Shown here one piece after another: positions 1 through 64,000 of a stretch of DNA of 64,000 bases. The notes under the pieces are model-generated. The model saw nothing but the letters and a program-made list of their open reading frames with translations. It searched no databases and was not told the DNA's origin. Location of the stretch: assembly GCF_000165425.1 (NCBI RefSeq), contig NW_001798955.1:806001-870000 (forward strand), read 5' to 3'. Each line of letters begins with the position of its first letter. Within the stretch, counting starts at the first letter, position 1. The position numbers and the translations under genes were made by a program. The DNA is from Paramecium tetraurelia. Lineage: Eukaryota; Ciliophora; Oligohymenophorea; Peniculida; Parameciidae.

Positions 1-196
1 TATAGTGAATTTTTATTTAATAATACTTCAATTTTATTTTTTATATGAATAATACTAAATAATGTTTTGATTGATTGTTAATATGCTATTTAGTTATTTG
101 TTACATTGGATGCTAAGTCTTATACAATTATATGTTGGTTAATTTGCAATTTAAATTTTGTGATTAATTTATTAATTTTGTTTTATTTTAATTCAG
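1..196. other. AT-rich spacer at window edge
   Basis: No coding frame, RNA or repeat is visible. It is the 5' flank of the DIM1 gene; anything ending here would belong to a gene outside the window. Confidence 0.5.
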
Positions 197-1258
<1,062 letters not shown>

Positions 1259-1740
1259 TAATGGTGTTTCTGATTATTATAATTATATATTGTTTATAAA
1301 ATAAATTTAAGTTGAGTTATTAGTAGAATGGATTTATAAATTATAATTTCAATACAAGATTCAGTGATATTTAATAATAAAATTAACGATCAATTACACA
1401 ATATTAAACAATAAATGATATTAAGTTTTTGAGAAAAAATAGTGAAATCCTGATATTAGGGATAAACTATTGTTAGAATTTTTTTGTTAAAACTACAAAT
1501 TATGATTTTATTCCAATTGAAAAATTAAGATTTTTAGCCATTTGTAGGTCAAAAAATTTAATTTAATGAATAAAAATTAATTGAGGAGATGATGCAATTT
1601 ATAATTTATAATTGCTATCGTATGTAGTTGTAAATTTATGTAGGAGAATAAATTATTTAAAATATTATTTCTCTTCAAAAAATGGATGAAGATAAATAAA
1701 TTTTCTAATTTCAATAATTATTTACAAAATAATAATAAAT
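1259..1740. other. intergenic AT-rich spacer between convergent genes
   Basis: It holds the 3' flanks of DIM1 (+) and the TmcB-like gene (-). A short ATG frame at 1329 ends after about 34 codons with no recognisable content. I see no RNA gene or repeat. Confidence 0.4.
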
Positions 1741-4700
1741 TCATTTTTCAATTGCTTTTTCCAGAATTACATCTTTAATGTATAATTTTATTGATCTTAT
1801 TTTTAGAATTACCTTTAATGGTATCATCAGAACCATTATTCTAGTTTTTTAGATATCTCGAATCAACTTAATTGTCAAAGGTAACCAGAATACAAAGTAC
1901 AAAATAAACAAAATGGCTTCAAATATAATAAATAAAGCTAAAAGTTGTGTTTTAGAATTATTCATATCTTAATTGATTCCTTCCTTTAATTTGAGGAACA
2001 AATACCGGAATGTAGCTATAATAATTTCATTAACTTTTACCTTTTAAATATGTACTTTACATAATTCTGAGTTCTTAAGCCTATTTAAAATTATTTAAAT
2101 TATATATGTAGTTCGTAACATTATCTTAATTTTAAGTAATATTCTTGAATACAACATTTCCTCTGACAGCATTTGAAAATGACACTTCAGGATGACCATA
2201 AAATTATTCATAGACAGTCAACAGAAATCTAATGCTCTCTATAAATCTTGCTATTCCTACAGCCATTCCTTAATCAATGGCTCCTGAAGCAAAGGTTTAA
2301 CATTCCTTCTCAGTCACTGTTTTCATTTCATTTGCAAATATTGCACATGGTTAAAGCATAAAAATTTCTTAGAAAGCGTCTACATAAATACTATTGAGAA
2401 TGTCAATATTTAGAGAGTGTTCTTGATGGAAATAAGAATCAATTTAATATAGTGCATCTATTAGGAATTTCATTAAAAAATATGGATCAACGCCAGTCAT
2501 GGGTATGTCTCTATTTAAAAATACATGTCTTTCGGAACTTTCAACAAATTTATAAAATCCTTCACAATAAGAAGTTGAATTAATCTCAGGTACCATCTGA
2601 TTTAAATTTGTGAGCATCTAACTACTTAAAAAATAAAATATGATGAAATAGCTTTGGAATAATATAGTTAGAATTAGAGTAATCAAAATTAGGTTTCTTA
2701 ATTCTTTGTTAGAATTCTTATACTTCTTCTTCTTTCTTCTTTATTTTAGAGTTCTATTCAATTCTTCTCGCTCTTCTTTTTCAAGCTCATCAAAGTCTGA
2801 TAGCATTTCATCATCTTCTCCTATTTATATATTTGATAAGAAGTTTTCACATTTAGAATATAAGAATTTAATGGTTTTGTCTGGAATATCTAAAAATAAG
2901 ACCAAAATTTCTTAGAGACCTCTGGCCATCTATATCTAAAAGAATATTAGTAATAATAAAGAGACTCCTAAAATGCCTGAGGATGTACCCAATATACTCA
3001 ATAACTCTTATCTGTTGTCAGCGGTTTTCTAAGCTAGATCTAGGGAATATTGTTGAGTTGAGTTTTATAAGTGATTGGCAAAATCATTAAAAAGATTATA
3101 TGTCAAAAACCTGTAGTCTTCATCTTATGTTGTCATAGAGGCTAATTACTTGTCTCTAATGATGAGAGCTTTACTCAATAATTGTTGCATTGCTTATACT
3201 AAATCGTACTTTTGAAATACTCCATCGCTGACCATCATAGTTACAACATTTTCAGTATACAATTCCTTAAGCTATGCATTATCATTTTCACTATTCAGAG
3301 TTAAGATTGTATTAATCTAATTGATTGTATTTATAGTATCATTTATCATCTTTCTCTAATCTTTCTCGTATTAGGCACTTTCAGCTTCGGATGTAAATAT
3401 CCAGATTCCTATTTATTGCATTTATAAGTTTTGCATAGGTGCCATAATATTGAAAAATTCAGCATTTCTAATTCCAACTTATTAAACAAGGTAAAGTTAT
3501 TCACTTATTTTATTGTATTGTTGATTTGTCAAGAAGAATGCAACAAATGATAAAGTTACAATTGATAGCATTTCTAAGTTCATAGTCCAATTAAGTTTGG
3601 TAATGACTTTGGGAGTTTTCTAAATGTTAATGAGTTGGAGAAGATTTGTTCGTGACCTAAAGACATTCACATTATCATTTGCTCCTACTTCGATTGAATC
3701 ATTATCAATTTTTTGGAAAACACTTGATTTTCCTGAATCTTCATCTTCAGAAATGACATCATCTCTATCATCAATATCTTAGATTTTATTTTCAAATAGT
3801 CTGAGAGTCTTGATACCATCATCTAACTTTTAAGAATGTGACAGTATTTGCAAATCATCACTTTTTTCTGTTGATGGTTTCTGATTCTCCATTCCAAGAT
3901 TGGATGTTAATTATGAACTTTGATCTTGTTAATCCCAATTCACAGACTGGTCAACTCTTTATGAATTGAGTTCATTTCCAACTTCTGCTACAAAAGTCAT
4001 GATTTTAGGATTGAATTTAAATTACATCTAATTGTAAACTAGTTATTCAGTTTATTGTTTTTCTGCTAATAAACTCATATTCTATTGGGTTCCAAATGAT
4101 TTTTCATTTTAAATTAGTTCTAACTTAATAGAGTAGCCTACAAGTTGCTTTTCAAAATCTTTAATTTCTGCCATATTGCATTAGTAAATCTGACAGAACC
4201 TATCTGATTTTTATTTTTCAGTTTGTTATTCTGATGATAACTATTATGATGGTGATTTAGTTTGTTAAAGAGAATTGTAAAATTTGATGGGGGCTCCTTA
4301 TTTAGTAAAAAATGAGTTAAATTAATCTTAGAATTGAGGAAAGAGATCGTTGATATAGATCTTGTTATGAGTAATCAATTTGTTATCAATGCCTAATAAT
4401 GAGAAGCAGGAAGCTGAGATAGATTCAATAATCTTTTCAGTATCTGTCAAAATATAACAAATTGGTTTAAATTATTTGATCAATTTGAATTATCCAACTA
4501 TCATAGTGGAATCATCATATGATTATAGCATTCTAATGTTCAAAAAACTAGGCATAATATAATTGTGCTTCTGCTTGACAAAGATGTATCTATCGACATT
4601 AAAAACACTTGAAACGTTTAGAGTCATAAACTTCTCTATGTATTTATCATGGAACTTCGCAAATATATTTGGCATGATTAATGTAATCTTTTTATTCAGT

Positions 4701-6719
4701 ATTTCCGATTTATTGTAAGCTAACACATTACAACAAGCCTTATTGAGATTTGTGATTTAAGAGAACTTATCAACTGTTGTTGCAATCACTATTGTTGGAA
4801 AGGCCTCAAGACCTATGTCTTCTGCATTGATAAAGGATGCTGTTGCTTTATTCCTATTGAAATTGACTTACTATTAGATGAGCCTAGATTTTTCTAGTAA
4901 TTCTTCTCCTTGTTCTTTATCTTGGAGGACTTCTATTTGAAATTTTCCATATAAGCGAAGGGCCTTTGTTAAATTGGTGCTTTATTTTTGCATTTTCTTC
5001 CATAGATCCTCTATTTAAACAATTGAATTGTTTATTTTTTATCCGAGTTCATTCAATTTGCTCAGATCAGGAAAGTCTTCTTGCAACAATGACCAGAAAT
5101 CCATATGCAACAGAGAGGATCTTTCGATATATCTTTATAATGATTTATAGTTATTTTGGAACTATAATTCGTTACCAAGATCGAAACTGCCATATCCCTC
5201 ATTAGAATTTAATTCGTCTTCTATTAATTTTTTAAATCTGTAAATAATGAACTCTTCATCGAACTTAGGAAATAATTATTCGATTGCTTGAAATTCAATC
5301 AAGGCATTCTGTTTTTATTTCATTTTCTCATACATATAAATAGCAAATCTTAATCTCAATTTGATACTATTTTAAAACTTTTTTGTTTAATTCAAGTACG
5401 TTTAATATAATACTATACATAGATCTACATCTCTCTCTTATAAATTGCTGTCGTTTAGGCCAATTTTGTTTCTTCTATAATTCGGTAACCCCTTCAACTT
5501 TAGATGGCAATCTTCTCTTACACAAGTGATCTTGTGATGATCCAAAAAACCGTCAATGACTAAACCTGAGGTTTGATCGTTTTAACTCTCGTATTGCAGT
5601 TACAATAGAAAATTAGTCAAATTATAAATTTATTAAGGAGACTAGCAAGTGGCCATGTTTGTCATTAGAATTTCATATTATTCGTTCTGGGGACGAAGTA
5701 AGGTTATTATTAATAAAGGCAGTCCTCCCATCCAAGAAAATATGACTCCAAAAAATAGAACTCCCTCAAGATATTTAGCAAAACAAAGCATAGAGACACC
5801 CCATAGATGGAATGTGACCAACATTGAATAGGATTTCTGAATTACGTGATTGTTGTATGGTTTTTCAACATGAAAACACCAAAACACAAGGAAACTGCCT
5901 ATTAACATTATTAGAATATGAACATACTCATAGAGCTTGTCATTCATATAAGTGTAACATATAACCATTACCAATTCATATAATAACAAATAAGTTGTGC
6001 ATTTGCTTTGCTTTTTTGAATTTAAATTTTATGGCAAATAGTTGACTTCATAATACACCATTGAGAATAGTAAAGTGATAGAACTAAAGAGTATTACAGC
6101 TAAGATGGCCACTATTCCATGTACAATATGTACATTGGCCCAACATTGCACATCAAATAGATAATGCTGAAAGTCTCCAGAGTCATCCTAATAGCAGGCT
6201 AACATAGCCAAGAAGACATCAACAAAGGGGAGGAATAAGATTGACAAAAAAAATTCGATCAGTGTTCTGAGAATAACGATTGCCCAAGTAAAGCTTTGAT
6301 TTTGTTTATTCGAATAAAAACCGATTACGCATATAAGCATGAGAGATATCAAGAATAGTGACAAGCAAACGTACATGAGAACAACAAAATATGAGAAACT
6401 GTCTTTATCAAAATAAGGGGTAATCATAAAATAACTAATATATGTAAAATTATTACTTGAAAAAACTATGTAATGGGCGTGACACTGTTGTCACCTGCCA
6501 TATTTTCCAAATTTATCGATTAAATAAGATAGCATTCAACTACATATATTAAATGAGTCTCATCAGTAGCTGAAATATCACTGATTGAGACTCAATCTTT
6601 AACATCAATGTGACTATCTTGAAGATCAGTTGTTTCATTTCCAATGTTAATTTATCAACAAATGATCCTTCGTTGTCTAACTAAGTTTATGCATTGTTGT
6701 AATTTGATTTTGATTCCAT
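1741..6719 (-). CDS. TmcB-type multi-pass membrane protein with PAS-like domain
   Basis: Ciliates carry large families of these 'tiny macrocysts protein B' homologues; their molecular role is poorly known. The protein is about 1643 residues. An N-terminal bundle of hydrophobic segments (6427-5690) is followed by the TmcB/TPR-like helical region with the LRLRFAIYMYEKMK block (near 5340). A PAS-like region follows (around 4800-4300), then an acidic linker, a membrane segment (FVAFFLTNQQ), an extracytoplasmic helical loop, and a last pair of membrane helices ending LPLTIKLIRDIQKTRIMVL. Two introns are needed: 22 nt near 6430-6455, joining the first exon from the ATG at 6719 to the membrane region, and 25 nt near 2020-2050. 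After removing both, the length divides exactly by three. Family assignment rests on architecture and remembered motifs; a sensory or channel-like role is inference. Confidence 0.8.
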
Positions 6720-6866
6720 GAATAGTTTAATTTTTAAAATATTAGCACATTTTATTTGAAAAGAAAGAATCTAACTCAATTAATCTTGTATATTCAATTA
6801 ATTTTTATTCTCAGTAAATAAATGAATTGAAAACACAAATTATGACGAAGATTTTATGTAAACTAA

Positions 6867-7540
6867 TCACCTAGTGAAAAACTTTCCTCCTTCTATATTC
6901 CTGGAATACCCTGGATTGGTACATTTCGAATGAGTATCGTTGAATATGTAGGGGGATTTGCCAACACCAGGTAGGTAATAACTATAATAAACATAATTCA
7001 GAATTACTGATTGAATTTGTATTACTTTAATAATTTTAATTTCTTAAGATCCTAAACTTTTTCCAATAGGCCCTTTTGTTTTGAAATAAGATCTTGATTT
7101 TATACAATCTCTTCAATAATGCATTGTTCCTTCACTGACTGAGGAGTTAAATCAGTTCGTTGACTTAAATTCCTATTCCTTTCAGAACCTTTGAAACTTG
7201 TGTTTTTGTATAATCCCTTATTTGAACTAACTGATTGTTAAATTGGTTCTTTCTTTGAGGATGAAATGTATTAGACAGTTTTATCAATCTTTGCTTAATA
7301 TTATTGATGTTTTTGTAACTATTCAAAAAATGCCATTTTTTTATTATTCTCAGGGTCCAGATATTTGTTTCTAATCTAGTTTTTTGTTTTATCCTTATTT
7401 CTTTATGTGAAAGGATAAACAATTCTTTCTTGAGATGCTCCATTTAAATAATATAAATTAGTCTAATCAATTGGATCTTCGAAATTCTAAAGTGTTGGCA
7501 AAGTTGGATTGTGAATTAGTGGATGATTTTAGGCTCTCAT
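6867..7540 (-). CDS. small conserved-looking protein with Gly/Pro/Asn-rich C-terminal motif
   Basis: The 215-residue protein is visible only when TAA/TAG are Gln and a 26-nt intron (GTAATTC...TTATAG, about 6976-7001) is removed. It then ends with YYLPGVGKSPYIFND, a TNPGYSRN block and GGKFFTR before TGA. The middle is Gln/Lys-rich and probably coiled. The hydrophilic body with a short conserved tail resembles small axonemal or microtubule-associated proteins, but I cannot name a family; that is inference. It lies between the TmcB-like and lipase genes, all on the minus strand, with a spacer of only 35 nt to the lipase stop at 7576. A different standard-code frame at 7165-7443 overlaps it and is a shadow. 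Confidence 0.7.
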
Positions 7541-7575
7541 TAAATTGATTTATATATATTAAAAGATTAATTAAT

Positions 7576-9527
7576 TCATTTCAGCAGATCAGATAAAATA
7601 TCTTACGCATCCAACACTGTTTATTTGGCTTCACTCATGCCATTAATAACATCAAATGATAAAAACCCATGAGGCATAGACTAATATTCAATTAATCTAG
7701 CATCTCTATTCAATTGTATCAATCTCTATAGCAACCGAAAACTCTCGTCGTGCAAAGGATCATAAGTTCCAACCTATATCCTCGTCTTAGGAAACCTCTT
7801 CAGAATATCGTCATTAGCTTTAGACGGGGATAACATTGGATCCAAATTCGGATTGAATTCCTTTTAAATATATGACTTTAAACATAACTTCAAAACCGTA
7901 TGGTGAAGCACTTATATAGAAAAAACAATTATACACGAATCATCCAAGGATACTAAAAAACTCGGAGTGAATTGCTTTATGTCCAAAGATAACGCAGGAT
8001 AAGCCAACAATACACCATCAGGTACTCTAACGCCTGCTTTTATGGCTTAAATAGTCAATGCAGCAACTAGATTGCCTCCTGCACTATCCCCCACTAATAC
8101 AACCTTATTTGGAACTACGTTATAATATTATTCAATGAATGTTAAAATAAACATATAGGCTTACCAACAGTCATCCAGTCCTGCAGGATAAGGATGATTT
8201 GGTGCCATTCTGTAATCTATTGAGAAGATGGGTACTTTCAAAGCATTGGCCCATTTTCTTGTGTATGTTTAATGTGATCTAGAAGACATAGCTACAAAAC
8301 CGCCTCCATCTATATAAATTTAAGATATATTAATTTACGTATGTGAATAATAATTTTATCAAAAACAGTATCATTCTTTATTATTTATCCTACAAATTGC
8401 TATAACAACGATTGCTTCTTTGGCTTTAAGATCTCATGACACAGAATTCTAACTTGTACTCTATCTGAACTTTCCTTTTTAGTCAATAAATCTTCTAAAG
8501 TAATCCTATTTTCTGGGTAAAATAGGCCGCAATCATTATTAATTTTATTGATTGTGGATCTTTTATATTGGTTTAGAATATATTCAGATGAAATACATCT
8601 AAAATATCTTGGAATATAAATCTTCTAGTTAAATTTAATGAAAGGAAACACAGCTGGCAAGAGCATTTTGACAAGACCTTGTTCAGGAAGATTCCAAGCC
8701 TTAAAAACCTCTTCCTTTTTAGGATCTGCTAGAAAATGATTTGCTCTACTTTTCATTTTTTATTTATTCAAAGCATAAAATACAAAGCCCAATCCTTACA
8801 TAAATTATTGTTTTATTTATCCCTCATATTCAGATCCTTTGGATATCATAGCATTTGCCAGAAGAATACCCTCACACACTTTGTCATAAGATTATCTTAC
8901 TTATTCATGATCAGCTAATTATTTAATTTCTATATGGTTTTTTAATTGTTGCCAAAATAAATGTTACTAATTAAGAGAAAATAAGTCATCCTACATTACA
9001 CTAGTAGCACCAGGTAATATTTCTATACAGGATTATAATTTAGAGCAATAGATAGAGAATTTTCTATTTTGCTATTTATCTTGATTAGGAAATTTATTTA
9101 GAATTTCTAAAATTTTATTCAAGATGAAATGGTTTAAATAATCAAGAACCATATTGGTTGTATTTTAATTTATTGAGTTGTAGGATTGGGCTTAATTGTA
9201 ATTTTAATGTCTCTAATGAATTCCGAATTCTTTTAATTCTATCAAGGAATATATTTATTCGATTTGCATTAATCCTTCTGATGCAATTGTAATTAATTAC
9301 AGAATCTTTTTAGATACATCTTCTTTGGTGTTTTGTTTATTGAGGATATTTTAGGATAATCCCAACATCTGATTGAGCATTGTAATAGAACTTTAAAGAT
9401 TCTAGTAGAATTTATCTTTAACTACTGTTGTTTGTAGATTGAGATGATGTTCTGAAGGAACAACATCAATTTCTTCATTCGATTCCGAACTAAAATTGAA
9501 TAGGCTATCATTATTTATAAATTGCAT
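7576..9527 (-). CDS. hormone-sensitive-lipase-type alpha/beta hydrolase
   Basis: A probable ester hydrolase acting on acylglycerols or sterol esters. The 640-residue protein has an N-terminal helical region of about 400 residues, as in LIPE-type lipases, then the catalytic alpha/beta fold. A 29-nt intron (8310-8338) interrupts the oxyanion-hole motif; splicing restores [13 protein letters not shown], whereas the unspliced frame lacks the His. Further motifs are [17 protein letters not shown], the nucleophile elbow GDSAGGNL, an Asp in GTYDPLHDE and the catalytic His in MPHGFLSF. All three catalytic residues are present, so the enzyme should be active. The length divides by three after intron removal. 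The ATG at 9527 is the first in frame. It is divergent from the large gene at 9857. Substrate is inference from family. Confidence 0.9.
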
Positions 9528-9856
9528 ATTTATTTATTAATGTAATTGTTTGCAAAATTTTATTGATATAATTTTAGTAAGAAATATGAAGAACAATAAT
9601 TAATATTTGAAGAAAATAAAATACATTAGAATTGAGTACTAAATTTATTGTATTATTCATCAAAAGTGCAATAGAAATTGACTTTGATTTTATGAAATTG
9701 GTTCTTAAAGTCTCAATATTTTAGTTTTTACAAATATCAATATGATAAGTTTATCTACAATTGCGGAGTTTAAGATATTGGGTTAAAAGTGAAAATTTTT
9801 GTGAATAAATTTCTGATTATTAAAATACCTTAATTTGCTGTGAGATTTCTAGGTCA
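9528..9856. other. divergent intergenic region
   Basis: About 330 nt separate the 5' ends of the lipase (-) and the large unknown gene (+), so both promoters should lie here. It is AT-rich with no clear motif. The upstream frame of the large gene stays open for a short way without a better ATG, so a slightly earlier start is possible. Confidence 0.4.
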
Positions 9857-12800
9857 ATGAAGTCTTAACTCAATAAAGGGAAAGCAGAACTGACTAGGTC
9901 TAACTATCTGAAAAAATTACAAAATCTTTAAATTTCATTCACTACTCTTCCAAATAGTGCACAATAGGTTAAAACACCAAATGTTTCCATAAACAATAAT
10001 TCTTTCAAAATTTTATCATAATAAACCACTCCTAAAACTGTTCAAGAAAATAATTTCTTTAGTAGTCGGGATTAAGATGTTAATGAATTAAAAAAATAAC
10101 ATGTGCGCACACAATCTCAAATTGAGGGTTTGCTTTTGAGAACCTAATTAGTTGAAACAGCTAGATAAAGAACAGCCTCTACTTTTATTAAGAAGCCTAA
10201 AGCTGAGGTTAAGCCTGCTAAGGTATATAGAATAATCTAGTAAATGAATTAAGAAGATGAATTGAGAAAACAAGAAAAATAAAAAAAAATGCAGCTGATG
10301 CAATAAGTGGAGATGGAGAAAAAAGAAAAGGAAAAGCTAAATCAATAAAGAGAATCCACTCCTAAAATTAATTCTCTTACATCAATTTTATCTAAAAAAT
10401 CCAATGCTGCTAAATATAAATTATTAAAAGTTAGCCTTAATGTAATAGAAAAATCGAAAGAAAAAAATTAACTGGAGTCAGTCGGAGAAGATTTCCAATA
10501 ACTGTCTTAGAACACAAAAATAAGAGAAAAATAAACAGATACCATTTTTAAAATATCCACTATCATTACAGCTTTGATGTTTTAGCGACTTCACTCTAAA
10601 ATAACATCTCCTAAATTGGCGCGACTTGTAGCAAAACATTATTTGAGTCTTATTAACTATAGAAAAATTGAGGAAAGATTGTTAGCTTTAACTTCAAATC
10701 CCTCGATGAAATATATCCAAAATGTATTACATGAAGATGATGTTTTAAGTAATGCGATAAAGGTGGCTTAAGTTAGAGAAATACAAAGAAGATTGAATGA
10801 AGGACTTTCATAAAGAAGAAAAGCTTCAAAAATCATATTCTAAAAAAAGTCTAGTAGAGAATTAAGAGCTGAAGATATTTTCTCAGAGAAAGTATTAAAA
10901 AGAGTCAGATTTATTTAAATGTGTTTTAGAATGAAGGTCTTTAAGGTCAATAAAAGAACTATTGCTAGTTCTAAACCTATTGAGAAGGCAAGAAAATCTA
11001 CAAAAGTAAGAGCATTCAAAAGAAGACTTGGAGATATTATATTTATGAGTGAAAATGTTCCAGTGTTTCAACTGTAATAGGAGAAGAAAGAGTAGGAAGA
11101 CAAGGAGAAAGAAAAAGAGAAGCTCTAATTAGAGGCAAAGAAGGAAAATCTTGGAGTTTTTGGAATGCTTTGGAAGGCTTAAAATAAATTTAAAAATTTT
11201 TGTAGACATCCAGGCTTAAAAATTCCATCAAAAACTTGCGATGATTGGGTCAAATATATTTAAACTTTATATTATCCTAGTTTCAGATACATTTCTGTTT
11301 TTTATAGAAACATTGTAGTTTGGTCAGTGTCTTATTATGATGTAACTTATGATAAGAGTTGTATTGCTCTATTCTTCAAAGGAGAAGGTCGTCAGTAATA
11401 TCATTTTCGTTTAGATATTCCACTTGTCACTATGCCTGACTTTGAAGTTAATAAGAATTGTAACACTGTTTGGCCTACAGTGAAGGATTACATGCTCATA
11501 TATTTAAGATAGAAGGGACAGTTGGCTTTATTGAATAAGGACCATCTCCCATCAGCAAAAGTGTATAAGACCTCTTTTATTTAAGGACTCTCTCTTAAGT
11601 CAAGAAGAAAACTCACTGAACTTGACATCTAATCGATTGTTGAAACCTAAAAAATTATCACTTATCTGCAAAACAATCAAATAGTAAAAATAAAAAAGAA
11701 GATAGGAACTACATATGATTTATTACCATAGTTATCTGAGACAATTGACTCAGATTTGATTAAATAATACATCATTAATTTACCTATGATTAGATTAATA
11801 CTTATTGACATTTTAGTTTTGGAGTAAAAATTATTAGAAAACAAAAGAAAATTAACTTAGGACATTTAGAACCTTTCAAAAGAATATGTAGCTTATATTC
11901 AAACAAATAAAGAAACACTGAATTAAATATTGCAATTCCGATTCTTACATAACAATAGTGAATTTTTCAATGATCAATTGATATCAAAAATAAATCAATA
12001 AGAAACCAAAAAGATATTCATTCAGTCTTGTTTCGTAGATATTAATGAAATATTAGTACAATCAAATGATGCACTATTGGGATAAGTAAGTAAAACATGT
12101 TAATTGAGTATTCATTTATGTTATAATGGTAATGTAGTATTAGACAAATTGCTATTAGATGTGGATAGAATGAGACCAAGGTATTCACTTCATAATGAAT
12201 CAACATAATTATTTTCAATCAATACTTAAACTTTACAATGGTTATTTGATACATCTAAATTTTAATTATAAATTGAAGCATTATTATTTGAAAAAGACAA
12301 ATAAAACACAGATTAATATTTCTATTAGACTAATCTATATAGAAGAAAAAACGAAAGAATCTTTTAGCCTCTAAGCATTAGTGTTTTTCATTTTGAGAAA
12401 TTAGCTCTTGCAGTTAAGGAAATAATGGATAGTTCAATTTTTGATCATTTTGAAATTAATTAAATTTTGAAGAATCTGATATTCGAAAGAGCAAATTATT
12501 CGGTAATAATCAACTTAATATTAAATCATTTGATTACTCTAAATTTTAAAAATAGACAAGTTACCTTAAAAGCCTAATATCAACACATACTTTCATCTAA
12601 CCTAAATTTTATTGAGAAAATGGATCATCACAGTTTGTATAATACAACTTAAACATATTTGAAATATAGCATATATCCTCATGAGGAGAAAGACTTAAGG
12701 AAAATGAAGGAAACTCGAGAAACTTAATCTAAATTTGAATATCACTCAATTTTCGATTAATAATTTTAACAGATTGATTAGATTGAACTCAAACCAGAAT

Positions 12801-15390
12801 ATACTTCTAAGTAATTGGAAGTAGCCTAGGAATACAATTATGACTAAAAACAAATCTTTTGGTCGTAAGGTGTCAAAAGGTTTGATACATTCCAACATCC
12901 CAATCTGGTAGTTGTTCGGCTGAGAGATAAATTTATCATTGTAATTATGTCATAATAAAGAGTAAGGATGATCAATATAACTACGTTGAGATAACCTTTG
13001 ATATTGGATTCAAATAATGCGCGTATTTTCCTTAATAGTTGTAAGTACACCTAATAAAAGCAATACCAGAAGTTATCTCTATATAGAAGATTGTTTATTA
13101 TTCTATTGAAGGAAAACTGCTTTTTAAGAATCAGAATGGAGAAATTCAATTGTACCATTAGAGCATCCCTCCCGAATTACAGTAAGATTAAGGCGTATCT
13201 ACTATCGGATTCAAAAGAATTAGTTAATTATCTAAATCGTTTGGATTTCACTTTTACTTTTGAAACCATTAATAAAGCAAAATGTTATGCGAATGTTAAG
13301 GTTTTCTATTTAGGTAGGCAAGAATCATATTACTCTACAAAATATGAATAAATTTATAAGTTTGATGGTGAGAACTTGTTTATCAGTCTCCAGATTCATG
13401 AATTTGACTCAAAGTTAAAGAAATATATTCTAATATTCAATAAATTTGACATTGAACAGAGATTTGAAATTTATAACTATTTCTCACCCAATTTAATTTA
13501 TTAATGGTGTTAAGAGTTTGTTGTGAATTTAAAATTTGATAAAAAGTTTCTATATAAAACCCCTTTTTCAGTCATGTAAATAATTAAATCATACCAAGAT
13601 ATAAAACTAGCCTCCTTTTGGATTGCTAAAAGATCATAAAAATGCATCCTTAATGAATATTAGAGAGTTCATTCGTATGATTATAGTCTGGCTAAATAGT
13701 TTTTAAGTTAAAGATACAAGATCTTCAGAGTAATAGCTCATTACATAGAGAAGTTTTATGTGGTGAAACAAAACAATCAAATAACACTTTTAAATGAATG
13801 CATGTTTCTTCAATTTAAGAATTACAAATTGATTAAGGTCGAATTCGTAATAATTACAATACAAGCTCATACAGTATTGGATCTTGTTTAAATCATCTAT
13901 TATTTTCCAAAAAGCAAAAAAAGATTGATGACCAATATTAATTTAATTTAAATTTAAGAAATGGATTTTAGTTTAGGTATGATATTCTAATTATTGAATG
14001 TTACTGAGTTTACTACTTTCAATGATATAACTAGTCAAGTTGATGAAATACAAAGAGGATCACTTAAATATAGGAGAAGCTCCAAATTAAATAGTTAAGT
14101 GATGACAAAATTGCATATTATGAGACAATCTATTGATGTATCTTAGCTTAGTTTCAGGACTGGAAAAATCAAAAGAAGACAAGGATTTGTGCACAGACTT
14201 CTTAAATTAATATCAAAACAAAAGTTATCAATTAAGCCATTGGAAAGAATGAGGATATGTGCTAAAAAGTATTGTAGATCATTGATTTTACGAGATAATT
14301 AAATAGTGGTGATAGAAAGAATGACAAACGCTACTTATTAGAGATAATGTTTTGGAAATTGATGTAATAGCAAGTATTTTAATTATCAGTTCGTAAAGAA
14401 AAGAGGTAACTCAAAAGTTACATCAGTTTATTTGATAGATTAGTAGAACTATTTGACAATGAATCAAACAAGAAATATAGAATTATAGGAAAAGAGTACT
14501 TAGAAAAAAAGTAAACGGATGAAAATATCAGGTATAACTACAAAGTATAATCGGAGTGCAGAAATTTGTATAGGGATCTCATATTAGAATAAGAAATATA
14601 TATGACTCAGAACTTAAATTTTGGTAAGACTCCCTTTGTAATTAAGTGTAATCTAAATGAGATCTCAATCTTAGAGTATCTGTGTACGAAATAATTTCGG
14701 AGTGACAATGGAAGTAGAGGATATATTGAGTATTTCTTAGAGAAGAAATAGAAGTAAAAGGGAATTGATTTGTTTGATCCTGCAAAACCTATTCTTTATT
14801 CAGCATCATCCAGTTACAATATTTATTTGAGGTACTATTGTTTGGCAAATTATCAATACAAAGATTTAAGGATAAACCTTAGAGAAATAATGAATTAGTT
14901 AGTTACAGACGGTCTCTATAAATCATAATCTAATTATATGAATAGCAAAATTAATCTTAGTGACATAATCGAAATGTGTCACTATCTGACTCAAAAAATT
15001 AAAACATAAAACTACCTTAATCTAGCTCGATTGTCACAAATTTAGATTAATCAATTACCAGAAATCTAATAGCACATCATCTCTGAATGTGATGATTAAT
15101 TATCCAAGGAAACTAAGCAAAAATCAGGAGATGGCTTTGTATGTACTCAAGTCATTCGGAACAAGAAAAATCATTCTATTTATCAATACTAATTATTCTA
15201 AACTACAAGAAAGGTTATTATCAATAAATACGAAATGAGATAAGACTATTTTGAATAGAAAGAGTTCACTTATGCTCAATTAACATAGTATGTCCATAAT
15301 TTTACATATCTAATCAAAGCAAAATTATACTATTTAGCTTTGAAAAGATTTTCTTAATGTTACATAGAATTGCAGAAAATTAATTAATGA
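9857..15390 (+). CDS. very large protein of unknown function (about 1830 residues)
   Basis: I do not recognise this protein. The N-terminal 350 residues are Lys/Gln/Glu-rich and probably coiled (10220-10380, 11080-11160). The remainder is a dense mix of helical and strand-like, mostly hydrophilic sequence with no obvious membrane helix or signal peptide. A conserved-looking block around 11160-11500 includes KTCDDWVKYIQTLYYPSF and FKGEGRQQYHFRLDIP. One reading frame runs to TGA at about 14357, and a second coherent frame runs on to TGA at 15388-15390. Joining them needs one intron between about 14260 and 14380: 26 nt ending ACGAG, a 38-nt GTA...TAG, or 26 nt ending CAAG. Each gives a length divisible by three. 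The stop is 16 nt before the next gene's ATG. Confidence 0.7.
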
Positions 15391-15406
15391 TTATTTATAT
15401 AAATTA

Positions 15407-15949
15407 ATGAATTATGAATTTTCAGTTAATGGCCAAAAGGTGAGTATTCTAAACACTGCTAAATCCCTTTTGGATTGTCATCTACTTAGACATTAATATA
15501 ATAGATCTTAAAAGTATACTCCAATTAAGAAAGTCTAGAATTTTCAATTTGCCCTAAATTCTCTAAGTCAAACATAAACATCCTGTCAGCTATCAACCAA
15601 TCGATCGAAGCGCACTCTCTAGAGTTCTCAAAAAAGTAGAAGAGAAAAGAGGTTTGTTCCAAGTGAATTAAGTTAAAATTTGGAATTCATAGAAAAACTA
15701 CCGAAAAGCAATTAATCATCCATTCAAAGATTAAATTCACCCACTTAGCATGTTCCAAATCTTTAATTCAATCTTAATTATCATTTAAGATAGTTAAAAT
15801 TTAAGTAATAATCATAAAAGGACCAATTTTGGTAAGATTTCTCAATAACTCCTACTCCTAGAGGATTTACAAATAGAGTATATAAGATTAAAAAGAATGA
15901 TCCAAAATTGTAGTTTTACATGGACTGCTCCAAACGTGTAAATGAATGA
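15407..15949 (+). CDS. small basic protein, unknown
   Basis: A 180-residue open frame in ciliate code, MNYEFSVNGQ... to ...CSKRVNE before TGA. It is Ser/Gln/Asn/Lys-rich with an internal basic patch (SKRTLQSSQKSRREKRFVP, about residues 66-84) and a C-terminal block with SITPTPRGFTNRVYKIKK. No domain is recognised; the composition suggests a disordered protein, perhaps cytoskeletal or nucleic-acid binding (inference). It begins 16 nt after the stop of the large upstream gene on the same strand, so it could also be that gene's unresolved last exon, although I found no acceptable splice join. Confidence 0.55.
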
Positions 15950-16186
15950 ATATTTATTTGAAAAAATATTATTAATTTTACAAATTTTCAATTAGTGATT
16001 ATTATACATAAAACATAATTATCTATATTGATTGTCTTGAACTAGATTGAAGAATTCTAATTGAAAATAAAATAACTTAATAATCTGTAAGTAGTGAGGT
16101 AAGATTTACTTAATTCTGATTAGAACTAGACTAAAATTTGTTGATATCCTTATATTAGCATTTATAAATATTATTTATTGATTATT
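15950..16186. other. intergenic AT-rich spacer
   Basis: It separates the small basic protein from DBR1. No coding frame or RNA is visible. Confidence 0.4.
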
Positions 16187-17700
16187 ATGTATTAAGTTGA
16201 AGGAATTAATATAGCAGTTGAAGGTTGCTTTCATGGCAATTTTGATGAGATATTTGCTGAAGTTGTAGAGTTCGAGAAAAAAAAATAAATTAAAATTGAT
16301 TTAATTACTCGTTTGTGGAGATGTTCAAACTATGAGAAATAAAAATGATATGTATAACATGGCATGTCCTAAGAAATATTTATAAATGGGTTCATTTCAC
16401 AAATACTATACAGGTGAAAGAATAGCTCCTTGTTTAACAATATTTATTGGAGGAAATCATGAGGCATCTAATTATTTGAGAGAAATGTACAAAAACAATT
16501 AATTTTATTAGGCATTTTGGAGGCTGGGTTTGTCCAAATATCTATTACTTGGGGAGTTCAAATGTAATCGAAGTGAAAAAAGGGAAAACTACATTTAAAT
16601 TAGGAGGAAACTCAGGGATATTTAACAATTCAGATTTTTATATTTCTAAATTAGAAAATTTCCCATTCGAATAAGACTAATTACATTCGGTATATCACAT
16701 CAAATAATTTGATTTATATAAATTATGTATGTATGAAGGAGATGTAACTATGTTTTTATCTCATGATTGGCCATTAAGTAAATTTAGATTTCATTCTAAC
16801 TAGATATTGAAAAACATGGGAATACCAATGATTTGATTCGTAGAAAAAAACATTTTGAAGCAGATATTGTTGAAGGAAAATTTGGTAGCATTTCGCATCT
16901 CCATTTATTAAATAAGCTTTAGCCTAACTTTTGGTTTGCTGGTCACATGCATGTAAAATTTGAGGCTCAAGTAAATCATCAATCAAAAAAATAAACAAAG
17001 TATTAAAATCTATTGAGTTTAATAGATTTTTAGCTCTGGATAAATGTCTACCAGGAAGAGAATTTCTATCATTCTTTACATATACAAAAGAAGGGCTAGA
17101 TGTGTATAATGAATTTGCTTCCAATAATGAACCAGTTGAATTATATTATGACCCTGAATGGCTGGCAATCATGAAAACTACTTACAATTTATAATTGATA
17201 TGGGATAAAATGCCTAAATTATTTGAATGCAATTATGCATAAAAAGAGTATTTATCTATAAATATATGGTTAGATTAAAATTAATAAGGTGGGAAAAGTA
17301 CTAGTAAATGTTATAAGCAAAATAAGAAGTATTAAATAAATATAAAAATCAACGAATTAAAATACCAAATAATTTCTAAATAACAGCTACTCCTCATCAT
17401 AAAAATGATCACACAAATAGGTTAACCTTCCCCAATAAAGTAATTATGAATAACCAGATGAGTGATTATTTGAAATTGATCGGTGAAACAGGTTTAGAAT
17501 TAAATGGATTTCTATTTTATGATCCTCAATAACCACGAAAACAAGAATAGTCCAGTTAGTTTTAAGTAATCAATAGAATAGAAAGTCAATAGAATAAAAA
17601 GAAAGTTAAATAAGAAATTCTAAACCAGTTGGAGCAATCATAGAACTAATAAAAAAAGGATGGTAATTTGAGTGCATAAGATTTTCCATTTTTATAATGA
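16187..17700 (+). CDS. DBR1: lariat debranching enzyme DBR1
   Basis: DBR1 hydrolyses the 2'-5' bond of intron lariats in the nucleus. Seen in order: [17 protein letters not shown] (metal-binding His and fold start), a CGDVQTMRN block, [34 protein letters not shown] followed by an IEKHG block, [12 protein letters not shown], and [16 protein letters not shown]. These are the canonical DBR1 metallophosphoesterase motifs with all expected His/Asn/Asp ligands. Splicing out 25, 26, 26 and 20 nt (the last with an AAG end and the least certain) gives about 471 residues. However, the frame from the start to CGDVQ only connects if one A is dropped from the nine-A run at 16277-16285. After that correction the whole length divides by three. 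The A may be a sequence error or a real frameshift. The C-terminal tail is Gln/Lys-rich. Confidence 0.9.
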
Positions 17701-17854
17701 AAATAAATAATAAACATAATTTTAAAATACCTAAATATAGTGAATCAAACTCAATATGAATGGGAATTCTTTCATATAAAATTTTATTGCGTATTAATAG
17801 AGATTAAAGGATTGTGTAATATTTGAATATTTTTTCAATATTAATAAATTTGAT

Positions 17855-19586
17855 ATGATGGCACAGGCTGATTTCATAGAATTCAAGGCATCCAGATCCC
17901 ATTCACAGTACAAATTGAACTCTATTGATTTCGATGATTTTGCGTACAACTTGAATAAAACGATATACAATTTCTAAAAGTCATAAGAAGGAAAAACGAT
18001 AGATAAAATTTCTAAATTTAGAAGGGCAAAGAGCTTCTTATATGTCAAAAAACATGAATCAACCAACGCTATCTATTAGACCTTCAGTAGGAACGCTCCT
18101 GGATTCGATGAAAATGAAACCAAGGAACTCATGGAGCTCATTCTCTAGTTAGAATATTTATTCATTCTCTACCACAAATTCTATCCAGATCAAAGTAACC
18201 CAGTTTTGCTCACGTCCTATCTAAATTGTCTAACCTACAATAAAGAAAGTATACAATATACTATTTTATAGAATATTTTGATAATTACACCAATGACATC
18301 TCGGAAACCCTCCAAATGTCAATTTTACGTAATTCTTAATAAAGAATTATCGAAGAAAAAACTGACGAAAACCTAATAAAATTCTTAGTCAATGAGATCA
18401 ATAGAAGGAATAAATATAAGAAAAATATGTAACTTATCAGAAGTGATTTAAACAAATTTCAAAAACTTTAACAAAATTATGAAATTTAAAGGAAAACCAA
18501 ATAATTAGAGCATACTAAATCAAATATGTTAGTGGCATCATTAAAAATAGTATTTTAAAATGTAAAATCATATCCCTATCTTAGACTTAAAACCATTCAA
18601 TTAATGTTCGATTTCCATTGATTGATTAAAATAAATCATTATGTTTGGATTTTGAGAAACTACTGAAGTAAGGGGATATTCACGATCTATTTAAATAATG
18701 GAACAATTACATTGACATCACATCTTCTCATTCAGAAATCACATTGCTAATCTCAATCGTCTAAGATCTCTTTCAAGAGGAAAGTTGGATAATCAAATCC
18801 ATTCTTGAATAGGTCTAAGATGAATCCATCATCTCTATTGATAAAATAATCTTGCAAATTGGGGCCTTAACATAATTCTGCCCCAAATGCTTGAATGTTA
18901 TGGATAGGAGTCACAAGGAAATCGCTTATTTGTTATAGTCGAAACTATAAAAATAATTGTTGAGCCTATAAATTAACGAAAATCTAAGCATTTAAAAATA
19001 AGTCATGATTATGCAAAATTCATAAGAGGAGTTATAAAAGGAAGATGAAAGACATAGTTTAGAGAATGCTTTGTTATAATCAAACAATTTGAAAATGTGT
19101 TTAATACCTTAAGGATTGATGAGCTAATTGTTTTTCATTCACAGATATTCTGATAATGGTACTCAAGCAGAGGAAGAGGAGGAATAACATTAGATTCAAG
19201 AATAGAAACAAGATTCTCAATAAAAAATTCAATTAGAAAATAGCTAAATTAAATTTAATAGATAATTTGTTCGATAGGCCTCAAGAAGAACTAGCCTAAT
19301 AAGTTTTGGATATTCTGAAATGCAAGCTGAATATTCAGATTTTGAACCACTCAGACAAAAATTGACAGATATGAAAATTCATTCAACTGTGTATATGGAA
19401 AATGCGGATAAAAAGGAATGGAAGAAGATATTTGATAAGATTAAATAGGAGAAAATGTAAAATTAAGAATTTCTAAAAAATTAATCAATATCTTCTAATT
19501 CATCTTTTGAAATGAATTGTATTGACGAAAAGTTTTTGAAATAGATGAAAGTCTTCTTATAAAATCAATAAATGAGAAGACAATGA
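17855..19586 (+). CDS. unknown coiled protein with C-terminal basic region
   Basis: Two 23-nt introns (GTATAC...TTATAG near 18250; GTAAAATC...CTTAG near 18560) join three frames into 561 residues whose length divides by three. The N-terminal part is globular (MMAQADFIEFKASRSHSQYK...). A helical middle contains KYFDNYTNDISETLQM and a CPKC pair (QFCPKCLNVMDRSH) that lacks a second Cys pair. The C-terminal third is Glu/Gln-rich coiled coil. I recognise no family. It lies between DBR1 and the convergent CNG-type channel. A cytosolic structural or scaffold role would be a guess from composition only. Confidence 0.65.
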
Positions 19587-19747
19587 GATCTCTAAAGAGT
19601 CTAATTAATGAAATTTTTGTACATTTTGTATATACAGAATATAATTTGTTTTTTGAGTGCTTCTATTTACATAAATCATATTATTTGATATTAAGTAAAT
19701 TAGTTTATATCTTATGTTTATCGAATTAAAAACTCAAAATATTTAAA

Positions 19748-22700
19748 TCATTTAAAGGAATGTAATCGCTATGGTGAAGTACCACCTCCTCCATATCCAG
19801 TTGTATTATTTATTACTTTTTTAACTGTCTTAAAGCTTTGAATCGTTTTCGATAATGGTTTTTTCATTGTGTCTGCAAAGGTTTTTCCTCTTAATTTATC
19901 TCCTAACCTCCTTAATTTCCATCCCTTTTTAATTGTCATGAAGAAGAAGGAAAAGTTAGAAAATTCTGGATATAGCCTTTTTTTGCCAAAAAACTTTTGT
20001 AATCTCGTATATCTATTATATATGAAATGGGAGAGTACCTTTTTATAACTGAATCATAATTATTAAAGGGAAAGTAGTATAAGAATGCTTACATTTTATC
20101 GAATTAAGCTAGAATTGTTGTGGATGTATGCTAATTATAGGTTTAATTGTCCATGAAAGAAGTAGGATTAACATCATTTGTCATTTCTCTTCCTTGATTT
20201 CTAGTAAATGTTCTGGTAGCATTTGATTATTTTTTGGATGTAGGTCTTCTTGCATGATTTCTAATTTCTAAATCAGATTGAGTGGGAGGATATATCTTTT
20301 CCGGAGTCAAAGTCCTCTTAATAGTTTAAGAGTTTCTTCCTTTTTGTGTGTAAGTGTGAGATCTTTGGGTTGATGAACGAGGTATGATTTCCTCAGCTGA
20401 TTCTTTCCGAGTAAAAGTTATTTTCGATTATTGATTTCTGACTACTTCTTGGCTTTTATTCGCTGGAATGGGCAAGTGCATAGGGACTTGATCTTTTTCT
20501 TCTTCTGATTCTTCATCAGAGCTTTCTTATTCGTCATCATCCCTTATAATATCAACATGCACACTATCTCTCATTCCGCCTCCAAACCCAGCTGTTTAAA
20601 GAGTTGTCCTAGGAAGTGCTACCTTTCTCGAATAATTTTTCTAATCATCTTCTTCTACTTCTGGAATTTAATTTAATTAAGTCTGCTTTTGACTTAATTT
20701 ACTAAATGTTCTTGAATTGCTCCTTTGATTTAATGAAGATGGTACATCGATTTCAACTAAAATAAATGAATATAAAATAAACCTTCATCCTCATAAACAT
20801 CATTCATCATATTTGAATGTTGGTCCAAATCTTCAAAATCTGTGCCTTTACTTGCTAAATACTAGAGTTCTTGCTGCAATTCTTTGGCTTTTGTCATTAC
20901 ATATTTTTATATGATCCAAGGACTGAGTTCCTTATCTCTTTCTTATCTTCCTCTAACCTTGTTCCTTTTTTAATCAAACGGATAGAGTTCTCTTTTTAGT
21001 ATAGCTTCTTTGTCTGGACAGAGATGTACATAATGACATTTATCAATTAGATGATTATTACTCTAGCAACTGTAACAATTTACTTATAGGACACTATAGT
21101 CCTATTACATTAAGGAATGATTCAATTGGCAGTACTTTTCATAATCATTAGGATAGGAAAGCAAGATCTTGATAAAGTTTTCTCGTTTGATTTTGAATAC
21201 TTTTGTAAATGCTCTTGAAATAGCAGTGGCCTTTCTAGATTAACCAGTAAAGAATCCTAATTCTCCGAAATAATCACCTTAAGATAAGAATTTTAGACTG
21301 TTCCTTTTGGTTTTCTCATTTAAACTGTTTAAGCCTTCAAAGATGATTTCAACTTCCCCTTTTGTAATTATGTATAAAGATGAGTCATCAGTTTAATTAA
21401 TAGTGATGATCCTCTCTTCTGGAGAGAAACTCTGTTCCTCCATTTAGCCCAACAAAGACTTTATCATTTTCTAAGAAAAGGTTTTGATCATGACTTTGCA
21501 GCTGCTCAATATGTTCCCTCTCAATTAATATTGTAACTCCTCCTATAGATTACTACTCAATTTGCTAATCAAAGTTACTACTTCTTCGTCATTCATATTT
21601 TGTTCCTCCTACCATATATACTCTAAATAACTCCGTATTCTAGTTTACAATTCAAATTAGATTTTGTTTTTAGACATGAATGTGTTTATTAATGTCACAC
21701 TTCTGCTGTATTCCATCGCTCCTTTGTACATGTTGGATACAAAAATTCCTATACTATTTACAGAATAAGCAAAGACTATGGAGGCTATGAGCATCGTCAA
21801 ATTATTGATTAACAATTCAAGATTATTCTTGGCTGTAATGTCTCCGTAGCCTACTGTTGTCATGGTCATTGTGGCCCAATATATTGCAGTATTGTATTTG
21901 GAGGCATTTCCTTTGTCTCTCAATTCATAAGCATCCAGCCAAGAATAACCGTCATTGTAGAAGGCTATCCCATGCCAAACACAAGCACAAATATGAGCAA
22001 TAAATACTATTATCATTGTTAACTTCAATAAGCCCACCAAATCATTTAAGGAACCGTACAAATTGAAGAACCTATTATTCGATATTACTTATTGATACTC
22101 TTATATTTATGCTAGGATCTTGTTAATCTTGGTCATCCTGAGAACGTAGAATACAGCACATAATGCTATTTGAATGGCCAACATTTAATTGGAATCTCCA
22201 TTGTTGGTCAGAATGAAAAACTGGAGGGTTATCGTACTGAGCGAAACCTTGAATCCTTATATATTCACAATAAGATACCAAATCAACAAAGGCGTATTGT
22301 CGAAAGTAATTTATTAATATTCTCTTTCTGTTTCTAATTATTATTCCCTTGTAGATAAAGGCCAAGTTCAATCCCACAAACACGTCCATACTGAGGATGG
22401 ACAAAAACAAAATTTCCAGGATCTACTTCGTCTCGTTGTACCCCAAGAATTCCCCTATTGACTCCAGTTTGAAAGAAATCTTATAAGGAAGCCAAAAGAA
22501 TATCAATAAGTATATTAAAATTTAAAATAGGCCCCAAATAAAGATGAACTAACTGTAAGGTGTAAAAACCTCAATGTAGGAGAAAAATCTCTTGATTGCC
22601 TCCAATTTTGTAAGAGTTCTCCTCTAATCCTGATAGTATGTCTCATTCTCTAATTGTAAATCGTCCAAAACCTGAACCTAATAGCCAGACAATTAATCCA

Positions 22701-23082
22701 ATTTCCTTAGGTAAGATCTATTCCAAAGGTTGTGAATGAAATTGTTCTGGATACTCTTTGCTATTATCAATTTAAGAAACTGAGGCTTCCCATTAGATTC
22801 GACATCGTCTTCTGCTACATAGGCAGATTGATATTCGGATTTTTTCATTCCCTTCGTTGATTTATGCATCTCAACAGGAACAGCCTATATGGATTGCTCA
22901 CTTATGTCTGCCAACTTCATTTAATCAGGAACAGTGAAAGAATTCCAACTAGCTGGAATAAATCTACTCGAATCCCCATCTCCCACAACTATCCTCCCAG
23001 AGAGCATAATCGGAGTTGGCCCTTGAAAGATCTCCTCCTGTAAACTAAATGAGTTCTGTTAATTCTCGTTTGAAATACTCAT
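19748..23082 (-). CDS. cyclic-nucleotide-binding voltage-type K+ channel
   Basis: A plasma or ciliary membrane potassium channel of the EAG/CNG superfamily. The 1083-residue protein has a cytosolic N-terminus, then S1 (about 22520-22460), S2, S3, an S4-like LRMTKINKIL, S5 (MIIVFIAHICACVWHGIAF), the pore with selectivity filter TMTTVGYGDIT, and S6. A C-linker follows, then a cyclic-nucleotide-binding domain with a phosphate-binding cassette QGDYFGELGFFTGQSRKAT. The Arg expected in an active cassette is present. After the CNBD is a Cys/His-rich segment (VNCYSCQSNNHLIDKCHYVHLC) and a long charged tail ending in a Gly cluster. Introns are 31 nt in the S2/S3 region, 26 nt near 20757 and 26 nt near 20010; the length then divides by three. 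The start is 17 nt from the stop of the TMEM63 gene upstream. Confidence 0.9.
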
Positions 23083-23099
23083 TAAATAATATAAATATA

Positions 23100-25077
23100 T
23101 CACTTTGCAAGTGGATGTTAATAAATATTATAATTCATAATTAGGTTTATTTTGTTATCGGCAAGTATGCTCTAATTAGTGAACCGATCAAGTTTAACCT
23201 AGATCTATACTATTAGTATCACTGAAATGATGAAGGTAGCAATTGTTAAGAGAGTATACTTTGTATTCCATTCCAACACAAACATGACCAAATTTAGAAG
23301 CAACTTTGGATATATGGTGTAAAAGCTAGTGATCAAAACTCGATAAATCAGAGTGTTGTTAGATTTGATTTCTTAGCCAAAGACTGTTTACAGATTCAAA
23401 CTGTCCACGTAAAATCTACACATGGAATAGAAGACACCTGCTAAATGAATAAATGGGATGTTGGTGGAGAATGTCATCACTATAAAGAGGACTGCGATTT
23501 ACAATCCATAATAGTATCCATACGAAAAAATATCTCCAAGAGGTTAGAGATGAGGGTATATCTTAAAATGCTTTCTTTTCAACTCAGTATATTGAACACT
23601 TATGTAGCTTGTAAATATTTCATCCAATCTCAACATTGTTATTAAAGATACACAACCAGCTTAGATTAATATTCCTATGAAAAATCTCCCATTGTTCAAC
23701 TAATATTAGATTAATCAAAATACAAAATAAACAGCTTGTATTGCTGAGATCATATTTGTGGCACCCTGCATTACAATTTAATACACGTTGTGAACAGCCA
23801 AAAATGAAATTGCTGGAATTACCAACATATTCATGGTCAAATAAAATACACAAGGATTGAAAATTTTAATTTAATACTGCGATTTACTTATATGTCTTTC
23901 CCATCTAGATGATAATTAAATCAACATAAGTAGAGCACTGTTTATCAATACAACTAAAATCAAAGAGAAATATTATCTAAATACAGATATGTCCCCTTCA
24001 TCCTCTTATTTTCCAATTGAATTATCAAACCCTATAAATTCTATAATGCTAGTTGGAGTTGTGAAAAAAAGCAATACCAAAATAAGAAGGATTTACATAA
24101 AAAACCTTCTTAACATTAAATTTTTTAAAGTAGTATTTAAATATAAGTAAATTACATCAAAAGGATCTGGGGCTTCAAATGCCAAAAGATAAGTTTAGCT
24201 TATTTTGATTCTATCATCTTCAATATTGTCAGAATCAGCTTTATGACAGCTTTTAAACTCAAACTTAAATCGCTAGAGGCTTTGATTCACTGCTTCAACA
24301 GTATCGAAGGTTATAATAGCATGGCCACTGTTAGGTTCAACTTAAGGAATTTCTTATAATTTTGGAGAGAAACAGCTGATAAGCAATTGATGTTTATTTT
24401 GCAAATATAATTCGTTCTCTTTCTGATTCTTGACTTCCTTAATGGGATATTTGGGAATTATCACAACTGATAGAACTTTGATATGCAGAGTATCAAAAAC
24501 TTAATTAAAGAAATTTTTAATATCTTCTTTAGTCACATCTTCCCTGATTCCCTTTATAAATATAGAATGCTATCTTATTATATCGACTTCCCCTTCTGAG
24601 TGTATCTCTGAGTTTTTGATTTCCTCCAAAGTGTTGTAAACAAATAACATCAAAATCCCACAATAAATTAAAGTCATACAAAATTAGAATGAAGGAGTAA
24701 AGTCTTGATCTATGATTATCAAACTAGTTTTCTTGTCTGGAAAAATACCTGATATGAAGGCAATCAGGAAAAAGACTAATTATAATTTTATAAGTTATCT
24801 TATGAAATAGAGATACTAGTATCCATCAATCCTAATGAATTTATTATTTCAAATACCCACAAACTCTAGTATAATAATCCTTATCAAATGCCAAGAGGAG
24901 TTTAATATTATGCTTAATAGTTATGAATGAATTTTAGATCAAGAGTATTGATCCGTCTTCAGGTCCTGGAAAGTAAATTCCTTTCCTTACAAATAGCACA
25001 TGATAGCAGATCAAAGTGAACAAAATGAGTAGAAAATTTAATCCAAACACAGAACCTAATTCAACTTGTTAACTCAT
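23100..25077 (-). CDS. TMEM63/OSCA (CSC1-like) osmosensitive cation channel
   Basis: This family forms mechanosensitive or osmosensitive cation channels in the plasma membrane and contractile-vacuole or lysosomal membranes. The 642-residue protein has an N-terminal helix, a GIDGYQYLYFIRQL block, two helices, and a cytosolic RNA-binding-fold-like domain (VLSVVIIPKYPIKEVKNQ to GHAIITFDTVEAVNQSL). The family linker FEAPDPFDVIYLYL and about seven further hydrophobic segments follow, including the helix around TPTSIIEFIG. It is a little shorter than animal TMEM63 (about 800). Introns of 25 nt (near 24840) and 24 nt (contains TGA, near 23700) bring the length to a multiple of three. Family assignment is by architecture plus the linker motif. 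A role in Paramecium osmoregulation is inference. Confidence 0.8.
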
Positions 25078-25479
25078 AAGTTTATTTATATAATTTAATA
25101 TGACTTAGACTCAGACTTAAAAATGAACTATCCACTTCTAAGCTATCAATTCGACGAGAGCAAATTTAATACGTTATTTTAATGTATAAGTAGATGTTGA
25201 ATACATTACAAACACATAACAACAAACTCACATTAGAATCAAAGAAATCATCTTGAAACTTACGATGTATTCTAATATAAATTTGATATCATTTTACATT
25301 AGGATCTTATTGCTGGATTTCAATAGATAAATTCAATTATTAATATGATAATAAATTATAATTAAAAATAAAGAATAAATAACATAAATCTTTATTTTCT
25401 TAAACAACACAATAAATATAATGAGATTTACAAAAGTGAATAAAATATTATTTAAATGGTTAATAAAATTTGAATGAAT
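25078..25479. other. intergenic AT-rich spacer between two minus-strand genes
   Basis: It holds the 5' flank of the TMEM63 gene and the 3' flank of the P-type ATPase. I tested the minus strand for an extra upstream exon and found only short frames ended by TGA. Confidence 0.4.
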
Positions 25480-28400
25480 TCACCATAATGAATTTGCTTC
25501 AAAGAAGTTTGGCTCATATTTACTAGGCTTAGCGTAATTTCTGATGAAGTACTTTCGCATTTCTTCCCAGCAAAACAGACACATAGAATATGGAAGACCG
25601 GGCATTCTAATAATCTAATTATTAATTTACCCTAAATTTAAAATATCAACTGGTCTAGCACCAAACCAATTATTGACTCCAGGAATATAGACAATACAAA
25701 TAAAAATAAGTGTTTCAAGGAGGACACCATAAAACATGACTACGTTGATTGGTGAGTAAATCACTGACATTTTACGTTCTAAATATAGGTCACTATCACT
25801 TACATTTGCAAGAGAAGACATTAGACCATTAGACAAGTACGACAGCAACAAAATATGAGGTTTGAGCATATTTAAGTGCAGCAGTTTTGAAACAAGCATT
25901 GGTATTAATGGGATATTTGTTGTCTTCAAGTAACATGTCAGATCTATCAAAATATCGACAGAGGTTGTCTGAGTTTTAATTTTACCATTCTTCGAAGGTT
26001 GGGAACCATCTTTAATAGTTTTAATCGTAATAAACAAAGATGTATCTTAAATCATAGTAAATGATTTCTGGATTTATCCAATTAAGGGGGATGTTTTGGA
26101 ATCCAATACTTGAATCTAATGACTTTCCTTCTTCAACTGTGAGAATGGGAGCTTATTGCCAATCAGGATTGTAAGGTTGTGTGGTTAAAAATGGACTAAA
26201 AGTATAAGAAACTATTACTTATTCATATTCGGTAAGTCCCATACCCAAGTGGTGGGAGGGGGAGTATATGAACTTCCATTAGCTAATATAATAGATGGCC
26301 AAGGGATCTTCTAGTAAGGAGTATTCATCAAATTAAGAAGTAACTATGGAGGGAATCCATATTCATTCATAGTACTAAAATAACTGAAGAATCCAGCTGA
26401 AGTGGCAATGATTCCTTATAACAAATACGCATGAGTGATTAATCTCAAAGACACTAGATGATCGTCCTTCTTTCTGGGTTTACGAGTCATGATATCGATT
26501 TCTGCTTCTTCATAGGCAAATGAAATAGCGGGTAAGATATCAGTTCCAATACAAATGGTGAGAATGAAGGCATTGCTTAAAGGTAATGGTAGTCCTAAGG
26601 CAATTTCACCAACATATGGAAACACTTCTGTGATATTTGAAGTAAGTAGGTAAACGATTGTTTTCTTGAGATTGTCGAATATCTTTCTGCCTTCTTCAAC
26701 ACCATCAACAATAGATGCAAAATCATCATTTAATAATATCATATCTGCAGCATCTTTAGTGACATCAGATCCACTGATACCCATTGAAATACCAATATCT
26801 CCTTATTTGATTGCTGGAGAATCATTCACACCGTCTCCAGTCACTCCTACTACATGTCCGATGTATTGACAGGCTCTTACTATCATCAGCTTTTATGCAG
26901 GAGATGTACGTGCAAATACTACTTAAGGTTTACTGCACCAACTTTTAAGTCTCCTGTCTTTCATGTGTTCAGGGACATATTCTCCATTTTAACTCTCTTC
27001 CTCTAAAGCTTACACTATCATGTCTCCGTGAATTACAATTGCTGGGGCCAATCTAAAGGCCTCATCATAAGACATTGATGGGTTTTCCTCTAACAAATCA
27101 TCCACTGTCTTTCCTGTGATGATTCCAATCTATTTTGCTATTGCACCTGCTGTTGGTGGTTGATCTCCTGTCACCATGATCACTTTAATTCCTGCTGATT
27201 AACATTTTTTAATAGCTTATGGTACAGTCTCTTTAGGTGGATCCATTAATGATAACAATCCTAAGAAAGTAAAGCCTTCTAATTTGAATTTCAATGTGTC
27301 AATTGAGTTCAAATTAAACTTATATCCTTTCTAAAATTCAGATCTTGGTAAATGAAGTTTTGCAAATCCCAAGACTCTCTCACCTCCTTTACCAAATGAT
27401 ACATTGACTGATTTGAATTTTTGTGTTATCTACTCATCTATTGGTTGGTTTCTACCTTCTACTAACAAATAACTAGAAAATGTCCATAACTTCTCAGGTG
27501 CTCCTTTTATGTATACACAATAAAATGAATCCTGAGTCTCCCAATTCACAATACATAATGAGAATTTATTAGTGGAATTGAATGGCATCTTTGCTAAAGA
27601 CTTATCTGATAACTCCACTAATTATCTTCTTTGTCTAGTGTTTTCAATATCTTCAATTGGTTAAAAGAATTTAATTAGAGCTGTTTCTGATGCATCTCCA
27701 ATAGTTGGTGATTCCAACCAGTTGGTTGTAGCTTTGTCTTTAGCTTATATGTTGAACTTGGCTTCACTTGTAATGATTGCACAATCATGTAAGTCTCTAA
27801 AAGTAGGATCATTAATATCATATTCATATTCAGTATTTCTTCCATGTTTAAGTTTATTCAAAGCGACTCTCTTTAATCCATCATACCACACATTTGCAAC
27901 TGTCATTTTATTCTAAGTCAAAGTTCCTGTTTTATCTGAACATATGCAACTAGTAGATCCTAGGGTTTCCACTGCTTCCAAATTTTTGACTAGCACCTAT
28001 TTATCAGCCAATCTTTTTGCAGTAATAGCCAAAGATACTGTTATACATCCTAATAGACCTTCTGGTACATTAGCCACGATGATTCCTATTGCTTACCCTA
28101 CTGCTGTATCAACAGATGCTTGTTCGACCACTAATGATAAAATCAAGAACAAGATTCCAAGTCCTACAGCTATGCAAGAGATCAGAATGACAAATCTCTT
28201 CAATTCTATATTTAAAGGAGTTTCTGGAGTTTCTCCTCCTGTTGCTAAGTCTGCAATTTGACCCATTACTGTATTATCACCTATTTAAATGACTAAGCCT
28301 TTTCCTGATCCTTCCTTGCATAGAGTACCAAAGAATGCTAGATTCTTAGTTTCCAGAGGATTTTCACTTGTGAGTTCAGTTACTCTAAGTAATGGATCAC

Positions 28401-29318
28401 ATTCTCCGGTTAAAGCGGAATTGTCGACTTTCATTTCTCTTGACTAGATAATCCTAACATCTGCTGGAATTTTATCCCCCATCTTGATTTCAATGATATC
28501 CCCAGGGACTAGTTTCTCAGCTGGAACTTCTACTTTTTCTCCTCCTCTGATTGCTATACATTTCTATGGAAGGAAATTCTTAAACCCTTCCATTAATGCG
28601 TCTGCTTTTGCAGATTAATTATAAGTGATCGAACCTGTTAATAAAATGATGGCTATGAGAATGATTGCTATTCACAATAATCTATATATAATTACCAAGC
28701 CATAAGTTTGATTTTGCTCCCAAAGCCTCTGGATTCACACCGTACAATACAAAACACATTATAGATGCTATCCATAATAAAATTGAAAATGGTTGAACCA
28801 TTTCAAGAATCAACTTAATCCACCATGGCTTCTTCTTTTTCTCGGTCAATTTATTGTCCCCGTATTATTTATTCTTCGCTGTGGCCTAATCCTAAGTTAA
28901 TCCATCAGTTAAAGATGTTTCATATCTAGTTTTTGTAGAATATAAGTAGTAGATTACCTTTGCGATAATGCTATTACGTCCACTTTGTGCTCATCCATGT
29001 TTCGATACTCCTCTCCTTTGTTTTAAGCCTTTTTTAAGAGATCTTGCTTGGTATTTGTGGGAGCATCGTAATTTACAATGACTTCATTTGGAACAATTCC
29101 TCTTTCCTTAACTTAACAATGACACTTACTTTTGCTTACTAGTACATTTGACTCTGTCTTGATACCAAAGCTGCTGCTTTGACGGAACTTTTTCTGGCAT
29201 CCTGATTTTGCCTTAATCCCAAATCGACGCTCTAACGAAGTATTTAAAATCCTGTAACGATCTGTGGATTGTTGATAGGTGGGATGTCCCCTTCATTTAA
29301 TTGCCTATATTAAGCCAT
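25480..29318 (-). CDS. P2C-type (Na,K/H,K-like) cation-transporting ATPase alpha subunit
   Basis: P2C ATPases exchange Na+ or H+ for K+ across the plasma membrane. The protein (about 1240 residues, exact count depends on unresolved introns) has the actuator-domain motif [11 protein letters not shown], the M4 motif VANVPEGLL with its Glu, and the phosphorylation site [23 protein letters not shown] and [10 protein letters not shown] follow in the nucleotide and P domains, then [15 protein letters not shown] in the hinge. [12 protein letters not shown] is diagnostic for P2C over SERCA/PMCA. After M5-M6 come [18 protein letters not shown] and a C-terminal QWSNVFSCK block, closing with [14 protein letters not shown]6 reads [13 protein letters not shown], so Cys replaces the first of the two conserved Asp residues. 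Several introns are evident (25 nt near 25790; a stop-free 24 nt near 25620). Confidence 0.9.
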
Positions 29319-29427
29319 AGGCTATAAATTTAATAAAATAATATCTTAAGTCTTGTTTATAATATCTGTAGAGTTGTAAATAGTCATTTTTGAATAAATA
29401 TTAAAATCTGTGATTGGCTCATCAAAA

Positions 29428-31128
29428 ATGAAGAAAAGAATCAAGCGATTGCAAGGGTCATCATACGTGATTTCTCTTGAACCTGATGATGTGTTGGGCC
29501 AAGGATCTTTCGGCAAAGTCGTGAGAGCCTATGATCTTGAGAATCGGGAAGAGCAATTGGTGGCTAAAATAATGGAAATCGGAACTCAGAGTAAATTGGA
29601 CTCGTTATAACACGAACTCACAGTTTTGGAATAGTTTCAAAGCGATCATCAGAACCTTGTTTAATACAAGTAAATTAATTTCGATCATCCACAGGAGGAA
29701 GAAGTTGTAATCAACCAAAGCTTGTTATATAATTATGGAATATTGTAATGGCGGAACTTTGGAGGATAAAATGAAAAATAAATTTTGGTCAGAGGCTGAA
29801 GTTATGGATTTCCTAGGCCAATTTTGTAGTGGATACCGAGAATTGTTTCTGTAAAATATTATTCATAGAGGTATCACCTTAAGAACCAATAAGATTAGAT
29901 TTGAAACCAGCTAACATTATGTTACATGATCGATTGTATAAAATAACTGACTTTGGTCTGGCGAAAATAGTGAACACTCTAGTCGATAAACTCACCATAT
30001 CCTTTAAAGGCACTCCTCTTTATATGGCACCAGAAATGATTCAAGAAGAAGCAACCGCTGATCCCAAAATCGATATGTGGGGTCTAGGCATCATCTTGTA
30101 TAGGATGCTCTACAATAAATACCCATTTTTGATTCAAAACAAAAAGTATGATAGAGACACTGCTTTCTCAGATATCATCAATAATAACTTGATCATCCCT
30201 CCCACTCCAAAGAGATCTGACTTTATGATTTATTTGCTTCAGAAAATGCTCAAAAAATAAAGTAAAGATCGAATAGGGTGGGAAGAATTATTCTAATTGC
30301 CCTAAATAAAAATTCAATCCTAATCTCAGGTCGATTAAAACAATTAAATGATATCCTCATCTTTATTTATTTAACAGATGGTCATTCAAAAAGTGTCTCT
30401 TATTAAGGTACAACCATTCAAAGAAAAAAAAGTATTGTCTTTGGTTTCTTAAATCTTAACAGAGGAGGACTTAAAAAAATAAACTGAAGATCAAGAGAAG
30501 GAGTAAAAAATCATCTTAAATGAAATGATGTCCAATCTGAATCACAAGTATACTTCATTATATTATGAAAAGGTTGTAAATTCAATTGAAAATTAACTAA
30601 ATTGAGGACATTCTATTTTATTTTCACGAGCAAATATTCTTCTTAGACAAAGCTGCAATGAGAGTCTATAGATTAAATTAAGTTATTCCAAATATTGATT
30701 TTAATATCACATTCAACATCACAGCTGTTATCTTAAATCAAGCATTAGGATTAATTAAAAAATTACAAAAATTATAACAATTGGATCCTCAATAAGTGAA
30801 TTTATATAAAACAACAGAAAACTATTAGATTTTTCAATCATTACTCTAATAAGATATATTAGGCCTGGAAGACTTTTATAAAGAAGTGAAGAATAAGGTT
30901 GTTACTAATATAAAAAATCCAATTGATTAGCTATTTAACCTAATTTAAAATCAAAAACCAATCAATTCTATAATATAAGTCTATATCACTATCAAATACT
31001 TAAAGGATAGCCAGCATCTAGATGAGTTAAATTTTTCTATTATGGAAGATTTTTGGACTTATTATGAAAATGTTGAGAATACATCAGAATAGGAGGCTTC
31101 GCAGTATTTTGAAAAATAACTCATTTGA
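29428..31128 (+). CDS. Ser/Thr protein kinase with C-terminal helical extension
   Basis: A protein kinase of the ULK/NEK-like type, 538 residues. Seen: glycine loop LGQGSFGKVV, VAIK-type Lys in LVAKIMEI, hinge IIMEYCNGGTLEDKM, catalytic loop HRDLKPANIML, TDFGLAKI, and the activation end GTPLYMAPEMI, then IDMWGLGIILYRMLY. All catalytic residues are present. A 25-nt intron (GTAAATT...CCACAG near 29660) and a 28-nt intron inside HRD|LKP (near 29872) are required. A 31-nt intron near 30575 links the kinase to a C-terminal helical extension of about 200 residues. The length divides by three. The start is the ATG at 29428 rather than the upstream GTG. It is divergent from the ATPase gene by 109 nt. 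The substrate is unknown; similarity to ULK kinases is a weak impression. Confidence 0.88.
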
Positions 31129-31207
31129 TTAGTTCAGTTTCATTAAATTTATATAATAAAACAAAAATATTATTAAATGTTTATTTATTTTAGGACACAC
31201 ATTCTAA

Positions 31208-34200
31208 TCATTAAATTAACCAGATTATGACCATCGATAATAATAGGGTGTCATATATAGCTGCAGGTTCATCAAATGACTTTCGCAAAGTTTTATTTGT
31301 AAATGAATAAACCTTTGAGGTTTCAGTCCAGAGACTCGGACTGTCTTAAGTAGCTATCAAGTATATGTTGTACCACTTAGAAGGCTATAGATCAGTAAAG
31401 TTATGACTAATGGACTAAAATGTATGAGTAAATTGAATACTTCGGATGAATAATATTTAATGAAATAATAAGCGGAATCTATTGATTAATTTAGAGGATT
31501 AGCAAAATACTTCATTTGAATACTGGAAGGTATGAGTCCATCTGTAGCATATGTGCCAGCACTGAATTTGGGAGTAATGTAACCCCAAACTAAGCCTGTT
31601 TATCTTAATCGAATGTCAGAAAGGGATAACCAAGTTAAACCTCTTGTAAATTTGACAGTGCTGATGATTTCTGGAGATTTATCAAAAGTTATTTCTTCCA
31701 AAGGGTCTACTGAGAATAGGCGTGTAGAGTTAGTTAAATTGCCAACAAAGTATCTCATGAAATTAGTATCTTCCACTCCAGCGATAACCTACTTCCAATT
31801 ATTATCATTAGGTAGATCTTGATTTGGAATGAAATAATATTAGACTGCTGTTTCCACTCCAGCATCTACTTCTTCCTCTCCTTCATCTTAATTGTTTTCA
31901 TCTGTTGGAGTCCCTTCTGTAGTGGTATTGGTCTCTTCGAGCATTTTATATTGGGAATAGACTGCAGTAGAATTGAATGATAAGTCTTTATTGATTGAAT
32001 CGCTGCAGAAGATGGCATCGTAACTCAGCACATCATAGCAGGGATAGGCAAAAGTGTAGCATAGCCAACAAGCTATTGCTTTTTTACTTTCAGCATTGAG
32101 TTCAGTTCCAAAATGAAAGGTCAACTTCATCAATCTGCCATTATTGTTTTGAGTGAAGAACTCAACATATTATGTATTATTCTACATATCATATAAATTA
32201 ACAGCCCAACTCTTAATTTTATACCATGTTCTAGCTCTAAAGGAATATATTATAAAATTACTTGAGTTTCTTCAATTCTAGAACATAATTAGTCTTTCCT
32301 TATAAATAAAGTTGTCCAAATTGTTCTTAATAATAATCTGAATATCTCAATTAAGTGTTATTTTCAGAAAATAACTTTACGTCATCAAAACTTCTTTCGA
32401 ATCCATTCAGCATTATGGCATGATAATAAATGATCAAATCTTAGTCCGATTGAAAAGTAATGATTTACTTATTGGAATAATCTGATAATTGATTTAGTTG
32501 CATGGAGTAAACACATCCAATCTTTTTGATTGCATCTGTGTTATCTTTGACCAATTTGAATATAGTTTATGCGGATGATTACACAAAATATGGAGCTGAA
32601 TTTCCACTGAAAGTCATCAACAAAGTGCTGTAATAATAATCAATGGTATCTAATTTGTCACTATCTTGCACTTCAGTCTCAGAGAAAATAATGAATGTGA
32701 TTTTAAGGTTATCTGAAGTGACTTAGACATTCATTTTGGTATCTGAAGTAGATTGAAATTTCAAACCTGCAGGTTTATCAACATTAAAAGGAATCAATTC
32801 AAAATCAATTAATAGATCTTCAACAGGAATATTCCCTGAGAAATCTATTAATACAGGAATAGATTTCATAAAAATTGGAACATCATATGAAGGAAACTAA
32901 GTGGTGACTTCAGTTTTGGTTGTTGTGATCATCACTTAGATGATTCCTGCTTCACTATAAGTGGGAGTGTCTGATTCTTCTTTTGAAAAATATAAGTAAT
33001 ATGATTGAGGATTTGTCGATCCTGAACAGCCTATTCTTGTCAATGCCTTGCCATCTCCAGGATAGACTATTAAATCATTGACGACTTTGAAGAAACCACT
33101 GTTGGAACTAATACTGAACTTTAATTTCTTATTGTATCCACGTTCAATCTAACCAAGTGAAATTATTCTACTATATTATCCTGGTTTTAAGAGTAATTCA
33201 TTGTAATTCAGTCTCAAGATTTCATCTGTCGACTAGATTGTATATTTAACATCATTGTCTGTCTCCTCTTTCCAATAGATAGTATTTTTGGTAGAATCGG
33301 CATTCAACTTAAACTATTGGATGTTTGAGTAAACATAGGTTGATAATTATTAGATTTGAGTCTTGTCTGATGTAATCAAACTGAAGATTGGCAATCCAAT
33401 ATAACAAGAGGATGCTTCCATATTGGTCATCCCTGTAATTTTGACTATGTATTTTGTATTGGCTTGGAGCATGCCTTCAAATTGTAATAGAATTCTATTT
33501 CCCAATGTTTCACATTTTGAGATAATGGATGTCACTCCATCACTTTCCAAGATTCCACTACATGCAGTCGGAGGCTTCAATTAAACCAATTTACCATAAT
33601 CTTTAGATGGGAGATCAATAACCAGATATTATCCAACTTATATATTACCTAAAGTTGTTAAATAATAGGTGTATTACGATTCGGTTCTGATTCCAACATT
33701 AGAGATTTCGAAATCCCTAATTATCAGAGATATCGGAACTGTAGAAGAAACTGCTACATCACTCAATGTTCCATATTCATTTATTGTCGTTTTATCCTCA
33801 TCATAATCCACCATTATGAATATTTAATCATCGTTATAAGTAGATATAGGTTGAATTATGCCAGCTATTACTAAATTTATTACTGTGAAGGAATCTATTG
33901 TAAGAGTGAATAATTTAATTGAGATTGTCCTTTCGTTATCATATTAGCAATATGCATCGGCATCACTCATCAAGCAACTTAGACTTTTCTTATTGTCATA
34001 TGAATTATAATAGTATGGTAAGTTAACATAAATCGTAGATTTTTGGTCGAATGGCGAACTTAGTACTAAATTTATTTTGAGTTCAATCATCGCATAAGCT
34101 TAGGGATAGGTTTTACTTATTGTAAGACCAGTTGCCGATAGAACAGAAGGCGTATTTTAAAAGGTCAATGCAGTATTACTAGCTGTTCCTTGGGACAAAA

Positions 34201-37200
34201 TAGTCGAACCACTCAAGACCTTGACAAGAGGGGCCATATAAGTATTAGGTGTCAAAATGTTGAAGCATCTGAAAATGTAGAGATTTCCTGGGCTCAAATC
34301 ATTAACTGGTCTTATTGTTATCAAAGTAAATGAACTTCCTTCAAAGGATTTCCAATCGAAATTCTAAGAACCATCCGAATTCAGAATGGAACAATGAGAT
34401 TTGGATACTGTACTTGAGGCCACCATTGTGAGATCAAAATTTATCTACTGATTATATAGGATGCCACGATTGATTAATTTGAATGTAAATTGGAACTTTC
34501 CTCTCATACCATTATTCATCCTTTCAAATTGAACATCCCCAACTTCCACTTTAGGGGTAAGAGGAGTGTTATTAAATTTCAAAGTTCCTGCTCCAACAGT
34601 AGTCGCATCAATAATAACATTCAAAATTGTATATGTAGTTATTGTGTAAGCCTAGTCATTTGAACTTGAATCTGGCATATTGATCCCATATTATACTATG
34701 GTATAAGTATCAGGGGGGAATGCTTAGGAGGCAGCAAAAGTAAACCTTATCTCGACGCCATCCGTCTTTGATATGGTGCATGTATGAGCTATTTGCTTTG
34801 CTGCTTAGCTTGATTTTAATTAACACAGACTTGCAGTTGATACTGTAAATGGCCAAGATCCTGAAGTGAAGGAGAGAGAAACATATCCATCCTTTGGAAT
34901 GTTATTTACAGTAGTGAAGATCCATTGGACTATCTAATCTTAGTAGCTTCTTTAAATTGTTGGGAAAATATCTAAGGGAATTTATATTTGACCAGCAGTT
35001 ATTGTGCTCACTGATTCAGGAGAGTATGATTGTAAATTACCATTTTTATCACTCCATCCAGAATAACCTCCTGTAGGAGTTTAGACTCCTTTATCTGGAT
35101 AATTAAAGCCTTCAATTTTAATGTACTAAGATATGGAGGTGATAATTGTATCTCCAATCATTGGACATAAGAACCCATAGAAATCATTGTAATGATAAGG
35201 AACACATTTCTATTCATAGGTTAAGGATGGATTCAAAATTAACCCTTTAGTGTTGAACTTAGGTCCTATCATATTCCATTTGCCTTGATAAAAGAAGGCT
35301 GTTCCTTACAGTGCTCCACTATTGGGGGTAATGATAGGTGTAGCTTGTGTGTGTCCATAGTATACTTGGGCAGCAGAGTCCTGTTGACCAACACTTGGTG
35401 AGTAATTAATAAGATCCAGTTTATAACTTTGACCAGTTTTGGTAATGCCAGCATTTACTGGGTCAACTAAAGCCAAAGAAGGGGCATTCATCGTTTAAGA
35501 GACTAAGGCACTTTTGAAAGCTATAAAATGACTATAGACTTTATCATCTTAATTTGATGAGATAATAGCCAAAAAGAAAGTCAATTAATTAACATTTCTT
35601 ACAGTACTTACAGGTATGACTAATTGAAATGGAGATGCTGGCCCGCTTTTTGAAAATGTATCATCTAAAATGAATTCAACTCTATGTAGATTATAGACTG
35701 ACTGTAAGGCATTGGTAGCATCATCACTTCCTGTGTAACCATAGCATTTTTATTTTCGATTTAATGTCGAAGAACAAGATACATATTGTTTGCCTTCAGG
35801 AGATGTCCCTTCAGAGAATGGAGATAACTTCAATATTAAGAAAATATACATTGTTAAAGAATATTGCCAATCTCGCAGCTTTATCTACAATTGCTTGTTC
35901 CAAGAAACCTGTCACTCTAATGAAAGCAGGAAAGTATGTACCATCCAATTTTACAGTAGTACCTGTCCAGAAATTGGCAATTGATAGGTAGAGATTATTC
36001 ATTTGATTAGGTCCACTTAATGTATATGAGTTTGCAGCAATAATTCCTGTAATTGGAACTATAGGTGTGTTAGATGGAATTCCAATTTCTGCAGTAAAAC
36101 CGATGAAATCTATTAGATCTTCACCGCAAAATTAAGAGCCATTATTTTATATATACACAGGCCCTATAGAAACAGTATATAAATTATTTGCTGCATTACC
36201 TCCAAACACATTTTAAATGGTGGCTGAGGCAGCTGGTATTCTAGTCAATTAGATAGAGGTGTATTTCTTATTTGCATTATCAATTTAAACATAGTCAGAT
36301 CCTGAATTAAATACGAAATCTAATGCGGTGTAAACTGCAGGAGTTGGGGTGCATGTTAAAGCTGGAGTAAATTACAATGGACTTTCTGCCAATATAGTTG
36401 AAGTCCCTTTTAATATTTTTGGATTAGTGTAAAAATAGTACCCAACTGTTCGAGTGGGAACAGAAGCAGCAAAACTTGTAATTTATGGTCTAGCTGTAAA
36501 AATTAATCTTTGCTCATAGTCTGCATATTGTAAACCAAAAGAGGAACTGGTGGGACATGCAAAGGGATCAGAAAAGCGTTAAGAATGTGCAAAGGTGTAT
36601 CCATTCCCACTATTCGAACTTATAATGGCCACACTATTCAAGGTTGAATAAATGGCTTTTGAATCTCTACCTGAGGGGATTAAAGGTATAGCATCATATG
36701 CCACTCCATTTGAGGATGATTCTAATTGGATTAATCCGAAATCAGCTGGAAGATCTCCTGGAGTAGCTTAATTCGGAAACGACATTTTGACCGATATAAA
36801 ATATGTGCTCTCTAGATTCAGTGTTCCAACATTTGAGCAAACTATTTTGATTGGTTAAACCTTAGTGACACTGCATGAAACTGGGTTCTTGTCAAATTAT
36901 GGCAGATTCTCCTATAGACTTCCCTCCAAAATCATGGAACCTATATCAGATGTCAAACTTAAGGTTACTCTTAATTTCAAATTTAATGGAGTAGTGCTTG
37001 AAGGGAAAAAAGTGAATTTTAATGAATTAAAATAAGGATTTTGTGCAGTGTCTCTTATTATTTTCAATTATGATGGCAAACTTGTATCTGATAATTTCAA
37101 TCCCCATAAAAAATAAGTCACTAAATTGTCATTATTATTCCCCCAGGTTAAGGCAGATGTCGATAAAATATTCAAAACTGTCACTTATTCTACTATGTGA

Positions 37201-38093
37201 TTTGCATATGAAAGCATTGACATTACTTAAAATCCTCCTCCTGATGATTTCACAAATTTGGGATTCTTTATACTGAAACTAAATTTGAGAGTAGTATTGA
37301 ATATCTAATATAAGCTAACAGTCAATATATTATTTGCAATTTAACAAGTGTATTAAGAACTTGTCAATGCTGGTATGTCAGTGTTGTTGACATCTTTATA
37401 GGATTCCGATGTGCATTGTTCACCTTAAAATTAATAATCGTTATCAGTCATCTGGATCACTATTCGAGCTTTCCTATCGATAGGGATCGTCGGAGTTATC
37501 TGCACTAAAAGGGAGTGTCTATAATCTAATAATGTAGGAGTGGCTGATTAAAGCGTGAAACTGGATGCTAATGTTGAAGGTGGAGTAGGGGTGAATTCAA
37601 TCAATGCAAAGGCTCTATTGAAATCATATTTTATCCAATTATTTACACTGAAATCTTAAATTGTTAATGCCTCTATTGGAGATAATATTTAAGCCACTTA
37701 ATTGCTAAATGCAGTTTTAGATGATATGCTGACTTTATAATAAGTGTTTGCTTCTAAAGCTCTTGAATCCCCATCTAAATTGAGAAATTTTACATGGTAC
37801 CATCCATTACTATCTTTATATAAGGCTCCAGGAAATTTTGATATTGGACTACAATCAGTAGTGCTGACTTCATTATAAATCACATCAACTCCTTGTGGAA
37901 CTGTGCTCACAACCGAGGCTTCAATTTAGAATGGGATTTTAAGACTCAAATACCCCGACTTTCCTAATCCACTCTAAAGTCTGAAAGTAAACGTTAATTA
38001 AGTGGTATAACCAATGTTCAGATAATTAATAGAGTAATCAAGTGTTTCTATTAATCCACTGTATACGATTTGTACTAGTAATAAAAAAAGCAT
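31208..38093 (-). CDS. giant secretory surface protein, probably GPI-anchored
   Basis: About 2270 residues. The N-terminus MLFLLLVQIVYSG is a signal peptide. The C-terminus, reached by splicing a 26-nt intron (about 31405-31430), is WYNIYLIATQDSPS..., then a short spacer and a hydrophobic tail DTLLLSMVIIWLIQ with no cytosolic residues, the pattern of a GPI-attachment signal. Between them is a repetitive array of Thr/Ser/Asn-rich beta-strand-like modules of roughly 150-250 residues with scattered Cys pairs and no internal membrane helix. It is not the Cys-periodic Paramecium i-antigen type. Another intron of 22 nt near 35830 was verified; at least one more is needed for the frame. It probably passes through the ER to the cell or ciliary surface. 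Function is unknown; adhesion or surface-coat use is inference. Confidence 0.7.
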
Positions 38094-38127
38094 TAATTTA
38101 TTATAAATATACACATAAAACAACTTT

Positions 38128-39900
38128 TCACTTCCCAGTAATCTAATTAAATATATTTTATGCTTCCTCTTTATAATGACTCAAAGCTTCCTCTACGTGT
38201 TCACTCTTTTGACTCTCTTGTACTTCTTCCATTATCTCTATAATGTTCTTCAATAATTTGTGAGCTAATGTAAGCATCTTTTGATCCAACACCTATTAAA
38301 TCATCTCATCTGTATCATCAAACAGCATCTCAAGAAATTCTTACTTCTCAATCCAATTTGCAAACTAAACGATAATACTAATTCATACTAATGCAAAGAA
38401 ACTTTCTAAACTTTCCTCAGGAGTGATCAAAAGTGTTTCTCTTATTCTAAATTAAAGAAATGCCTTCTGTCGATCAATCTTGTATTGCAATAAATGATTC
38501 TCTACTAGAAAACCAACCTCATCAAACTCATCCAATAATGATTCCAAAATAGTTTCATGCATTATGTTGTTAGGCAATACAAATTTATCAGCCAATTCAC
38601 TTAAAATCAATAATTTCTCAGCTTTAACATTCGGATTACCAAATGAATCCAAAAATTAAATAGACTCCTCAAAAAAATCAAATAAACTCTACTAAAATTA
38701 ACCATTTCTGATCACGAATTTAATAGCTTAAATATCATATTCAACAATCAATAAATCATTTTCAATATCAAATTTGTCTCTCATTTCCTAAATCTTAATA
38801 AATAATTCTTTCGTTCCTCTCTCTTAACCTTCTAAAATGCAAAAATAATTCATTGTAACTTCCAAATATATTGTATCTTAATTGAAACTCTCTAAATATT
38901 CGTGAAAATCTTTTAACATTTCTTCACATTTTGATAAATCAGTCAATTGATAAGTTGAAGCTAATTAGCAATAGCTTTAAGCATATTAGATTGAATGTTT
39001 TCCAAAAACTTATAAGTATAATTCTATTGCTTTTTCAAAATAAGGTCTTGCTGCTGTAAACTCTTAGATTTCCATTTGAACACTTCCTAAATCTTCAAAT
39101 ATCTAAGCAAATTTAGCAATTCCTTTTTCCTTTTGTTTCTCTGCTTCATTAGCTACTTCAGGATTTTCGTGATTGCATACTACAATAAGTTTCAATTTTA
39201 CATTATTTAACTATCTCCATAAACTTTTCTGTCTCCTTCAAGGCTGTTTCGTAAAGCTTTATTCCTTATTATATTTATTCTTATTCTATCAATAATTTTG
39301 CTTTCATTTCATAATAGAATGCCAAGTTGTATTAATATTATGCCTAACCTTACTCTTTAGTTAAGTATCCTTCGCTCTCTCCAATCTCCTCGAAATTATT
39401 ATTGAGGTAATTTTTTATAAACACCACAGATTCTTTATACTATCTTGTCAAATATTATTATTATAATACTTTAACCATTATTCAATTTCTCTAAACTCTA
39501 CATCGTCGTATTGCTTAGCATATTTTAGAGGAATAACTCCTATTGCCAAATTGTGCCATAAAAATTAGTGAAAATCAATAGGATATTTAGACAAATCAAC
39601 ATTGTTATAATGAACATCATTCAAAAAGTCTTCAGAAAGTACTTCCTACACCAATTTATCCTCCATTTATTAATTTTCAATTAAAAATCGTGCATACTCG
39701 ATTTTGTCTAATAACAAAGAGACGCATTTTTTTTTTTCTGATTAATCCATTTCCTCTCTGATCCCTATTATTTTTCTTAACATATCCATTTATTAATGCT
39801 CGTTTTCACAATCTTCCATTTGATCATACAATTTATCAATTTCAGCTTATTTTTCATCCCTAATTATCTAGGATCGAAAAATACTTATCATGTTTGCCAT
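38128..39900 (-). CDS. TPR-like helical repeat protein
   Basis: The 574-residue protein is all-helical and starts MANMISIFRSQIIRDEKQ. Three to four TPR-like helix pairs are visible in the middle: QYQYNLAFYYEMKAKLLIE, then IFEDLGSVQMEIQEFTAARP, PYFEKAIELYLQVFGKHS and YAQSYCQLASTYQLTDLSK. A long acidic C-terminal helical part ends HVEEALSHYKEEAQ. The spacing resembles kinesin-light-chain or nuclear-autoantigenic-sperm-protein (NASP)-type TPRs, but I cannot choose between families. A 26-nt intron (near 39430) and a 22-nt intron (near 39210) make the length divisible by three. The stop is 34 nt from the start of the giant surface-protein gene, which it precedes in the transcription direction. Confidence 0.75.
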
Positions 39901-40258
39901 TAAAAAAAAATCCATATTATGGTATCATAGTTAAGGTTGGAGTATAAACCTATTATTATTTAATCTGAAGAAATAATGATCTACTTTGGAAAATAGTTTG
40001 AAAAATTCTCTTCACGGCATTCCTGATGAGCATTAATAAAATAATAAATAAATATTTAATTTTTATGAGCCGCATTGAAGGTTGAGTTCAGTCGAATGAT
40101 GAATAATTATTCATAATTTAATAATTTCATTTTTAATTTAGAATACAGACTTAAATAGAGATTAAGGAGAAAAATATTAAATTTATTGGCATTTAGATTG
40201 ACCATTTATAAAAATCCTCTTACTATATTGAATTTCATTTAATCCTTATATTATAGAT
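39901..40258. other. intergenic AT-rich spacer
   Basis: It lies between the TPR gene start and the 3' end of the minus-strand SRP RNA. No frame or motif is visible; it must contain the TPR gene promoter. Confidence 0.4.
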
Positions 40259-40264
40259 AAAAAA
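40259..40264 (-). terminator. RNA polymerase III T6 terminator of SRP RNA copy 1
   Basis: Six T on the minus strand directly follow the conserved ACAACTC end; the same arrangement is seen in copy 2. Confidence 0.7.
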
Positions 40265-40565
40265 GAGTTGTTTATTTTCAGAGTCCTGCTTAATAAGTGC
40301 CACGATAGGCTACATCAATTCAAGAGTCCGGTATCCTTCCGCCGCTCATAGCGATCCCTATTGCTTGCTCTGTTTCCAGCCTAAGCCATTGCGAGATTCT
40401 TCAACACATGTGAAACCCTCATTACTTATGGATCCCACAAGTGACTACGAGCTCGGTTAGGGCGGTGACTCTTAACAAAATGACTCAGCGAGCTCTCAGA
40501 TGACAGCTTATCAAACATCCTCTTACAACCCACGTAAAGTGAAAGCCAAGTTGTCCCAGCCTGGG
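40259..40565 (-). ncRNA. signal recognition particle (7SL) RNA, copy 1
   Basis: A 307-nt GC-rich island in AT-rich DNA, transcribed leftward and ending in a T6 run (40259-40264 on the minus strand), consistent with RNA polymerase III. On the minus strand it contains the SRP helix-8 core with the GGAAAC apical loop followed by AGAGCA, closely matching the human sequence around GGUCGGAAACGGAGCAGG. It also has the Alu-domain TGTAA motif and distant segments able to pair across the molecule (GATAAGC with GCCTATC, one mismatch). SRP RNA binds SRP9/14-, SRP19- and SRP54-type proteins and targets secretory ribosomes to the ER. It differs from the second copy at about a dozen positions and is otherwise identical over its whole length. 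A protein-coding reading is excluded by TGA stops and copy-to-copy indifference to codon phase. Confidence 0.85.
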
Positions 40566-40719
40566 TTTAATACTTATTTACTACTTATTAACTTTAATAC
40601 ATTTTTATCTTAGAACTTTTTACTCTTTAATAAGTAAACTGTAATCTAATTTGTCTTATGGACTAATTTATTTTAAAAATTATAATCGATTTAAATGAAC
40701 TAATTTAATTTATACTTAA

Positions 40720-41980
40720 TCAACTCATTGGTTATTACATTTATCCAAATTAATTAGGTGGTGGTGGGGGTGGTGGTAGCTGATTTTATGGATAATTATA
40801 ATTAGATTATTAGTTCTGATCTTTTAAATACATGGTACTATCAGTAAATTGTACAATTTAAGGTTGGAATACTTAAGGATTCCAATTAGAAGGTGGAGCA
40901 ATTGGTTAATTATAAATCTAAGGAACAGGAGCAACTATTTCAATAGGTACATCTACAGTTGGATCCTTGCTACAGCATGTACAGCCTATAATTTATAAAA
41001 CTTTTATTTTACCTGCAAGAACTGCTTAAACTTATAATCTATATACTGATTTAACTAACTGCCCATTAGATGAAGGATGAATACCATCTGGTGAATTTTT
41101 ATTGTGTAAAATTAATTAGATTTATTTTCTGTCATTTTCAATAGCCTTAATCCCAGCTCCAATTCCTTGAATTTATTATGAAACAATAGTTCTTAATATT
41201 ACCTTTTCTCTTCCTGTTCGGTCTCTCAAGGTTAAGTAATTTTATAATCTGGCATCAATTCTTTTCACATCTAATTTGCAATTAGAATTATCCACATCAG
41301 CCCACAGGTAGGCAGTATCTCCAGGAAGGTAATGATTCTTATCAAATACACACTTGATGTGAGAAGTCTATTTATAATTTTAAATAATTACTCCTTAATT
41401 GATGCAACACCAAGTTGATGCCTTTACTTCCATTTATCCCATCAAAGCTGCCATATTCTGCTTTAATGGTTCCCTAACAACTAAAAGCTATGAATGTTTG
41501 ATGTTCTTATAAGACTTATTATATGATTCGATTTCTGTTTTGACTCTATATGAAATTTTGGCTTAATAATCTCCTCCCTTTTCAAAATAAGATCCTGGTA
41601 AGTGAGACAATAATTAAAATTAAAAAGGAAAGGTATATTGCCCAACAGGTAAGCTACGAGTGTTAAATGTCCATATTGCCACTCGATGTTAATAAAATTA
41701 GGTCTAACCTGAATAAGTTACATATTCAGTGTGTTGTTCTTGCTTTCCATCTGCACCAGTAGTAGTGCGAGAATGACTTTCGGTCCAATGACATTTTTCC
41801 TTTCCAGATACTTTTAATAATACTACTCCTCCAGGATATCCATCTTTAAAAATATTCAAATAGATATTTCCTAAATTTTTAAGATACCTTCTTACCTGTT
41901 ATGATTTCTCCAGCAAAATAGAAAGGTTTGTCTGTTCTAATATATACTCCTCCAAAATCAGAGCCTTATTAATTTCCCAT
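40720..41980 (-). CDS. arrestin-fold (ARRDC/alpha-arrestin-like) protein
   Basis: The 402-residue protein starts MGNQQGSDFGGVYIRTDKP. An arrestin-N domain is recognised by FYFAGEIITGNIYLNIFKD, then LPVGQYTFPFQFQLLSHLPG, the typical arrestin 'LPxGxYxFPFxFxLPxxLPxS' block. The arrestin-C half contains SHIKCVFDKNHYLPGDTAYL. A CTCC cluster sits near the C-terminus, followed by a Pro/Gln/Asn-rich tail with an eight-proline run. The MGN start could allow N-myristoylation (weak). Two introns: 25 nt near 41890, and a 27-nt stop-free intron near 40995 whose removal joins AVLAG to CTCCSK. The length divides by three. Alpha-arrestins are endocytic adaptors for membrane transporters; that role here is inference. 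It sits inside the inverted SRP RNA pair. Confidence 0.82.
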
Positions 41981-42081
41981 TATAACTTTAATAATGAATC
42001 AATATAAAATATAGTTTTGTATTCAAAATTGAATTATAATGTGGAATAAATAATTATATTGAATAAAAACTAATAAATTAC

Positions 42082-42705
42082 TCAATTCTTTAATCTAGTC
42101 TATAACCATTATTTCCAATATTTTTCAGATATTTATTTTTGAACACTTTCTGTATATAATTAGGCTACTAGCATAGATTAACCTGGATGATTTTGTGGCA
42201 AATCTTTCTTCATTTCTAAAGCAAGTTCAAAGAATCTTCTTTTTGCATCCTAATCAACTATTGTAATCCTTGATTAAGCTATGCTTCCGTATTTTTCATT
42301 CATATCTTATATTATCTTATAATCTTGTCCGATTTCGCTTGGGCCTCTTGATAAATTGATGTCAACTGGAATTTTGAATTCAGGTTAATTCTAAATATTT
42401 GCAGACACTTTGCTTTTTTAAAATTTTGTTGGAACCTATGAAGCTGCTTTATTAGGAGAACAATCGTTAGAAAAATCATCAGAATCACTATCATTATATC
42501 CATTAGTTTTCTTGGAATATTTTTATTCTAATTATTCAAGATATGATTTTGTGTCCATCATTTGATGATTGGGTTTTGAGTTTGTGTATTTTTAATTGTT
42601 AAAGTTAGATAAAGTATTTCCATAATCATACGATCCTATCCTTTAGACATCCTTTAAACTATTATAAGTTCCATCATAAGAGGACAATGCTCTGCTCTCA
42701 GTCAT
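42082..42705 (-). CDS. unknown 207-residue protein
   Basis: A single-exon frame in ciliate code, MTESRALSSYDGTYNSLK... to SEKYWKQWLQTRLKN before TGA. The N-terminal two thirds are Ser/Asp/Asn-rich and probably disordered. The C-terminal third is helical and Lys/Glu/Gln-rich (DMNEKYGSIAQSRITIVDQ, RRFFELALEMKKDLPQNH) and looks conserved. I do not recognise a family. It starts 31 nt from the divergent CX3C gene at 42737, so the two must share a very small promoter region. Confidence 0.65.
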
Positions 42706-42736
42706 TTCAGTTAAATTAATATTAATTCATTTTTTA

Positions 42737-43345
42737 ATGTTTGATAATATTAAGTCAGCTGATGAGCTTTATGCTACTGAAAATGAAAAAGAATATTATG
42801 ATAGAAAACTCTTAGAATATTAAGATATGTACTCTATTAAATAAGCAATCACATCCTATAGCAAAATCAAATTATTTAATATCGATCAATAACAAAAACT
42901 TAAATATGAATGTTATTCTAAATGTTATGATAATAATCAAGTGATTTTCGAAAATTCAGAAGAGGGAATCAAAAAACTTAGTAAATGCTTAACTGAGTGT
43001 AAAAAACAAACAAAAGATCTTAAATAATTTCTAAAAAATGTTGATAAACTAGTTTATTTCAAGAATTAAACATGCCATTCTAATTGCGATTAGATGATTA
43101 ATTATAATGTAGATTAAACATACTAGGAAAAAATTAGTGTAAATGAATTATTAATTCTTAGAATAAAGTAAATATATATAGATGTAGATGGGTTTGTGAA
43201 AATAAGCTAGATCGTAGATATAGAGAATTTTGGTTATAATAAAGAAACGATATCATTGATAGATATTCCAGCTAAATGGCAAATTGAGTTATTTAATATA
43301 ATAATGATATAATTATCATTATCTCTAATTATAATATTTTTATGA
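42737..43345 (+). CDS. small CX3C-motif protein, possibly FAM136-like
   Basis: The 202-residue protein is one exon. Three CX3C pairs occur in order: ECYSKCYD (about residues 58-65), KCLTECKK (about 85-92) and TCHSNCDQ (about 113-120). CX3C pairs in helical hairpins are typical of proteins imported into the mitochondrial intermembrane space, and FAM136 (DUF842) has a comparable series; the 25-residue spacing between the second and third pair matches it. Unlike FAM136A, the protein continues for about 80 residues and ends in a hydrophobic segment (LFNIIMIQLSLSLIIIFL), which could be a tail anchor. Family assignment is tentative. It runs toward SRP RNA copy 2, whose 5' end is 224 nt downstream. 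Confidence 0.6.
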
Positions 43346-43569
43346 AACAATTATAAGTTAACACGTATTTTCTAACCTATTGTAGTTTAACTATATTTTT
43401 GCTTTTACATTTATTAAGATATAAGGAGGAGTTTGCAACCATAAGTATCACTTTTAAGAGTAAAGTTTAAGGAAGTATCAGACTTGATTTACTCTGATAA
43501 AATAAAACCCATAAATTGCTAATTGTAATTATACACGTAATAAATGCAGAATAATGTTTAATTGATTAA

Positions 43570-43876
43570 CCCAGGCTGGGGCAACTTGGCTGTCACTTTA
43601 TGTGGGTTGTAAGAGGATGTTTGATAAGCTGTCATCTGAGAGCTCGCTGAGTCATTTCGTTAAGAGTCACCGCCCTAACCGAGCTCGTAGTCACTTGTGG
43701 GATCCATCAGTAATGAGGGTTTCACTTGTGTTGAAGAATCTCGCAATGGCTTAGGCTGGAAACAGAGCAAGCAATAGGGATCGCTATGAGCGGCGGAAGG
43801 ATACCGGACTCGTGAAGTGATGTGGCTTATCGTGGCACTTATTAAGCAGAACTCTGAAAACAAACAACTCTTTTTT
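43570..43876 (+). ncRNA. signal recognition particle (7SL) RNA, copy 2
   Basis: A 307-nt GC-rich element transcribed rightward. The helix-8 core GGCTGGAAACAGAGCA lies at 43754-43769, the Alu-domain TGTAA motif at 43608-43612, and the closing long helix is supported by GATAAGC (43623-43629) pairing perfectly with GCTTATC (43825-43831). In copy 1 this pair carries one mismatch. It ends with T6 at 43871-43876. The 5' boundary is placed at the CCCAGGCTGG that both copies share; upstream sequences diverge apart from a few bases. It binds SRP proteins and directs co-translational export, relevant for the secretory proteins of this cell. Both copies keep the functional cores unchanged, so both are probably active. 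Confidence 0.87.
43871..43876 (+). terminator. RNA polymerase III T6 terminator of SRP RNA copy 2
   Basis: A run of six T after the conserved ACAACTC 3' end. Confidence 0.7.
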
Positions 43877-44256
43877 CTAAATTCATATGTTTCGAAGAAT
43901 TATTAAAATCAATATTATAGATCCAACATAATGATACTTTGTACTAATTTTAATTTCAATTATTTTTATTAAATATCTATTATTAAAGGACAATATGTAT
44001 CAATTTCATTTTGCGAAAATATATATGTATTATTAGTTAAATTAAATCATACATTGCAAGATGAAATTATTCAGATTTTATTTATTTAATAAGATAATTA
44101 TAGAATTTTCTTCTAGTTATAGAGAATTTTTGTTTTTCATATTAATAACTACCTGTTATATCAACCAAGGATTTCGTAATTAATATTTTCAGAAAAGCTC
44201 TCCTAAAAAGATTATATTCTGATATTTTTATTAGATAAAATTAATTATATGATAAT

Positions 44257-45081
44257 TCAAAAACAAATGCGATTACCCATTATTATTTCTTCTTTGTAAT
44301 GCACCCCAACATAATAAAAATTTTCAAAAGTTACTAATTTTTATAATTCTTCTATATCATCATATTAATATAAACTAGTGAATTTTGGTAGTGTTAGCAA
44401 CTCAAGTAGTTTTGGAATTGCTGTAAAATATAATTTATCTACTATTCTTATTATTCTTTTGGGCCCATCTTCCAACTGAAAAGTTTAAAGTTAATTATAG
44501 TTCATATCATAAACATTTAGTGTTTTTGAAAATGTATCTGCAATATAAATTTTATCATTAAACCATTCAATTCCACTTAAATGAACACCACTTATCTCAT
44601 ACACAAATTCACAATTCCCTTCAAAATCACATTTTAATAATGAAAAACTCTTAGACTAAAAATAAAAGCCGAGTAAATCAGAAACTTAATAATCTATAGT
44701 AATGTAAACATTGTTATGAACTACTATAAAATCATAAATGATCAATCCTTTAGGCAGCAAAATGGTTTTTATAATATTCCAATTGCTTAAGATATCAATG
44801 TTATTGTCATGTGCTAGATATAAATAATTTTCATTTGCAAACATTGCATAGCTATTATTTTAGGAATATAGAAGCGACTATTTTTCATCATAAATCCCAT
44901 TGTCAGCAAGAAAAAGTAAATTATTTTAAAACAATTATAAGTCAATCGGAGTAACATCTATTGTGGTGCATCTATTTATTTTTCCATGATCACTTTTAGG
45001 CCTTTTAAATAATCCAAATTATAGAAGCTAATTTATCATCATTGATGTTATAATTGTAGTGACAATTATAAATAATTTCAT
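44257..45081 (-). CDS. paraoxonase/SMP-30-like beta-propeller protein with signal anchor
   Basis: The 274-residue protein is one exon. The N-terminus MKLFIIVTTIITSMMINQL is a signal peptide or signal anchor, which paraoxonases also retain. The body shows propeller-like repeats: NNLLFLADNGIYDEK, NENYLYLAHDNNID, NNVYITIDYQ, HLSGIEWFNDKIYIADTFS and IVDKLYFTAI, ending YVGVHYKEEIIMGNRICF. The order and the C-terminal 'V...GKLLIGT'-like strand recall paraoxonase/arylesterase, but the protein is shorter than the usual 355 residues and I cannot confirm the calcium-site residues. Divergent from the microprotein gene by 49 nt. An extracytoplasmic lactonase/esterase role is inference. Confidence 0.6.
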
Positions 45082-45130
45082 CAATAATAAGAATAAAAAT
45101 ACAATAATAATATAATTATTAAATAAACAA

Positions 45131-45256
45131 ATGAAATTCAAAAGGGATATAAAAGGTTTATTAAGTTTAGTAGCATTATCAGCAGCACCAGTGATGTATT
45201 ATTTTTATAGAGATTAAATATATAAAATAGTGGATGGAAAAGAAAAGAAGAAATGA
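45131..45256 (+). CDS. 41-residue single-pass membrane microprotein
   Basis: A short frame starting MKFKRDIKGLLSLVALSA and ending KIVDGKEKKK before TGA. It has a basic N-terminus, one hydrophobic helix (LLSLVALSAAPVMYYFY) and a Lys-rich tail. The layout recalls tiny subunits or assembly factors of mitochondrial membrane complexes, but I cannot name one. It starts 49 nt from the divergent propeller gene and is followed by 358 nt of spacer. Support is compositional only: it contrasts with the surrounding AT-rich non-coding DNA by its regular amphipathic pattern. Confidence 0.5.
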
Positions 45257-45614
45257 ATTGATATTATTATGGTAGCATAAAATGTTAAACTAAAATCATA
45301 GATTCAATAATTTACATAAAATTTTCATATTTAAAGTTGAAATATAATTTGAAGCATTCATTGAAAACACATGTTCACTTATGTTCTTATTTTATTCTAA
45401 ATTTTTGTATTAATTAATTACTTCTAAATACCATCCAAAAATTAAATATGTTCTTAATTGTAGAAAAATTAAAATAATATATACAAAAAAGGAATCTTCC
45501 TAACAGGATGAGAGAAAAAAACAATATTTCTGAGTAATTTCAAAATAATTCTTAAGAGATTAAAGTATTTTGCTTATTTAATTCTTTCTTTTTACTATTT
45601 ATTATAATAAACAA
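45257..45614. other. intergenic AT-rich spacer
   Basis: It lies between the microprotein and tRNase Z on the same strand. No frame longer than a few dozen codons, RNA or repeat is seen. Confidence 0.4.
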
Positions 45615-47639
45615 ATGGCTAAATGCCATATTCAATTAGTTAAATTAGCAAAACCTTGTATAATACTGAATTTCGATCTAAAGTCTTACGTTTTTAACGT
45701 ATCGGAAGGTTTTCAAAGATACCTTTCTGATTATAGCATCAAGACTAAAATGTCAACATAGATATTTTTTACAAATTTAAATGCTACCTACATTAATGGC
45801 ATAATAGGACTATTACTCACACTTAATTTCGATAAGCAAATTGATGGTACTAAGATTTATGGACCTTCTGGATTATGTTAATTGTTTTCAGCTTTTAGAT
45901 ATAGTGAAATCGGAGGAAAATCCATTAATAGTTTATCTTGTCATGAGTTTTAGGGAAAGAATCTTATTTACCAGAAAAAGGATCAATATTACTAAGAAAT
46001 TTTTGAAGGAAATATTTATCCAGTCTTAAATGGACTAAAACTTGTTAAATATGAAGAATAAGAATCTTTATAAATGTATACTGATGAATATGTCGAAATA
46101 GTACCAATAATCCACAAAAACAATAATATTTCTTATATTATTAAAACAAAAAAGATTAAAGGTAGTGTCTCTACAGAAAAGCTTTAGCTTTTAAAATTAA
46201 CTAATATTTAGAAGAAAGAATTATTTTAAAATCATTAAATATAATTAGGGGATTAAATATATCCAGAGGCTTACTTTAGAGAACCTGATGTAGAAGAATA
46301 AGGGATCTTGGTATTAGATATAATTGATGATTTAGACTTATCATAAATCGATTTTCCAAACAATTTAAGATGCATTTTGCATATAAATGATCCTAAAACA
46401 GAAATCTATTTAAATTTTTTAAATAAAGTGAATGTAGATCATATCCTATGCAATTAAGAAGTCCAGAATGAATACTCAGATAGTATTCCAAAGACTAAGT
46501 TTATTTGCAATTATTTGAATTCTAAATATCCTTTCAACTTTCCAAGTTTTAGTAATAATTATTCAATCTAGAATAATAGATACATCTAATTCTAAGCAAA
46601 TTATCATTACATCTTACATCCTTTAAATAAGAGAGGATTTTAGATGATGGCTCCCTAAATGATTGGTTAAACTTCTTAAATCAAAGAAATTAATTACTAG
46701 TAAACTCCGATTAGGCAATATAAGTCTGAGATTCTATTATAATTTTTAGGAACAGCTTCTATGAGGCCAAATAAATATAGAAATGTTTCAGGAATTTTAG
46801 TTAAATAATTTAACTCAGCAATTCTTTTAGATTGTGGTGAAGGAACATTTCATTAATTACAAAGTTAAAATAATTTTGATTTTAATTAAAAAATACTTAT
46901 TTGGATTAGTCATGTTCATTGTGATCATAATTTAGGGATAGCCTCATTCTTATAAAATTGTAGTAATGTATATTTTCTCGTCCCCTAAATTATGATTCCT
47001 TGGATTGTTTAATTAATTGAATTTTATTAAATTAAACATACTTGCTATTTATGTTATATTCCTTTTGATAATTATAATCTAGAATAAGAGTTTGCAATTT
47101 AGAATGCCAAAGTTTAGAAATTTAATGAAATAAAATTATAATAATTATAAGAGCTATTTAATATTTAGTTAGAATATGTTAACGTTGATCATTGTCCATA
47201 GGCTTATGGCTTAAGAATAAACTTCAGAGATGGAAGCAGCATTAGTTATTCAGGGGATACCAGACCTTGTTAATAATTTATTCAATTATCAAAAAATGTT
47301 GATTTAATGATTCATGAGGCAACATTTACTGATGATCTTTAAAAAAATGCAATAAGTAGAAAGCATTCAACTGTTGGAGAAGCTGTTGAATCGGCTATTT
47401 TGGCTAATGCTAAGACATTAATATTAACACATTTTTCATAAAGATACTGTAGAACAGGAAGTTGCTAATAATAGAAAATAGAATCAAATCAAATTTAATC
47501 TACAATTAATAATGAGACATATGAATAATATTTAAATACAAAGACAGTTATAGCTCTAGATTTTTTAAGTGGTCTTTTAGATGAGTATCCAAATTTAGTA
47601 GAATTAAGCTAACACTTATAATAATTGATTGAATCATGA
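45615..47639 (+). CDS. ELAC2: long-form tRNase Z (ELAC2-type)
   Basis: Endonuclease removing 3' trailers from precursor tRNA in nucleus and mitochondria. The 674-residue, intron-free protein has the long-form two-lobed layout. The N-terminal lobe is degenerate (FNVSEGFQRYLSDYSIKTKM, then KIYGPSGLCQLFSAF). The catalytic lobe shows FLGTASMRPNKYRNVSGIL, ILLDCGEGTFHQL, the metal-binding ISHVHCDHNLG (HxHxDH), VNVDHCPQAYGL, SYSGDTRPCQQF, MIHEATF, KHSTVGEAVESA and ILTHFSQRYCR. All expected zinc ligands and the HEAT and HST motifs are present, so the enzyme should be active. The length divides by three with no splicing. Confidence 0.95.
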
Positions 47640-47645
47640 ATTAAA

Positions 47646-48778
47646 TCATAAACAATGCATTAAATCATTAAAATATTTTAATTCTTCCTTTGAAAAGCGA
47701 GCAGTTTATTCTATCTCTTAGAATCTTATTTTTAGTTTTTCTAAATTTTTTAGGGAACCTAGACTTTTATAATTAGTATTATATAAAGTCAACAGAAATA
47801 TTTTTAGATTTATTCCTTTTAGCAAATCTAACTCAGTTAATTTTTGTTCAATTAGAGGTTTTAATGTACTATGTTAGATGGTCAAAGTTTTCGATGCATA
47901 ATAAAGCAAGAGAACTTATTATGTTAGAATCAGTTATGAATAGTTATCTGTTTAGATGATTGTTGTAAATAATTTATAGGTTGCAGATGAACATAGAGTT
48001 ACTCTGCTACATCTGCCAAAAATTTCAAATAATTCAAATAAAGATTCACTTGGTAATCTTAAAATTTTCTCATTTTCTAGAACCTCGTCTCTTAACTAAC
48101 TTAATTTTAGAAACTTACTTAATAAATTAGTGATGGAAAATAATTAATCCCTGCCTTTACTAAAAACAAAGTGTAATATAATTTCTATTCTAAACTTATT
48201 TATTAATCTAAGGAAGCTAATAATTGTTAATTTATCTAGTCTAATATAGAAGTGCTATATCTTTTGATATATTTCATTAATTAGCAAAGAGCTCTAACTT
48301 ATTTAAAATTGGACAAATTTATGATTAATCTGCCGCATAATTTATGATAGACGTCTAAAATAAATTATTCCTCCTCTGGTGTGAAAATTACTTTCTTTAT
48401 CTTTACAAAAAACTAGTCCTCTACAAAAAATAAGCCATTTTATATAGCATTTAATAGTGCATAAATCTCCTTTTCTGTTATTTCTTTATCAAAGCGATCC
48501 AAGTATTCATTAATCATTTGGCACTGCAAATAAAAATATTTAGGGTGATTTTCTTTTTCAAATTTTGTGTTGACAAAGGAGAAAAATATTTTTTTTTTCT
48601 AAATCAGTCTTAAGAAATTCTTCTTTTAATTTAAGGAAATCATCATAATTTGCTTGATTCCTTTAATATTAAAGAAATAGTATTACAATACTCTCTCCGT
48701 TTTATATTAATCAAATAAGAGCATTAATCTTTATTCTATTTTTAAATTCTAATCCTTATTTTTTGCTATTTTCTTCAT
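47646..48778 (-). CDS. unknown helical protein with an apparent poly-A frameshift
   Basis: A 360-residue all-helical protein, if two introns (26 nt near 48665; 23 nt near 48110) are removed and one A is dropped from a ten-base run (T10 on the plus strand, 48589-48598). The parts then read coherently: NQANYDDFLKLKEEFLKTDL before the run, and FVNTKFEKENHPKYFYLQC and MINEYLDRFDKEITEKEIYA after it, ending FSKEELKYFNDLMHCL. The middle contains long Leu-rich helices (FELFEIFGRCSRVTLCSSA, TIIQTDNYSQLILTQQ). This could be a HEAT-like fold; no family is recognised. Its stop lies 6 nt from the convergent stop of tRNase Z. Confidence 0.6.
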
Positions 48779-48908
48779 GCCATTCTCAGGTGTTTTTTCG
48801 GTGAAAATTAATTTGCTCCCTTTTTTATTTTCGAAAATAAGACCTTTCGAAAGTTTTGAGAAATTACTTTGTATTAAATGTCTTATCATAATAATTATTT
48901 ATTTTAAA

Positions 48909-50055
48909 TCATGCCTTAAAAATGTTAACAATTCCTTCCATTCCACTAAATACTATTGAATCAGTTGTATTCATCTAATCTATGCTGAGTATGCTTTTTG
49001 GTAAGCCCAAAATAGAAGCCTTAGCTAGACCATCTTTCAAACTAAACATTTTGATTTCGTGAACCCCTGAACTACCAGCATATATATAATCCTCATTTGC
49101 TTTGCTAAATTTAAACAAAATAGCTACTTAAACTAAGTTGCATAGATATAATATGATCGATTATCGTCAGATTGAGTTCCAGTCCAAAGTATTTCTTAAT
49201 AAAGTTTTCTTGTCCTCCAATCCCACAATTATACTTAATTTTCTGTTCTATGTGACCCAGTCAAAATCAATTATCTTTTCACTGAGAAATCAAGCGAATC
49301 TCCTGATAGGGATGGACCATAAAATTGACCTACGCATTATTTCTCTCTTATATCCCAAATTAAGATATTTGCATCCCAACCCCCAGATATTAAGATATTA
49401 GGTTAATCTGGTATAAATTTTACTACGAACACTCTATTGGCATGGCCTCTCTATCCCCTAATTATTTCAATAAAAGATACCAATCGGCCTGTTAATATTG
49501 ATGCTATACACTTTTTATATCATCATCATAAATTCTAATACAGAAGTCCTTACCTCCAGTTGCAAATAAACTACCATCAAAATTAAAGTCCAAGCATAAA
49601 ACACTATTATTCTCTTCTACAATTTTGTGTAATTATTTTCCTGAATTAGCGTGCCAATGGATAACGTGGCCTTCTGCATTTGCTGATACCAATATTCCTT
49701 TTGCTTTTAGTCCATAATTGGGCCTCCATCTTAAAGCAGTCACTGGTGTTTAGAATTACTCTAAGGTGTGTGTTAATTTATCTATTTTTATTAAATCATC
49801 TGTGTACTTTAGTTATAAAGATGAATTAGCCCTTCTGACATCCCTACAGCAAGATATTGATCATCTTGATCATATCTCAAAGAAAATACGTCTCCTCCAT
49901 TTACATTTAATTATTGTTATAACTTTAAACTCACTTAATTCTTGTGGACACCAAACCTCTTTTTCTAAGATAGAAAAATACTTAAATTCATATTTTTTTG
50001 GGTCAGAGGCCGAATCGGTTTATAGCTATTCTTCTTAATTTTAAGTACTTTGCAT
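48909..50055 (-). CDS. WD40-repeat protein
   Basis: A beta-propeller of about 350 residues. Repeat signatures: SLRYDQDDQYLAVGMSEGLI, ALRWRPNYG...ILVSANAEGHVIHWH, CLDFNFDGSLFATGGKDFCI, GHANRVFVVKFIPDQP with ILISGGWDANILIWDI, DFSVKRQLILTGSHR with VQLWDWR, and a last DSIVFSGMEGIVNIF. Introns of 26 nt (near 49780), 23 nt (near 49475) and 23 nt (near 49110) were placed exactly, and an N-terminal intron of 22 or 34 nt (near 49930) is needed for the frame. WD40 proteins are scaffolds; no specific orthologue is recognised. It is followed on the same strand by the unknown helical protein, 130 nt downstream. Confidence 0.82.
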
Positions 50056-50365
50056 TTTTAATATATATAAATAATAATCCTTAACACTATGAATTCAAAT
50101 ATTTTCTAAATTCAAAAGAATTTTATGTGTTAACTATGAAGATATCATTAAAAACAAGAATTGATTTTTACTTCGTTTAATTTTTAGATATCTTTTATAA
50201 ACTTAAAATTACAATCCTCTCAAAGCTCATTAAGTTCCGCTATTTATGTTGAGAGCAGAAGATTTTTTTTATAAAAACTACACAGAAGATATTATAATAA
50301 TTTGGTTTAACCATTTAAGATTTAAGAGTCATGTTGTAATCATATAATCTAATACAAATATCATA
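50056..50365. other. intergenic AT-rich spacer
   Basis: It lies between the WD40 gene start and the stop of the small acylated protein. Nothing coding or RNA-like was found. Confidence 0.4.
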
Positions 50366-50866
50366 TCAAACAGAAGTATTCTTTGTTACTGTATATGTAT
50401 TCAGAATAGGCATTTTCTTAATATTTTCACTTATTTACTGAAAACTGTGACTTAGAATTGGAAAAGAGTTCTCAAAGTCTTCATTTTCAAACAAAATGTC
50501 TATAACCTTTAGAAAAACTTAAAATTAAGGTCCTATCTTGCTTAAAAAGTTCAAATCATCATATAACCATTCTTCGTCTTCCTTAGTTAGAGCTCTTGAA
50601 ATGTTCTTCTCTTTCATCATTTTTTTGAGACTGTGTTAGATGAGAATTGTAATATTGGATCTGGTTACGAACAATAGGTTGATATGATCCCTTGTTTTTT
50701 TTTCCAAATTATCTGTGTTCCCTACTAGATCTAGGAGAACATTGAGGTTGTGATATTAATCAAGTAAAAGTTTAACATTTGAAGTTCTTTAGTCCACTTT
50801 AGATTTTTGAATGATAGGAATATCATTATTATTTGTTCTTTATCTTGAAGAAGTGCATGCACCCAT
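50366..50866 (-). CDS. small dually acylated (MGxC) helical protein
   Basis: A 166-residue single-exon protein starting MGACTSSRQRTNNN. Gly2 followed by Cys4 and Ser residues fits the rule for N-myristoylation plus palmitoylation, as in proteins sent to ciliary or plasma membranes. The rest is helical: DQYHNLNVLLDLVGNT, TRSNITILIQHSLKKMM, RALTKEDEEWLYDDLNFLS and FQVFLKVIDILFENED. No family is recognised. Another overlapping frame (51000-50640) also stays open but is less regular and ends in mid-sequence, so I prefer this one. Ciliary or cortical membrane targeting is inference from the N-terminus. Confidence 0.65.
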
Positions 50867-51171
50867 AAGTACGTTCCAAAGTGAGGAAGATTAAATAGTT
50901 AATTTAAAATACACATTATTTGCAATTTACTTTCAAGATTTATATTGTGAAATTCTTTTTCTATAAATTTTAGAATCCATTTCAACATTTTAATTGAAAA
51001 TTTAAATCCATGTGAAGCTATTGAATAGCAGACATTCTTTAAAAAAAATTTACAAAACTATATTTAATTTTAAAGGGAATATTTAGGATTTCATTTATGC
51101 AAAACTAATGCTAAAACAGTTTAATATTCATGAATGCACAAGTGATAAGTTAGAAAATGTAAAATTTTAAA
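50867..51171. other. AT-rich region upstream of the acylated-protein gene
   Basis: An overlapping minus-strand open frame (starts near 51000 with MLKWILKFIEKEF) is present but probably not coding. No other feature is visible. Confidence 0.35.
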
Positions 51172-52130
51172 TCAGTAATATACTGTTATATATTAATTAT
51201 TTTCTTTAGCATTATTATTCCTCTACCTGTAATCTCCCTTCTTTCCATCTTTTCTTATTTTATATAGACCATTTTTCTATTCTATTTCATATAAAATCTC
51301 TAAAATATCTTTCCATCTATTAAGTATTTACAAGGTCAAATATTATTAATATAACAATGTCTTTATAATATTGATTTTCTGATGATGGCAAACTTATCTC
51401 TTCTTTTCATTTAAAATTTAATTTCTTTATATTTTTATCATTTTTAGAATATAATTTTCTTATCTATGATATACATCCTCTTGATTCACATCAAATTTGT
51501 CATTCAATTTTCAGTTACAAGATTCTTTTTCTTATTTTACTAATAAAAAAATACATTTATAAATTAATTCTGATTTTTAGAGTTCACTATATCAAAGAGA
51601 ATTGTAATTTTACATTCGTCTTTAATTAATTCTTTTATTTAATCTCCATATGTCTTTAGATTATTCCATTCTACCAATCGAAAGCCTCAATTTTAGTTAA
51701 TATTTTGTATCTTCCAGCCATTAAATTCAATATCCTGAAAGAACCTCTATTAAATTATTTACTAGAAAATAATAGGCAAATTTTTTGTTTTAAATTAGCT
51801 TTCCAGCAAGATTGATTATAAATCATTAAGTTAGTTCCTATATCAAACTTAATTGGTAATCAGGAAGCCTAAATGGCCGATATTTTCCAAAAAGTTCTCT
51901 AAAGATTAAGGTAAATTTTTGAAGTCCCTTAAGTTTAATTCTTATTAAAAATTAAACAGTTCTATTCAAATAAAATTGTTGTTTTTAATGTGAACTTATG
52001 TTCTTTGTACCACTTACAACTCCTTCTTATAAAAATCGAAACTTATTTCTATAAAGAACGTCTCAATAGTAGGTCTTGTAGTGCATTTTAAATTGGTAGA
52101 TTAGGCCATCCATAGAAGCAATTACTATAA
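51172..52130 (-). pseudogene. broken or unresolved coding region
   Basis: The minus strand carries a chain of coding-like fragments in different frames: KWYKEHKFTLKTTILFEQNC, then FGKYRPFRLPDYQLSL, EAFDWQNGIIQ, KELIKDECKITILFDIV, and a clean last stretch of about 110 residues (KLNDKFDVNQEDVYHR to KENNQYITVYY) ending in TGA at 51172. Composition is coding-like, but I could not connect the fragments with normal short introns. The region also lacks a clear start. It may be a decayed gene, or an intact gene with several introns that I failed to place. No product can be assigned. Confidence 0.35.
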
Positions 52131-52152
52131 AAATGATATTTTTATTATTAAT

Positions 52153-55100
52153 TCATAATTATTTGTCTCCATGTTTTCCAAATCTATTAAAATCTATTGG
52201 TGTATGACAAAGGGAACAAAATTTTAATGCAAGATTTTAGACTTCCTGATCGATCATCTTATGTTTGCAGGCTTTGCAAGTGTAAAACTTCTATCCATAT
52301 ATGGATTTTCCGGAAGCCACACAGACTCCAAAAATGGTTCCACATTCTTTACAGAATAATTAACTATAAAATAATAATGATTGTTGTTACTATTCAGTTA
52401 TTTTTTTATTACCACAAGAAGGTTTTGGACATTGGATAGCATCACACACAGCATCCTCAGGTGCATGTCTAAGATATAATATTAATTTTTACTTTACAAA
52501 TATTTGAGCAGCAACTGATTAATATCTCTCCCTTTCCTCCTCTGTAATATTGTCTAGATTCTCCAATTTCACAAAGGCTCTTGCACATTCTTTATAAGAT
52601 TTGTTATAGTAAGCAGCAAGAGCAAGCAACGAATATATCCTTTTAGGATCCATGTCTAATTCAAATTCACATAATCTAATGGCTGATTTTCTATGCATAA
52701 TAATAATGGATATATTACAATGCATATTTGTAATTTCCAGAATAGAGGAATTTCTGTGTCAAAATATAGAAATGCCAAGCCTCTGCTTATCTCCAAGGAT
52801 TATTGAGTACTTTGTCAGCAGAATGATTTAAATCATTTGTAACTAATTAATCTAAAGTATGAGCAATAGTATTATTCTAAGCTGTCATGGTGACATCATA
52901 CAACTTCTTTTTGTACAGATCAACTTCTAAAGCAGCCATAACAAATAGTTTCTTCACAACAAGGGGACTTTAATCGCTTTTAATAAGATCTTCACCAATT
53001 TATGATAACAAGCGAGCTGCATCTGAATTATGATTGGCCTTTCTATATAATTCTGCAGCCTCTAATTTCATTCTTTATTCTAACAATTAAGCAGCATATT
53101 ATTGTAGCAATCCTTCAATTTATACAAAATTGTGTCTTTCAGCTAATTCAACGGCGAAATTCCAAGCATTCAGGAGAACTGCGCAATCAATAGCTTTTTT
53201 AATGTCTCCTGCTTTTTCAAAACATTTGATTGCACTCTTTGCCATTCCTAATAATTGGAATCTTTCACCCAAATCACATAATAATGCATTTCCTTCTTAT
53301 AAAGAATTAGCTAACTCTTCAAGTGTTTAATAATCTTCAATCATGAATGAGGTCTCTATTAATCTTTCAACATTATTAGATAATTTGAATTGTTATTATG
53401 CTTTTTCCCACTCTCCTTGATCACAATAGAAGTTTCCCAATTTATTTTGAGTTTGAACTATAACTTCATCTGCACCTACAAGATCCTTAGATAAAAATAG
53501 CACTCTTGAATAATCACCAGTTTTCATCCTCATTTAAACAGCCAGATCTTTTCTTTCAATTTCTCTTAGTATTTTCTCAGCTTCATCAAATCGTTTCAGA
53601 AACACATAAACCTCTGCCTTTTATTTTTCTTTTTCATCATAATCTAAGATCCTCTTTATGAATTGCAATCCAGCATAATCTTCTAATTTCAAGTAACACT
53701 TTTCTGCAACTGAGAAATCTAATTCTTCCAGAGCCTTTTAAGCCAAAAGTTACCATAAAGTATTAGACTATTTACATTAAATCATAAAATTACTGGTTAT
53801 TTTTCAATGATACCAAACATTTCCTTTGGAGGTGTTTTCTCAATAGATTCCTTGATTTCCTTAAATAATCTACTTTCATATTAGACAAGTAATTCATCTG
53901 CTCTTAATTAGCCATCAGGACTCATCATGATATCATCTAATAATGCTCCTTTAACAGTAAGTTCTGAGAATCTAATAATAATTCTAAGATTTACGAGCAT
54001 AAGAAGGCATCACAAGGAAGAGGATCATCAGCAGTTATGTCCCTTACTAAATGGATTCTACCCTTTTCCATGACGGCAAATTAAAGAGGGTCATTATCAG
54101 ACCAAACAACCTGCCAACATTCCTTCTTATCGAAATCTAATAATTTTCCACCTCCAACAGAAATGTCTAATAACTATAAAGTTCCCATCACATCAATTAT
54201 AGATAATCGAGTAGAATTACAATTAATATTAATGATATTTGCCCTATTTTCAAGGAAATATTTAGGTTCAACACTGACATAAGGTAATGTGAATTTTAAT
54301 ATATTACCATTGATTCTGCCAATAAACAAATAATTTTCATTTGCTTATATGGCACAAATAGTTTCCTCAGTTTGTTTTTCCAAATTAAATGTATCTTTAT
54401 CATAGATTACTTAACTATCTGGGTTTTCATCAATAAACCATGCCATTTCTTTACCAATTTTTCTGATTCCTGTATTCTAATTGGATTCGAACGTAGTTAA
54501 TCTTTAGACTTAGTTTCTGTATTACCATAAGTATACATAATCACTATTAGCAATAATGATATGAGTTTTAGTCATACAATTAAATTTGGGTTCAATGGAT
54601 ATGAATTTAGTATCTAAGGGACTGCCAATAGAATTGCAGAGTTCCACCTTCCATGTGTCTTATTCAACAAGACTTATCAAGACACAACAATCATTTGATC
54701 CTTTGATATCAAGTAAGCCTTTCATATACCTGATGGATTTTTATTCTCTTTTCGTATCCCAAAAGATGATAGTAAATTCCATTCTATCTTGCCTTTGATA
54801 GGCGAAGATGAGAGTTTCTGATTATGCAAGATAACTCCACTTGTAATCTAATTTGAGATTGGCAACATAAACAGTTTGACCAACTCCCATGACCAATCTC
54901 AAACCATCACCTTCAAAACTAAGACTATTGACTTTGTCGGTGTTTGCAACTCTTAGTGTCTTTAGATGATCACCCATATTTGAATAGAATTACACAACTG
55001 CCCTTTGTTCATCCTTATCTTTGGCACTACCAGCCACTGCAAACATAGAACCATTGGGACTCCATCTGACTGATGATATGGCCATTACCGTGTCTATTAA

Positions 55101-55947
55101 AATAGGAGACTCATCCTTATCATTTTTCATTAACTAAACTCTACCACATGTGTAGCCAATTAGCAAACCTGGAGGAGTTTCATCAGTGTACATTTTGCCA
55201 TATTCATACCATTGGACAGCTGCTATTTATTGATTGGGAGTGAAGTAATTTTTGGGATCAACTAATCCCATTAAACAACTCATTTTCAATGAATTTAGCT
55301 GATTACCATTCTAATCATGTATGATGACTTGTCCATCGGCAGTTCCCAAAATCATCAACTTTGAATCTGGTGACCATTCGATCAATCCCAACCTGTATTG
55401 ATAGTCTTTGCCCCAGAGTCTATTACCTTCAACTGATCCTATGATGACAGCTCCATCCTCATAGATGATTCCAATTTTGAATCCATCAGGTGACCATTTC
55501 ATATCGGTTACATTTGATTTCTGTCTATTATTCACCATCTCCTCGACCCATTCATTCTATTTATGTTATACATTTATTATTTACTCCCAAATTTATCCAC
55601 ACAATAATCTACCCTTGATCATCACTAGTAGTCAATTTCTGATATCTCTCATTCCAAATAATTATATTCACCTTACCCATATGTTATTCCAAGGCTGCTT
55701 CATATGGTAATTTGGCTTGCTTAAAATATGTATAGTGATTCTTACTTGTCCTTGAATACCTGCCTTTTAATCATCCAACTTTATTATTTTCAATAACCCT
55801 TTCTTTTATCCTTATGGCGCATGTCTAATTTATCAACTTTATATACTCTCCTCCGATTGCTATCCAACCTTCCTCCTAATTCCACGCTATGCTGTGCACT
55901 TTGCCCTGATTGAGCATTCCTATCTTCTTGACTAAAAATGAAAACAT
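52153..55947 (-). CDS. IFT121: IFT121/WDR35, intraflagellar transport complex A subunit
   Basis: IFT-A subunit for retrograde transport and membrane-protein entry in cilia. About 1240 residues. The N-terminus MFSFLVKKIGMLNQGKVHSI and the block IIYEDGAVIIGSVEGNRLWG align with human WDR35 (MFFYLSKKI..., [20 protein letters not shown]), which separates it from IFT122. Two WD40 propellers (55950-53950) are followed by TPR-like helical repeats (53800-52520). The C-terminal zinc-binding module reads CPKPSCG, CKECGTIFGVCVASGKSIYG, CKACKHKMID and CSLCHTPIDFN. Verified introns include 22 nt in the first WD repeat (near 55845) and about 29 nt before the zinc module (near 52485). It is divergent from the gene at 55994 by 46 nt. 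Confidence 0.93.
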
Positions 55948-55993
55948 CTCTAAGTAATTTGATATTTAAATTAATAAATATATATATTCACAA

Positions 55994-57595
55994 ATGCAAT
56001 ATGAACAAAAACCACTCAATGTTAAACTCGCATAATAAATTGACCTATTATCAACTGATTTAGATCACATCCTCTCTCTGACCAAAATCAGAGGCAAGGA
56101 TATCCCCTATTCTCGGATTTGCCAATATTGCAAATTTAATCATGACTATGACACCCACCATAACCTAGTAATGAAACAATACTCAGAAGCATAATTTATA
56201 TCAGATTTGATAGCAGAGCATGACACCCTTTTTTAAATCTGCAATTGGGCGCATTAAAGTCTTAATAATTAAAATCTGAAAGAGTAAGATTTAGCCTGGT
56301 TTCACATACTTTAAAATTAATTTCACCTGGTTCAAAATTTTTTGAAGGATGAAGAAAAATGCATCCTAAATTCCTTAAAACCTTATGGAGTTGGACAATA
56401 TTTATTCGATTTCATGCAGTTATCAACATATCAAAATGAAAATTGGGTCTTGGCCTTGGAAACTCTCCATCAAGCGACGACGAGTCGAGTTTCAAATACG
56501 AACAACAAATTATATAAATGGGCAACTTGTCAAAGTATACCTTGGTGTACAGATATCTCTAAATTTGATGAAAATCTGTGGCTCAATATTAGAGCTGAAT
56601 TGTTTTGTAAGGTGATGACTAGACATTCAGAAATCTATCCTAAAATGATGAAATGCATCAATTTTGGAATCAATAAGCCATATTTGTGGACACCAAAATA
56701 CTATGAATTAAATTATGAAGACATGGGTCTAGGTATTGAAACAATAGGTAAAAGGTTTATTATTGAAATCATTAAGTATTTAACATAAAAATCTAATGCT
56801 TTTCAACTAGTTGAATTGATCGAAGATGCTATTACTGCTTTGTCAAATATTTCTCAGAATCAATAATTTGTCAATCTTAGAGCTAATTGTTTTTATAAAA
56901 TAGCTATAATGATTAGTGACTTGTTGGATATCGATGAATAAGATGAGTGCTAATTCTCGTAATTGATTAAAAGGATTATTGAATTTATAGAAGCAGAGAA
57001 CCTTGACTTTGTAGTAAAATAAAAAATTCTGATCCATTTATTAAGTTTCTTAACAAGACTATCTATGTATAATTAATTCATTTGCCAAATGTGCTAAAAC
57101 ATCATTAATTATTTAGGAGATTCACTGGGCTCTATTTTACAATTATTTATTGATTATAAGTTCGATAAAGCTTTAATCACTAAAATTGTATTCAATTAAT
57201 TTACAAAATTAAGTCCAATACAATAAAATGAAATAATATCTTCATCATTTTCTAAATACTTTGATTACGACCAAAAAAAGTCCTATATACTTGAATTGGT
57301 TCCTTACATTATTAAGAACATTGAACTGTTCAAAAACACATCTGTAGAATTATTCTAAGAATATCCTGAGATAGGTGATTTCCATGACCTATATTTACAT
57401 GTCTATATCACTCAGGATTATGGAAGAATGAAAACCATGATTTAAGAACAATAAATTCCGTTTTAATGGTTTTCAAAATATATTACATTCATACTTGAGA
57501 ACCCTCATTTAGAATAAAAAGAAATGTAAGCCATAATACCATATATTTAGATGCGAGGTCATGAATGCCATAGATATTAACAGTGTACTATTTGA
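55994..57595 (+). CDS. unknown helical protein with N-terminal CxxC/His cluster
   Basis: A 533-residue, intron-free protein. The N-terminal part has ICQYCKFNHDYDTHH (about residues 43-57), a possible metal site. The remainder is a regular succession of amphipathic helices (for example NWVLALETLHQATTS, LFCKVMTRHSEIYPKMM, KILIHLLSFLTRLSMYNQ, LITKIVFNQFTKLSPIQ) suggestive of a HEAT/ARM-type solenoid. It ends HECHRYQQCTI before TGA. I do not recognise a family. Its start is 46 nt from the divergent IFT121 start, so the two genes share a tiny promoter; a ciliary role would be guilt by association only. Confidence 0.75.
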
Positions 57596-57769
57596 CAGTC
57601 TAGAGAATAAAGTATATCTTTTAGCATTAATTGCCAAGAAATTAACATTATTTAAAACATTTATTAATTATTTGCTCAAGTGATGTGTGTATTAAATATT
57701 AATTATATTACATATTAATTGAGTGGCACATTTCTTAATTTAATATATTTAAATCAATATATATTTAAA

Positions 57770-60700
57770 ATGTCGCAGGAAGAACCTCTTCTATAAAATA
57801 GAAATTCTCGGCCTCCAGGATTGATATCGCGAAGTTTATTTCTTTATGTTTTCCCTTTACTACGATTGGCTAATAAAACTCCTTTGGAATTCGAAATGAT
57901 AAAGGACCTAGAGATAGATGATTAAGGAGAATCTTTATTTAAAAGAATGAATTAAACATTTTAAGTTTACAAACATGATAGATTTGCACTTTACAAATCT
58001 CTATTTATAACTTTTAAAAGTATTTTCTTAATAGTAAATATAGAACAATTTGTTATAGTGTATATCATAATCTTAATTTGGAACATTTCTTTAATGTATG
58101 GTCCTATAATGATTCGGTAAACTCTATCTTATATCGACTATTCCGAACATACAATAGGCAAAGGATTCCAATGGTTGGGAATAATTATAGTTGTAAGAGT
58201 TTTTAATGCAATTTCGTATTAAAATAGTTTCTATATGTTGGTAATTACTTGCATAAAAATATTAGAGAAAACTAGGTTATGATTAGCATACAGCAGTTAG
58301 TGTATCTATAATGAAGAAAACTCTGAATGTGTCTTTTTAAAGCAACAAGTAATACAAAACAGGTGAAATAATGAATATAATGCAGGTTGACTTATAAAGA
58401 ATACTGTAACTAAATATGGCAATAGCTTCAGTGTTGTTTTTGCCATTTTAAATTGGGATATCCTTTTATTTGCTATTTGATTTTATTGGTGTTTCATGTC
58501 TGGCCGGTTTGGGTATCATGATTTTGGGATTGCTCACTAATTTTTTACTAGGAAGATGGGGTTGGAGAATTTAGAAACAAGTAATGGTTGCAAAGGATAA
58601 TAGAACAAAACAAGCACATGAAATATTTTCTTAAATTAAATTCATTAAAGCAAATGCTTTCGAAGAATATTTTAAAAATAAGTTATTGTCATTTAGAGAG
58701 AAGGAGATCTCCTTAATTCATAAAAAGAACATGGTGAGTGGCTTTTTCATATTGGCATTTTTAATGACACCATAATTAACTTTGAACATCACTTTAGCTG
58801 TATACGTATGGCTCTAACATAATCTTACGCCTGCAGAAACGTTTTCCATTATCAGTTTGTTTAGCATCTTACAACAGTCAGCAAGTGCATTGCCTAGCTT
58901 CATTAATTAAATCATAGAAGCAAATATCAGTATAAAGAGAATATAGAATTTTTTATTGACTGATGAACTTATGAATGATTGTATATACAATGTAAATGAC
59001 ATTCTTGGAAATTCAATAGAAATTGAAGGAACCTTTTACTGGGACAAGGTCAAAAATAATTAATTTCCGAATAAATCTACTGACGTTGTCCCTGTGAATC
59101 AAGAGATAGAACCGATATTAAAAAATATCAAATTAAAAATTGACATTGGTGAATTTGTTACAGTCATTGGAGAGTAATCAATTAATAGATATTATTTAGT
59201 GTTGCAAGTGGCAAAAGTTCATTAATAAGTGCTATTTTAGGGGAAATGGTTTACAATTTTTCTAGATTGCCTCCAGTAATTAAAATAAATGGAAGGATAG
59301 CATATGTAAGTTAGAAGAGTTGGATATAAAATGCAACTTTGAAGGATAATATTTTATTTGGTCTGCCTTATGATGAAAAGAGATATAGAGATGCAATTAC
59401 ATATTCTTGTTTGGAATAAGATATCAAGATTCTAGACAAAGGGGAAGCTACTATGATCGGAGAAAAAGGAGTAAATCTGAGTGGAGGATAAAAGGCTAGG
59501 ATAAGTTTAGCCAGAGCATTGTATAGTGATTGTGATATCTATTTATTGGATGATCTAATAAGTGCAGTGGATATGCATGTGGGTAAATTTATTATTGAAA
59601 AATGTCTATGCGAACATCTTAATGGAAAAACCATAGTACTTATTACTCATGCTCTTTATTCCTGTTAGTATGCAGATAGAATCATTTTAATGGACAACGG
59701 TACAGTAATTAAAGAAGGCACTCTTGATGATGTTAAAGAGTGTGAGAAATTTGATTAAATTTATTAGAAATATTTCAAAGAATAGAAAAAAGATGAGAAA
59801 GAAGACGAGGATGATGATATGGAAGTGCTTAAATTGTAAAAAAAAAAATCATCTACACAAAAGATTAATATTACCAATAAGGATTAGGTTGATGATTTAA
59901 TGATATTAGAAGATAGAAAGGTTGGTAGTGTTTAGCTAGATGTATACAAAGAATATTTTAAAATGAGTGGAGGATGGCTATTCTTTACTTTTAATCTCAT
60001 TATTGTTATCATTCAAGTTTTTGCCAGATTTGGATCATAAATATGGTTGGCCTAATGGTCTGGATAAGATGATCTAACTTATGATGATAACTTACATAAT
60101 CTAATGATTTTTTCATTCTTTTCTTTAAGTTTTGGTTTTTTCGCCTTGATTCGTATTCTAACACTCTCTAGAGAAAGTGTCAATACTGCAAACAAAATAC
60201 ACACAAGAATGATTGAGTAATACTAATAATATTATCTATTAGATCATTACTTTATGCACCACTCTGTTAATTTTTTGAAAGGATCCCATTAGGTGTATTG
60301 ATGAATCGATTAACTAAAGATTAATCAGTTCTAGACACAGAAATTCTATGGACTATATCCATTCTATATATCAGCTGCTTAAACTTTTTAGGTAATTTAT
60401 TTGAAAATATTCTCTAGCAAGCACTCTAATCAATGTATTTAGTAGTTCTTATTACATTGTTTTGCCAGTATTGATATTTTTATATGCAGTATGGAAAGTC
60501 TAAAGATTCTATATGGCTGCAAATAGGGAACTGTATAGATTGGAATCAATAAGCAAAAGTCCCATTCTTAGTTTCTTCTCGGAAACAGTGAATGGGTTAA
60601 ATATCATAAGGGCTTTCACAAAGCAAGAGCAGTTTTTAGATAGACACACTAAAAACATTGATTTGAACAGGAAAATACAAATAGCTTAATTATAGACAAC

Positions 60701-61738
60701 TACATGGTTTTCAATGAATTTAACATTTACAAGTTTCATTGTAAATATCTCTGCTATAGCTTTTGTGTTGTTTTTTGGAAGTGAAAATCCTGCCTTGGCT
60801 GGTTTACTTATGACAGTTGCAACTGTAATTGACAATAGCTTGTAATCAGCTATAAATTCAATCACTTAAGCAGAAACACAATTCATATCCTTTGAAAGAT
60901 GTTTGGCCTTTGCTAAGGTTGAACATGAAAATGGGTATAAAGAATCCAAGCCTTATATCTTGAATTGGCCTTAATTTGGAGATATTAAAATAGATTAACT
61001 AGTTGTCAAATATAGAGAAAATCTATCGCCAGCCTTAAGAGGTTTAAGTGTTATGATAAAACGATAAGAGAAGATTGGAGTTGTAGGTAGAACTGGAGCT
61101 GGAAAATCTACTGTTACTTTATCTTTGTTAAGAGTTCTTGAGGCTTCAGGGGGTTCAATTATAATTGATGGAGTAGACATATCAACTTTAAATTTGAAAT
61201 AACTCCGGGAATCAATTACGATGATATTATAAGATTCCACTCTTTTTGAAGGAAGCTTAAGAGAGAATCTTGACCCACTCCATCAGCATTCAGATTAAGA
61301 ACTTAACGATGTAGCCTTATAATGTTGTTTGGGAGACTTACTATTGTAAAAGAAAGGTTTGGATACTGAAATATCAGAAAATGGGGATAACTTGAGTGCT
61401 GGAGAGAAACAACTCATATCCATAGCCAGGGCAGTTCTAAAATAATCTTAAATAATTTTGATTGATGAGGCAACTGCCAACATTGATATCGATACGGAAT
61501 CAAAAATATAACAGACTATTTAAACTGCCTTTAAAAAATGCACAGTGATAACAATTGCTCATAGAATTAATACTATAATGCATTGTGATAAGTACTATTT
61601 TAGTTTAATATCAATAGAATATTAGTTATTGACTAAGGCGAGGCCAAAGAGTTCGATGAGCCCTAAAAACTATTAGAAGACAAATCTTCCATTTTTTATA
61701 GCTTGTATTTACAAGGAAAAAAAAGTAATAAAATTTGA
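57770..61738 (+). CDS. full-length ABCC (MRP-type) ABC transporter
   Basis: Exporter of conjugated or organic anions, plasma membrane or vacuole. 1279 residues, two TMD-NBD halves without the extra TMD0. The first half starts [21 protein letters not shown], then six membrane helices. NBD1: Walker A GDVASGKSS (restored by a 26-nt intron near 59178), [15 protein letters not shown], Walker B IYLLDD. TMD2 contains [16 protein letters not shown] and MNRLTKDQSVLD, restored by a 26-nt intron near 60230; another 26-nt intron near 60400 follows. NBD2: [42 protein letters not shown], then [16 protein letters not shown] after a last 26-nt intron near 61600. With a 25-nt intron near 58240 the length divides exactly by three. 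NBD1 has Asp in place of the catalytic Glu, as in many ABCC proteins. Confidence 0.95.
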
Positions 61739-62005
61739 TAAATATTGTAATTATTATAATTTAATTTGTAATTCTGATTTAAAAATATATATAGAATAAA
61801 ATTATGAGAGTCAATATTAATACGATTTAAAGGTTCTAATAGAAGATTAAAGGAAGGAAGAAAAGAAGGAGAATAGAATAGAATAAATTTGATTATCAAT
61901 GTTATATTAAAATATTTCGATATCTAAATCTATTATGTTGAAATAATCAGAGTCTTAGATAATAATCATTTTATTTATTTCAGTTTGACATTGATGTGAA
62001 ATATA

Positions 62006-63364
62006 TCATTTATTTATGAATTGTTTGTTTTAAAAAGCTTTTTTTTGATTCTAGTTTATATTTAAAGTTTTCTTAGTTCCCTTCTATTTTGATTTTTCAT
62101 CGCTCTTTTCATCACCTTTACCACTATCTAAACAAATCTATTTAAATATATCAGGCATTATCACAGTTGAATTGGATTTACTTCTTGAAACTCTTTAGTT
62201 TTATTATTGATTTATAAGCATTTTCCTTTGTCTTATCTAAGCGTCGATATTTTATTGACTGATTTAAGCATATTGATTTTAATCAATTAAGTGTTGATAG
62301 ACTGAATTAAATTAATAATTGAGTCCCTTATTCTTTTATGATGTAAAACTATGGCTATCTGAGTTTGTTGGAGATAAGCATAAACTATTTGGATTTGGAA
62401 ATGTGGAAACATGAGTTAAAACAGGCGATTGTTAAGGAGGAGCTACTTATGAAAATAATGCTTAGTATGACATATAGGGATCTACTCTAAAGATGTCCAT
62501 CGACATTTCAAATTGATTTTTCTAAGAGAAATTTTAATAGGCAGATTCTTTATCTTTTTCAAAACTTCTCTTTCTTTTAGGATACATTGTATTATCTAGA
62601 AGATCAAAGGCCTTTGTTATTAGATTATTTTCTGCTTATTAATATATTAGCAATTTATTATATTGGTATTAATAGTTAATGGGCTTAACTTCCATTTGAT
62701 CTTTTTCTTGCTTTTATGTTTAAAATATTAGTTCTAAATTGGTCATAAACACTCTATTTTTTATAGGTTCATCCTTATCTTAATTTTATATTGCAAGATT
62801 AATAAGGTTTGTAATAATTTAACTAAATTAGCTTTACAGACTGCTAATGATGCAATATAATTTTATAAGCAACTAAGTTTACAGTTCCTAACTTCTCAGA
62901 AACTATGCTAATAATTCATCTAAATTTGGTGTATGAAATGAAGTTGCCAATTTTTCTACGATTCCAAAATTTGGATTCAATATTAATTGCTTATTGCCAT
63001 TACTTAGAATTTTAACTTCCAAGTGTTCTAGATATTGAAGCTTTTCTATAAATAATTATTTTTCACAATTATTTTCAAGAATATCCTCAAATGCAGAAAC
63101 ATTACAATCAAATTTTATCACACTTCCTATTCTGATGATAAGCTTTATAAACTGATTGCTATGATTAGTACATATAAATTACGTTTATAAGCTAAGGATT
63201 AATTACAATTAATTCAGGCATGTTAATAATTAAGAAACACTTGAGTTTTCAATGAGGATGCTTTCTTCCTTTAACTTTTGTACTAGCTATTCTATTTTTT
63301 ATTTTTTAATTGGTGATTATAATTTTGTTTAGAATTGCTAGTTTATTTGTAATAAATTTAACAT
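62006..63364 (-). CDS. Gln/Asn-rich protein of unknown function
   Basis: A 452-residue intron-free frame in ciliate code starting MLNLLQINQQFQTKLQSPIK. The N-terminal 240 residues are helical (LVQKLKEESILIENSS, FEDILENNCEKQLFIEKLQ, LLIKLYCIISSLQSQF). The C-terminal half is low-complexity Gln/Ser/Asn-rich with a nuclear-signal-like MYPKRKRSFEKDK and a Lys-rich end. The N-terminal helical plus disordered tail layout would fit a transcription-related factor such as a Mediator subunit, but this is only an impression. The start is 13 nt after the stop of the mL43 gene upstream on the same strand. Confidence 0.65.
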
Positions 63365-63377
63365 TTTAATATTATTA

Positions 63378-63941
63378 TCAAAGATTAGTTGCTTTCTTAA
63401 CTCCCAATCTTGGCTTTTAGATTTATTAATATGGGTCCACTCTTTTTTCATAAAAATCAATTGGCTTATCTCTTGGTACAATCCTGGGTTCTGGGACTTC
63501 AACTGGAGGATATGACCTGGATATTTCCATTTGATGTCTAGGATAGATGTTAGTCTTAAATAAATTCTCATTCCAACCCCCTTGGATTGAGGGTGTGAGT
63601 GTTGTCACTTTTCTTCCTGCATGTCTTACACTTTATTAGCCAACTGATTGATATTACAATTTTATACATGAATTTCTCAACAATGCAATTCTATCTAATA
63701 TTTCTTGATCATCTTCCAATCCTTTCAAAGATATTTATTTCTAATATCCATTCACATAGATTCCATTTAAATATGGGTGAGTATTTTTTTTCATATAAAT
63801 TTGAAAGTCTATTTTAGGTTGATTCAATAAAGGGTGCTCAATAAGAGTTGGTAAGAAAAGTCTAATTTTTGAAGAGCTTCCTCCATAATCGCAATAAAAT
63901 ATTTGAAGGAATTTTAATTAAAATATGCCTCTTGAACACAT
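63378..63941 (-). CDS. MRPL43: mitochondrial large-subunit ribosomal protein mL43
   Basis: A component of the mitochondrial ribosome large subunit with the thioredoxin-like L51/S25/CI-B8 fold. 176 residues after removal of a 33-nt intron (near 63625-63657). Family features in order: YCDYGGSSKIRLFLP at the N-terminus (compare the SxGxSSRGxRxF block in animal mL43), HPYLNGIYVNGYQ, EILDRIALLRNSC, and TLTPSIQGGWNENLF, which corresponds to the family signature NPSIQGxWxPF. The tail after SIQGGW is Pro/Arg-rich. The start ATG at 63941 gives MCSRGIFQLKFLQIFYC. The intron could in principle be read through because it is 3n and TGA-free, but splicing brings the conserved blocks to normal spacing. Confidence 0.85.
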
Positions 63942-64000
63942 TTATTTTTATTTAATATTTTAATATATATATAGAGAAGAAAATCACTAAAATGAAGCAA

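Follow-up and report, generated by a model that had tools for sequence, protein, structure and literature searches.

An inverted pair of SRP (7SL) RNA sequences lies in the window, that is, the whole 64-kb stretch of Paramecium tetraurelia DNA analyzed here. The pair is real and ordinary in kind, and it probably comprises one gene (the right arm, copy B) and one probably silent copy (the left arm, copy A), with a second gene (copy C) on another contig, C211. The explanation that we consider best, and regard as fairly likely, is that copy B is a working gene, that copy C is its partner, and that copy A is a promoterless copy that arose via RNA after the genome duplication.

Identity of the inverted pair

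The two arms, at positions 40259-40576 and 43559-43876, are 318 nt long, 95% complementary, and separated by 2982 nt, in agreement with the inverted orientation described in an earlier sequence-only reading of this DNA. Comparison of the whole window with Rfam using cmscan at the gathering threshold listed two matches, both to RF00017 (Metazoa_SRP), two lower-scoring overlapping matches of the same clan having been left out of the listing. Copy B scores 85.1 bits (43571-43850, plus strand) and copy A 76.7 bits (40550-40285, minus strand), both above the gathering cut-off of 70 bits, so that the assignment of the arms to SRP RNA in that reading is borne out by the covariance model. Compared with the eukaryotic SRP (7SL) RNA that the model represents, both arms align across its full length (model positions 1-299), although the ciliate arms score modestly and the upstream element seen at the other copies is missing from arm A. 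Among 14 control genomes searched with RF00017, five gave a match at the E-value cut-off and none exceeded the gathering score. Judged by these scores, the SRP RNA identity of the inverted pair is far beyond chance.

The RNA-length core shared by copy A (40259-40567, minus strand) and copy B (43568-43876, plus strand) consists of 309 aligned columns with 12 substitutions and no gaps. The earlier estimate of about a dozen substitutions was accurate, and that of 307-nt arms was close to the 309 columns counted here. As also read from the letters, T6 stands at the 3' end of both copies, and both contain GGAAAC and TGTAA; GGAAAC and AGCA, which we take to be the core motifs of helix 8 of SRP RNA, are identical across all three copies. 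Searched with Rfam and with a DNA query, the genome (69.07 Mb in 231 contigs) yielded at least three places each time: the two arms, B and A, and copy C on C211 (RF00017, 88.7 bits). Copies B and C are identical at 302 of the 303 RNA positions.

Upstream element of SRP and U-RNA genes

Copies B and C share an upstream element with other small-RNA genes of this genome. Six Rfam searches of the genome yielded 18 matches to U1, U2, U3, U4, U5, and U6 RNAs, which were set in gene orientation with offsets measured from where the Rfam match begins; all 18 were preceded by AAACCCATA at -60 to -68, and 14 by the full AAACCCATAAA, with two U1 matches at 10/11 and two U3 matches at 9/11. Both SRP copies B and C carry AAACCCATAAA at 11/11 at position -63, counted from AACCC. 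In copy B, this putative proximal/upstream sequence element occupies positions 43505-43515 on the plus strand and is followed at -32 by the TATA-like stretch CGTAATAAAT (43536-43545, plus strand), which is present in copy C as well. The presence of AAACCCATA at U-RNA loci L011-L028 and at SRP copies B and C was observed irrespective of polymerase type, the U-RNA set presumably spanning polymerase II and III types. A genome-wide search for the pattern AAACCCATAAA-N40-60-AACCCAGGCTGG recovered copies B and C only; copy A also has AACCCAGGCTGG.

Upstream of copy A, by contrast with the other copies, the best match to AAACCCATAAA down to -110 is 7/11, and the best match to AAACCCATA between -72 and -56 is 4/9, a score equalled or exceeded in that band at 95% of the sampled window positions. 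A full 9/9 match to AAACCCATA in the same band occurred at 0 of 3,454 positions, sampled at 37-base intervals along the two strands of the window. Copy A is the sole one without the element among the 21 U and SRP matches examined. It has a TATA-like stretch matching at 7/10 at -34, a level equalled in 11% of 1,565 AT-rich stretches. Accordingly, of the two SRP genes proposed in the sequence-only reading, both hold as SRP RNA sequences, but the snRNA-type upstream element is found in the right arm only and is missing from the left.

A promoter composed of a PSE/USE and a TATA box has been described, and ciliate telomerase RNAs are named as having it, in PMC9841428; PMC9841428 and PMC12133305 mention that ciliate telomerase RNAs have type 3 promoters and that the same element occurs at SRP RNA genes. 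Copies B and C resemble type 3 (snRNA-type) RNA polymerase III promoters in the shared element at about -60 and the TATA-like stretch, but differ from them in that, as known here from sequence, the same element in this genome also precedes U1, U2, U3, U4, and U5. We infer that copy B probably functions as an SRP RNA gene, with RNA polymerase III acting on an external promoter of the snRNA type (type 3); this promoter would consist of AAACCCATAAA at -63 and the TATA-like stretch at -32, and transcription would stop at the T-run. The Tetrahymena element reads CCCATAA.

The element has a practical use, as AAACCCATA at -60 to -68 provides a simple check when small-RNA genes are called in this genome. 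Two Rfam matches above the cut-off would normally lead to two annotated SRP genes, and the element separates the probably live copies from the probably dead one. Downstream of several genes among the U2, U5, U3, and U4 loci (L014-L020 and L025-L028), a stretch resembling TTAAACAAACGAAAT was recognized by eye, partly so for U4, and perhaps represents a 3' processing box; in place of it, the U6 and SRP genes have T-run ends. A search for telomerase RNA (RF00025) gave no match in this genome or in the 14 control genomes and is hence uninformative.

Substitutions and predicted fold of copy A

At the 12 sites that distinguish A from B, copy C agrees with B without exception. Within 303 nt, the private differences number 12 in A, none in B, and one in C (site 160, with a further difference at 309 in the T-run). 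By hand count, eight of the changes in A are toward A/T, three are toward G/C, and one exchanges A/T for A/T. The predicted fold of copy B pairs 65% of positions 1-303, and five of the 12 substitutions of A fall within predicted pairs: four break them (C141-G148, G250-U88, G257-C78, and U260-A74), one converts C-G into U-G, and none forms part of a compensatory double change. The pair C141-G148 is one pair away from the tetraloop of the presumed helix 6. In 1,000 random placements of the substitutions, 8.2 were expected in pairs as against the five observed (P 0.044), and 5.4 broken pairs were expected as against four (P 0.27), with P 0.15 for the fold energy of A. The distribution of substitutions in A thus appears near random with slight avoidance of pairs, which, under the predicted fold, is a weak hint of constraint.

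The sequence-only reading had paired GATAAGC with GCTTATC and had seen in the divergence of this helix a sign of relaxed or co-evolving pairing. The partners were mistaken: in the predicted fold, GATAAG (RNA positions 56-61) pairs with CTTATT (271-276), identically in both copies, and not with GCTTATC (258-264), where T260C breaks another predicted pair, A74-U260. With no double change among the 12 substitutions and four of the five in-pair changes breaking their pairs, a co-evolving helix finds no support and was rejected.

The weak hint of constraint bears on an improbable alternative, in which copy A would be an SRP RNA variant that functions under separate regulation with another promoter, or else a stretch transcribed within the 3' end of the arrestin-domain gene, which has its stop codon 152 nt upstream of A on the same strand. 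Its score above the Rfam cut-off and its avoidance of pairs would be in keeping with function, as would the unchanged helix-8 core, no A/B substitution falling between 159 and 245; such a free stretch is found in 22% of random placements, however, so that the substitutions show no clustering by this measure (longest free stretch, P 0.22). Against a functional variant stand the isolation of A as the one U or SRP match lacking the element and its four broken pairs, including the one near the helix 6 tetraloop, none of them compensated. A related idea, to which we give quite little credence, is that A could give a second, live kind of SRP RNA without the common snRNA-type element, produced, for example, within a longer transcript or at some special stage like macronuclear development, and altered in the Alu-domain end and helix 6; if so, the cell would hold two kinds of SRP.

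Taken together, the presence of the element upstream of B and C and its absence from A, the agreement of C with B at all 12 sites, and the uncompensated breaks in A give copies B and C the appearance of live genes and copy A that of a promoterless copy. Under this preferred reading, copy A (40567-40259, minus strand) is a probable pseudogene that would be RNA-length, promoterless, and drifting, and from which SRP RNA is probably not transcribed.

Partner stretch, origin of copy A, and loop genes

Around copy C, 40 kb of C211 forms colinear blocks with window positions 44 to 63984, with stretches missing between the blocks, and owing to this colinearity the C211 stretch is presumably the whole-genome-duplication partner of the window; copy C would accordingly be the duplication partner of copy B. 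The loop together with copy B (window 40678-43916) matches C211 in one alignment, at 78% and with unchanged orientation, copy C taking the place of B. About 9.5 kb of the window (31204-40678, copy A included) has no equivalent at the corresponding place on C211, where about 0.8 kb stands instead; C211 also lacks about 3.6 kb to the right of copy B. The 31204-40678 stretch without a counterpart at that place contains ORFs of up to 1220 aa. With copy A as the query against the 40 kb of C211, the best match other than copy C had an E value of 0.65 or worse.

Possible remnants of A on C211 were considered and rejected. Under permissive scoring, the match of copy A to copy C extends over 348 columns at 91.4%, as against 308 at 95.8%, and the extra 40 or so upstream columns, with roughly 60% identity, are taken as background. 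Permissive comparison of 1 kb of C211 with the window gave many AT-rich matches among those listed; the one beside A (window 40265-40102, 61.5%, E 0.001) touches the end of A and is no better than matches elsewhere.

The similarity between A and B ends with the RNA, as the sequence-only reading had noticed. Over the 70 nt upstream, A matches B at 39/65 aligned positions, as compared with 0.655 +/- 0.057 for shuffled sequence, and further out at 87/132 and 54/81 positions, the shuffle null covering the upstream 39/65 only. For B and C, the corresponding flanks are identical at 53/70, 91/123, and 55/84 aligned positions, the last being at the shuffle level. From ends that match the RNA on both sides, the lack of flank similarity, and the missing promoter, we infer that copy A probably came about through RNA, most likely when an SRP transcript was reverse-copied into the neighborhood after the genome duplication.

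The main rival of RNA copying, which we judge unlikely, holds that A is an old inverted DNA duplicate whose flanks have diverged while selection, or else gene conversion from B, preserved the RNA part, and whose promoter was lost recently, with decay now starting. The near identity of B and C despite their fallen flanks demonstrates that conservation confined to the RNA can arise without RNA copying, and an older A could have been lost from C211 along with the missing 9.5 kb. Such a history, however, would require long function followed by recent loss, and neither the A/B flanks, which are no more alike than chance, nor the -72 to -56 band, with its 4/9 match, retains a trace of it.

Copying through RNA has its own difficulty, in that A lacks the marks that LINE-driven copying usually leaves. 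The best direct repeat that might represent a target-site duplication is 4 nt long, a length reached by 58% of shuffles, and no poly(A) or 3' oligo(A) follows A, where T6 is succeeded by ATCTATAATATAAGG. We therefore do not file A as a LINE retropseudogene. Small-RNA retropseudogenes, according to PMC5322556, occur with or without a tail; copy A is likewise RNA-length, promoterless, and drifting, but differs from them in having no target-site duplication, no poly(A), and no truncation of the 3' end. The search for retrocopies covered U2 and SRP, and a U2 DNA query of the genome returned the same four genes alone, all with the element. If A were confirmed as a promoterless RNA-length copy, it would represent small-RNA copying in a compact ciliate genome. 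The ciliate somatic genome loses most mobile elements. Matches to the reverse transcriptase domain PF00078 were seen at two places (G000:C74:186640-187092 and G000:C15:69148-69528; L031 and L032), both containing TAA/TAG codons, which are sense in this code, and the one on C74 containing one in-frame TGA.

As regards timing, 60 of 174 four-fold sites in the three loop ORFs differ between the window and C211 (JC 0.46), the arrestin gene being represented by its second exon alone, as compared with an A-B divergence of 0.041. Copy A would therefore be much younger than the genome duplication if it has been unconstrained; had it been constrained until lately, this dating would fail. A young A fits its absence from C211, although the lack of about 9.5 kb next to its place there makes loss possible and thus weighs against a recent copy.

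A further suggestion was that the inverted arms could promote inversion of the loop or gene conversion, so that its orientation might differ between cells or strains. The arms are indeed 318 nt long, 95% identical, and 3 kb apart, but a recombination switch that flips the loop appears exceedingly improbable: the loop has one orientation in the window, C211, with its single arm, shows the loop in that same order and orientation, and the arms are of RNA length, as RNA alone would produce. No sign of a switch by inversion or gene conversion was found in the window or in the C211 comparison, though isomers could occur in some cells.

Within the loop, the sequence-only reading counted three protein genes, one of which is doubtful. 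The arrestin-domain protein gene (40720-41980, minus strand; 411 aa) has one 25-nt intron (41895-41871) and matches Pfam Arrestin_N (2.5e-16) and Arrestin_C (3e-17). The 207-aa ORF (42082-42705, minus strand) is without a Pfam match at E 0.01, and 208 of its 208 codons align to C211, with more changes at position 3 than at positions 1 and 2. The doubtful 202-aa ORF (42737-43345, plus strand), also with no Pfam match at E 0.01, differs from C211 by 0.30 at positions 1 and 2 and by 0.29 at position 3, a result from 173 of 203 aligned codons that gaps in the nucleotide alignment could blur; on one of the two sides, it may not be a protein gene, or may have ceased to be one. P. tetraurelia introns average 25 nt, and TGA is the unique stop codon, as stated in PMC5485702. 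Translation table 11 gave no ORFs of at least 80 aa in 36000-48000, and reading TAA/TAG as Gln gave 84 ORFs of at least 150 aa in the window.

By titles and the beginnings of abstracts, none of the matches listed in the ciliate or Paramecium small-RNA and retropseudogene literature describes this locus. Chen et al. 2009 is said to have analyzed the noncoding RNAs of P. tetraurelia, and Hargrove et al. 1999 to have dealt with the Tetrahymena element. Adjoining the SRP gene, at window positions 45615-47639 (plus strand), is a 674-aa ORF with Lactamase_B_2 and tRNase Z domains, a stretch that is missing from the matching place on C211. The G+C content of the window is 29%.
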